Shown here: one piece after another, positions 1 through 64,000 of the stretch
Layout of the letters: each line of letters begins with the position of its first letter
How positions within the stretch are numbered: the stretch's first letter is position 1
Assembly (NCBI GenBank): GCA_035235625.1
Contig: CP141143.1
Span: forward strand, 21,931,092-21,995,091
Origin: Saururus chinensis
Lineage: Eukaryota > Streptophyta > Magnoliopsida > Piperales > Saururaceae
Direction of reading: 5' to 3'
DNA length: 64,000 bases
Program-made: the position numbers and the translations under genes
Notes under the pieces: model-generated
Told to the model about the DNA's origin: nothing
The model's database searches: none
What the model saw: only the letters and a program-made list of their open reading frames with translations

Positions 1-2937
1 GTCTTCAAGTGTTATTGGGAGGAGTGTTGTGGACAAGAAGACAAGGAATGGATGGTGGTGGTAAAGACGAGAGAGGGGACAAAAATAAAAGGACCCTCTT
101 GTCCTCCAAGGGCAAGAAGGTGATGGGGCTAAGTGGGTTCCCTCTCTCCCAGTAAGCACCCATGGGAAGAGGGCTAGCTCTTCCACCATTCCCATGTGCC
201 CATGTTTTGTCCTCAAGTAGGAAAACATCAGTATCATTCAGTTTGTGCATAACTTGCTCATGCATTTATGCAGTAGAAGCAGGCAACAAGTTCTCCCTTC
301 GTTGATCCCAAACGACCAGTTTTTGCTGTAGAGCCTCCTCTTACTGTTTTGGAACTCGGTGAAGCTTCTTTCAGGTGCACATGAGGCACAAGTTTGGATA
401 TGCATCCTCATGAGGACACTTTCGTCCTTTTCAGCAGCATGCAAACGTATATTTTTTGGACGTACTTACATGTTATCCTCATGCTATGGGGGCCTTTTGC
501 ATGAAAAAAAATATCAGAACAAAAACCAAAAACATTTGCTTAGCCCTCTCTCCACTGAAGGACAGACTTGTACAGTGGTAACGTCTGCCTTCTCGCGGCT
601 CTTTCTAGACTTTTCATACGTTGGAGGCATATGGATCACAACTAGCTGATAAAAACTGTCTCCCTCACGCAATTGTTGCACCACCACTCACTTGGTATGA
701 TTGTGCTTATTACCACCAGACCATGACTTATTACCATCTTGTCTGTTTGCTTCCCTTTGATGGGTAGCTATAGCTAAGAGGGACCACTACGGAATCCAAT
801 AAGAGGACTGACTGCTCCGAGTCTCGTTCAAATGGCCGGGCAAGGAGACTCTGCACAACTCTTTTTTCACTTCCATTTTTTGACTCATGGAATATCATTA
901 CATTACGAGGATTCTAAATGTGGACTTGAAAGTTCACAGTCCGGCCTGCCTCCGGATTGTAGAAGGCAGAGATTGATATACGTTTACAGTGCTTGACCAG
1001 TATCAATGTTGATGGGGTCTTTGCCTGAACTTTCTTGGCAAATATCAACAAGCTGGACCCTGTGTATTAATCCTGATTGTGCATTTGTCTACTCAAAAGT
1101 CAGTTGCATATGCTTTGTCGCACGTCATTGATATTAATTTATTCACAGTCTAGTAATAGTAATTTAAGTTGGTCGGTGAAATGGCTTTACAAGAGTTTGA
1201 GAAAGCGTCGTCTTGTAGATAGATCCGGAAAGGAGGTTTGATTCATGACTTCTTGCTGTTGAACGGCTTTTGTCTCAATCAGTTAGCCACAGAACGTGAT
1301 TCTGCTGCAGAGGGGATCCGTCTGGTCGGTGTGATGGCCGAGTGTTTAGAATGCTAAGACAAATGAACAGTTACCCACTAGCCACTTCCTCTTCTCCAAA
1401 GGGGCAAAAAAAATTGATATTTGCATTTAGATATGATTATTTTTTTAAAAGAAAAAATGCGTAGAATATGCTATGACCCTTTTCCCCCGATTATAGCAAG
1501 AAGGAATAATGCAGGCTATGCAGCCCAATTGTTAATGTTGATTTGTTAGCCTATTTCTTCAGAAATCAGCTCTACCATGTTTGTGAATTAAAGTTGAGAC
1601 ATAAGTTCTTATTACTCTTTTCTATAACAAAAAGATTGTACAAAGAAGTGTACAACCATGAGGTATAGCGAGTCCTGCAGCAGCCAGGAAGAAGCTTCCT
1701 GGTGCCAAAGGCCCCTTCAACCCTTTTCATTTAGTCTTTGAGAAATTCGCCATCATTCCTTGACATCAGTGGAATGGGGACCTGGAAACTGGAGAAACTT
1801 GGTTCTCAATATTTGCCACTTCCAAAGAAGAGAGGTAGGGGAAGGAAAAGCAGTCAGCCCTACTCTTTGTTTTGAGAATTTGCCTCAATCCCCCAAGTTA
1901 TAGACCGCAGTACTGAGTGCTGACAACAATGATCTCTTTCTTCTCTCCATGAGAACCTTTCATCTGAGGGTGACAGTGATAAAGATATCAGTTGCTGTTG
2001 GTGCTATTAAGAATTTGGATACGGTACAGGGTTCCAGATCTGCCTAAAGGATGGGCCCTTCTCCTGATTGATGACAAACCCTTTTGTACCTGAGCGCTTA
2101 GGAACACTCCTCACACTGGCGTCCATGGAATACGCCAATCTAAATGGGTGCAGTCCTGCTCCACCCATTTAAGGTGGGGCACATCTAGTTCCACCTCCCC
2201 TTTGGCACTGGTATGAAGCTGCCATGTAGAACGTTCACAGAACACTAAAAGGGTGCTTCTATGTGACATGATCTAATTGACCAAGGTTGTCCATTCGTAG
2301 AGGACTAGAGGTGCACCATCTTTAAGTATCATTTTCTCTGTTATTCTCCGAGCTTCTGATTGGTTGTCCTGATTTTAGAAACAGCCAATATATTTAGGAA
2401 TTACTTCGGCCAACAGATGGTTCAAATGATAAACCTCATCCTTATGGTCACTTGGGATATCTGCGCCAACATGAACATTGCTTTCTAGCAAGCATTCTAT
2501 TATCCACAGTTTTAAGCCACTAATTGAGTGTAAAATGCATGATGGATTCTGGCAATTAAGTTGCAGGTGCCGATAAATACGCACCGAATCTGCAGCCCCA
2601 AATTCATACACCCTTGAGGTGACGTGTTTTTGGAGGACAGTCAAAGTGGGCTTTACATAGCCCAGAACAAAAAAAAGCCGCCACCTCATGGGTGTAAGGG
2701 TTACCAGCGCAATCTGTGGGGTTTTCTCTGTTTTTTGTACATAATAATACAACGTACAGGTAAAAGGTCACCACTGAGACTACCGGCAGCATTGTGCCCA
2801 ACCGTCTATGCGCCTCCACTCTTTAAACAGATGAAGCCATAAAAAATTACGGCTTGACGAGTATAGAAAAATCGTATAGAAAAATCTTGATATTTTTCCG
2901 TTGATATTATAAGATAACCAAATATCTTGTTTACTAA
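1..2937. other. Intergenic, no gene recognised
   Basis: AT-rich DNA downstream of the TIFY8-type gene, whose stop is at 3512 on the minus strand. The short open frames here have no recognisable domain, no splice logic and mostly non-ATG starts. The 3' untranslated region of the TIFY8-type gene probably runs below 3512 for a few hundred bases, but I see no poly(A) signal that fixes its end. A gene off the left edge cannot be excluded. Confidence 0.5.
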
Positions 2938-3236
2938 GAGCATCTCCAATGGGATGTCAAATTGAGCCACTGGAGATGCTCAAGTGGCTTATCCATGTAC
3001 CTATGTGGTAATTTAACAATTTATAAACTTCAACCATAGATGTTATTTGACAGGAAAGGTGCATAGAAAAAAGCAAAAAAAAAAGATAAAGAATTGGAAG
3101 AGTAGTGAAAAAGGAAATAAAATAAAATAAAAAATAAAAAAAGTGTCTCCAAATGGAGACACCATAAATGGCGCCCCAATTAGGGGCCATTTTCTTTTGG
3201 CTTTTTTTTACATGCGGGACGCCAGAGATGATGCTC
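2938..3236. mobile_element. Foldback MITE-like remnant
   Basis: The left end GAGCATCTCCAATGG is answered by GATGATGCTC at the right end in inverted orientation. The first 45 bases alone form a hairpin, GAGCATCTCCA against TGGAGATGCTC. A second palindrome (GTGTCTCC/GGAGACAC) lies near 3145-3165. This GAGCATCTCCAA type of end is common in plant Tourist/hAT-like MITEs. The target duplication is unclear (taa on the left, tta on the right), so the class is not assigned. Confidence 0.45.
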
Positions 3237-3511
3237 TTAAGTCCTTCAATGAGTGCTGTGTTTTAGTTTTGACATTGGATGGTAACCTATTTATAAATGT
3301 CTTCAAAAAGTTGGTTTCATGTAAGCACTTTTGGCAAACTTGAAAACATGTGTGAACCTTTTGACATGAGAGGGGGTTATAGAATATTTTAGAATTTTGG
3401 GCCACATCGGCAAGACCAAGAAAGAAAGCGTAGGAACCAAGAAAATGTCAAGAAAACCTTCTCTTCAAATGGCAACCTTCATGACCTGAAAGCCAGTGAA
3501 AAATGGCACCG

Positions 3512-6500
3512 TTATTGTGCATCTTGTTTGCCTTCTTTATCAGGTTGTGTTTTCTGCAAAATATTCTTTGCACCGCCTCCTGGAGGCCCACCTTGGTCAG
3601 CCCCTATAAAAAGCAACACCAACAAATCAAAATCACTTATAAAAGAAAATCACTAGATGCTCCTAATAGATCTGTTATAGTTACAGTAAAAAGCGTGAGT
3701 CAGGATTTTCAGACGATCACCTGCATTGACGATTGAGATTTTCACACTATGGCTACGTCCAGGAGTGGATGTTGCTACAGCAGAGGGTTCCTTATGTATT
3801 AGGTGTGCAAAATTTGCTATATTGGTGTTAATGCTTCTGTTGTTGTCAGCAATAGGTGTATGTGTTTCCGTGATGGGTGGACGGGCTGTAGTTTTTATGG
3901 CACAAGCAGTAGACCACGACCCTCCACTAGAGCCTGCTAATGCCATAATTGCTTCTGCCTGTTTTCCCAGTCAATAATATTTCTCTTAGAAAGAATAAAT
4001 AACCAAACGCCAAACTATGATCACATCTATTCTATGAAAGAGATCCGTTCCAAATATTATAAGAAAAAGAGCTAATTACATCCATCATTCCATCAGTTAA
4101 CATAAGAGATAGCAAAGTACTGAATTTCCTTTTCCTTTTTATTGAAAGGATTTGCACGTGACTGATATAAGATACCAATTATCATCTTCTTAACAAGGAA
4201 AAGTCAGTAGTACCCACATAGCAGCACTTGGAATAGAACAAAGCTTCTCAAATCCTATCAAGAAAGCCCTCCATCAATCCTCCCCCCACACACAGTCGTA
4301 GGCTAAAAAAAAGAGAGTTCCCCTAAAGCAATTATAATGCTCAGATCCCAATACAAAGGATTAGCTACTTGCAACCATGGAAGGAAAGGCAACTGTTCTT
4401 GACCTGAAGCTTTCTAAAGAGCTTTTCCCTTCTCCTCAACATCTCGTTATGAACTCCAGGACATCCTCTTCTACTTGGTCCTTCGTATCTTTACAGGATA
4501 GCCCCAGAGAAAATTTGCAAATTGGGCATACATGTTAAGTGCAACACATATATCGTTGTTGATTTTGTTGGCCAAGTTAAGGTGATTGTAGAGTTATTTT
4601 CTTCTAATTTCACATATGTTTCCTCCATCTTAATGGATCTCACCTTAACATATGCTCGATATATTCTTCTCGATTCCTTTCATTTTCCTTCCTCTCCCCC
4701 CACCCCCCTCCCCCAGATTATCTATTCTGTTCTCGTCGATATGATCTTCTAATTTTCAAAGAAAAAGAGTTTTGCCTCAACCAATTTTAGGACAACCAAA
4801 AGTACGAAATAGCTGCCGCTTGTTTGTTAGGTCTTTACAACTTTGCTAAGCAATTAGGATTTTCCTAGATTGTTTGACAGTATACTGAATTTGACGCTTT
4901 GCACCACTTCCATTATGTAATCAGAAATTACATGACGGAAGAGTATTATTCTTTTGGATTCTGCATAACTTTTATTTCTTTTTCCTACATGAAACAGTGT
5001 CTCACAAAAGGCTCATCAGGATAAAGAGGGCAGTGAGGTCAGGTGGATTCAAACGCTCGATGTCCTCCCCAGCCCCCAATGACCAAAGCATTTGGAATAG
5101 ACCCATAGGCCTTAGATTTTGCACAGCGTTGAGGGTAAACAACATAATGCTGAGCATCTTACAAACTGGAGCAAACTACGTCCAAAATACTCCCCACGTA
5201 CCACAATAAAAGCTCCATTTCGTTTTTCAAAATGATATAAAATTAGTTTCTTTTGAAAAATTACAGCTATTAACATGGGATGGAGGGAGTATTACTCAGT
5301 CAAAAATCATAGGTATTTTTCAGTAAACAAAATAGATGCAATGTGTACATATATATATAGGTATAGACATCAGAAATTTCACATGTTAAAATCGAATTCT
5401 ACAGGTTTTCAGTTACATCAATTTCTAAATATAAACAAAAGTACTAAGATCTCAAATGATTATAAACATAACTAAAAACTTCACATGAAATAAACACTGA
5501 CATTGTTTGTGAAATTACAAACACTTACTCATAATAATAGCATGATTAATATAAATAGTTACTGTCTTCCCTAACAACTTAAGCTTTTAAACAGTCTTTT
5601 TTTTCTAGATATATATAATTTCTATTTAAATTTCACTTTGTGAAGTTAGAAACAAGAATAGTTAATTACATATTATTTCTTGTCATTTTAGATCAATAGC
5701 TAATACTTGAACTTGAGTGTAAGAAATATTGAAACCCATATAAACTAGATAATGGTTATGTGTAATTGTTTGTTCCCCAGTCATAGACTGAAAACATCTG
5801 ATCAATGTATTACCAGTGTTCTGCTGCAACAAGAATCAGAAACCTTTTTTATTTTTATTTTTTTTTCAAATTAAATTCCTTGACCCTTAATATCTTGTTC
5901 ATAATTCACCCTAATAGACAATATGGTTCATTTTGGGTGTCTAATCTTATTTCCTTTCACTTTTCTTAAGTTGCAGTTGTAGTCCAATATTAAAAATTAG
6001 GGAAAGTATTCCAATGCCATTTTGAAGTTAATTTTGTCCTAGTTTTGAGCATTAATTGCGTTATTCCTTAAAGTATTCAGTTGGCGAGATAGAAAGCAAC
6101 TAATGACAATTACATTGGGTATTAACTAGCAGCAGCCTGCCAACTTTAAGATAACTTCATAAATTATCACTTTTGTGTTAGTTTTAGCATCTATAGGAAA
6201 AAAAAAGTGATTCTAAGCAGTTAAATATGCCTATATTACGTATTTCCTACAAAAAAACAAAATGTTTCTCAAATTTTTACCAAGATTCCCAATCTTTCCA
6301 ATATTTCTATAAGATCTCTTTTCTTAAGCCCTTCGAGATGGAATCAAGACCATAGATGGCAAGCAGCATTGACTTCACGTAGCACTTGATGAATATTATA
6401 TTGCAACGGTTAATGTTAATTTTAATAAGTTTGTGTGTCTGTGTGCCTGGGGATGGGGATGGGGGTGGGGGGAGAGATGAGCAATAAAGCTGCATGTGTT

Positions 6501-9078
6501 TAAATGTTGTCAAATTACTAAGGACTGGACAAAACCCACGGTATGCATGAAAGTGCACTAAAGTTTAGAACAAATAAATATTTAGCTCTTAAAATTAAAT
6601 TCCTTAAATCATCATCATGATGGCAATATTTTCCTGCTTTCAGTAGCCTAAGCACACAAATAGACATTTATCCAAGAAAAGCCATGTATTTGTTTCCTGT
6701 GTATGTCTTCACACAAGTTTTACTTTAAATCTCTGGGCAAATAAGTAAGATACAGACACCAGAATCTCTACAAATCCAAATTGATATGTCGCAGGAAATT
6801 AAAATAAAAAAGAAAGCATTTTTACCAAAAATCTAATAAGACCTGACCTTGCTTGGATGAACATCATCAAAAACATGAGCTTGCCCAGCATAGAATATAG
6901 TCATCTGCCGAGTAGTGGATCTTGATCCATGATAAATAACAGAATAAACAGCATACAGAATTAGACTCCAGCATATTCAAATTACAATTAGAAAACTTAG
7001 AATTGATCAGATAAGGATTACCTTGGCAGGTCATCAAACTCGGTTTCAATGCTGTTGGAACCTGGCCTTGGCCTATTTGCAACAGGCAGTGCAGCAGATG
7101 GATGTCTTTCAAAATTGTCACTATTAGAGTGGACTAAATTCAGGATAGTTGAGCCTTTAATCCCTGTTCTAGAACCTTCATCTGCAGCAGGCTGGGAGAT
7201 AAGTGTGATACCAGTAGAGTCCTTATGCATGGTAGAAGATTGCTTGTCCTCGTATGGCGCAAACTGACCAAAGCGTGATGAATGATAAGCCACATGGCCT
7301 ACACTAATAGGTAAAGAACGGTCCCAGTTTGACATTGCAATATCAGGTCTAGAACTAGCCGGTTGCTGAAGTATAAGAGCAGTAGAAGTTGGTCTCGGTC
7401 CTTGCATTCCAATAAATGATCCATCAATATGTTTCCTCTTTGCTCGTTCACTCCCACCTTCACTATGGAGCATCTGCACAGAATGGGTTAAAGAATCTAT
7501 AAAATATACTGATGACCACAACAGTAGCGACAATAATTACATAGATAACACAGAAGCATTAAACAATATGGATTTTACCTTCATAAGTCGCTGATTATCA
7601 AGAGCATCAGGACCCATCTGAAGAACCCGCTCTCTAGTTAAACCCATAAAGGAGGAATCTGAGTTACTCGGTTTCCTTCCTGAAGATAATCTATTACTTA
7701 TTTCAGCTACAGAGAAGTCACTCTTTGAGCCATGAAGCTGAAATCCTAAACTATTCCCAACCTGCCTCTCTACTAGCAGAAACAGATGAGAGACATAATG
7801 ATGGAACATGTTGAGACTTAATTTCAGACGTGATCCAAGAAAAACAGATATAAAATATCAACTTTCAGAACACTCAGATAATCAGTCAAGTCTTTGACAT
7901 TTAAAATATTGTACTCCCACCGTTCTATATGAATAGCTCCATTTGATTCTCCAAAATGAACTAAAATTAGTTCATTTTGCAAAAACAAATGGAGCTATTT
8001 ATTTAGGACAGATGGAGTATATAGCACAATGGCATGTAAAGAAATAAACACTGAAACATGGTTGGATAAAGGAATAAAAGACAGTTCCGAATCAGGCATC
8101 CGGATCACAACTAAATAGAGAAAGAAAAGGAACTTGCTCAGTTGTCCTAGCAAACACTGCAAACAATATTAGTGTGCCATTTTAAACTAACAGATCGCAG
8201 GAAATAATATGGAAACAAATGGAAAGATTTTCTTCTGACCATATTAAATACCAGCAGCCCTCTGTCTACACTCAACCAGGGGCATCTAGGTTGAAGAGTT
8301 TACTGAAGTACCGCTTTTAAATATAATTCGAATTCAAATATTTACTACATTTGAGAATAAGGAAGGAAACATAAAAGTTAACACGTGCAGCAAATGCCTT
8401 GTAAAGAATGAGAAAATTTGTAAGCTTAAAAGAATCACTTAGGTGAGAAACAGAAACCACGTCATACTAAAACTTATAAAGATAACTGATCAAACAAACA
8501 CCAAAAAAAAATCCTTATACGAATGTACAACGACTCAATTTGGAAGAAATGAACTCAGGAGAACAGTCAACAAGATTCAGGGAGAATAAACTTCACGTTA
8601 TATAAGGAAACAAAACCAGCAAAGAGCCAACTTAAAGAACAAATTACGTTATCGTGAAGTAAACATATTCATGACCAAAGCCACAAATGCAATGATGAAA
8701 ATACAGAAATATCATATGAAAAATAGCCACTAGAACCAGCACCTGGTTCAGATTTAAGAACAATGTTCTAGCGTCAAATCACCCTATTAACCTCGTTCAT
8801 GAAGAACGCTCATTAAAAAACATTGTTGAAGACACAAAATACAGAATGAAAGACAAAAGCTCACCAGAACCCAGGTCAGAGCTGGCGGAAACAGGCCCAT
8901 AAGCGCCGGAAGAAGCCGCCGCCGACGAAGCCGACGAAAACGCCGGGGCGTAACCAGCTACGCCTTTGGGCACGGCAACAGGAGGGAGAGGCGGCGGCTC
9001 GGAGCAGCTAACGCCGAAGAAGTCGTGGAAGGTGGGCTTTCCCTCATCCCCGGCCATCACCACGGCCACCACCGCCAT
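3512..9078 (-). CDS. TIFY8: TIFY8-type transcriptional regulator (6 exons, 420 aa)
   Basis: Exons in order of transcription: 9078-8865, 7772-7579, 7473-7022, 6920-6848, 3958-3721, 3603-3512. All borders are GT-AG and the phases close. The N-terminus carries a FHDFFG motif. The TIFY motif, TIFYAG at about residues 294-299, sits in exon 4, and the domain continues across a 2.9-kb intron into an AEAIMALAG stretch in exon 5. The protein then runs through Ser/Pro-rich sequence to a GGPPGGG tail. I see no Jas motif, PPD domain or GATA zinc finger, which is the TIFY8 pattern. In Arabidopsis, TIFY8 binds the NINJA adaptor and represses transcription, so a nuclear co-repressor role is inferred. The start is 9078 or the in-frame ATG at 9057. 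The gene lies 1.2 kb downstream of the ABCG32-type gene in the same orientation. Confidence 0.88.
5190..5289. mobile_element. Stowaway-like MITE in TIFY8 intron 4
   Basis: A 100-bp element bounded by TA on both sides. The left end is CTCCCCACGTACC and the right end GGGATGGAGGGAG, matching the Stowaway consensus CTCCCTCCGTCCC in inverted orientation. The inside shares a TAAAATTAGTTTC-like core and AGCTCCATTT with the element at 7914-8017, so the two belong to one family. Confidence 0.7.
7914..8017. mobile_element. Stowaway-like MITE in TIFY8 intron 1
   Basis: A 104-bp palindromic element flanked by TA. The left arm, CTCCCACCGTTCTATATGAA, is answered by the inverse of TTTAGGACAGATGGAG, and AGCTCCATTTG / CAAATGGAGCT form inner arms around ACTAAAATTAGT. 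It is the second copy of the family at 5190-5289, and both sit in introns of the same gene. Confidence 0.8.
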
Positions 9079-9092
9079 CCCAAGCCCATCAT
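9057..9092 (-). promoter_or_regulatory. Short upstream reading frame overlapping the TIFY8 start
   Basis: Tandem out-of-frame ATGs at 9092 and 9089 open an 11-codon frame that overlaps the in-frame ATG at 9078. Its TGA shares bases with the second in-frame ATG at 9057 (TGATG). Such overlaps can favour re-initiation and would decide which of the two start codons is used. Whether the transcript begins far enough upstream to include this frame is not shown by the sequence. Confidence 0.4.
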
Positions 9093-10264
9093 CAAAACCC
9101 CATCCTTGCCCCCAAAACCAAAAGGACCAATCTTCTTTGCTAAAGGAGAAAGCCAAAAAGCAAGCACCCCAATGCCTCCCAGCTCCCAATTAGCGCTACA
9201 GAGTCAAGAGTTCCCTTTCCTTTCCCTCTGTCTCTCTCTGCCCCGTCACCTACCCTATCGCTCTAACTTCTCAGTGCGTTAGAAAAGCAAAAGGTTGCCA
9301 CAGTTCAGATTCATTACTGCAGCTGCAGGTCCCCCCACAGGTCACAGTCCCATGGCCAAGCCAATGTGGACGAGGATGCTGGACAGGAACTTTGGCCCCG
9401 AGTCCCCGACCAAGCCAGGGGAAGATTCCTAGATGGTAGCTGGTGGGCACACTGGGATTCGTAGCTGCCCAGGGAGGTGAGAATGTCTTCGTCGTACGTG
9501 TGACGGCCCCAGTAGGTGCCTGGGGGCGAGAATGCGTTTGTTTCCCGTGGCCGTGGGTGGTGCTGGTGGGAAAATGATTGGGCGTCTAACTTGCGGCTTA
9601 TTTCATCAACAATGCCATGGATATCACTTTGAGCTCCACCCGGCCTACTCCCAAGAACTTCTCTTTTTACTCCCTCTATCTTAAATTAATAAGTTTATTT
9701 AATAATAGACTTATTTTATATTAATAATTTTATTTTATTCACTTAATTGGGTATTTAAAATACAATATTATATTTTTATTTTCCCTTCTTCTGTTGGATG
9801 TGAGTTTCATTAGCTATTAGCTATAAGACAGAGAGAATACTAATTATCTCCCTACTTGCTCTTCTTGCTTATCCTTCATTCTGTGTTTTCTAATTTCGTC
9901 TCTCACCTTCCCTACGTTGATCTGATTGTGAACTTGCCAATTCACATCACCACCAAAGCCAGAATCACCAGCCAATCTGAAAATGCCCAGGTAGGCCAGC
10001 CGCAGTTATAAAATGATAAAATACGAAACTTTCTTCATTGCATTAGCCGGCCATAACCACGCTCATGCTTCGTGGATAAAAGCGTGAAGGTTTTTGCAAA
10101 AAACATTTGAAGAGCGGAATTGAGAAAATTAGATTTACTCGGAAACTGAATAAACGCCTTTTACGTGGAGCTTTGACGACTATACAGATTCCATAAACAC
10201 ATGGGCTTGTCAAATTATTACCAGATACGGACATTTAGTTCTGCTGTGAGAACGTAAGTGTCTT
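9093..10264. other. Intergenic region with presumed TIFY8 promoter
   Basis: This region lies between the TIFY8 start and the stop of the ABCG32-type gene, both on the minus strand, so it should hold the TIFY8 promoter/leader and the 3' untranslated region of ABCG32. The 200 bases next to the start are CT-rich on the plus strand. A lone Stowaway-like end (TACTCCCTCTATC) occurs near 9668, but I found no matching second end. No gene is seen. Confidence 0.5.
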
Positions 10265-13200
10265 TTATCTCTTCTGGAAGTTGAACGATTTAATACCATA
10301 GGCAAAAATTACAGCAAACATAACGGAGAAGCCAACCACCATAAGTCCAACGACGCCCAGGAACTCGTGCTTAAAGCCGAACTGGCTCCTGAGGAAGGAA
10401 TCTACAGTCACGGAGTGAATACCATCTGCCAGCATCATGGGCTCATGAATGCCACCGTATTGGGACGTTAGAAGGCCGTAAAGACTCCAGGCAACTGGAT
10501 TCGCCCAGTAATACCATCTCCACCATCCGGGCAAGGCCTAAAATGCAAGTTGTTAAACCAATAATTAAAACCAAACAGACCATACTTCGATATTCCTTTA
10601 CAGAAACAAATGCAGCAATAAACCATAAAAACATAGTTGTCAAGTCAAGATAGGCCTTGAAGGTAGCATAAATACCGATGCCAACTTTTATACAAGTAGA
10701 TGTGTCATTGACTGCATCCAAATACACGTGCATTAGCAATTTAGCATGTGACATGTGTCTGATTAGATTCATTTCTCCAATTGTAAGTTTGTTTCCAGCA
10801 CCCACAACGACAGAGTTGCCATACCTTATCTATCTATACTATTATTGAAGTGAGAAGGGGGGCGAAATTTTTTTGATACAGAAGTCTTAAATTACTCCTA
10901 ATATGCCTAAAATAGTATTTATGCACTCTTATTTATGAACCAGGTAAAATTACTAATCTTGAAGCTCAATTTACATATGGTAATAAGTTTCTAAATCTCC
11001 AGAGTGCAACACGTTCACTTGCACTAGTATGTCAAATAACAAGAGGTTAGCTACTTAAATTGTTCGGTTAGTTTAAGAATAGCTAAAATCAGATCAATTA
11101 TAGTGCTTCAAAAACAAACTAAAATAGCGCCTGAGCCTTGAGAGTTGGAACAGCAATTGATAGAAAATTCGGTTACTAAAGATTTGAGAAGTTCAAGCAG
11201 TAGGACTTAACTCTTGAAAATTAATATAGGCAAGCATTCATGAATAGTTTACCTTGTGGGCGATCATGAATCCACTGAACAGGTTCCACAATGTATAAAA
11301 TGGTGCAGCTATGATAGGTGCAACATTGTGATTGGGCGTGACTGCGGTAACCATCATGCCAAAGAAGGTGAAGTACAGTAAAGTGAAGTACATGAAAAAT
11401 ATGTACCAGAGGAACCTCACCAAGGTCCACTTAAATGCAGCCATTGAGTAGAATAGAGTGCCATAAATTAGTGTTTGTACAAATACGTAAGGAAATTCAA
11501 TTGCAACCTGCACAAAAGAAGATCCACAGTTGTTTAATAGAGAAAAATGTGCACCACCATATCAACCTAAAAGGAAGAACAGACCTGTGCAAAAGCAAAT
11601 GGTAAAGCTGAATACATCCCTGCAACCCTTTCTCGGTAGGAGACAAACCTCTCAACAGAGACAACTGCTTGAACAGCAGTTCCATTGGTGATACCAATAA
11701 ATAGAACTGCTGCATACATGGCTCCCATGGCATTTAAAACATCTTGTTCCTTTCCACTGTAAACAATTTCAAGACCAATACCAATTTTCAGGAATTTCAT
11801 CATTGGTAAATGTCATTCTGATAGCAAAATTTGATGTTGGAGAGGATAGGAATTTTTTTTCTGAAAATCAAATGTTAATTTTGTTCTTGGGGCTGAAAAA
11901 AAAAACTTAAAAATCTTGCAAATTTTGTTATTTAAGAAACTCTCCTGGTTCATATTATGTCAAAGCAACTGGAGGAATTACCTTTTGGAACCTAGGTTCC
12001 AACATATTGTCCCAAACATCAATGATATAATGACAGTGTAAAAGAATCTGACAGCAGTGTACTGTGGGTTTCTCCAGTAAGATAAATTTTGTTTCCAAAG
12101 GCAAGCTAAAAATTGGACACGGAATGGCTGTGAATATCTAGTTGGAAAGCTTAGGTCCTTTGATGCCCCACTTGGTTTGCTTAAACTGTGAACCAACTCC
12201 CTATTTCTCCTGAAGCAAACAAGTATGACAAAGTTAGGAATAAAGACTCCATCAAAGAAAATTTCAATCAGAAAGGATTCAACATACTGGAATAGATTAG
12301 ATCTTCGGTAAATTTCCGCAAAGTCTACACCAAGGCGGCTCTCTTCTGTGGGAGAAGTTACATCCAGCATCCATGCAGCCGGATTATAACCAGGTTTGAT
12401 TTTGGGAACTCCTTCAACAGCCTTAACATTTGAATTTCAAACAAAAGATTCAATTCAAAGACACTATCTATTTCCTATATTAATCTGAGTCATTTCTTCA
12501 GTTAATCTTAAACATACTACTTCATGCACAGTTGTAGATAACAAATACAATCTTACCTCAAAGAATTCTACCAGTTTGCATGAATTGGTTCCCAAAGGAC
12601 CAGCATAAATAAGCTCCCCTCCTCGCTTCATAAATAAAAGCTGCACAGAGATTCAATGATTGCAGAGTGGACTAGGCCACAAGTCTACAAAACGTATGCT
12701 ACTATTCTATGATTCAAAAAGTAGTTCTTTTTTAGCTTTTCTACTGTTTCACTTACTTTTTCATTAAAATGCTGTGCACATGATGGATTTCTAAGTAGCA
12801 ATATTTGGAAACAATAAGCAATAAATTTAATAGAATTACTTAGACAAAGCAATGCAGCTTTCATGTTGCTGAACACGGCTGTGATTGTTTGAAACCACGT
12901 AAAGCTACCTATAATTACCTGGCATGCATGTCCAGTTTTATGAAAACCACTAGATCATGTAATTACTTTTACTGAGAACAGAAAATACCTCATCGAAAGA
13001 TTCAAATATATCTATGCTCGGCTGATGGATTGTGCAGACAATTGTCCTCCCAGTATCCACAATGTTCCTAACAGTTCTCATGACAATGGCTGCCGCTCTG
13101 GCATCAAGTCCTGATGTTGGCTCATCCATGAACACAATAGATGGATTAGCAACAAGTTCAACTGCAATCGTGAGCCTTTTCCGCTGCTCTATAGATAACC

Positions 13201-16200
13201 CATCAATCCCTGGGAGCCCAACAAGAGCCCCACTCAATGAAGTAAGCTCCACAAGCTCCATCACTTCGTCCACAAAAGCCTGTTATAAGACAGTTGTAAA
13301 GGAAATATAAACAAAAATCCTTGTATAGCTGGAGCTTGACCATCAACTGATTACTACTTTACCTTTGTTGTGTCCAGCTCAACATCAGGTGGTAACCGTA
13401 GCCAAGCAGAGTACAAGAGTGATTCACAAACAGTCATGCATGGCGAATGGATATCCGTTTGCTCACAGTAGCCAGAAATCCGTGCAAAGGTTTCTTGTCT
13501 TTTAGGATAACCTGATATAGTGATTCTACCTTCTATGATGCCGCCAGTTTTTCTACCGGCCAAAACATCCATAAGGGTAGTTTTACCAGCACCACTAACA
13601 CCAACCAGTGCTGTCAACAGTCCAGGCCTAAAAGCTCCAGTGACATTGACCAGTAGCTGCAACCTGTCTTCTAAAATACCTTGGCACTTCAGTTCCTGCC
13701 AATAACACTGGATTAGAAACACTCAAAAAGATTTACTGAGTGCTACAAAATAATAGTAATGAAAACATACCTCAGGTACATCAACATAGTAATTAATATC
13801 AGTGAAGCACATTGTAAGAGGCTGGAAGGGAAGAACCATGCCTCTTCGATTATTTTTCTCTGCAGCAAAAGCAGGAAAAAAGTCAACATCAAGCCAAGAA
13901 AACAATTCAAAATCAAGTGCACTTAAAACCTACCAACCTTTTATGATTTGTGAATGCATATGCCTCGTTAGCTCAACAGAAAGTCCTCCCTTGTTTCTTC
14001 TATCTCTTTCCTTCAGTTCTTCTTTACTCACAACTGCTTGCGGCTTTCCCAGAGCTATATAGAAATTGGATATTATATTTTCACCTTTACTATCTCAATA
14101 CTTCAATCCACATCTAGAAAACTGTGTGCTTTATATATGACATCAACACATTTATATCCCTTAGAGCAGCCACATCAAATAAAACATAAGCCATAATAAT
14201 GACAGCCTCTACATCACGAGGACAATCATTGTACAACATTAAATTATTTGCTATAAACCATGTAGAAAGAAGCATCGAAAACTTTTTAACAACTATGGGA
14301 TTCATAAGCTTTATTCAATATAGAAATCATATTTTCGATAACACGGAATTTAAATCCTGCAGCTAATGTTCCCAGAGAAGGAAAAGCAACTTACGGTTTA
14401 AGTAGCTGAGGGACAATGTGAACAGTAAATTGAATAGGATAGTGTAGCCAAACAATGCAGCAATCCCAATCCAATACCAATTGCTCCCAGCAAACAAACC
14501 ACGCGCCTTCAGCACAGCTTCACCTAGCCTTAAATTGCCCACTTTCTGCAAAAGGAAAGCATTGACATATTTCAGTGAGGTGAAACAGGCAATTTTAAGC
14601 GAGGAAATACTGCCCAAAGATAATATATCAAAGAGAAAAACTGCACATGCAAATCAAAGGCTGGCAGAAAGGAGTAAATGATGAAAGTTATACTGTGTTA
14701 CCTTATCCCAAGAATGACCAAGAAATTCATTAACAGAAGCAGCATTTTGTGCATACATTAAAGGGGACACCCAGTAACCCCACGTCCACCATTTTGGAAT
14801 GGTACCTGGCAATCATGCAGGAATAAATTATAAGAAAGCAATGTAGAAATAAAAAAGCGAATAGCAGGTGAGGAATAATTCTTAACAAGGTGAAGGATAG
14901 AACCTCGGGAAAGAATAAATCCTCCAAGACACATGACTGCCAACAGTGCAAAGGATCCAAACGTGTTGGCTACTATCATACTTCGACCCAATGTTGCCAT
15001 AAGACGGAAAAGTCCCAATGACATCTGGTGCAGAAAGAAAAGTAGAAGGAATTGCCGAAGACATCTGATGATTAAAGAAGAACCCAGTAAACAGAAAAAA
15101 GTCAAGCCTTAAATAAACTGTACTAACGCAAATTCACAAGAAAGAATTTGGCCTTAAGACAAAAGTTTACCTGGTTATTTGTGGATCAAAACCAATAACA
15201 TAGTAAGTAACAGCAACCCACATAGCGGACTCCACAAATGAAGTAGGAATACTTAAGACCCAAGATGGAAGAGTATATGCCCAACATGGATAAAAGTGCA
15301 AATCCCGGTGCTTATAAAGAACTGGAAGCTTGGCCACCAACATTGCAACTTCCGTGAACCCATTGAAAAGAATCATTATTAGAGAGAAGTAGACGGCACC
15401 GAGATATACAAAACCATCATCAATTGTGGCATGGTGCATTTTTGTCCGGAAAAATACAGTCATTGTGATCAGAGCCACAAACAGTAACTGCAGTGAAAGC
15501 CTAATGGTTAATACTAGTGCTTTTCAATATTCTTGTTCTAATTTCATAGTAAATCATTTGTTCTAGAATGAAATACAAAGTACTTAAAAATAGTTTTGCA
15601 ATTTGCAGCTACAGCCATATTCCAATTTCTACAGCTACAAAACTCTATAATACATGTCCGCAAGAAAAATTGCATACTGAATACCCAACATGCTTGCAAA
15701 TTATTGCCACTATACCAACTGGTAATATATAAAATGTGCCAGCCCTGCTCTGCCAATCTTCTAAACTCCAGCACAGTCAGCGTCATAAGCAAAGCAATTA
15801 ACATGATTTAAATTTGGCATTGACCCCAAACTTATCAATACAATAAAAATTAATTTACCAAGGGTAATGCTACATATGCTTGCATCCATGCACACTCGCT
15901 GCGATGTGTAATCATCATGCAAGGGCCCCATGGTCACACACAGGCCCCTTATTGCTATCACAGCAAGCATGCAACAAGCAAATATGAGGGCGAGCCTACG
16001 TTAGCATTTCCAATTTATCAAACCCACCTTACAACATGTGACAAAAAAATTGTAAAGATACAAAAAAATTTGAAAGCATATGTCACAACAGTAATTTCTA
16101 CCTGTATGAATTTAAACACATAAATGAATGAATTCCGTTTCATCAGAAGTATCTGCCATGAAAAACTAGTCCTAAGGAGATCAGCTCTCTTTACACCATA

Positions 16201-16615
16201 AGAAGAAGTTGAGAGAGCAGCAGGATGGCTACACCGTCTGTCAAATGGAACAGCAAGTTCTTCCAACATTCTCTTGCCAACATGAAAAGAACAAAATGCT
16301 TCAGAAAACTTTAAAACGGGTATATATTCATAAGGGCAGTCAAGAGCAGCCCAATACTGCCGTTGATCTTTCTTTGATGTGACCTACAATAATAAGTATT
16401 ATGCAAATTAATCCAAAGGTGTCAAGAAATAACAAGCATATATATAGAAATAGTTTAGAAGCGTCCAGGCACCCAGACCCTTCTCAGCCAGCGGATGACA
16501 ATCCCTATTGCATATATATATATATATATATATAGTTGAGAAGCGTCTGGGCACCCGGACCCTTCTCAGCCGGCAGATGTTTGCCCCCATACTGCCAATA
16601 TGCACATATCAACAG

Positions 16616-16674
<59 letters not shown>

Positions 16675-19600
16675 TAGATATATATGTATGTATGCATAAA
16701 GATACACTTATGATTACTTACTTCCTGCAAAAAGTCAGCAACATTTTTTCGTTCAGGGCATCTAAAGCCCATATAGGCAAAGAAGTCAAGAACAGACTCA
16801 CGAGGTCCTTGGTAAACAATGTGGCCCTCAGATATAAGAATGATATCATCAAACAGCTCATAAGTTTCAGGAGCAGGCTGCAGGAGAGATATTACGGTGG
16901 TCCCATCAAGTGCATGGGCAGAATGCTTTAGATACTTAATAATCTGATAAGTAGTTGAACTATCAAGGCCATTTGATATCTCATCCATGAACAGCACTCG
17001 AGCAGGACCAACTAGTAACTCACCTGCCAAAAACCAATTTTTTATTGCTTTAAAGAATTCACAAAATTCAAATATTGAGATGGGTGTGAAGAAAATGGAA
17101 AAAAGGCAATCTAGTCCAATACTGGTCAAAACCATTGGACATCGTTAACAAATTACAACAAGTGGAGCTGTTCTTGAATTCCAAGGCCAATTTAATTCCA
17201 AAACGGTTTTCATATCGACTGTGTTGAAGCAACACGTTCAGTTATAAATCACTTGTCCATTTTTCAGAATATCAAAAAAACATGAGATTGAATCATTGAA
17301 AGTACCACTAAAAGCTTGCATGATAGAAGAGAATTTGCATTTACCAGTAGTCATGCGCTTTTTTTGTCCCCCTGAGATTCCTTTGATCATTTCATCTCCA
17401 ACAGGCGTGTCAGCGCAGATATCCAGTCCTAAAATCTTTGAAAGTATATTTTAGTAATTCAGACATTTTCATAGGCAATAAAGAATCATTTATAAAGAAC
17501 TGTAGCATATTTTAAAATTGCAAAAGGGTAAAAAAAGCAAGCTCCAGACTCTTTGCATTTTGTTGCCAGTGTTGTGTTAGAATATGACTATATCAATATT
17601 TCTCCTACAACCACCATGAGATGAAGCCAATACCAAATCACTGGGAATGGCATATGAGGACAAGTAGGATGGACGGATGGATGGATGGATTGCAAAGAGG
17701 TAGAAACAATATTTTATACAAAAGATAAATCTTTGGTTGCTCTTATTCAAAGTCAATTCTCACTTATTGCATTTGCTCCATCTCCATTGTAGAAGCCAGA
17801 ATGCTTGGATTTCACAGGTTTCATTCTCAGATTTTGCAGAAATAATCATGCAGCCAGCATCATTTTCCAGATCATCTTTGCTCAGCAATTTCCTTTCTTT
17901 GGAAGAAAGAAATACTCATATCTTTCTTAAGACTGAACAGCATAAAAGTTCCTTAATGACTAGCATTGAGCATGAAGTATGCACTTATGTTTCATTGTCA
18001 CCTCACTAGCCAACTCTCTAGCAGCTCTTCCATACTTAAAGATTATATAAACTTTGTAATTTTGTAATCTTCTTTTTCATTTGACTCTTTGTATTTTTTC
18101 CCTCTTTGATATGCAATAATATTGGGCTTATCACTTGCGTTGCAAAAATATTATTTTATACAAAACTATGCATTGTTAGTAGGATATTTTGGCCTAGAAT
18201 CAATGCACCTTGGTAGCCTAGCAGAGGCTTGATATTCATGCCAGTAACATCATTCTTTGAACGCAATAGAAAGGTATCACATCCAAACCATGAAAATAGA
18301 TACCTTTAGTATGTACTCCACAACAAGACTGGTCTGATCTCCTCCCAAAGCTGAAGCCTGAAAGCATGAATTACTAAGATTGGAATATGAGCAACTGATA
18401 CCTTAAACAACATGTATAATCTATAAAATATTCCTGGTTAAGGACATGTACCTTCATGAATATATCCAAGTCTTCATCAGGTTTTATTCCAGCAATCTTC
18501 TCTCTTTTTGAAAGCTCCATAAGCATATCTAAAGCAGGAACTCACGTATCACATTTAGCCAAGACAATCGTCCGAAGCCACTCAAAGCAGAATTTCCATA
18601 TTGTCTAGTACCTACCATATTTGATTCCTACACCTTGACAACGTCCTGAAAACTCTAAAGTCTCCCTTACAGTCATCTCTGCCACATGCCAATCTTGCTG
18701 ACTCACATATGCTGATGTTACCTGAGGAACAAATTCTTTTGGACTATGCCCATTGTATGTGATATTTCCTGACGTCTGCATGACATCCCATTGGCAGCAA
18801 AGCACATCAGATGCAGAAGCAAAACACATAATGGAATGTAATATGATTGTAAAGGCAGTTTATTATGTGTTAACTATGAAAACCAATAGACATCTTCCAT
18901 CATGGCCTCAAACTGGTATTGATTATAAGGTAATAGAACATTACATATGAATAATCTTGCATGCAATATAAGATGGAGTTTAGGAGTTTTTTTTATATCA
19001 GATGTAGTTTAAGAGTTGACCATAGAAAAATGATACAATTGCTATATCACGGGCAGAAATATCAAATAAGACTAAGATTAAGGTTTGAGGAATAGTTGAT
19101 AGTTTGGAAGCTCCATTCAAACTGACAAAAGAAGTACCTTCAAATCGGATCCAAGCCGACCAGCAAGAGCCAAAAGCAAAGTCGTCTTTCCAGAGCTTGG
19201 CGGGCCCAAAAGTAGTGTCATTCTGCATATCAATTTTATTGTACACAGTAAGAACTAGCTCAAGCACTTTGCTGAAGATTTGTTATACTATTACCTAGAA
19301 GGCCTGATTATCCCACTGATATTATCCAATATTGATAGTCTCTTTCTCCTGCCTGGGTAGATTCTCAACTGCTTAAGGAGGGCCTTGCGGACATAAGAAA
19401 TTCTAGATCAGAATCTCTGGTTTTAACGGTATTAAATCTTACCCAAATTAAATGGTCATATTGTACCTCAGTCATATTAAAGATAAAGTTGGGAATTGTG
19501 GGTAATGCTCTACTCCCAACATGAACATATGCATCTACACTCAGTTGTTGAAATCGAACTTCAATCTTTGGAAATTCCAAATTGACTCTGTAATCCCACA

Positions 19601-21231
19601 GGAAAGAGAAGTAAGGAACAAAAAAAATGTCTACGACAATAAAGCCATCCTAAAGTTCATTAAAGGAGAAAGAGGCAGTTAATACTGGGAATAAATTATA
19701 ACTAAGTGCAATTTATTAGGATTTAGAAACAGATAGAGCATTCTCTTTCACCAACAGCATCAGATGAAATGGCCTCTGATTCTATATTTCTTTAGACAAA
19801 ACGACAAAATCAACAACTTGACAGGAAAAACAAAAGATGGACGCATAAGTTTCAAGCGAGAAAGGATACAAAAGAGTAGAGAGGGAGTATGATACCATAG
19901 CTCCTGAAATTAAAAATGGTGCACTTGAAAAAATGGACTGTCAAATTAACGAAAAAGCAAGACAAATAATGTCCTTGATTAACTTAACTCATAAAATAAA
20001 AATAATGTGAAAATTAACAGAATTACTAAAAAAATATTATGGGCAAATTTGAGGAACTAAAATTTACGGTAAAGATGTAAAGTTACATCATACAAGAAAT
20101 GCGAAAGCGTGGAAGAAAAATTCAAATGGATTAGAAGATACGGTGGTGGAAACCCGTGAAACATTAAAATTGAAGTTTTAAAACCAAAAACATGCCCTAC
20201 CTAAAAAACAAGACGAATTTGACCGGAAAGGGGGCAAAAATTCAAATGATGGGCCAAAGGAACCGAAAATCAGATATGTGAAATTGAAAAGAATAAGCAA
20301 AGTCAGATAATAAATCAAAAACACAGAAAAGGACATAGAGAAGCAAAAACAATTTTCTTATAATTTTTAAATGAAAAAGGTAGGAAATACAAATCATGTC
20401 AGTGACACAGTCAACAATCAAAAGACTGAATGCCGAGAAAAGAAAATAAAAAAACTGAGTACGTTCGCCGCCACAAAATTTGTGAGAAGTCAAGCTCATT
20501 AACCACTCAAAATGCCAACATTCACTGCTTTTGCCTTAAACGTCTGAAGGGATAAAAGCAAAAAATAAAATTCACAGAGAAAAGCTATTTGTGGACAGAT
20601 CCACAGGACCACAACTATGAAAAGTAAAATTACAAACTGAAACAATTACAAAAAAAATGAAGCAGAAGAATGAATAGTACAATCACTTATAGTCTGGAAT
20701 TGAACCAGTACAACCAACAAAAACCATAATTTTCCACGAGAAAATAATCCGTCGCAGTTAATTTGTAGAGCACTACAGTCAAAAACCATTTTAAATTAGA
20801 GTAAGAAACAGCCAAACCAAATTAATAAGTTCGCTTCCGGACAACAACAGTCCAAGATGGCGAGTCCAGCAATTCCAGACAATAAGCTAAAAACCAAGCA
20901 ACTCATGTCGTCATTTTCGAGCAAGGCGAAGTGAACATTACGCGTCGAAACGGCGGCGCATGCGCTCAAAGAAGCGGGCGGCGTCCTCGTCAGCGGCACG
21001 AACGAGGCGGTCGAGCACGAGCTTCCGCTCCTGCAGCTCCATCCGGCTGACCTCGACCTCAGAGAGGTCCCCGACAAGGTTGCGGAAGATGCCGCGGCGG
21101 ACGCGGTCGTAGGTCGGAAGCCGCTCCAGGGCGGCCCAGCGGAGCGCATCCTCCTCGTCCGCCGCCGCGCCACCCTCCCGGTAGGAGCTCGACCTCGAGA
21201 ACGCTGCCCCCCCATCGCCCGCCCCCCACAT
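10265..21231 (-). CDS. ABCG32: Full-size ABCG (PDR) transporter, ABCG32/PEC1 type (24 exons, 1419 aa)
   Basis: Exons: 21231-20942, 19587-19467, 19383-19295, 19222-19138, 18775-18616, 18528-18452, 18357-18304, 17435-17345, 17023-16722, 16383-16102, 15487-15171, 15064-14904, 14805-14702, 14545-14395, 14054-13938, 13859-13771, 13695-13363, 13279-12989, 12640-12557, 12421-12288, 12209-11982, 11756-11585, 11507-11253, 10537-10265. Phases close to 1420 codons. NBD1 has Walker [10 protein letters not shown] (about 173-181), signature ISGGQKKR (about 312) and Walker [15 protein letters not shown]2 has GVSGAGKTT (about 863), signature LSIEQRKR and [11 protein letters not shown]. Membrane segments follow each NBD, and the C-terminus is AFNFQ-like (SFNFQKR). 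The whole is colinear with Arabidopsis ABCG32/PEC1 (barley Eibi1/ABCG31), a plasma-membrane exporter of cutin precursors in epidermis. No frameshift, stop or missing catalytic motif is seen. The start ATG gives MWGAG; the open frame just upstream has no ATG. Confidence 0.95.
16451..16680. repeat. Paired about 50-bp repeat with TA and GATA microsatellites in ABCG32 intron 9
   Basis: Two near-identical segments (about 16451-16500 and 16531-16583) share GAAGCGTC, GGGCACCC, GACCCTTCTCAGCC and GCAGATG-like blocks. Their centres are near-palindromic (GTCTGGG-CA-CCCGGAC). A (TA)n tract separates them (about 16512-16534), and (TA)n plus (GATA)n follow (16619-16680). They look like one duplicated GC-rich module within an AT microsatellite. 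The origin is unknown. Confidence 0.7.
17668..17690. repeat. GGAT microsatellite in ABCG32 intron 7
   Basis: Short tandem GGAT units (GGACGGATGGATGGATGGAT) within the 868-bp intron between exons 7 and 8. This is an ordinary microsatellite. Confidence 0.7.
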
Positions 21232-21309
21232 CTCCTGCTCCCCGCCCGCGGCCAAACGCTACAAGGGAGTCGAGACGAAGAATGCGGGCCGGCCATTATC
21301 AGATCCGGG

Positions 21310-21331
21310 GGAAGAAGAAGAAGAAGAAGAG
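21310..21331. repeat. GAA microsatellite upstream of ABCG32
   Basis: Tandem GAA units about 80 bases upstream of the ABCG32 start. In the transcript direction they read as a TTC/CT-rich tract, a common feature of plant leaders and core promoters. The transcription start cannot be fixed from the sequence. Confidence 0.6.
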
Positions 21332-24300
21332 GGTGGGAGAGTGTGGTCGTTGAGAGCTGAGCAGGCGCATTAATGGCGGGAGGACAGTGGGGGAGAGGCA
21401 ACGAGCCGGTCGCTCCTTTCCTTTCGCTTTTGTCAGTTTCTGTTTTTCTGCAGCGGAATCTGGGATTTCTCCGCCTTTTTCCGTTTCAGCCGGAAAGTTC
21501 TTTCTTTCCGTTTCGGTCGCCCGCATGGCGAATGGGGAAACCGGGGGGGTTAAGTGAGGTCAAACCGGGGGTTGGTCCGGGGTTTAATGGGAAAAGCGCG
21601 GGATTAAGGGGAATTTGAATTCTTCCAGTAATCGGTTATGAGTCCGGACCTCCGCCAGGCCCGAGATCATGTCCGTTTTATAAAGCGAGAATCTTGTTGC
21701 AAGTGAGGTTTTGGTTGGACCCGAGCCGCCGGACAATGGACAAGCTGTAGCTGGCCGCTTAATTGATAGAAGAGTTCATCTTCCCTTTGATTTTTTAGAA
21801 AAAAAAATGGCGCATACGTTAACAAATATTACTATTAGTATAATTCTAACATTAACGTGTGTCAATATTTACATTACCGATCTCATAGATGAACGACCCT
21901 TAGGTGATCGGTATGTTAGACTCACGGTGTATGTGGAGCATTTAAAACTCTTCTTCTTAGATTGATGCCTATTTAAAGCATGGGTCACCTTTGGTAGGTC
22001 GCTTTGGCAGCTGTTCACTTGTTTTTCACCCAATTTAATTTCAGATGGTTTCTATCTACTGGCCTTAGCTTTTTGACTGGCGTTAAAGTGGATTGATGAG
22101 AAGTGATAATGGCAAAGTCCCGTGTTCTTGTGACATTTATCTTTTGGGGGCAGTTTTATTTGTCTAAAGAATCCACTCCAAGTTACAGCTTAGTTATATT
22201 TCCAACCGTTTGTGATTTACAAGTAACTAACCCACCTAATTTTGTCCTCTCCTCTCATTTATATGAAATTAATCTAACTTGAATTATAGGTGCAATGTAA
22301 TTAAAATCATGTGCATATTATGGGTGCAATGAAATAAATGTTTAGAACAATGTCTTTTTAAGGATGTTAAAGTCCCTATACCACTTTCTGTCTTTGATTA
22401 GTCAGAAATAAGTGGGTCTCACAAGACAATTAAAAAATTCACTTTTTTTGTCTAATTAAAACTTAGTATAAAATTTTGTTAAACAAAAAGTGGTATAAAA
22501 AATACTCATTAACCACTTTTTAATGGCTTTATGGAGAGAAGGGTTTTGCTTGTTCTTGTTAATGACAGCCCCTCGCCCAGTTGGCACTTTCAGTTCGCTG
22601 TTGCCCCAACCAATCTAAGTAGCCCCAATCAAGTCGCCGAACAACTGAAGCCCAATCAAGAAAATGAAAGCATTGGCGTTGAAAATTAGTAGCTCTGAGT
22701 CAAGAGATCGAATTAAATGCACCGATTTATGTTGTTGAAAACCACGTCTCTTTTTCTTTACGTCTTTGTCAATAGCATTTTATCTGCTTCATGTCCATGA
22801 TGATAAAACTTCTCACACCCACGAATTCCACCGAAGTTCAAGGCATTTTAAAACACACAGTGATTAACCCAAGTTACTTCTGCTGTGGCATTGTACATCA
22901 CAGTAGAAAGGCTTGGTAGGAAGAGATATTATAACGAAAACAACTTTGTGATTCAATACAAGAGAAAGGCCGTCACCTGGCAGGCAGAGTTCTAGAGGCA
23001 TAAAGAAATGGAGAAGGACAGATGAGGGTGGGTGGCAGTTTTTCAGCTCAGAATAATACGCCATAAATTGATCTCCATGCCAGTCTGGAGTATATTCTTA
23101 CCGGTGTTCACCATGGATCATGAGAATTGATGGTGCATGTGTTAAAGCACGTTTATCGAAAGTAACATGCTAGTGCACTTGTGCTAATGTATGCACCATC
23201 GATTCTCTTAAGAACGAACCCTACTTGGTAGAGGATATCGGACTTCACGGATAAGGATAAAAGCTCTTCCCTTCTTACCATGCCAATGGAGCTTTGATGA
23301 GGTGCCCTTTCATGTTGTGTGCATTAAAATGGAGTGAAACTAGTATGGTAGGTAGGAGTAGGACATTTGATAAATAGTGGCCTCCCCTCACACAAATCAT
23401 GGTACAACAGAGAGACGCAAGTAAGTCTTGGAGGGCAGGTACAGGTACATGTGGGGTCTGACATTTTACTATAGTTAGATTTTTTTATATGAGGAGTTTG
23501 CCACTGTGCTACATAGACAGTCGATATTCACCTACTATGTTAAGAGGGAAGGGCTGGCTAAAGCAGGGGGTGGGAGATTTTTCATCAGTTTTTTTTCTTC
23601 TACTAGTGTCTGATTGAGTATGTTGGGGTGGCATGTACTTGTATGGCCTTAGAGATAACTAAAGCAACTCATTGACTACAAGAGATATGCATGTGACATT
23701 TCAATCTCTTACTAACATGCGCGTGCGGGAAGTGGGGGATGAGGGAGTACGGACGGAGCCAGGGAGGGCCTGCCACATCCATGGACCCCTGGCTCCTTAA
23801 ATTTCACCCATTACATACTAATAATAATAGATATTTTTGCCCTAATTTAGTAACATAGAAATGTGCCCCTTCTAAAGTTTTTGAAATTTGTTAGATTTTT
23901 TCCCTAGATCCATCCACACCCTCTTAGACTCTTACTAAAATGTGAAAATGCACTTTACAATCGAATGGACGTTGGTAAAATGGAAGCATGAAAACATATA
24001 AAGAAGGTGTTTAACTTCTATATGAGCTAAGTCTTTGGGCATATTTTACTTAGTTAATATCATATTTTTTACAAAATATATAAATTTCGGTCATGATAGA
24101 GTATCATTCATAGTCTCTTAGTTCCTATGATGTTTCCTTAGATGATTCAACCACAGCTATTGTATTCACAATATTTTGGTCTTTCTGTTACAATACTTTT
24201 GATAGATTATTGGTAGCCCCCAATATATTCTTCATAATATGTAAATTGAAAATAAATTTAAAAGATAGTATAAGATCAATTAGGGAATTTATTTTCTCTC

Positions 24301-24405
24301 AATTCTCGCTCTTCGTCATATTCATCAATAATCTCAAGTAGTAGAAAACATGGTGATAAAGCTTATCAATGTATCATAATGTAAGCTTCAACATGTGTTG
24401 CATGG
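21332..24405. other. Intergenic region with presumed ABCG32 promoter
   Basis: The first about 350 bases above the ABCG32 start are GC-rich and should hold its promoter. The rest is AT-rich with no credible gene. A possible small inverted-repeat element lies near 22380-22510, where CTATACCACTTTCTGT faces AAAAGTGGTATAAAAA, but its ends are too degenerate to name. A fragment near 23750-23800 (GGAGCCAGGGAGGGCC) resembles old retroelement debris. Confidence 0.45.
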
Positions 24406-24421
24406 CTTCACTATAACAAAA

Positions 24422-24913
24422 TATATCACTAGTGATGTTTTTATTATCAATGCAAACAGAAGCATCGCTAAAAATTGGTATTTGCGATGCATAAATTTAA
24501 GCGTCGCAAAAATATTAAATATTAGCGACGCTTTTAATTAAGTGTCGCTAATTATTACATAATAGTGACACTTATTATCAAGCGTCGTTATTACTATAAT
24601 TATTAGTAATGTCTAATACAAAGCGTTGCTAATTAGATAACTATTAGCGACTCATAATACAAGTGTCGCTAAAAGATATTTGTTTAAAAAAAACATAACT
24701 ATTAGCAATGTTGTTCGTAAAGCGTCGCTAATAGTTTTAATTATAGCAACTCATAAGCAAGTGTCACTAATAGTTATGCTATTAGCGATACTTAATAAAA
24801 GTATCGCTAATAGTAATGAATTTAAAATAAAAAATTAAAAATTTAGAACTATTAGCGACGCTTTTAAACATGCGTCGCATATAGCATTGATAATAGCAAC
24901 GCTTGGTCGCTAT
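24422..24913. repeat. Left subterminal array of GCGACGC motifs
   Basis: More than a dozen copies of TTAGCGACGCTT-like motifs in direct and inverted orientation, often paired so that AGCGACGCTT and AAGTGTCGCT make small hairpins. In CACTA elements such subterminal repeats are the binding sites of the element-encoded TnpA-type protein. The array is cut at 24922 by the Mutator-like element. Confidence 0.7.
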
Positions 24914-24922
24914 TAGTTTTAT

Positions 24923-25312
24923 GGGAAAATTATTAAAATAAAAAAAAATATTTACCAAAATATACTATTTCCCAAAGTGGTGTTCCTTTTTGCCATGCAA
25001 GCGCCAGCCAAGCAGCTGGCGCCAGTGTGGCTTTTTTTTTATTTTTTAAGTTGATTTCGTCGTTTAGAATGACGAAATTGGTTTGAATACGATTTCGTCG
25101 TTCTAAACGACGAAACCTTTTATTACTTGACCCGGTTTCGTCGTTCAGAACGACGAAATCAACTTAAGCTGATTTCGTAGTTCTGAACGATGAAACTCCT
25201 GCACTTATCCCTTTTCGCCCTTTGGTCGCGACTACAACACTGATTTCATCGTTTAGAATGATTAAATCACCTTAAGTTGATTTTCGTCGTTCTAAACGAC
25301 GAAATCATCGTC
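24923..25312 (+). repeat. Left terminal inverted repeat of the MULE, with palindrome array
   Basis: The first about 130 bases match the inverse of 33052-32930 closely, including CCCAAAGTGGTGTTCC. The inner part holds about six palindromes of the form GATTTCGTCGTT-(C/T)(A/T)(A/G)-AACGACGAAATC, around 25052, 25091, 25133, 25170, 25240 and 25278. Spacers such as TTATTACTTGACCCGG are shared with the right repeat. Compared with the right end, one palindrome pair is missing. Confidence 0.88.
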
Positions 25313-26142
25313 TTTTTAGCTCACCCATCCGCTCCGCCTCCATTCGGGTTTACAGTGAGTTTTTGAGTTTTCAGAGATCAATACGCTCCACCGCCGCCAT
25401 CTCGCCGCCTCTGGCCCGCCACCATCTCGCTTCCCCCGGCCTGCCACCATCTCGCCTCCTCCGGTCACCCGCCAGTCTCTGATCCTCCGGCCCGCCGCCA
25501 TCTCGCCTCCTCCGGCTTTCTAGTGAGTTTTCCCTACGCTCCGCCACCTCCTCCGGCTCATAGACAGTCTCACCTCTTCTGGCCCACCATCATCTCACCT
25601 CCTCCGGCCCACCGCCGGTCTTGCCTCCTCTTCCCCACCGCCTTCGCCATTAGCCCCCATTCTAACCACGCCAATTTCGTCCCTATTCCGTGGTATGTTA
25701 ATTCCTTTATTTTTTTTAATAATTACATTAAAAATGTGTTGATTAAAAGTATGTGCTTAAATTAAATATTTGATACGTGTCTAGAGAATTTGGTTTGTGA
25801 CATTGCATAGTTTGTGACATTAATTCGGTATTTTGGTGTTACTTGTGATTTGGATGGTTTAGTTAAAACTAAACATTTTTTGTTGAGTGGCTTTAGATGC
25901 TTTTTTTTATGGCTTATGTGGTTTGTGACATTGCATGCGTTATTGTATCAATTGTGTAATTTTATTATTTAGAAAATTTGCTTATTAATATAAAGTATTC
26001 ATGATATGCTTATATAATTGGTAAATCTATTAATTTCTATGCGTATATATTTTGAAAATATATTGGTTAGGGTAGATATTAGTATTAGTTTGCTTAATTT
26101 AATATTAATTTAATTTATTATTTATGAATTAATTGAATAGAA

Positions 26143-28826
26143 ATGGCAGAAGAAATGGTTAGTTTTTTAATTAACTACGACGGACGCATAGAAGGATTAT
26201 TAATTAAGAAACCGTCTACATTTGATAAATTTGAAATGCACGTAGCAAGCAAGGTTGGGTTGGATCGAAGAAGATGGAAAATTACTATCAAATGTAATAT
26301 TCCATCCTATGGATCGAGAATGATACTAATGCACATAAATGATGATGCATCAATGGCTTTTATGTTTCACCACTCATGTGAAAAAATTTCTTTCGAGTTA
26401 TTTCTCGAAAAAGAGGCTCGAGTGACTAGTGAAAGGCGAAGTAGTTCACATAGGAGCTCTCACAGAAGCTCACACAGGAGCTCGGATAGAAATGTGAACA
26501 ATGAAGGTCATATGCAAATGCCAGTGGACGATAAAGAAGAAGGAAATTTATCTATGACAGTAGCTTCAAATGAACGTCATAGGTCGTCTACCCCTATTTA
26601 CGATGGAAGTGGACCTAATTGGAGGTAAGGTTGATTTAATTGTGAATACGTTTTCAATCTTATTATCCTTTAATGAAAATACGTTTATCTAAATTTTGAG
26701 ATTTTGTGTGTAATATGGAAGGTCCACGATGCATGCACACAAGCCATTTAGCGTTCAAATGTCTCAAGGCGGTGCATGGTATGAAACTCAAAGTTCGATG
26801 GGCCTTCATTACCCCTACACGTATGTTGGTCATACCGATGTTGGACCATCTAATCAAAGGTGAAATCTATATTTATAAATGAATTCAACTTTTTTAGGCT
26901 TAAGAAATTTAATACATATGTGATGTTTATATGTAGGGGGGATATGTCTACAGTAAAGATATTGATGAAAATGAGGATAATGAAGGTGAAGATAATATTG
27001 ACGAAGTAAGTGGAGAAGATTCTGACATTAATGTAGAAGGGTTAGAGGTGAAGAAAGCGCTCAACAGATGGTTGACGGCGAGGGGGATGATGCGGTAGAC
27101 AATGTTGTTGCTAGGAATGATATGAATATAGATGATGAAGAGTCGTTGTACTGTGAAGTGGAGCCACTTTATGCACACATCACAGATGAGGAGATATATG
27201 CTGCAGTTAATTCTACAATGGCTATAGACCAACAAAATGAAGATGAGTTATATATTGGTCGTATCTTTGAAAATAAAGAAGCATTTGTTACAGCCTTGCA
27301 GGAGTTTTCTATTCAAAATCATGTCGAATACAAGGTTGTACGAACAAATCCGTCGGAGTATACAGTGAAGTGCATTGATAGCACTTGTCCTTGGAGAGTG
27401 CATGGCTCAATCAAAAGGGGTGGTGGGTACTTTAAATTGAAGACGTACAAAGGTGACCACACTGTCGGAATGCCCAGCTTAGCACAGATCATAGGCAATG
27501 CAGTGCCTCCTTTATTTCGAAGGTCATAATGCCCACTATCCAAGCCGAATTAACTCTAACACCAGGGGATATTATTCAAAGAATGAAGGAGAAGTACCAT
27601 GTTGACATATCTTATAAAAAAGCATGGGCAACAAGGAATATGGCGATCAAGGCTATTTATGGAGATTGGGTAGAATCGTATAAACTGTTGCCAATGTACC
27701 TAAGGGCGGTACAAGAAGCAAATCCTGCCACCTACTACCGCTTACAGGTTGATGAAGTACATCGTGCAGATGGTGCCATATGTAGGCGATTTAAGCATTT
27801 GTTTTGGGCGTTTGGTCCATCTATTGCAGGGTTTCGACATTGCATCCCCGTGATTGGTGTTGATGCCACTCACTTGTACGGCAGATACCCTAGTGCTCTT
27901 ATGGCTGCAACGGCTACAGATGGAAATAATGGGTTATTTCTTCTTGCATTCGGGCTTGTCGGGAAGGAAGATGGAGACAATTGGAAATGGTTTCTAATGG
28001 AATTGGGGGATCATGTACTGATGGGCATGATGAACATCGTCATTTTTTCAGATCGACATAAGGGGCTTCAGAAAGCAGTGCCTGAGGTTCTTCCAGAGCC
28101 GGATTACCACCATCGTTATTGCATCCATCACATAAAAGCAAATTTTAAGGAGTTCAAAAATGATACACTGACGGACTTGATTGGGGCAACAGCTTGTGCA
28201 CTCACAGTAGAAAAGTTTGATGCTAAAATGGACTTGATTGGTCAAGAGAGTCCTAGGGCAAAACATCTCCTCTTAGGAGGAGAATTGCATCCTACACAGT
28301 GGTCCCTTGCACATGGTGGTTTTATGACATTTGGCATGACGACTACAAATATGGCTGAAAGTTTAAATAACGTCTTAAAGGGGGAACGAGGTTTACCTAT
28401 GCAGGCTTTAGTGTCAACTATCTTTTATCGGCTTATAAAATTTTTTGTTAAACGATCTTCTGCCGCCTCTGCCATGGCCACCCCATATACTCCTAGAGTG
28501 GAAGCCATATTGAGAGAGCAAACAAGAAAAATTAGGGAGTATATAGTTAATATGATCAACAGGAATCAGTACGAAGTGACATCAATTCGTGCCCGAAAGG
28601 TTATGGTAAATGCTGCGATGCATACTTGTACATGCAACATCCCTTAGGTTTATGGTTATCCTTGCTTGCACCTTATCGCCGTGTGGGCAAAGCGGCGGGA
28701 GCCAATCCATGCATCATTGTTTTACACATCTTCTACTTATAAAAATGTGTACTCCGTAGAATTTTATTCTCCTCGTGGTCGGGAGTATTGGGAGAGGGAT
28801 ATACCTTTTGTGTTATACCCACCGAT
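26143..28826 (+). pseudogene. MuDR-type (MURA) transposase gene, broken
   Basis: Exon 1 (26143-26624, true ATG) encodes an N-terminal PB1-like region ending in an Arg/Ser/His-rich repeat. Exon 2 is 26722-26859, and exon 3 begins at 26937. Exon 3 holds an acidic stretch, a Mutator DNA-binding domain (about 27240-27470, with a CPWRVHGS motif), the MULE transposase core (GVDATHLYG near 27857, FSDRHKG near 28046, a CIHH motif near 28118) and a SWIM zinc finger (CTC...CLH, 28627-28670). Lesions are a frame change near 27040, another near 27463 inside the HTC motif, and an in-frame TAG at 28645-28647 within the SWIM finger. The last codons run into the LTR-like insert at 28827. The product would have cut and joined element ends, but this copy cannot make it. 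Confidence 0.88.
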
Positions 28827-30933
28827 TTTAACACCCCGACCCGTACCACCCGATCTGGACTGGGGGTTAGATCAGAAGACAGAATCGGAGTGTATAAAAT
28901 AAGCAGAAAAATTAAAATTGACTGACTAGGAGCTGCAGACTCTGAGTGCGAGAGTCGTAACGTTCATCTGCGCACTGTGGAGCTTTAACGTTCCATTGTG
29001 CGTAGATCAGAACAAACCTAATTTTATAACTAATTTGGATCGGGCCAACGTTATTTTATCGTTGGTTGCCTACGTACATATTGGATACCATCTCTGACGT
29101 TAATCCAAAACAATCGGATCCGAACGTAGTTCTGCCTAATGGTTAATACATTTACCAGACATCAGAAAATCATATACGATAAAATATGTATATGTTATAT
29201 CTGAATGATTCATTCGGAATCCAATGGAAATCTTATCAATTATCGAAGTTAAATGGAAGCCAATAAATCAGAAAATACACATCTCACGTAGGTGAGAAGA
29301 ATACTAACAAAATACACATCCCACTCTATCATAGAGCGGGGCAGAACACACTACAGAGCCTGTTGGATCATATCAGATCCTATCAAATCATATTAGATCA
29401 TATCGGATTTATCCGACTATACTGGTCATATCAGATCAGAGTATGTCAAGTCATAGCAGAGAGCATTTCAGATCACAACAGAATAAATCAAGATGTGCAG
29501 TCATATAAAGCATATTAAACTAGAAGGTCAGGAAAGCATACTCCCCTCCAATTTTGGAAGTAGCGATGTTCGGAATTGCTCATTTCCTCAGAGCGTCCGC
29601 CCTTTCTAATCCGGAGACTGCGGCCAGAACCTCCTGTAACTTCGGAATACTTTACCCTTCTTGCGTCCATAGACGGAAGACAGAACCTCCCCTTACCCGG
29701 AGACACTATACCCTCACTGCGCCCGTAGGTAGCGGACAGAACCTCCCCTTGTTCGGAGACACTTTTCCCTTCCCGTGCCCGTAGGCAACGAGCAGAACCT
29801 CCCCTTACCCATGGGATGTTTCTCTTACATAACATTGATAATTCGAGGAGTGGATGCTTCCATTGCGTTGCTCACCCTTGAATTAGCTAGGAAGACCTCT
29901 TGAAAGACTCTAATCGAACTTAAAATGAGTAAGAAATGAAGAACGGAAGATGAGAAAACGTGAGAGAATTTCCCCTTACCCGGAGATATTTTACCCTTTT
30001 CGCGCCCATAGGCGGCGGACATAACCTCCCCTTGGCCCGGGACGTTTCCCCTATATAGGGTTGCTAACTCGAAGAATTGACGCTTCCATTGCGTAGAACA
30101 CCCTCGATTTAGCTAAGAACGCATTTTGAATTGAAGAAAACAGACGCAGAATGACTCCAGAAACTCCCCCGGAAGAATAAACGGAATGACTATTTATAGT
30201 AGAATGGCATGTGAGCGTACGGCAAAATTGTAAAAATGCGCGCAGGCACTCACGCCATGTGGCGCTTCATAAATGGCCCAAAATTTGAGGCAGCGCGCAT
30301 AATGCGCATGTCACACGCTTGTTAACCCGCCGCGCGTGGCGCGTAGGATCGCACTGCACATCTGACATGCAACGTGCGCGTCCGTCGCCCATCCTGCGTG
30401 CATCGCGCGGTCAGCCTCACGATCGCCTGGGACCCACGTCGCGCGACGGCTGCGATCGCGCGCCGGTTTCGCAGCGCGACGGCTCAATGGCGCGGCAGCG
30501 CGGCTCCTGCTCCGGCCCGGCTCGGCTCTGCTTGTTGACGTCAGCTATTCTGTCTTTTTCTGAATATTTTATTATTATTTCATACAAATACAATTCCAAT
30601 TTCAAAACGTGATAACTTTTTATCCCGAAGTCGGAATTGCCCGATCTTGGTACCAATGGAATCGTATTGACAAGCCCTTTAAAACTAGACCGCATATGGG
30701 TAGGTTATCTCATATTTTTAAAGTGGGTCCCACCCATGTGGTACATTTCCCGAGGTCGTAACTTTCGTTCCCGACCTCCGTTTTGAGTGTTCTTGGGTGC
30801 GTTGTGTTCGTTACTTCGAGCTCTACCCAGATACAAGGATTTCACCTAATGAAACCCCATAATACTGATATCAAAATACCAAATTACCCTTAACCTCCCC
30901 GGGTTAAGCATAACTGGAAGACGGGTTGTTACA
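28827..30933 (+). mobile_element. LTR-like block inserted in the MULE, relative of the solo LTR at 42952
   Basis: It starts TTTAACACCCCGACCCG and ends GACGGGTTGTTACA, a degraded TGTAACA...TGTTACA pair. It shares long segments with 42952-45457, such as TTTGGATCGGGCCAACGTT, GGTTGCCTACGTAC and GATCCGAACGTAGTTCTGCC, plus a GC-rich 3' third. A short irregular array of GATCATATCAGATC units (29365-29440) sits where the relative has its 20-bp array. I found no target duplication at its borders. It separates the transposase 3' end from a PMD gene lacking its 5' exons. Confidence 0.75.
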
Positions 30934-31039
30934 TTCTTCCCCCCTTAAAGGAATTGTGTCCTCACAATTCTCCTGAAAATACTTTTCAAAATACAAGTAT
31001 TTTAATTCTAATATTTGTTATCACTATTTTATTATATAG

Positions 31040-32431
31040 TTATGGTCGTGGGAGCACTTACATGTCGGCCGACCAACTACTGAGATGGGTCGCTTGGTCG
31101 AGGGTGCTCCATTAGGGGCGAGGTAGGTTGTATTTATGTTTACCACATTACTTTTTAAGCAACATTTTATGTACATATGCTGAACTCATTTCTAAAATTT
31201 AACTCCTTAAGGTGGAATGTTCGGAAGAAGATAACCGAAAATCCACAAGGAGTCCTCCGTTTGTATAGAGGGGAGTTAGACCACCAGCGGCCATACCAGG
31301 TAATTTTATTACCGTGTTGAACTTTTTAATGTAATAATTTTAAAAAAATTTATCATTATTTAAACTAAATTATCTTTATATATTATATAGATTATTTGGC
31401 AGCCGTACTCGGAGGACTTGTTGGTTGTGATACCTCCACTCTGCATGGACGGTCGAGAGGTGTGGCTTTCTCGAACCCCTCTAATATGTTACGAGATTAT
31501 AGAGATGTATGTGTCAGATCGTATAATGCTCCAGTTTAACCTGGAGCAAGGGGTCCCACCTTCTATTGTCGAGTTTGTCCATCGCATCACTCGACAGGGC
31601 CGCCATATTACCGACTGGGCTATATATTATGCGTCGTATATTGCTCGATGGGAGGATAGGAGAGCCACTGTTATTAGAGGGGAGATGGCTACGACATTGC
31701 GTGATGTTCGTAGTACTTATATGCACTGGCATTTACCAATTACACGGTGATATATTTTACCACGCGATGATGTAGAGGAGATGACATATCAGCCTAGGGG
31801 AGCATCTGAGGCAGCTCTAGTAAGTACAACTTTGTTAATTAAGGCATATATTATTTTCTTATTTTGTTTTAATTATTTATCTAATATTTAATTTATTTTT
31901 TTATAGCTTCGTCAAATTTGACATACTAATGCGTATTTGAGTGATGCACTTGTCACCTATACTTCGCGCAAGGACTTAGCAGCAGCATGTGAGTCTGTGA
32001 TTAGAGCATCTAATGATGTCCTTCGTAGCTTGCTACTACTTTATTCGGTGATCATGGATGTTCATCGAGATTATCCTGTCAACGAGGCCGCTCAGACGCA
32101 GCCGATGCACTCTTCATGCCCTGATATTCCATCATCATCAGCAGCATATAGCTCTCCTCCAGGATCATCATTTCCAGACACTACACATGTAGCTCAACCA
32201 GATCCGATTTTATATTATAGACGACATCGGCCAGCTCATATTGTACCATCTATTACTTATGCTGAGCCGGAGCCGGAGCCCGAGCAGGAGCCTACCATGG
32301 AGTCGCAGCCAGAGCCCGAGCCTGAGCCCCAGCCCCAGCTGGAGCCACAGCCAGAGCCACAGCCAGAGCTTGAGGTAGATCATGAGGAGCTCGTACACCA
32401 CCATCGAGGACGAGGACGTAGGAGATTATGA
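31040..32431 (+). pseudogene. Plant mobile domain (PMD, MAIN-like) gene, 5'-truncated with two stops
   Basis: Four exons are readable: 31040-31122, 31212-31299, 31391-31819 and 31907-32431, with GT-AG borders and closing phases. They give WSWEHLHVGRP, RWNV, LYRGELD and IIWQPY motifs of the PMD (aminotransferase-like) domain seen in MAIN/MAIL1 and in many plant transposons. A Glu-Pro-rich tail follows (about 32260-32380), ending in RGRGRRR. TGA codons interrupt at 31748-31750 and 31919-31921. Both could come from CGA by a C-to-T change. The upstream part of the domain is missing, and the LTR-like block lies in its place. The role of PMD genes in transposons is not settled; effects on silencing are suspected from MAIN and MAIL1. 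Confidence 0.8.
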
Positions 32432-32639
32432 CATTACTTATGATGTATTATATTTGTTACTCGTCTATGGTGTACTTTACTTATATTTGTTATGGTGATA
32501 TTCATGATAGTGATATTTGTTATGGTGATATTTGTTATGGGTGGAATGAATGAAGTTGTGCATGTATTGTGTATGTTTTGAATGAATGAACAGGGACAAG
32601 TGATAAAATTAGTTTTAAATGGTAATTTTAAAAAAAATT

Positions 32640-33052
32640 AATTTGATTTCGTCGTTTAGAACGACGAAATCACTGTTGTTCCGAGACCAAAGGCTGAAAT
32701 TAGCCAAGTGTGGCAGTTTCGTCGTTCAAAACGACGAAATCAGCATAAGTTGATTTCGTCGTTCTGAATGACGAAACCGGGTCAACAACAGTTTCGTCGT
32801 TCAGAACGACGAAATCAGCTAAAGTTGATTTCGTCGTTCTGAACGACGAAACCGGGTCAAGTAATAAAAGGTTTCATCGTTTAGAACGACAAAATCATAT
32901 TCAAACCAATTTCGTTGTTCTAAACGACGAAATCAACTTAAAAAAAGGTCACGCTGGCGCCTGCGTGGCAAAAAGGAACACCACTTTGGGAAATATTTCC
33001 CAAAGTAGTATATTTTGGTAAATATTTTTTTTATTATTTTAATAATTTTCCC
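32640..33052 (-). repeat. Right terminal inverted repeat of the MULE, with palindrome array
   Basis: The inverse of the left repeat, with about seven TTTCGTCGTT...AACGACGAAA palindromes (near 32644, 32718, 32750, 32790, 32827, 32870 and 32909). Several are near perfect. GACCCGG-type spacers recur between them. The outer 120 bases carry GGAACACCACTTTGGG and an AT-rich end. This copy is slightly longer than the left one. Confidence 0.88.
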
Positions 33053-33186
33053 TAGTTTTATTAATTAATTTTATTTAATAAATAAGTATATAATAAATAA
33101 ATATTAAAAAAATTAAAATAAACTTAAATATAACATATTTTATTTAATATTTACTATTTTTATGTATAATAAATAAATATTAAATT

Positions 33187-34742
33187 TTCAATAAAAAGGG
33201 AGAGAAGACAGAGAAAGAGGTGAAAGAGAAGGAGAGAGATAATGAGGGAGAGAGAGTGTGTGAGGAGAGAGAGTGTATGAGGAGAGAGAGAAAGAGGGAG
33301 GAGAGAGAAGAGTGAGAGACGGAGTGAGAGAAGAGAGAGAAAGAGGGGATAAGATGGTGAGGAGAGAGAGAGAAGAGAGGGAAAGAGAAAGAGGGATGGA
33401 GAGAGAGAGGATGAGAGAAGAGAGAGAGATAAAGAGGGGAGGAAAAATTTTAATTAGAAATTATTTTTGAAAATTTTTAAAAATAAAATATATATATAGT
33501 AGCAACACATACCTATATGCATCACTAGTACAATTTTTTTTTAAAATAAATAAATAAGTGAAAAGGGAGAGAGGCGAGAGACAAAGAGGAGAGAGAGAAG
33601 AGAGAGAGGGCAGAGAGAGAAAGAGGGGGAGAGAGAGAGATAGAGAGGAGGGAGAAGAGAGAGGGGGAGAGAGAGAGAAGGAGAGAGAGAGAGAGGAGGG
33701 AAAGAAAGAGAGGGAGGTAAAGAGAGAGAAAGAGGGGAGAAAAAAATTTAACTATAAATTATTTTTAAAATTTTTAAAAAATAAAAAATATTTAGTAGCG
33801 AAGCATAACAATATGCGCCACTACTACCTTAGGTAGTAGCAACGCATACATGTCGCTACTACCTTGTGTAGTAGCGATGCATACTGGTATGTGTCACTAC
33901 TACAATTCTTTAAAAAAAAATTAAATAAAAGAGAGAAAAGGAAGAGAGAGAAGAGTGAGAGTGAGGGGGAGAGAGAAGAGAGAGAAAAGGGGAGAGAGCG
34001 AAAAAGAAAGAGAGGGGGAGAGGGGAGAGAGAGAGGAGGGAGGAGAGAGAGAGTGACAGAAGGAGAGAGAAAGAGATAGAGGAGAGAGGAGGGAAAGAGA
34101 GAGAGGATGAGGGGAGAGAGAGAAGAGAGAGAAAGAGGAGAGGAAAATTTTAATTATAAATTATTTTTAAAAATTTTAAGAAAAAAATATATCTAGTAGC
34201 AACGCAAAATTATATACATCGCTACTATTGTATGCATCGCTACTACAATTTTTTTTAAAATAAATAAAAGAGAGAAAAGGGGGAGAGAGGAGAGAGAAGA
34301 GAGGGAGAGGGAGGAGAGAGAGAAGAGAGATAGCAGAGAGGGAGAGGGAGAAGAGAGAGAGAAGAGAGATAGCAGAGAGGGAGAGGGAGGAGAGAGAGAG
34401 AAGAGTGAGAGAGAGGGGGAGAGATAAGAGAGAGAGAGAGAGAAAAAGAGTGGGAGAGGGAGAGGGAGAGGGAGGGAGGGAGAGAGAGAGGAGGGAGGAG
34501 AGGAGGGGGGAGAGAGAAAGAGAGAGAGAAGAGAGGAGGGAGAGAGAGGGAGGGAGGGAGGGAGAGAGAAAAAGAGGGGAGGAAAAAGAATTAATTATAA
34601 ATTATTTTAAAAAAAAAATTAAATAAAAAAATATCTAGTAGCGATGCATAAAGTATGCATCGCTACTACCTCATACTTGTATGCATCGCTACTACAATTT
34701 TTTTTAAAAAAATAAATAAAAGAGAGAAAAGGGAGAGAGACA

Positions 34743-34774
<32 letters not shown>

Positions 34775-35000
34775 AAGGAGGGAGGAGAGAGAGACAAAGA
34801 AGAGAGAGGAGGGAAAGAGAGAGAGAGAGAGGGGGGGGGAGAGAGAGAGAATAAGGTATTATTAAAAAACTATTTTTAAAATTTTTAAAAATAAAAAAAT
34901 ATATTATTAGCGATGCATACTATGTGCATCGCTACTATGTTAATTATTAGCGATGTATAAGTGCATACGTCACTAACTAAGCGTATTAGTGACACATAGT
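33187..35000. repeat. Tandem modules: GA-rich tract, AT linker, GCGATGCATAC hairpin
   Basis: About five units of roughly 300-430 bp. Each has a 150-300 base GAGAGA/GGGA purine tract, then AATTTTTAAAAATAAAAAATAT-type linker sequence, then a hairpin based on TAGTAGCGATGCATAC and GTATGCATCGCTACTA, then ACAATTTTTTTTAAAATAAA leading into the next tract. Hairpin zones are near 33500, 33790-33900, 34195-34250, 34637-34695 and 34907-34960. The hairpin core resembles the GCGACGC subterminal motif of the host CACTA-like element. Open frames of Arg/Glu repeats here are by-products of the purine tract. Confidence 0.8.
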
Positions 35001-35356
35001 TTATGTGTTGCTAATACGCTAACTTTTTTGCCCGCATGAGCGATATTTTTGCTGGCACGGTTCGCATGAACGGTTATTTAACCCCCCCACCCACCCTGCC
35101 CCTCTCCCCGGCCCCGTCCTCTCACCTACTTTGCCGCCCTCCCCCTCCACCTTCTTTCTCTTCTCCGGCCATGCCCTGCCGCCACCCACCTCCATACTCT
35201 AGCAGCGCCCGCCTCCCCCTTCATGATTTGGTTGCGCTTCGCTGCCATCTGCTTCCCCCTCCTTGCTCCTGCCAAAGGCTGCCGAAGCCCTCCCTCCCTC
35301 TCCTTCCCCTTTCTTCTTCTCCCTCCCTCCCCCTCCCCCCTCCCCCTCCCCTCCCC

Positions 35357-38159
35357 TATAAGATCCCTAAACTTGAAACGGTTTACTTTACTCTATTTAA
35401 TTGCTTCTTATGTGGTTTAATGCTAAATTCTGATTGGTTTTGATTATTTTTGAAACTAAAGTGGTTAACAAAGGTTTTTAACCAAAAAATTTTCCACATT
35501 TAAGGTTTTTAAGTTAATTTAAGTCATGTAGAATTTTTCAGGAATTTTTAAAATTTTTACTATTTCCCTTAAAATTAAGGTTGGTGGGACCCACTGTGGG
35601 CCCACAGGTAAAATTAGAATTTCTAGCTAGGTAAAATTAGAAATTTTAGCCCTAATTGCCCCTAACATTAACCTAAGACCCTGAGTAATTATTTTATAAT
35701 TTTTAGACATCAAATTGAGTTTCAAATAAGCAAGTTTTACTAATTTTGGTATAAAACTCTATTTGTACCCCATTAGTTAATTAGGTCTACCCACCCCATA
35801 CTATAAAAGGAAAGGCCCAGCCACTTTCCCAATTGGGAAATGGATAAAACCTAGAGCATTAGAGCCTAATCCTCATTTTCCTAAAGGAGAAAGGAGATTA
35901 AGGTAAGATTTTACTTAATATTGTATTAATTCATTAGTGTTTTGCCTAAATCTTTTAAATATCTTCCTTTCATTTGAATCAATTTCGATTTTCACTCAAA
36001 AACTACCAATTTAGGTTTTTACTTCAAAACCTAATATTTAGAATTTTATTTTTGGGTCTCTTGAACCTTAGATCTACATGTTCTAGAAAGTTTTAGGTGT
36101 TTTAAAATTGAATTTGAGAAGTATTAATAAAAATCATGTTTTTGAGTAAGTTTTGAAGGAGTTTAAGGAGCCATTTCGAATCAAGAACTTGTTGAAAGGT
36201 AAGGGTTTTAGTCTCAAACCTTGTTGTGATTCGGATTTGAATGTTGATGGTTTTGAAATGGGTTCCACTATTTCTTTAGCTTTAATGGTGATTTGATTTA
36301 AAGCTTAATCTTTGGTGTTATTTTCTTAGGGTTTTGCTTAATAATGAGTAGATTTAATGTTTTGGAAGCTTTGGTTTGATTTTGATGGAGTTTGGGGCTT
36401 TATTTTGATATATTATGATAGATTGATGAAGGTTCGGTTTGATTTTCGAAATGGGGAAGACAAACTAGAACTGTTGTTATGCCGATCAAACGGCCTTGTA
36501 GGCCAATCAATTGGCCAAACAACATTGCAGGCCAATTGTAAGGCTAGCCGTTTGAACGGCCTTGCAGGCTGATTGAATGGCAGTACTGTAGTTTGGCCAC
36601 TTTTGTTCCTTTTGCTTATTTTGATGTTTTTATTCTTCAATACTATTTCCTATGTTTATGTTGAGTAGTTTTGGCTATAATGAGATATTGGAAGGGTATA
36701 TTGTTGATGTTAGAAATTATGAAGAATATTTGAGTAATATGTGAAATTGCATGTTGTTGGATACACATGTTAGAATTGCTATCTTGGTTATATAATTGAA
36801 TGATTCCTTATCTTCTAGTGTGATTTGAGCATTGGAAGGAACTGACATGTCTTCATGTAATATGATCAAATCATGGGTGATTGATTATGCTATGTCTAGA
36901 TTCAAGTGTGGTGTTAATATACTTGAATAGGTTTAGCATGAGGATACACTTGACTTGATTGATGATTTTTACCCATAATTTTAGTTGGAACCATGATTAG
37001 ATGTTAATGTGCATGTATGGTATGATGATGAGTTAATTATAAGACATATTCATATGCTTAGAGTTAAATGTTTCTACCATGCACACACACGTGGGGGATG
37101 ATTATGATGATGTTTAGTATTATGATTATAAATGATGCATGGGGGGGGCTGATGAGAGCATTTATCATGAATTAGGTTCATGTATGTCTTACCTACGTAT
37201 GTACCATGTTGCATGCATTATGAAACGGATTTTTGATTGAGACTTTATCGAGATTAGCTTTGCTTGATCGATTGGATGCAATGATGTGAGATTGTGTGCC
37301 AAATTAGTTAATCGTTGACTTATCGAAAATTGGTTGGTCCAAAAGGATATGATTTTGATTTGAGTTCTTGTGTGGAACATGGATACTCCCCGGGTTGAGT
37401 CGATATGAATTGAGTTTAGTTGAATGGGGAAGGGTTGTGTACTTGTCTTGCGGTTGAGATTTCTTGAGATAGTCATCTAGACCCTGATAATCCAGAGTGG
37501 CATGCCTTTGTGCACCGGCTACCACATGTTCTAGGTTTCTTGTGTAGAATTAGGACTCTTCCCACCACAGAAGATGTGTAAGGGTGAATACACCTACCCT
37601 AGGTTCTCTATGTGAGATTCAGACATTCATTGGCCAAGATTGTCCAGGGCGAGCAAACTTAAGGGCTGACTACCCCAAACACTTTATGTTTCTTGTGTGG
37701 AAACCAAACTATGTGTATGAGATAATATTATGCCCTGTGAGATTTAGGCATTCCTTATCCTGTGTGGCTTGATTGTATTCTCTCCTGATTAAGACATTCA
37801 CTATTTGTTGATGGTACATGTGTATGAGACAATATTATGCCCATGTTACATAGGTTGTGTCAGGATAATTTGAGATTATATAACACATGTGAATATGATT
37901 CATTATACATGATTTAGTATCATATGATTGGGACTCTTATTGTGCAGGGTGAATGATCTATGAATATGCATTATCAGACTTGATATTCTCTTTTCCTTTT
38001 TCCTTATTACTCTTACTTAGACTAAAGGTGCATGACTCCGTGTTTGTGTTAAATACCTGATTAAGGGGTTAAAGTCTTCCAGAATGCAACTTTGTTACTC
38101 TCATGTGTTTCGACCGACCTTGGACTGGGTTCGACTCGGGTCGGGCAGGCGTCGTGACA
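35357..38159 (+). mobile_element. Probable solo LTR (about 2.8 kb) inside the CACTA-like element
   Basis: It is bounded on both sides by CT-rich DNA (left to 35356, right from 38160) that reads as one interrupted tract. The left border is TATAAGATCCCTAAACTTG and the right end GGGTCGGGCAGGCGTCGTGACA-like, typical of a Ty3/gypsy LTR end. A TATAAAAGG box at 35802-35810 is well placed for an LTR promoter on the plus strand. No coding region and no clear target duplication were found, so the left border is approximate. Confidence 0.55.
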
Positions 38160-38359
38160 TGACACCCCCTTCTGCTTCTCCCTCCCTCCCTCTTTTGCTC
38201 CCCCTCTCCCTTCTTCTCTGCTCTAGCTGCCATCAACTAGAGCCTCCCCCTTCCACTTCTTCTCAGCTCTGGCCTCTATCGATCAGAGCCTCCCCCCTTC
38301 TTCTCCCCCTCACCCTTCTTCTCCGATCCGGCCTCAATCGGCCGGAGCCCGTAGTTTTT

Positions 38360-38996
38360 TTTAATTATTTAGTATATTAGTGACGCTTTAAAAATGTCGC
38401 TACATTTTTTTATTTTATAAATTTTTATTAGAGACACTTTAAAAGTGTCGCTAATAAATTTTTATTTTTTATATTTTTTTTTATTAACGACGCTTAGTAA
38501 GCGTCGCTAATAAAATTAGCAACACTTTAAAAGTGTCACTAATAAATTTTTAATTTTTATAAAGTTTTTCTTTTTATTAGTGACGCTTATTATTATATAA
38601 GCGTCGCTAATAACTATATTTTATTTTTCAATTTCACAAAATTAATAGTCGATAAAAACTTCTAATTTTGTTTAAAATATTTTATTATTAGTGATGCATA
38701 AAGAATGTCGCTAATTATTAGCAATGTAAGTTAGTATGCATCGCTAATAATATCTTATTTGCGACACTCATTTATGCGATGCAAAAATGTCGATATTAGA
38801 GGCGTAAATATATGTGTCACTAATATTGCACTATTAGCGACATTTTTGTGTAAGCGTCGCTAATTAGTAGTAGCAACTTGACTTTTTTTTACGCTTTGTA
38901 TGCATCACTAATAGTCATTAGCAATGTTCACAGTACTATTAGTGATTGCTAAGTCACCATTCTCAACTACTTTAGTAATATCATTTTGTTGTTGTT
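38360..38996. repeat. Right subterminal array of GCGACGC motifs
   Basis: Repeated TTAGTGACGCTT, AAGCGTCGCTAAT and AAAGTGTCGCTAAT units in both orientations, the counterpart of 24422-24913. The shared motif at both ends supports one outer element spanning 24409-38996. Confidence 0.7.
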
Positions 38997-39059
38997 CTTT
39001 AAGATTATCTTTATGCTTACATAATGCTTACATGATGCTCCAACAACACATTATAATAG

Positions 39060-40180
39060 AAAGGAAATGAAAAATATTACTTATTGGCTTGTGATTTTTT
39101 ACAATGGCAACAAGTGTTAATTAAAAATAAAGAGCAAAACAATCACTGTAATGTGCATATTCATTTTCATTTTAAATAAGCATCTTTAATCCATTGAACT
39201 CACCTTCATGTTAGTTGTTTCATTATGAACTTATCCCTATAATCTTTGTATACTGAATCAATGCTTTGAAAACAATTATTCAATAGCTTTTTTAAGTTCC
39301 ATAATTGTTGTTTCTTTAACATATATAAAGCCAATAATATTCTCAATCACACAACCTCCTTTATCTGCCTAACATATAACAACAACCATTTGTTCTTTAA
39401 TGGATAAAATACGAGATTCATCAACCAAAATAGCAAGGAAGGGATCCCCAAGATCATTGATGATAAATGTTACAGTCTCCAATGAAAATGAATTTATAAT
39501 ATCTTTTTGAATACTTGGTGTCATTATTTTGTCATTTTGAGGAGCATTTTTTAGCACAACTTGCCCCACTTCATCATTTTTGCCTACAAGAAATTTTAAA
39601 ACTTTAAGAAAGCTTTTTTGTTTATATAAATCGTCTTATTAATCCCAAACACACAAAGGTAGGACTTTATTTGAAATAAACTAAGTGCACTCAATTGATG
39701 CCTCAACCAAGTAAGATATTCAAGTTTACTTTACTTTTCTTGCTTATAAATAATTGTTCGAATGTGTTGTTCTTGATTTAATAAGTCTTAACCCATCTTG
39801 TAAACTATATTATGAGAGTTGTCCACTTCTCCTTCATGAGAATTAATTCTTTGATACTTCTTCCAATTCTAAATCCTTTGACAACAAAAGCATCCTTACC
39901 TCCGAACTCCAAAAATCGATAACAATATAAACAAAATGCTACATCTTTATCTATGTTGTATTCTAACCAAGTAGGATGTTTATCAACCCCGTTGGTATTA
40001 AAGTGTCTTGGCACTCCTAAAAATCACTTTGAGGGAAAGAGTGATAGCGACCCTTTTGCAAATAATATCTCCCAACAATGTACTAGTCATTAGGATGAAA
40101 ATTTGAAATTGGAGTGCATAACCCATGATCGGTTTTAAGTTCATCCAAATTGACCCTTGAAACATGATTTTCAGTTTTTT
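39060..40180 (-). pseudogene. hAT-like transposase relic (TTF zinc finger and DUF4371)
   Basis: Reading the minus strand from about 40180 downward gives FHPND and YYLQKGRY motifs, then RHFNTNG, HPTWLEY, KDVAFCLYCY and FVVKGFR of the TTF-type zinc finger. GQVVLKNAPQND, IQKDIINSF, FLAILVDES, DKGGCVIENIIGF and GEFNGLK of DUF4371 follow. Stops and frame changes are spread throughout, and the C-terminal dimerisation region is absent or unreadable. This is the zinc finger MYM-type 1-like family of plant hAT-related elements, here an old relic just outside the CACTA-like element. Confidence 0.75.
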
Positions 40181-41679
40181 TAGTTTGATTCTTATGTTGG
40201 CATAGAACAAAGACACAAAAACTTTCTTTCGAGAAACTTATCCATTATTTAAGTGATCTGCTATAAAAACTTGTTAAAAAGTTTCAACAAGAATAAAATA
40301 TGATAAGATTGGACACTTTAATCACATAAGAGATGAAATATGCATACATTAAATGAAAATCTAATCATTTATTACCAATCAATGATGTAACCAATATGCT
40401 TGCCCATTGCCAAACAAATCAACTTTAAATTTAAAAAAATCCCAACTTTAGGTCACACACCCTCTTAAAATTGAATAATTACATAGATTATTAATGAATA
40501 CGTAAACATATGAAAAAATTAATTACTTACCTAGTGTTGATGAAATCTTAGTTATGTGTGTAGTCGTTGTTAGAGAGGAGTAGCAAAGAAGAGTAGATGA
40601 TGGAAGAGATTCCAAAAGAGCTGCAACATCTAATAGGACATCTGACAAGTTGGATTTTGATGAAGAACCAACAAGTAAAAAGTCGACCCTAGAAATCTTG
40701 GTCCAGATTGACTAGTGCTATGTTAGCCAAAATAAAATATAAATAAAGCATTTTGGTTCACTTGTACTTTTGAGGCCAAAACTCGAGAATTTTTTGTCAT
40801 TTTCTTTGGAACTTGTCCCCGGATCATCTTTTGAATTATCTTTTGGTGTGATGAGTCGAGCCACATTTGATTTTCAACCAACTTAGCCTTTTGTATGGTA
40901 TTGGGTTAGCCACTTTTTTACAATAGGGTCAACTAATAGACCCATCCCTCAGCCTAACAAGTTTTTTAAAAGGGGTTGCAAGCAAAACTCCAAAGAACGA
41001 GGTCATCTAACCCCAAAAGACTTCAATGTGGATCTATCCCCGATTGTATTGGCTAATTCCAAGATAAAAAATACTTGTTACATATACTTAGGTGAATCTA
41101 CTCTTTAACTTAGAATTTATAGGGTGATCTAAGTGATCAAAATTAGCAATTGAGCTTAAAGACTGTAGCTTCAAACAAATTAAAGTCAAATCAAGCCCTT
41201 GTGAAGGTTTCACATAAAGTGCTTAAAATCATAGGTATATACACTCTTGGATAACTTTCTAATATTTATTTTATTCTTTCTATATCCTATTGAAGTTGTC
41301 TATGAAATTAGAAAGAGTTAGAATTGAATTTAAAAAAATATAAACTTTTATAGGTTGCTCGATCGATCAATCAATTGCCCTTGGTCTATGCATATTCGAG
41401 TAAGTTGTGCACAATCGATCTGTTATTCTAAAACAAAATTTCTTCAAGCTCATTGATTGACCTTTGATGAAATTTTTTGATTTAGCCCTCTTTGATTCCT
41501 AGTTGGGAATAACTCTATTTTGAACACTTCCGCATTATAAATATGATTGTTCCATGATAACCTAATTGAGAAAAATTCTTCACATTGCTTAGGAACCCTA
41601 GTCCCAAGTCTAGAGTTCTTTTACCAACAATCTTCTCTATGGTAAGCCTCTCATTATTTGTCATGACCCATATTTCAAA
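40181..41679. other. No gene seen
   Basis: AT-rich DNA next to the hAT-like relic, perhaps part of that dead element. No open frame of note, tandem repeat or RNA gene was recognised. Confidence 0.4.
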
Positions 41680-42946
41680 ACCTTTTTAATAAAGGATGTG
41701 TGATAAATCACGAGAATTTTTTTATTTCTTATATACAAAACAATCATCCTATTAATTATTCAAGTCATAATAATCGGGGTTCACGAATACGAATATCAAA
41801 ATATATGATATTACTACACATGTCAAAAGTTAATAAATAGCATGTTAACTCTCTAAGTACAAGTCTATCATCTATCTGAAAATAAAAAATTAAGTAAAGT
41901 TGAATCTCACGTTAATAAATTAAATTACTAGTCTATCATCTATCTGAAAATAAAAAATTAAGTAAAGTTGAATCTCACGTTAATAAATTAAATTACTTAC
42001 AAAATTGTAAAAGTAAGAAACTAGATCACAATAATGTAACATCATCTTCAATCTCCCATCGATGTCCTAATCTCGCTAGTCCTCGCCTGAAGTACATATA
42101 ACCAACAAGACCAAACACTTATGGAACATCTCATCTCTTTCGAGGAAAGTTTTTAAAAGAATAAAAATATTAATTAATATTTTTTAGATTAGGCCAATAT
42201 CATCAAGATGTTAGTTGCCTACGTACTCATTGGACAATATCTTTAATGTTATTTCCAACAAAATCATATCTAGATGTAGTTCTACTTAGAAACTATAATA
42301 TCCCAAGAAACATAACATCAAACATGCAATGCTTAAGTATTTGAAACTAGCATACATTTGATGCAAGCCCATTAGTCGTTCCACTTGTTCTAATTTCACA
42401 ATCAATAACAAGCAATTATATTAATTATCTTACAAACCTTTATTAAATAATTCATATCCCCATATAATCTCAAAAACATATATACTCATCAAATGTCAAC
42501 CTAAGTGACAAATGATACAACCATCATAGACTACCTACAAAGGGTATCATCCATAGTGAAGCTCTGTAATCCACTACGAAGTGTCATCTCCCAACTTAGC
42601 CCCTAAGGATCTCACCAGAGTGAAAGGGCATGACCCACAAATGTACCTAAATAGAAGTGGTGAAGATGCCAACTAAGCAGAATGTCAGCAACTCAAATTG
42701 TGTGTATACTAAATAATATGGAATAGATCAATTGTGAGCAAAGGCTCATGCAGAGTTCCCTCCAACAGGGACGTGCAATGACACGATCAAATCAACAACT
42801 TATCAATAGAGCTAAGACTCTGAAAAACCATTCTGAACCCTATCTGTGCTCAAAAAATAAGTAAGGATTCAGAATTATTATCCTAAACCTTATCAGTCTC
42901 TTTGAGAATAAGGTCAAAACTCAGAATTGTTATCGGTTCATTAACT
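41680..42946. mobile_element. Decayed relative of the 42952 solo LTR
   Basis: Around 42185-42310 the text follows the same order as the LTRs at 28827 and 42952 but with many C-to-T/G-to-A differences: AGGCCAATATCATC for CGGGCCAACGTT, GTTAGTTGCCTACGTACTC, and CTAGATGTAGTTCTACTTAG for the GAACGTAGTTCTGCCTA stretch. This looks like an old, heavily deaminated copy. Its outer borders are not visible. The young solo LTR begins a few hundred bases farther on. Confidence 0.5.
41862..41997. repeat. Perfect 68-bp tandem duplication
   Basis: Two consecutive identical 68-bp copies (41862-41929 and 41930-41997) starting AGTCTATCATCTATCTG. The lack of differences suggests a very recent duplication, or an assembly artefact. 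Confidence 0.9.
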
Positions 42947-43540
42947 AAGGTTGTGACGACCCGACCCGAGCCGGGCCCACAAAATCGCTAATAGGAAATT
43001 TTCTCTTTCCTTGAGCCAGGAATCATCGTCTGAGTGCAAGAGGTACAACGTTCGTCTACGCACTACGGAGCTTTAAGGCTTCTTCGTACGTAGATTTAGG
43101 TTGTAACGAACACATACACACGACGAAGTTTCATAGTTCATCGCGTGTAAAACAAAATAAAACATATTATTATAATGATTTGGATCGGGCCAACGTTGCC
43201 TTGCCGTTGGTTGCCTACGTACGTATTGGATATTATCCCAATACGATCGGATCCGAACGTAGTTCTGCCTAATGGCTACTACATACTACAAACATCACAA
43301 AATTATACGTATAAAATACATATCTCCAAATATTTAATCGGAGTATACAAACACTCATCATATATCGGAGTCAAGCAGAAGTTAATAAATTAACGGAATC
43401 GTACATCTCGCTCTACCATAGAGCGGGATCGAAATCTCATACACGTATCTCGATCTATCATTGAGCCGAGACCGAGAACACAAATTACACGTCTCGCTCT
43501 ACCCTAGAGCGAGACCACACACGTCATATAAGTATACATC

Positions 43541-44140
43541 ATGGCATCTAGGCACATAGCATGGCATATAAGTACATAGCATGACATATAGGTACATAGC
43601 ATGACATATAGGCACATAGCATGGCATATAGGTACATAGCATAGTAAATAGGCACATAGCATGACATATAGGCACATAGCATGACATATAGGTACATAAC
43701 ATAGTATATCTGCACATAGCATGACATATAGGCACATAGCATAGTATATAGGCACATAGCATGGCATACAGGCACATAGCATAATATATAGGTACATAGC
43801 ATAGTATATAGGCACATAGCATGGCATATAGATACATAGCATAGTATATAGGCACATAGCATGGCATATAGGCATATAGCATAGTATATAGGCACATAGC
43901 ATGGCATATAGGTACATAGCATAGTATATAGGCACATAGCATGGCATACAGGCACATAACATAATATATAGGTACATAGCATAGTATATAGGCACATAGC
44001 ATGGCATATAGGTACATAGCATAGTATATAGGCACATAGCATGGCATATAGGCATATAGCATAGTATATAGGCACATAGCATGGCATACAAGTACATAAC
44101 ATAGTATATAGGTACATAGCATAGTATATAGATATATAGC
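43541..44140. repeat. Thirty-unit 20-bp tandem array with a 180-bp higher-order repeat
   Basis: Units of the type ATGGCATATAGGCACATAGC run for exactly 600 bp with no insertion or deletion. Variants alternate (ATGGCATATA or ATAGTATATA followed by GGCACATAGC or GGTACATAGC). The nine units at 43741-43920 recur as 43921-44100 with about five differences, a second-level duplication. Because 20 is not a multiple of 3, all three minus frames stay open and show the same 20-residue CYVPIYYAM-like repeat. I do not regard these frames as genes. Confidence 0.95.
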
Positions 44141-44854
44141 ATATAGGTATAGTAGCGGGATACAGAGTTGTTTACTGCCCTTATGTCTCGTATAGTAGAG
44201 GTACACGGAGTTGCTCACACGAGCATCCTTCCCTTCAGATCCGAAGATATTAGACGGAGCTTCCTCTAGCCTTCATACGTTCCTCATCTTGTACAGAAAG
44301 ACTACGTATAAATGTTCTCCTTACCGGAGACTCTTCTCGTTTCCTGTGCCTGTGAGTGGCGGACAGAACCTCCCCTAGTCTGAATTACTTCTCTTGATGT
44401 AGCTTGGCAACTTCGGACAGAATTCCGTCTTGCTCCGGGCCCATATTTCTTGTTCGTTGCTCGAGGATGACGGGTGGAGCATCTCCTTGTCTCAGGGTAT
44501 TTCCTCCTTATACGGTTTCCGAATCAAAGAACGGACCTCTCCATCGTGTAGAACATACTTGATTTAGTCAAGAACGCCTCTTGGACTGACTAAATCGGAG
44601 TTGGGATGACCAGAAACAGAGAAAACAAAGTTCGTCGGTGCATGAAGATAACGGGCAGGACCTCCTCTTGTCTTGGGACGTTTCCTCATCATACAGTCTC
44701 CAACTCGAAGAACGGACAGCTCCATTGCGTAGAACATACTCGATTTAGTAGGAAACGGGTCTTGAACGGCCTTAATCGGCCTCAGAACGGTCAGAAACGG
44801 GGGTAGAGAAGTTCTGGGTCAGAGAAGGAACGAAATGGGGTATATATAGACCCC

Positions 44855-45085
44855 CGAGCCGCCGAAACCGCGGCGCCGCGCCGCCAAATCCAGCGGCGCC
44901 GCTGTTTCGGTGGCGGCGCCCGCCGAAACCGCGCGCGGCTCGCGCCCGCGCTTTACGCGGGTCGCGTTCGCGCGCGGAACCGCGGCCCGCGCGAAACCGC
45001 GGCGCCCGCGGTAACGCGGGCGCGTGTTGTGCCGCGCTGCACTGGCTCGCGCTGCGGCGCGCGCCAGCCGCGCGCCGGCTAACCC
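44855..45085. other. CpG-rich block in the solo LTR
   Basis: A dense run of CGCG, GCGCC and AACCGCGGC words in an otherwise AT-rich area. The LTR-like block at 28827-30933 has a matching though less extreme CpG-rich part near 30230-30530. It is probably part of the LTR regulatory or transcribed region. The function is unknown. Confidence 0.7.
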
Positions 45086-46508
45086 ATTTTCCATATTTCT
45101 TTTTTTTATTTTTATACTTAAAATTACAAACGCGCGCATCTTTCTACCCCGGAATCGGATTTGCGCGTTCTAGGTACCGTTGGACTCGTATCGACGAGCC
45201 CTTTGATACCAACCCACTTAAAGTAGCAAACCACACTATTTCCAAGTGGGTCCCGCCTATAAAGCACGTTTCTCTAATATCGTAATTTCTGGTCCCGACC
45301 TCTGTTTCGCGCGTTCTTCGAATCATTATGCTCGTAATGCCAAGCTCTACCTGGCTACGGGTATTTCATCTAATGAAAACCCTTAATATTAATCTCAAAT
45401 TACCGAATTACCCTTAACCCTCCCGGGTTAAGCGTAACCGAAAAACGGGTCGTTACAAAGGTAAATTGTCAGGTTCAAGATCTTGTTCAATCTATGAACT
45501 AGTCTCATAACCCTATAAGTCTATTTTAGCCTTTATCTTGATTAGGTGTTGTCACCAAGATATCAAGCCCCATTAAGTAATCTTTCAATAATCTCAACTT
45601 CGTGATAAATTACTATTACAACATCAATTACAAATATTAAAGTAAATAAAAACATAAATAATGAGGGCCCACACAGGTCCCAACAAATAGTACTAACAAT
45701 GCTTAACTTTAATTATGACATTAGAAATCCTCGTGTTTATGTGCTCTAATTCTTCTAAGATTAGAAACATCTATTTTTATGGAAATAGTTATAATGCACC
45801 TAAGGACATTAGGATAATTTTTCTACATGGTATATTGTCCTCTCCTTTATTGGGTATCAAGTATTTGACCTCTTATGTGGTTTCACTCTCAAATTGGTTG
45901 CAAATATATTTATGTAAATGTGGGTTGGTCCGCTCACAGGGGTATTTCCATCATTTTTTTCAAGGTCTTCCCAAACTTCAATGGGCCTAAAATTGTTATT
46001 AAGAGTACTTGTTGATGTCATTAACCTGTGATAATTTAATAGACATTTTATGGGATTATAAACCCCGTAAACTGACTTAGTTCGATTTATGGTTAACTCT
46101 TAACCTTAGGGGTAACATAGTTAATTATTCACTTATTGGGATTTTTCCCCACCATGTGGCTTGATCTAAATTTGAACTACACCCTAACCTCCCACTAGGA
46201 TTTTTTTAAAATTTTAAAATCTACTCATAGGCCCTTGAACTAGAGCCTGAGTCTGGTAGTTAAATATTACTATAGTTCACTCATAAAGGTAAAATAGTCA
46301 TTTTATTACCAATGGGAATTTTCCCTTGGCCAAAAAACTCAGTCATAACAGTATTCATGTTTCTTTAGTAATTTCATAATTTTTATAAATTTATCTCAAG
46401 TCTTTGTCCCTCTGAACTAGAATTGGTTAATGGCACACTTTTTTTATTGAATTGGCCTAGGGAAAATTCAAAACCGGTAATCTTCAACCTTTACAAAATT
46501 CAGAATAG

Positions 46509-46695
46509 AGCACCTTATGCTCTATTCTAGATGGGGAAGATGAGATGGTGGGACAGACCTATGAAGGTCATGGCCTACCCTGCTTTTCTTTGTATAGACT
46601 AAGCACTTGATGCTTTGTTCTAGATGGGGAAGATGAGATGGTGGGACTGGACTGACCTCTAAAGGTCATTGCCTGCCCTAATTTTCTTTGTATAG
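46509..46695. repeat. Diverged tandem duplication, about 95 bp
   Basis: Two adjacent copies share GATGGGGAAGATGAGATGG, a GACCT...AAGGTCAT block and TTTTCTTTGTATAGA. They differ by several substitutions and small indels. No coding sense is seen. Confidence 0.8.
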
Positions 46696-49600
46696 AATAC
46701 ATAACTCGTTAGAAAATGTTTTCTAGTGATAGAATTTTTTCCCACTGCCATCTAAGAGAAAAACTCTCTTTTCACGGAGTTTAGAACACTTAAGGTTCTA
46801 AGTTGTCAATTGGTTTTTCCCATTGTAATCATCAATAAGAAAATCCCAAGGCATACTAATCTATTTACACAAGTTTTCCATCATTGCCTACAAACCTACA
46901 GTGAAAAATATCTCATGTACAAGTCATGAATTTCCACCAAATGTAAACAACAACTAATTGTACATGGCACCTAACATTGGTTATTATTGCTCAACCTTGT
47001 GTAAATGATAAAATCAGTCCAGGTAATAACAAAACCAAACATGATTTAATTAAATTAAATCAAACTTTATTGCCATAACAAGAAACATACATATAATACA
47101 CCCTTCTTGCCATTGAGCACATATATCAAAGGCTAACCATAGTATGAGATCTGATATTTGAATCCATTACCTTAAAAGAAAGTTTGCACAAATATACAAC
47201 TTAAACATTAATGATTTAGGCAAGAGTTTTCTCATCTCCAAGGCAAAACATGATAAAAGTAAGATATCTTTGATGAATTCAACTTCAACCCAAAAGTCTA
47301 AAGTTGGAAGAAAACTGTAGCAGCTACAATACTTGCGACCCCACACCATAGTTTCTCCCTTTGATTCCTGGTAATAGCAATCCCAAAATAGGATGGCACA
47401 TGAGGGACATAAAATAATCCCCTTCAAACATCTCTCCCTCTCTTCTATGTGTGCTTTCCCCTCTTTTTCCTTCTTCTCTCCCTCATTTGTCATAAACAAG
47501 TATTTATAGTTAATGGGGATTAGGTTCCTAATCCCCTAGGAATTTTGGGCCAGCTAAACCTGCATTAGGTAGCCTAATCGGGCCTCATAAACTTATTCTC
47601 ATCACTTTAGTTAATCGGGCCCACAGAGCATTAAAAGGTCCAATTGCACATCTAATACGGGTAAATAAGTCCAATGTATCATGTTCAACTTTGAATGGTC
47701 ATATCTCCCTCATTCGAACTCCCATTTGCGTATTCTTAGTAGTGTTTCAAGGCTCTTTATGTATTTAGGAAGTTATTCAAATAATAAATTCAAGGGGTCC
47801 AACACACTAGCTTCCACATGATTAAGTTTCAAAACCTAAAAATCATGGATATTACATTATCTATAGTCTTTGATTCAACAATCCTTCTATGAGACCATTC
47901 ATGAGTATTTGAGGATTGTTTGTGAGAGGGTGTCCAAAGCCTATGTTCTAAAAACTTGATCTTTTGCACTTTGAGTGTTTGGATTCCTAGAAAGTGATTC
48001 ATTTCTCATCCTTGGTTGATATCCGGAGTAATTAATCACTAGTGGAAGAATAGAACACAAATGACATGCCATAGAGATTGGTTCCACATGAAGTTGGAGG
48101 CTAGGACATCAAGTAAAATTATTGGATTGTGATTGTACTTGGGAAGGTGATTCTTATTCTTGAAAAAATATATTCTATAGCTATAGTGCATACTTTAAGT
48201 GGCCAAGAGAGGTCCTATCATCTTTTTACCCTAGTTGGGGCTTTTCACCCTAAATTGGTGTTTTTTATATGCTTGTGTTTAATTGTTTAATTGGGTTGAA
48301 TGTCATGACTATTGGTTTAATGATATATTGTATGTGTTAGTGAAATATTAATTTTTATGAAGAACTAGTTCATTAAATTGGTTCCTTGGGGTTTTGCAAT
48401 TTGATGAATATGATTTTTGTGTGGCTAAACATGCTAGAAGTGATATTTGGGTTGCATGCTCAAACCCTCAAACATAATAATTGAGAGAAATCCTACATAC
48501 TATGTGGCCTAAAACTGACGTCCTTGCCACGCATATCAAATCCTTTCTAAAAATTTACTCTTTTAGAGCACCAACATCACATGGATGTTAAGTTTATTGT
48601 ATACCCAGTGGAATAACTAGGCAAGAACCAATTTTAAAATTATTACATAAATAATTATACTAGTAAAGGCAATTCAAAATCAACCCTTATTACGAAGAAA
48701 AGAGGTTCAATAATGTCGTGACAACATCAAAGAAGTCTTCACGACTCCATGAAATGTATAGCACTCCATAAAACAATCTCAGACTCTTGCTAAAGACTAT
48801 TGCTCGCTCAATCCAAGCCAAAAGTTAAGGCCTACAAGGACTCATGGACCTAAATGGTTGTGATTTCTATCTTTCTATGATTATCAAAAACTATTTTGTT
48901 ACGTTGGATTGGAGTCATACTTCTTTTAAATCCCATTTAAACCACTCTCTAGTCTTGGGAAGATGCTATATAAACAATAATTCTCAAGCTTGGGGAACCA
49001 GAATCTCATGCTCCTTTTTCATACCATGAACCTCCTTTATGTGGTTTAATGGACCTTCTCTTAGGGCTAGAATGACACTTGGCACCCAAATCCTTAAGTG
49101 TCATATACTGGTATGCCCAAACCTAGGGTTTACTTACTCATTATTCACATGTTTTTCATCATGTGTTTCGATAATTACTTATGTGACACCCTATTTGTTC
49201 AAAGACAAAGTTATTTCTTTTTTATTTAATTGAAATTTTATTTTTAAAATATAGCAAGCCACCGACACATCTGTGGGCTATCGATGATATAATTCAATGT
49301 TATTGTCAACATGCATTGTCTGCTGATGATAACTATGTGCATTGGTTATTTTAGAAAATGATGTAGTTTCATAGTTTTAAGACTTCGTAAGTAGTTATTA
49401 TAGTATAAAATGGAGTAAAACTCAAAATTTAGGAAAAAGAGTAGTCCAAGGAGAGTGCCGGTGGGAAAGTATCTAGAGGCAGTTCGGGAGGAATGTGCAT
49501 TGGAGAAGAGAAAGAAGTTCACATATGTAGCATTGGATTGCAATCTACTCTTGAATTTTAAGAAAAAGTACTTAAATTTCTAGTTTTCTTCAAGTTCATG

Positions 49601-51906
49601 ATGATCATAAACTCGTAAATCTGTTTCTTTTTTAAATCGTGTCTTGCTTGAAGGTGTTTTCATGGTGAACTCAGATTATGATTAGTTTAATGCCTAAATT
49701 GTGATTTAATTGGTTTTAAACCCTAATTTGGAATGATTTTATCATGAACTTTACATCAATGGTGTTTGGAACAGAAATAGAGTTTCTATTTATATTATTC
49801 TGATCATCGATAAGGTTATTGACATTTTGGTGCAGTCATCGATGAACGGAATAAGATGAATGTCCTCTTGCATACATGCAAGGGCATGTATGTCATTTGG
49901 TCATCAGTAGTGTGGTCAACATGTTTATGTCATTTGGTCATCGACAGCGTGCCCAACACATTAGTGTAAATTGGTCATTGGTTGTGCGACCGACATGACA
50001 ATGGATCTACCAATGGTCATTGATGATATGGCCGACATGTCAGTGAGGTTACCAATGATGCCTCATGGTACAAATTTTTATTGTGATTTATTACAGGTAA
50101 TAAGATATGTAGCAATTATACGTAATTGCATAATTTACAAATATTATAGAATGCTGAGTAAGCATGTACTAAGGGTTAGTAAACCATAATGCATGTGTAT
50201 GAGACCATGTGATATCATGAATGATTCACCTTAACTTATGCATGTGGCACAAAAGGTCAAAGATTCCTAGTGCATTATTGGCTCCTCAGGTGAGCCATTT
50301 AGCCATGTAAAATGGAAGTGTTTTATATGAAATAAAATCATGGTTTTTCGGCTCCCCAAGGGAGAGAGTTATGTAGAGCTGCTCCTTTGGCTTGGGAGCT
50401 AGGTTCAAATGGACTAGAACATAAAAGAATGATTATTTCCACATATTATAATACAATAGGTTTCGATGATCATGATAATCATATAATCGACACAAGGGTC
50501 CATGAGCCCTAGTGAGCCCTTACTTCATAACGTGGATCAGGTGGGACAAGCTAAAGGAAAAAAGCAAGGTCGGATTTTGATAATCCAATATCTAGTCAAG
50601 TGGGAACTCCTAGATGAAGCTATTGTATCTAGTGAATCTTAAAGTGAAGTTTTTCATTGTAAGTATGCTTGTCACTGAAAGGTATGTGTATTTTGACATT
50701 TAAATAGATTATTGTGATTGGCGAAAGAATTATCTTTAGTATATATATCAAATCAACTATTTTCATCAAAATTACAATTCCACTCAATGTATTTGTATAT
50801 TTAGCATCCTTTGTAGTTGAGGTCTTTAAGGAGAAGACATTAGAGGTAACAGGAAGGCTGCTGGCACATAGCCTACTTCGAGACGGTTGATTTACTTATT
50901 TCCTTAGGCTTTCTTTAGGCACGTGAGAGTGTCATTTATTATTTGATTAGTTGGTGCATATGTAACATACTAGTAATTAGTTATAGATTTTGTGAATATT
51001 TAAATATGTTAGATATTTAGATGCTTAATAATTATGTTATTGCAACATGTGTTTGTGAAAGAGATTGTTCTCATGTCCTTAATTTATTATTTTAATGTTT
51101 TCCTTGGAATACCTTAGTAAATGATTTTATCCATTGCATGTAAGAAGAGGAGGAATTTTCAAATACCAAAATTGGAAATAAATGTTTTCATAAAAATATG
51201 TGGTTTAAAATTGCGGGCATGACAACTTATATTCATTATACCAGTAAAATATGTTAAAATGCTCCTCTTTAGTAGCAAAAGGATTTGTGAAAACATTACT
51301 TTAAACATAGACCGAAACACCAACAATCATCCCATTCCCGCTGATGCATCAGTGTTAGTGTCGATGGCCATTAACACTACTAATGCCACATCAATTCCAT
51401 GCTGACAGTGAGTAGACTATGATAAGTCAGATTCACTGACATCATCATTGACACATTGTTCCCATTGTCGATGCCTTATATAACATTAACACATCCCCAT
51501 GTGTCAATGTTAGTAATTGTTCATCTTTCTTAGCCATCGACGTGTTGATGAACATACTAATGGCTAGGGAATAAGAATAAAACATTCTCGAGCTAGTATC
51601 ATAATAATTTTCTTAGAAAAAATTATTCAAATAAAACTTGTACATGTATAAAATTTTAAATTCACAACATTTCTAAACAAGAATAATAATTAACAATCTA
51701 TAATCAAATTCTCAATCAAATGGTTCCATATCCATAAACTTAAAGTCATCTCCTACCAAATACTCCAACACAAATCTATGAATTCATAATGATTTGAGTA
51801 AAGTATAACCCTAAGATCATGTCTTTTCATGTTCAAAGATCATGTAGGGTTTAAGGTTAGCAATCTGACCTTTTTCCACCACATGCCACTCTCTAATGAG
51901 AAATAA

Positions 51907-52141
51907 CCAAATATTGTTCTTAATCATCAATTTTAGATGGATTTTACTACCATTGACACAATTGTCTGTGCACCAACAAAATCCAAATATTGTTCTTAAT
52001 CGTCAATTTTAGATGGCTTTTACTACCATTGACACAATTGTCTATACACCAACAAATCCAAATATTGTTCTTAATCATCAATTTTAGATGGCTTTTACTC
52101 CCATTGACATAATTGTCTGTACACCAACAAAATCCAAATAT
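51907..52141. repeat. Three tandem copies of a 75-76 bp unit
   Basis: The units start CCAAATATTGTTCTTAATC at 51907, 51983 and 52058, with a partial fourth at 52134. Each holds TTTTAGATGG, CATTGACA and CACCAACAAA. They differ by only a few bases, so the amplification is fairly recent. Confidence 0.9.
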
Positions 52142-52721
52142 CCACTAGCATTTTGCCAACATGTCTGTCTATCGACGATATAAAGGGATTCTTACCAATG
52201 TGTTCAATGACATGTCGATGAGGGACATACTCAATAGAAATTTAAAAACTATTATAATTCTAATATTTTTAAAAAATAAAATTACATTTAAATTTGTGGA
52301 TGTCAGAGGCTCTTAGGTCAACCATTACTTTGGAGCCCTTGAATTTTAATTGTTTTCGTCACTTTGCCCTTCGAGCTACCACTGGAGTGATGTGGTAACT
52401 AGCTTTGTTCATGAATGAGGTACTTAGGTCAATTCAGCATGAATTTGGTTTGGGAATCAAAATTTGCTTGGATGAAAAAATGGGGATTCTACCCAAATTT
52501 TGGTCAAGTCCAAGAATCATTCAAGACAATTTTATAAAGATTTAGCGCAAATGTTAGATCCATGAAAACATAATACCACTGATTGTAAGATTCATGAAAA
52601 TATAATTCCATAAGAAATTCTCTTTCTTTAAGATTCAAGGACAATTTTGGAAGGCAACAACTTAGTAGGCATTGAGGAGTTAGGGGAAGATCAATCCAAT
52701 CACCTTGCATGAACTAGTCAT

Positions 52722-52928
52722 TTGCAAAGCTTTTGTTATGTTGGGAGTGTCAGGGAAGTATCTTTCTCCTATGTTAGCAGAGAGGGCAATGACATTGCCC
52801 ATTGCATGGCTCTTCAGGCACATTTTTTGGCTAATGAATTCTTGTATATTCCTCTACTTGATTTCAAATCCAATGTAGTTTGTCCCCGACTTTCGTTTAC
52901 GGATGTTAGCCTAAAAAAGAGAGATTGA
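52722..52928 (+). pseudogene. Possible RNase H-like fragment of a retroelement
   Basis: A 68-codon frame with SFSYVSREGNDIAHCMA resembles the end of the RNase H-like (RVT_3) domain of plant non-LTR elements, where an F-x-H/Y-V-x-R-x-x-N-x-x-A-H motif is typical. The upstream active-site carboxylates are not readable in the same frame. It is probably a relic, and the assignment is tentative. Confidence 0.35.
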
Positions 52929-55359
52929 AGGACAATTATTTTGCTAAAATTTGCTTCTTATAAAATACATTCACAAACTAAACAACCCCTTAATCAGTGT
53001 TGATGTTGCTAGGTTTTGGTTTGAGGTCAAATGGTTTGTTTGAGGTTCAATTAGGCTCTTTTTTTTTATCCTTGTTAGCGTGTTCCACTTAAGACTATTT
53101 TTTTTATATATTACTCAAAGTGCAAGTACAAATGAATGTGCTAGCATTGAATATTAATTATATATTTGTTGATGGCAGATGAATTTTATCACCATAAACT
53201 ATTGGATAAGTGCATAACAAAGATGAATATTGTTGAATTTGATAATTGTATTATCATGTGTTAGCAATGGATTTTTAATACATATATAGAACTCAGTGAA
53301 AGAAGTTTAAATTATTCACTGCTGGTGTTCTCACACTCTTTCGCAATTGATCCTATGCTTTTCAGTGGATGAATTTTGTCATGTGGGAACTTCCCCATCA
53401 GTGATACAAAAACTAATAAACAAAGACAAAAACTTAATCATCCTATTTTGACAATGTTGATATTTTGTGTAGATCATGTAATACTTAAATCAAATAAATC
53501 AATGTCAAAGTAAAATTATATGAGAGATCTCGATATAAAATATTAAGAAACAAATCCCAATATAATTTGAACCCTTATTGTTAAATCTAGCTAGTTGTAA
53601 TGTGTGAAGAACAATTTCACCTAACAAGATTGTCATTTTCATACCCAAAAATAAATTTGGTTTTTCAAGGTTTATTTATAAAAAAGCCTCCAACAATTGT
53701 TGTTGTGTTTGTGATGTGTGTGATTAAATCCTCACTAACTATTCATTAATTGAATAATTGTATGATCCATTTGGCTAAGTAGTATTTTCTTCAAAACATA
53801 TAACTAATAAAAACTCTAATCACTCAAAGTTCAATAGAGTAGACTCACTAATCTTTCTCTACTTTAATAATGACTTTTTCTTTTTCTATATCCAAAACAT
53901 TATCTATATAGACAACTAAGTTGGTTTATGTGTTAGACTTTGAATAAGAATCTAATTTAACTCGAAATAGTTTATTTCATAAAATTGTGCCTTAAATTGA
54001 TTGATTGTTCTACAAGAATATTGATCATTCTCTGTTATGTTTGACCACGGAGTATATAATATATTTAGCATCCTTATAGTGGAGATGCTTTAAAGAAATG
54101 TGTTTCTCAAGTGATGGGTATGTGGTGAGGACATCAGTTTTAGGCCACCTAACATGTAGAATTTCCTTTACTTATCATATTTATCAAGTGTATGTAGAGA
54201 TGAGTGCCAATTTATTTTACATTAGTTTGTATTATGATTTTAAAACATGTATTCACACATGAACTTGTTCAATTATGTTGGGGTTTGATTATGATTAATA
54301 TTGTACTCTGATTTGATATTCGTATGTTTGATAAAATGAGTGCTTCACACCATGAGATATCTTAACAAATGTTTTAATAAAAAAAATTGTTTTGATGTTG
54401 TATTTTGAAAAATAAATTTGAAAAAAATCTTAGGGTGTGACATGAATTATCATTTACTATTTTTAATACCACTAATAGAACAAACTTCATCTCACAAGGA
54501 TGGCAATTTCCAAGTTGAAGTGTCCTCATTGCATAAGAAACTTAACTTTCATATCACATAATTTATTTTACCTCAATTGATCAAATAAAAAATTCCAAAA
54601 ATGAAAGGGCACTCTAAGAGTTTGGCAAAATTCAAATTAGAATTTTGCTTTTTTGGGGTAGGGAGGAGTTTAGTTGGATCCACATACGTGCATTTCTAAA
54701 TTGGCTATACATACAAGGAGTTCGCAAATTATAAGACTTGGCAAAATTAAGAAAGCTAATATATTTGAACTCTTTATAATTTTACAAAATTGCCAAATGT
54801 ATAAGGATATTGCAAAGTGCAGGTCTTTGACAAATTAAGAAGGCTAACTAATTTTTCAAAATTTCCATATGTATATTGAGTTTGCAAATTACAAAAATAA
54901 TTTTTCGTACATATTAAAATACATTAGGGGCAATATATTAGGTCTTTATAACAAAAATCTCCGAACCCCTTTTCACTCTAATAATATAGATATAGATATG
55001 AATTCGTGCACTTGGGTCACTCATCTTAGTAATCACATGCTTAGTAGTGTGATATTCCATTTGTACTAAATTAATAATTCTACTAAGCAAAAAATTTTAT
55101 TTCATATTAATAGCTTTATTTTCTTAAATTTAGTTATTGGTACTTTAAAAAGAGTAACATAATTCATAAGCTTATTTTTCCTTTTGATGTGGGTATTACC
55201 ATTCAATAAAAAATATTATTTTTTTAAATCTAGTTATTAATATGGGACAGAAGGAATATACGCTATGTTTTTTCATGTTTTTTCTCGTGTGGTCCTGTTA
55301 GGCTTCCCAACGTTGCTCTTTGCCTGAATTGGGAACCCACTTTCCCGTGGTTCTGTAAA

Positions 55360-55472
55360 TGGGCCCCCAACTAGAATGCACCGATTTCTTGGGCCCCAGT
55401 TCCATGGTTGGTTTACTATTCAATGTTGGGCCTGCAACAATACGCCCATTCAACGCCCACAAATAATGGGCT
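55360..55472 (+). promoter_or_regulatory. Cluster of site II (TGGGCC/T) elements upstream of the membrane-protein gene
   Basis: TGGGCC at 55360, 55390 and 55427 and TGGGCT at 55467, within about 110 bases in a local GC-rich island. Site II motifs bind TCP factors and cluster in promoters of broadly expressed plant genes. They lie about 650-760 bases before the proposed start codon, so a long or spliced 5' leader is implied. Confidence 0.5.
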
Positions 55473-56121
55473 CACAGCCCGCCCTTCATCTCTGCAAGCA
55501 CCTGCCGTCGAAACTTCCATTTGCTAGCTTGCTTGCCACCACAACGAGCGGACCAGCCCGGACGGCAAATTCTTCACGACAAACAAGCAAAATTTTCTTA
55601 CAAATTTCGAGTTAGATTAACTCAGGAAGCAGGTTGGTTGCAGAATCTTCACACCCATGTTGGAATTTTCCTTTTTTACGAATTTGGCCGAATCATTTGT
55701 CAACTTTTATTTCAATTGTTAAACCAGAGTATCACAAAATGTGCTTGGGTTTAGATGGATGGTCTTGAATTACCACATTTGACCTAGTTTTGCTGAAACC
55801 CATTTCGGAAATTTATACCAAAAAGTGTTCATTTCATTCGGATGAACGGGCTTGCGTTTCATGGGGCTGATATGGCATCAGAGCTTGCTAATCTCCTTCA
55901 ATCTCAATGTTATGTTATGCTTGAAGATTTTTAGGAATTTAAAACTGTACAAATGGTTTTGCAGGAATGCTTAGTGGCGGAAGCTCGTTTGATGTGCAAT
56001 CCCCCTCCCATGGGTTGATTTTTCTTTGCATTGGTATGATGCAGCAGTTTTTCTCGCGTCGTTCTTCTTTTATCTTTCGGCAGCTTGGCTTTTTGTTATG
56101 TTGCATAATCCTTATTTTTTT

Positions 56122-59100
56122 ATGCACGTAAATATACTGAAATGTACTTTGTTTTTCTTTTCCGTTCGAATAGCCTTTGCTCTGCTGGTTCAGGAATCTG
56201 CAACTGTGGTGGTGCCAAGTTCCAATTGCTATGTATTTGACAATAGCAGTCGGATTTTTGATTTTGTATCCTTAATTTGCTTCATACAGTATCCTCCTTA
56301 TGGGACAACTTGATAGTATAGACTTCCTAGGAAGCCATGTTAATAGTCCGCATTCTAAACCAGACATGAGCCCGAGATCTTCTAGATTTGTTAATATGAA
56401 ACATTCTTGAGATGTATCTTAGAAGAGGATTTTAGCAACGGGTTACTTGGGACCTGTATGCAACTATTATGATGAAATACTTACTTTAATTGTCTCTAAA
56501 ATGGCATTTTGTCCTTAGCTGTATTTCAGACTGACTGGATTGGCCATCCGTTTGAATATGAAGGAAAGGTAAATCTATAAATAATTGTTTACAAGATCTA
56601 ATAGTATTTAGTTTCATATGTCTCCATTTTCCAAGCGCCTTTCCTAGAGAAACTTTTGTGAAAGCATAAGAAAATACAAAGTAATCATCTCTGACCAAAA
56701 AATGATATACAGTTCGCCTTTGGCTCAGTTTTTCTTCAGTCATAGCATTACCAACAAAAAGTTTTGAGAATTGAGTAAAAGTAAAGTTCAGGTAATGTTT
56801 TTTTCATTGATCTTAGAGTTTTACAGGGCTCTCCGGATGTGGTAGTTCGGTTTTGTAAGGATGTGGAGACTAGGTCGCAGCAGGTAGTTGACTTTTCTTA
56901 AGTTTTGGTTCTTAGACGTCATTATCTTGCTGACATCTGTATCACATTGAAATGGTTCAATGGACTTCTTTTCTGAGTGCAGTCTGCAGATAGTAATCAT
57001 ACGCACCACAAGCTTGTTTCTTGATGTGTGCTTTATTGCTTAGTGTATGGAATCGTTTCCCCATGCATGTCTTTATATATACTTATTCAACTGATTCCAG
57101 TTTTATTAACTCTATCATATGGCAACTGTAAGGCTTGATATTCTTAAAGAGACAGATTGCATACTGGGTATAGACTACCTTCTCATTATTGTTATGGTAC
57201 AAGTTCCAAATGGCAAGAGGACATGAAAGTTTCTGCCTTTCCTCTAGACAGTTGAATTAGTTGTTACATAATAGCAACATCGTGATGTACCTAAGTTAAG
57301 GGGTTTGAGAACCTATTCATACATTGGAGTATCTGACCTTTGCCCAAGTTTTAGCTATATGAGTTTAGAAGCTAAGCATGCTTTTATGGTGTTTAATGGA
57401 TTTTGTTTTTGCAGGGATATATGGACTTTGGCCACTTTTCTGTTTTGAACTATTTTGTTTCAGGAACCGGGCATGTTAACTTTGTACAGGTAGGTCTCTG
57501 ATGTTGGTATTCATACAATATATTTGAGGATTCGACATTGCCTTAATTAGGGAATGACATGTGATCAACAATTTTACAAGATTGCCACTTGTATATTTAT
57601 AATGGGTTTTTGTCTCCCTCATTCTCTTAGTATTACATCAGATACTAAGAATACTAGATATAGTCCAATTCCACACATTTACTCAGTTAAAGAACATTGC
57701 CGCAGTTGGTGAGCCTAGGCACTGTATTTGAACATATTGCATTAGTTGCCCGTGATTGTGGTAATCTTCATTTTTTGCCTTCACAATGTTGAATGGAGTA
57801 TATGAATCCTATCAATTAAACGAATTTGTCTATATTTGTGGGTATGGAACAACATTTTTTCAAAAAAATCCCGTCATTTATCTGTGGTCTATTGGCAAAA
57901 ATAATATCTTGTAAAATGAGGTGGGGGCAGAATTGTTTTAGATAGATGCGGCATTATAACGCACTGTTTGTATACAGGGATTTCACAAGGGTGACCTGGT
58001 GAACTGTGAACATAGCTATGATGAAATGGGACGCACAGCTCAGGCTTGTATTAGTATAGAAATGAGCGACATTTTTTCCTTTTTTATGATCATGTTATTC
58101 AGTTTTAGTGATTACTATCTATTGTGTAATTTTAGGTTAATGTTATATGTGGAAAATGTTCAAATGGACTTTGTGAAGGTGTGTGATGAGTGCAGCATTT
58201 TTGCCATTTCAAGGACAACCACAGAATCGGTGGTTCTGTTCTAAAAGGCCAAAACTCATTTTTTGGTTTATCTTTTGGCCTTTTTTGTTTACCAAGATTT
58301 ATTTCTGATAAAACAATGCCTTCCCATGCATTGCAAGCTTACAAATGTTTAGTGCTCTGTCAGGTGAGCTTGGGTGCATCTGCAGTGTTACTTATGATTC
58401 TACTATGTGCAGGTCCTATTTCAATCTTAATTAAGTGTAGGGATACATTTTATTTGGTGATAGCTGCTTTTGTATTGAATATGTTATTTAATTATTGTTG
58501 AATCTATTAACATTGCCTAAGGGGCCATTTGGGTTTTGAATTAATTCAATAGCGAATTAATTCAGTAGCAAATTAATTCAAAAAATTCACAGCTGAATGT
58601 AAATTATGTTTTGTAAGAGAATTTGTTAGAATAAATTCAGATATTACGACAAACCCAATTTTAAAACTTTAAACTAATATAATTCTCTCTCTCGAACTCG
58701 GATATGCACGTTCTTCGTACCAATACATTTTTAAATTTGAGCACTATCAAATAAGATTCCACAAGGGTAGGTAATTTTGAACTTTCAAAGTAGGCCTTAC
58801 CTATATGGCACGTTTCTCAAAGCTCAAATCGATATGAAAGATAACCGTTGAAAAATAATAAAATCTATAATTTTTAAAATAGGGACTAGGAGACTGAATC
58901 GACTGAGCTGATTTAGTGATTTAGGCCAATTCAGGCTTGAATCGGCCTGAATCAACTTCAGTATTGAATTTTCAATTTTTCGCAACTTCTACATACAAAT
59001 AGGATTCAAAAAATTTAACCCTGGATTGAGGCTGAATTAACTGAATCTTTAGACGCTGAATCAACTGAATCTTTAGACGATTTAGTACCCAAACAGCCTC

Positions 59101-61188
59101 TAAATTATCAAGTGGTTCTGCTGTGATCTTTTTGAAAGAGATATGCATGTCTATGGCTACTCATTTCGATTTTGTTTTATTTTGGTAGAGAGTATATATG
59201 ACTGTATTTTTTGGACTATAATAATTTTCCTTTTTGGTTGAAACATTTATTTCAATTCTTGTCCTTGTAAAAACAGAGCCCTCGTTGAGCTTGCTATACC
59301 TTGTGAAAAACCTGGTTTACGGGTATTCAAGGGTTTCACTGTTGGGTTTCATCCGCGTTCCTGGGAAGTTGTAAGTTTAACTTCTTTTTCATTGAAATAT
59401 TCAAATACAAAAGTATTTGTGTCTAATATTTTTCCCCTCAATTACAGGTACATAATGGTTTGACTCAGCTAGGCTTTGAAAAAGCTCACAATGGTTTCAG
59501 GTCCTTCAATTTTCTTGACGCATTTTTTACATTGTTCTAAATTGTTTCCTTCACTATATTGAGAAAAAGCAACTTTTATCATATCAAATACTAAAATTTG
59601 GGCAAATCTAATGTGTAGCTTTGAGACCGAACAGACTCATGTATCTCTCTATATGACAGCAGTAGCTTCCCTTTCTAGTTTGGTGGGAAAGCCTGATGTC
59701 AAGGTACTAACATATTTTATGCTCTTAAGTTGATGAGAGGAACCTTGTGTCTTAAAATCTGGGTTTTTTATTCATTCAGGTTAATCCAGTTGCAGGACTG
59801 GTGGTTGATTTATCTGGCTCGGGGACAAATGGTTGGCAGCCCACAACTTTGTCTCCTACAGTCCTGACAGTAAGCTGGAGATGTATGGTTTCTGAAAGTC
59901 TTTGGTCTTGAAATAATTTTGAGCGTCAATTATAGAAATTAATCTCTTTTTCAACAGGTGATCAAGCCCGTGATATTCCATATGAAGTTGCCATTTCCAT
60001 CCCAGTAGATGGTTATGATCCTATTGAGTTCACCCTTACAAAAAAATGTGGTCAGTTTTATCTATTATCGAGTGGAAATTTATGTTAATTTAGTCCTTGA
60101 ATGAATATTTTATTGTTCGAGCATACCATTGTGGTTTGCTGGTATATTATCTCCTCCATATTTTCTCATTCTAGTTATTCTGTCCAATGATTGTTTATGT
60201 TGTTCTACAGAATACAAGCAGGATAAAGAAGGTGAAGCTGCTAGGGGATGGGCTACATTTGGCGTGCTTTCTTGCATGTATGTCAAATTAGATACAGTGG
60301 AAATAATTACTCCACTCTAGTTTTTCTTATAGTATCAGGTTTTCAGAGCACACACCTAACTTGTATGAACTGTCACTTTCAAACCTAAATAGTTTCCTGA
60401 GAAATCCCTAGTGGGTTAGGTTCCTTATCACGCAAAGACAGAAGACTCCTCTGTTTGGTTCAGCTATAAGCATCAATGTGAGCGTGTTCATCATTGAAGT
60501 AAATTATAGATGTGAGTGGAGCATTTCATTAAGCACAAGTAATAATATTTCTTAAACCTATGGGTGCAAAATGATATGAGATGGTCATAGGTGCAAAGCA
60601 ATATATGCCCTTGATTACATTTCCTCTGTCCTGTAGTTACCATAGCATTTTTTAATGATTTACTTAATTAACTCTTGTAGATTCATTGTGTTATCCACTG
60701 CCTTTTGCTGCGGGGGCTTCATATATAAGACAAGAGTAGAACATCAGGTTCTTTGGTTTAAATAAAATTCCTTTTCGTGAAAATTTGTTTTGTCTACAAT
60801 TATTTATTTGCTTACCTCTTGCACTGCAACAATTTGTTGAGTCAAAATTGGATCCTATTGTGCAGCGTGGGTTGGATGCCTTGCCAGGGATGACTATTCT
60901 TGCAGCCTGTCTAGAAACTGTAAGTTCTCATTGATCAAAAACATGTATTAGGTGGTATTGTTAGTCTGTTGTGGCTGAAGGTGTGTTTAATGTTTTAGTC
61001 TATTGCGGACCAAATGAGATACGAAAGCTTTTGGTTTGATTCTTGTCTTTGCTTAGGTGAGTGAAAGAAGAGGAGGCTACCCACAAGCAGAGAACAGCCC
61101 GTTTATTAATCAGACATCATGGGACCATGTGCCTGTTTCAACGCAACCTACACAGAAAACATCTGCAAGAAATTATGGATCCATATGA
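56122..61188 (+). CDS. Plant-conserved type I membrane protein of unknown function (16 exons, about 406 aa)
   Basis: Exons: 56122-56265, 56530-56568, 56829-56885, 57415-57489, 57978-58043, 58136-58178, 58364-58412, 59277-59370, 59448-59500, 59619-59703, 59780-59882, 59958-60050, 60211-60277, 60681-60747, 60866-60919, 61057-61188. Phases close to 407 codons. The N-terminus reads as a signal peptide (hydrophobic FFFSVRIAFALLV). The ectodomain has about a dozen Cys, including an EGF-like C-x2-C-x4-C-x5-C-x-C-x8-C run (exons 6-7). One membrane segment spans exons 13-14. The cytoplasmic tail of about 70 residues ends NYGSI, a possible YxxPhi sorting signal. Exon 5 ends at a GC rather than GT donor. 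The start is uncertain: 56098 is an in-frame alternative, and a spliced upstream exon is possible. I recognise the family as conserved in plants but know no established function. Confidence 0.82.
58521..59100. mobile_element. Tourist-like (PIF/Harbinger) MITE in intron 7 of the membrane-protein gene
   Basis: A 580-bp element with ends GGGGCCATTTGGGT and the inverse of ACCCAAACAGCCTC, flanked by TAA on both sides (58518-58520 and 59101-59103). The TAA/TTA duplication and GGGCC-TTTGGGT ends fit the Tourist group. The inside has GAATTAATTCA repeats on the left and CTGAATC repeats on the right. No coding capacity. Confidence 0.8.
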
Positions 61189-61566
61189 GGCCACTGTTCA
61201 CGTCAAAAGTAGAGCCCCTACCATGGTTTTTATCTGAAATTACGTGAATATTTGATCTTACCTATTATGATGCTGAAGCTTCATACTTTTCTAGACTTGC
61301 AGTTTTATTTTTGCCTTAGGAAAACCTCTTGGAAATTTGGCATTTCAAACCTTAATATGTACCTGGTGGGCGTGCGCTGCGTGCCGTGGGCCATGCAATT
61401 TTGATCGCACAGTGACTGATATACAGGAGGGAGGCTTGTTTTTTAAAGGACGCGTGATTTCATTTACTCTAATCATGGAGATCTATAGAATCTCGAAACC
61501 TTCAGACGTTGGAGTCAACATGTCTATTCAAATCTATGTGGACTGGTAGCAAAGATATAGTAATTA

Positions 61567-61851
61567 CTCCCTCCATCCCATATTAAATGTCTTATTTTAA
61601 AAAACTTTTTGTCCCACATTAAATGCCTTATTTTTCTTTTTTCGTACTAATTAGAAAATGTCGTATATACTTCTTCCCATGATAGGAAGAACATGATAAT
61701 CTAAGTATATAATTTTTTGTCTTTTTATATCTTAAAAAAAGTGGAGAGTTAGTTACAGTTTTGTTGTTTTTCAGTGTAAGGTGTTTCATACCTTACATAA
61801 AATTTACATTTTTCTTCTTCAAATTAGACACTTAATATGGGACAAAGGGAC
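61567..61851. mobile_element. Stowaway-like MITE downstream of the membrane-protein gene
   Basis: A 285-bp element flanked by TA. The left end CTCCCTCCATCCCATATTAA matches the inverse of TTAATATGGGACAAAGGGAC at the right end, both near the Stowaway consensus. It lies about 380 bases past the stop codon, perhaps within or just beyond the 3' untranslated region. Confidence 0.85.
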
Positions 61852-62094
61852 TATAACTGTCTTTCTCTGTTTTTTATCTAATGCTCTTCAACACACAATT
61901 CACGAGCTTAATGGAGTCACTTGGGTTCAATTGAAAAAGACTTTTACTCGTTATTTTCATAATAACACAATAGATGCATGCAGTCACTATTAGGCCCTCC
62001 AAGAAAGAAACCAAATCCATCATCAAGTTTGTGTGCTACATCTGCACCATAACATTTTTCTGCATCCACTTGTTTTTCAACATGATCATGAGAC

Positions 62095-63041
62095 TGATAT
62101 AATCCTAACTAGGCCATAATTTGGCATTTCTAAATTAGTCTTTTCTCCTAAATTTTATAGGATTAATGCACTCTTTTCTTTCTTTATTTCAGTAGGAGTC
62201 TTATTTTAAACTCCTATAAATTGACCTGCACGACCAATTCTCAACCAGTGAATAAAATTTAGAGTTAGTTTATTTTAGTCTTTGCCCTAATCCCTCTCTT
62301 CTTTCCCCTTTCTCTTTAATTTTCCCTCTGTATAGATCTACATCATTAGTAGCTAAGGGAGATTTTGCTCCATGTATCCACCCACCCTACTACTGCCATG
62401 AGTGGGCCACATTGGATTGCTGCCCGATGTCATCATCTTTTATAGCAGAGAAATCCTTGGCCCTTTGTGACCTGCCTATCTCGGAGTCCTTTTTCGCTCT
62501 CTTTCATACCCGCACACAACAACTAGACTATCAAATGCAAGCAATAGTTTCTGAATTTACTAGCATCTTCATATTCAACCCTTTTGACACCTCATGTTAT
62601 TTTGGAACGATGTCGTGTTCACCATTGTAGATGTGTTATTTCAAAGGTTCTTATCTTTTGACAATGTTATTCTAAGGATGCCACTTGGATACGTGAAATG
62701 AGTTCCTTTAATAATATCTAGATTGGTTACCTTGAGAACAAGGCAATGAGGAACATGGTGAAATGATATGATCCTAATTAAAGTCATACTTTAGCTTTCC
62801 TAAATTAGTCTTTTTTCCTAAATTCAATAGGATTAATGTATTCTTTTATTTTTCTTCTTTCAGTAGGAGTCATATTTTAAATTCCTATAAATTGTAGTGC
62901 ACAACCAATTCTCAATCAGTGAATAAAAATTCAAAGTTAGTTTATTTTAGTTTCTTCTTAGTTAATTTTAGTTTTTTCTCTAATCCCTCTCTTCTCTAAC
63001 CTTTCTCCTTAATTTTCTTTGTGCAGACCCCTTGGTCTACA
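62095..63041 (+). mobile_element. TRIM-like pair of short LTRs
   Basis: Two direct repeats of about 250-280 bp (62095-62342 and 62764-63041) start TGATAT(A/G)ATCCTAA and share TAAATTAGTCTTTT, CAGTAGGAGTC, CTATAAATTG, CCAATTCTCAA and GTGAATAAAA, ending near TCTACA. About 420 bp of non-coding DNA lies between them. Size and layout fit a terminal-repeat retrotransposon in miniature. No target duplication or primer-binding site was confirmed, so a simple segmental duplication remains possible. Confidence 0.5.
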
Positions 63042-64000
63042 TTAGAACACATTGGCAAGCTCAATTTAAGTGATGAAAACTGCCTAATCGAATCCTTCAT
63101 GAGGGAAATGACCACTCCCCATTAGGGGAGGGTTCAAACTATAACCATGTCACCTGCCCATATAACTCTACGACAGAGCCTGATAAGGTCGTGAATATGT
63201 CTTTCAACCAATAACCTATTGGTACATCAAATAAGTCCCTTATAAAAGCCACCAATTATCCGTCTTTGGGTCCTTCATTATAACACTCGAGAATTTTTAA
63301 CATATTGTTTTTAAAATTCAAGGATTTTTTTTGTAATATAATAGATATAAATTGAGAAAAATGACTAAATACGAAACATGTGAAAGCAATTTTATAATTT
63401 TAAACATCACGCATTGATTTTCCAATACAAAATTTTCTTTTCAATCAAACATCGTATGACCAAATTAAACATTCTCATGCACTACTCGAAAATAAACGTA
63501 TAAAATAAATTGTCATGATCTTGAGCTTTAAACAAATCTATCACGTACATCCCTGAGCACATTTCCCATAAACAATACATAGTCTGATCAACATTACAAA
63601 GCCCGAAAGTATAAATTTTTATTTTTATCGCACCCAATACATCAGATCGTGACATAAATAATAAAAACTCATAATGAGTCAAAAATATACCTGAGCCAAT
63701 AGAAATCGATCCACCCATGGAAAAAAACATCAATTTTCAAGAAGTCTTTATTACAAACTTACAAAAGCCTCCATAACATATGAGGTTAAAAAGATAGAAA
63801 AATGAGTATTTTCATATTCAATAGAAAATACTCAATAAGGGAGTTCTAAACAATGAACTTTGTAAGTCTATAAGCTTATGCAATTTAAATATGAAGCATA
63901 AAAGCATACAAGCACATCAAAATATCATACTATAATAATCATGCACAACCACATACCATTTTTACACTTACAGCCAAATTCAGAACATTCTTACAGTTTT
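63042..64000. other. No gene seen
   Basis: AT-rich DNA to the window edge. The minus-strand open frame at 63482-63733 has no recognisable domain. The text resembles degraded retroelement sequence, but nothing can be assigned. Confidence 0.4.

Follow-up and report, generated by a model that had tools for sequence, protein, structure and literature searches.

The DNA element lying at 24923..33052 of the window, i.e., the whole 64,000-nucleotide stretch of Saururus chinensis DNA that we analysed, is a Mutator-like element (MULE) of 8,130 bp, whose two terminal inverted repeats (TIRs) carry arrays of near-identical short palindromes. The arrays recur, mostly in a fixed register, at the ends of the related elements that we sampled in the host genome, and the arms of the palindromes vary much less than the linkers between them. 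We propose that these arrays serve as repeated docking sites for the Mutator-type transposase of the element itself, a putative binding that we regard as moderately probable.

Organization of the element and of its ends

The element is flanked on both sides by a perfect 9-bp target-site duplication, TAGTTTTAT (left copy, 24914..24922; right copy, 33053..33061; both unstranded), a length within the 8-10 bp typical of MULEs. Its TIRs, located at 24923..25310 on the + strand (first letters GGGAAAATTATTAAAATA) and at 32640..33052 on the - strand, are about 390-413 bp each, i.e., above the 100 bp expected for a MULE. They match one another at 95% across 156 nt, and their outer blocks (29-43 nt) at 93-97%. 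Together with a PF10551 transposase domain, these features confirm the assignment to MULEs made in the preliminary description, along with the 9-bp duplication that it reported. As its TIRs are built from internal repeats, the element can also be called Foldback-like, a label for structure and not for lineage. It is not a CACTA element, since it has GGGAAAA..TTTTCCC ends and a 9-bp duplication instead of CACTA ends and a 3-bp duplication, and its long, well-matched TIRs differ from the degenerated ones of VANDAL (VANC-type) elements; VANDAL21 of Arabidopsis is itself a MULE-type element. A search of the window against Rfam gave no match at the gathering thresholds.

The features of the transposase gene are all on the + strand. 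The first open frame (26140..26628; 162 amino acids; no Pfam match) is, judging from its position, probably the N-terminal exon of this gene. It is followed by DBD_Tnp_Mut (PF03108), the MuDR-type DNA-binding domain (27242..27430; E 4.2e-12), and, in a different frame that stops at the TAG codon 28645-28647, by the MULE transposase domain (PF10551; 27850..28143; E 4.4e-18, above the curated cut-off). The window copy is broken by a foreign repeat, LTR-like by eye (28827..30999; unstranded), which replaces about 1.13 kb present in relatives such as L013; the matches of the relatives end at 28826 and restart at 31000, and the foreign repeat recurs in L013, L016 and L080. The main exon of a second gene encodes a plant mobile domain (PMD; PF10536; 31391..31750, +; E 2.7e-18), and the downstream open frame with proline/glutamate-rich repeats (31922..32431, +) probably belongs to the same gene, given its position. 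All 110 scored genome matches to the PF10551 region, the one in the window included, show 87-100% identity, and the DBD_Tnp_Mut-homologous stretch was found by tblastn in 25/25 copies, some of them with stop codons. A PMD match occurs on the same strand, 1,656-1,703 bp downstream, in at least nine of 20 sampled transposase copies, a lower bound because these matches were picked by eye among 150 scored of 1,679 candidates.

The preliminary description also placed six or seven palindromes in each arm, and we indeed found six TTTCGTCGTT-NNN-AACGACGAAA palindromes in the left TIR and seven in the right TIR. Scanning for arms TTTCGTCGTT and AACGACGAAA with a 3-nt spacer and up to four arm mismatches returned 23 raw matches, which correspond to 13 distinct sites; when the 8,130-bp sequence was dinucleotide-shuffled 100 times, the mean was 0.28 raw matches (maximum, 2). 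No further palindrome was detected elsewhere in the 64-kb window, even with up to five mismatches. The common unit is 23 bp long; the length of about 27 bp first given for it, which includes flanking GA and TC on both sides, applies to only two of the 13 sites. From left to right, the left array comprises L1 (25055..25077, +, spacer TAG), L2 (25093..25115, -, CTA), L3 (25136..25158, +, CAG), L4 (25173..25195, -, CTG), L5 (25244..25266, +, TAG, with four arm changes) and L6 (25282..25304, -, CTA). The right array comprises R7, the innermost (32647..32669, +, TAG), R6 (32717..32739, +, CAA), R5 (32754..32776, -, CTG), R4 (32792..32814, +, CAG), R3 (32829..32851, -, CTG), R2 (32872..32894, +, TAG) and R1, the outermost (32910..32932, -, CTA).

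The spacer thus has an orientation, YAG or its complement, CAA being the single exception. Because the orientation of neighbouring palindromes mostly alternates, adjacent palindromes combine into larger ones, of 62 bp and 137 bp in the right end, where a 75-bp two-site unit is also duplicated in tandem (32714-32860). The spacing of the sites follows no simple 10.5-bp phase. All cytosines of the consensus arms are in CpG, with four CpGs per palindrome, i.e., 24 and 28 in the palindromes of the two ends of the window copy before decay. Two more palindromes accompany the arrays in the ends: ACCACTTTGGGAAATATTTCCCAAAGTRGT, whose left-end copy is shortened, and a hairpin of the GCCACGC..GCGTGGC type. 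The outer 30-bp palindrome ACCACTTTGGGAAATATTTCCCAAAGTAGT (32980..33009, -) also occurs in relatives, and alignment and consensus place at 24966..24981 (+) its remnant, cut by a gap of 12 bp when compared with the right end. The second outer hairpin is GCCATGCAAGCGCCAGC..GCTGGCGCCAGTGTGGC in the left end (24992..25031, +), and the second outer palindrome is GTCACGCTGGCGCCTGCGTGGC in the right end (32948..32969, -).

Spread and conservation of the arrays in the host genome

Genome-wide, we counted 7,434 palindromes with up to three mismatches (G/G at position 8) and 1,986 ends with the outer palindrome, both against 0 in the controls. With positions 6-8 left free, the scan gave 4,091 sites versus nine in the control; together with the shuffles, these controls rule out a chance origin of the arrays. 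Among the 50 sites listed, position 6 is T in 100/100 arms and position 7 is C in 93, while position 8 is variable. A second pool, with the C-type arms TTTCGTCCTT/AAGGACGAAA (C/C at position 8), amounts to 3,122 sites with at most one mismatch (control, 0). The C-type copies (TIRs L033 and L047; transposases L053 and L067) are sisters in a tree of 21 copies (support 0.975; n=2), and the DNA-binding domains of L053 and L067 are almost like those of the other copies.

Two samples were chosen independently of the array. Sites are present in 35 of the 40 slices taken upstream of transposase copies, with at least two sites in every one of the 32 slices that have a recognised end, and slices seeded by the outer palindrome show an array in 19/20 ends. 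The sampled relatives therefore carry the palindromes, the absence of which was to count against the preliminary description. The sampled ends have two to eight sites (eight in L041, with a repeated block), and the dominant register is 38-43-37-70-37 bp. Other copies with such ends and 9-bp duplications, which the preliminary description proposed to look for, also exist: short copies with 9-bp duplications and sites in both ends are L008, L017, L089/L090, L099/L100 and L102/L103, and the duplication was found in four of five candidate end pairs, plus L017. L094/L095 has a perfect 9-bp duplication and an array-free end, which may have lost its array after insertion. Since the arrays occupy the same place in the same register at both ends and travel with the element, they are not a satellite inserted independently at each end. 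Outside plants, an exact match to TTTCGTCGTTNNNAACGACGAAA was absent from viral_contigs and occurred once in genome_contigs; this was an isolated site on a bacterial contig, the 585 bases examined containing no array, and we took it as a chance match.

Conservation was measured on transposase- and end-seeded slices, as loci seeded by the palindrome itself are biased for conservation. We kept 41/60 slices, with at least 240 aligned positions at 85% identity or more; the 19 others aligned poorly to the G-type consensus and included L095, most of the C-type ends and the five site-free slices. The end consensus was built from arrays with a recognisable end. In this set, A/T positions changed in 9/1,710 cells of the arms, 85/1,015 cells of the linkers (arms lower, P 8e-28), 13/218 cells of the spacers and 146/3,823 cells of the outer repeat. 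In the same copies, A/T variation is thus 11 times higher in spacers and 16 times higher in linkers than in arms; part of this contrast could reflect anchoring of the alignment on the arms, or conversion among sites. In the subset of 18 TIRs (20 minus the C-type L033 and L047), the corresponding values are 4/753 for the arms versus 21/447. The changes that did occur in arms are mostly CpG deaminations (123/152).

Proposed transposase docking and its alternatives

From these data, we propose that the arrays are read by the transposase. In this reading, each 23-bp palindrome can be viewed as two inverted half-sites, with the core (GA)TTTCGTC-N-TT, separated by a 3-bp spacer, and such paired half-sites would suit a protein dimer. 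Two to eight sites per end in a mostly fixed register would allow several transposase subunits to be loaded on each end, and these subunits may help the pairing of the ends ahead of cutting. As all cytosines of the consensus arms are in CpG, CG methylation could gate the binding. In favour of this reading, the (A)TTTCGTC core also occurs in the terminal repeat of maize Mu, as primers for Mu ends read GCCTCYATTTCGTCGAATC(C), which contains ATTTCGTCG (PMC2774946, PMC1878487); this match comes from a comparison aimed at the Mu end and not from a blind scan, and we estimate the chance of a 9-mer match within the repeat of about 215 bp at <1%. In addition, mobile Mu ends are described as holding a conserved site bound by MURA (PMC3440606), a protein with DBD_Tnp_Mut (PMC9569675), and the transposase studied here has the same DNA-binding Pfam domain as the maize enzyme. 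The multi-site transposase platform suggested at the outset therefore stands as a reading, in view of the spread over sampled copies, the fixed register and the conservation of the arms. Several observations argue against it: the perfect duplication of L094/L095 in spite of one array-free end; the lack of a simple 10.5-bp phase in the site spacing; the DNA-binding domains of elements with C-type arms, which are almost like those of the others; and the matching of position 8 in 20/25 undecayed sites, which arm pairing predicts too. Moreover, the product of the second gene, instead of the transposase, may be the reader of the sites.

The arrays could alternatively be the place where the PMD gene or the transposase clears methylation, thereby permitting transcription and movement, as VANC does on VANDAL MULEs. 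We consider this unlikely as the main explanation, and it is compatible with transposase binding at the same sites. The PMD gene is commonly the second gene, as seen above in the sampled transposase copies; the motif read by VANC21 is 9 bp long and occurs in dense arrays (PMC5735166); MURA is reported to lower methylation in nonautonomous TIRs (PMC10398659, citing Burgess 2020); and an anti-silencing role of MULE-captured PMDs has been proposed, as a speculation (PMC5418596). However, the VANC motifs have a single orientation and are not palindromic. The CpG counts are divided as well: among the 41 ends, a smaller share of the CpGs changed in the arms than in the outer repeat (143/1,124 versus 70/377, P 0.006), but this difference is absent for deamination-type changes alone (123/1,124 versus 52/377, P 0.14), in the comparison of arm with linker CpGs (14/153 of the latter changed, P 0.24) and in the 18-end set (58/499 versus 23/162, P 0.41), so that a lasting protection of CpGs is not evident. 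A bolder proposal, which we regard as similarly unlikely, is that proteins encoded by the element read the palindromes as a methylation-gated, all-or-none switch. Numerous dimers of the transposase (or of the PMD protein) would bind together to an end that is free of methylation, which would stay open, and all of them would be lost together once the end is methylated. Such a switch would merge the logics of the MURA site and of the VANC array, and would place this family of MULEs, with its approximately 2,000 recognisable ends, under all-or-none control.

It is rather improbable that the palindromes act as DNA or RNA structures, whether as cruciforms at the ends or as transcripts whose hairpins feed small-RNA production, as the preliminary description envisaged. 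Single-strand folds are predicted to be strong (z -13.8 and -16.1; 0 shuffles as good), and siRNAs often arise from the long TIRs of Mutator-like elements (PMC10398659), but the predicted folds join neighbouring palindromes, which contradicts the row of many short stem-loops initially pictured. The G/G and C/C pools at position 8 are both symmetric, as pairing would have it, but this is also expected from a homodimer. The arms match at position 8 in 20/25 undecayed sites (chance mean 14.3, P 0.01), which keeps the idea alive, whereas the five others are mixed, and L089/L090 and L102/L103 (one layout) keep mixed sites at both ends. Finally, the decay of 186 sites (those of the window and of 20 loci seeded by the palindrome) proceeded without compensation between arms: of the double changes at the nine positions other than 8, 20 were compensated and 26 were not (26.9 expected in all if independent), i.e., no excess of compensated ones, which argues against hairpin upkeep, and position 8 was mixed (17 compensated, 14 uncompensated; 19.7 expected).

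Least probable of all is a neutral by-product, in which slippage or template switching at palindromes enlarged the arrays in an ancestor and the copies inherited them: the tandem 75-bp unit of the window and the repeated block of the eight-site L041 do indicate that array expansion is ongoing, and copies in one young family share features through descent, but neutral inheritance does not predict the excess of A/T variation in spacers and linkers over arms.

Significance and comparison with known systems

To our knowledge, there is little understanding of the manner in which Mutator transposases recognise and pair their long ends. With its approximately 2,000 recognisable ends and a varying number of near-identical sites per end, this young family offers a natural dose series, which bears on the number, arrangement and methylation state of the half-sites needed per end. 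The core motif shared with maize Mu adds to its value for such questions, and its comparative data help to separate the protein-site from the hairpin reading of such palindromes. In the open-licence PMC papers that we consulted, palindrome arrays are not described for the ends of plant MULEs; as MULE ends with repeated sites, and CACTA elements with palindromic subterminal repeats, are already in print, what appears new is their combination.

Similarly to maize MuDR/Mu, the element has a 9-bp duplication, long TIRs, MULE and DBD_Tnp_Mut domains, and ATTTCGTCG in the half-site as in the Mu end primers (PMC2774946, PMC1878487). It differs by its two to eight palindromic pairs, versus the conserved MURA site per TIR of about 215 bp described for Mu (PMC3440606), and by its second gene, a PMD gene. 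Among MULEs, a parallel in architecture comes from Aedes aegypti: Muta1 has TIR repeats (nine copies of a 12-bp unit) and an imperfect 10-bp palindromic terminal motif, and in Muta1 and other MULEs of this mosquito, termed "type2 Foldback", the unit number varies in derivatives (PMC5225508). As subterminal tandem repeats occur in 10/12 mosquito MULE families with long TIRs (PMC5225508), the contrast first drawn with usual Mutator ends was too strong. Unlike the mosquito tandem repeats with their 3-4-bp spacers (PMC5225508), the repeats reported here are palindromic, have arms rich in CpG and are joined by longer linkers. In the soybean CACTA elements Tgmt*/TgmR*, subterminal repeats can give rise to palindromes in rows (2 and 12 for Tgmt*) and are taken as protein-binding sites, with methylation tied to loss of binding, but these elements have CACTA ends, a 3-bp duplication, and repeats outside a short TIR (PMC2613891, PMC4219821). 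The noncoding parts of VANDAL21 likewise hold a short motif in dense arrays, but this motif, YAGTATTAY, is CpG-free, in one orientation and bound by the anti-silencing protein VANC21 (PMC5735166), and the TIRs are degenerated (PMC10398659). Drosophila Galileo also has several sites for its transposase domain in a long, internally repeated TIR, and its authors proposed higher-order transposase complexes; it belongs to the P superfamily, with a THAP domain and direct repeats (PMC3688188). Lastly, MULEs of grasses and Amborella also carry a PMD, which is there described as fused to the transposase (PMC5418596), whereas here, judging from the open frames, it lies in a separate downstream frame.

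The element and its palindromes

The stretch at window positions 24923-33052 is a Mutator-like element, because it has a perfect 9-bp duplication, matching ends (24923-25310, plus; 32640-33052, minus) and the DBD_Tnp_Mut and MULE domains, which bears out the MULE with a 9-bp duplication proposed in the preliminary description. A plant mobile domain (PF10536) lies downstream of these domains. The copy is broken, since the DNA-binding and catalytic parts of its transposase lie in different frames, a stop closes the transposase frame at 28645-28647, and 28827-30999 is taken up by a foreign LTR-like repeat (about 2.17 kb), in place of the roughly 1.13 kb present in relatives such as the L013 locus. 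This repeat is also found inside the loci of other MULE copies (L013, L016 and L080), and in L080 it stops beside a palindrome-like remnant.

The palindrome arrays described in both ends are also present, with 13 distinct sites (6 left, 7 right), far more than in shuffled sequences. The single-strand folds are very stable, but neighbouring palindromes pair with each other in them, rather than forming the many short stem-loops of the preliminary description. The spacer between the two arms of each site is oriented (YAG or its complement, CAA once), and site orientation alternates for most neighbours. The 13 sites contain 11 arm changes, every one at a CpG position; nine are C-to-T or G-to-A, the signature left when methylated cytosines decay. 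Sites 2 and 3 are separated by a linker (25122-25135) that contains TTGACC, which we take to be a W-box-like hexamer; this hexamer also occurs near the arrays of L033 and L047, which have C at arm position 8 (C-type).

The left flank (24700-24912) holds another palindrome-rich repeat family (AGCGTCGCTAATAG / CTATTAGCGACGCT), presumably resembling CACTA subterminal repeats; similar repeats border insertions in L008 and L013 and are arrayed in L017 and L020. On the right, the insertion is directly followed by a long purine tract, rich in GA, whose 49-97-bp periods are imperfect (33190-34940). Elsewhere in the window are a minisatellite of ~20-bp units (CATGGCATATAGGCACATAG; a 40-bp unit in 15 copies) at 43540-44143, a 76-bp tandem repeat (3.1 copies, 93% matches) at 51907-52141, and ABC-2 type transporter pieces (PF01061, PF19055) on the minus strand at 11981-12436 and 16569-17144, probably exons of a PDR/ABCG-type gene.

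Arrays across the host genome

The plant mobile domain gene and the type of MULE suggest that the host is a flowering plant. In its genome (516 Mb, 11 contigs), the 27-base palindrome pattern (up to three mismatches) has 7,434 matches versus none in the control, and the outer palindrome, a 30-bp palindrome outside the array, together with GTGTT (up to two mismatches) marks 975 + 1,011 ends, with none in the control. The transposase has 110 scored matches among 3,974 first-look candidates, every one of at least 87% identity. The family looks young from its sequence identities, since, among 20 copies compared, those with G-type arrays (G at arm position 8) are mostly 95-98% identical to one another (about 93-95% for L060 and L064) and 93-94% identical to the window copy. 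Sites with C at position 8 of both arms (at most one mismatch) number 3,122, and the two sampled transposases with C-type arrays are sister in the tree. In L034 and L068 a C-type palindrome is located 315 bp outside the locus's own first site, and in L034 the intervening stretch resembles a terminus of a related but older element.

Arrays were also sought in samples chosen independently of them. Slices of 701 bp upstream of 40 transposase copies (20 across the list of 110 scored matches, 20 from its lower part) contained sites in 35 cases; the other five had no end either, so that the slice probably missed it, in one of them, L080, owing to the LTR-like insert. All 32 slices with a recognised end or outer palindrome held at least two sites. 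Among 20 ends found via the outer palindrome, from 100 places listed, 19 had arrays, the exception being L095. Further copies with 9-bp duplications, which the preliminary description proposed to look for, were found, four of five candidate end pairs having identical 9-bp flanks. L094/L095 is one of these pairs, and it therefore possibly reflects movement with one array, or later array loss. Counted from the outer end, most arrays in 20 palindrome-seeded 10-kb loci follow the register TAG-38-CTA-43-CAG-37-CTG-70-37, and all six palindromes are perfect in a consensus built from 19 ends, the window's two plus 17 in these loci.

Half-sites, arm pairing and CpG decay

The reading that fits the sites best is that a protein would recognise the arms one at a time, in most cases as a symmetric pair. 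With three bases per arm left free, the genome holds 4,091 sites versus 9 in the reversed control. The 50 sites listed, all from a single end of contig 1, have T at position 6 in 100 of 100 arms and C at position 7 in 93, while position 8 varies (G 48, C 23, A 21, T 8). Both arms of these sites have the same base at position 8 in 21 cases versus 16.4 by shuffling (P 0.09); where both arms carry G or C there (25 sites), they agree in 20 versus 14.3 (P 0.01) and five are mixed. Mixed sites (TTTCGTCGTT with AAGGACGAAA) are kept at both ends by two elements of one layout. Over 186 sites, double changes at the nine positions other than 8 are compensated in 20 cases and uncompensated in 26, and at position 8 in 17 and 14, respectively. 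Judged from these patterns, arm pairing itself is not maintained in copies; it may have been in the family's ancestor.

In 41 of the 60 transposase- and end-seeded slices, changes at A/T positions affect 9/1,710 cells in arms (which may gain somewhat from gapped local alignment), 13/218 in spacers, 85/1,015 in linkers and 146/3,823 in the outer repeat. Arm position 2 is T in 289/289 half-sites and position 10 in 281/281. Arm CpG positions are changed in 143/1,124 cells, 123 of them by deamination-type changes. A durable shielding of the arms from methylation may exist but is not evident, because arm and outer CpGs changed equally often in the 18-end set (58/499 versus 23/162; P 0.41), and in the 41-end set the somewhat lower arm value (143/1,124 versus 70/377; P 0.006) gave P 0.14 for deamination-type changes only and P 0.24 against linker CpGs (14/153).

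A candidate reader and known systems

The family's half-site is GATTTCGTCGTT, nine bases of which are common to maize Mu end primers as excerpted in their sources. The footprint of MURA, the maize Mu transposase, in Benito and Walbot 1997 reportedly takes in these bases. The published primers include ATTTCGTCGAATC (excerpts of PMC2774946, PMC1878487), mobile Mu ends are described as having a conserved MURA site (PMC3440606, in part), and DBD_Tnp_Mut, present in the window transposase, is also assigned to MURA (excerpt of PMC9569675). This nine-base match points more strongly than any other finding to the transposase as palindrome reader.

Most likely, transposase dimers would cover two to eight half-site pairs per end. 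The motif being short, specificity would come from the number of sites, as proposed for Galileo; several dimers per end would aid the pairing of the two ends, and methylation of the CG sites in the arms could prevent this covering at once. Searches of the open-licence PMC literature turned up no description of a MULE whose ends consist of inverted half-site pairs in rows, at such copy number and with every consensus cytosine lying in a CpG. The principle behind palindrome arrays is already known, since the relevant sections of earlier work describe MULE ends with repeated units (PMC5225508), Galileo ends with multiple sites (PMC3688188), soybean CACTA elements whose subterminal repeats are palindromic (PMC2613891, PMC4219821) and the motif arrays of VANC (PMC5735166).
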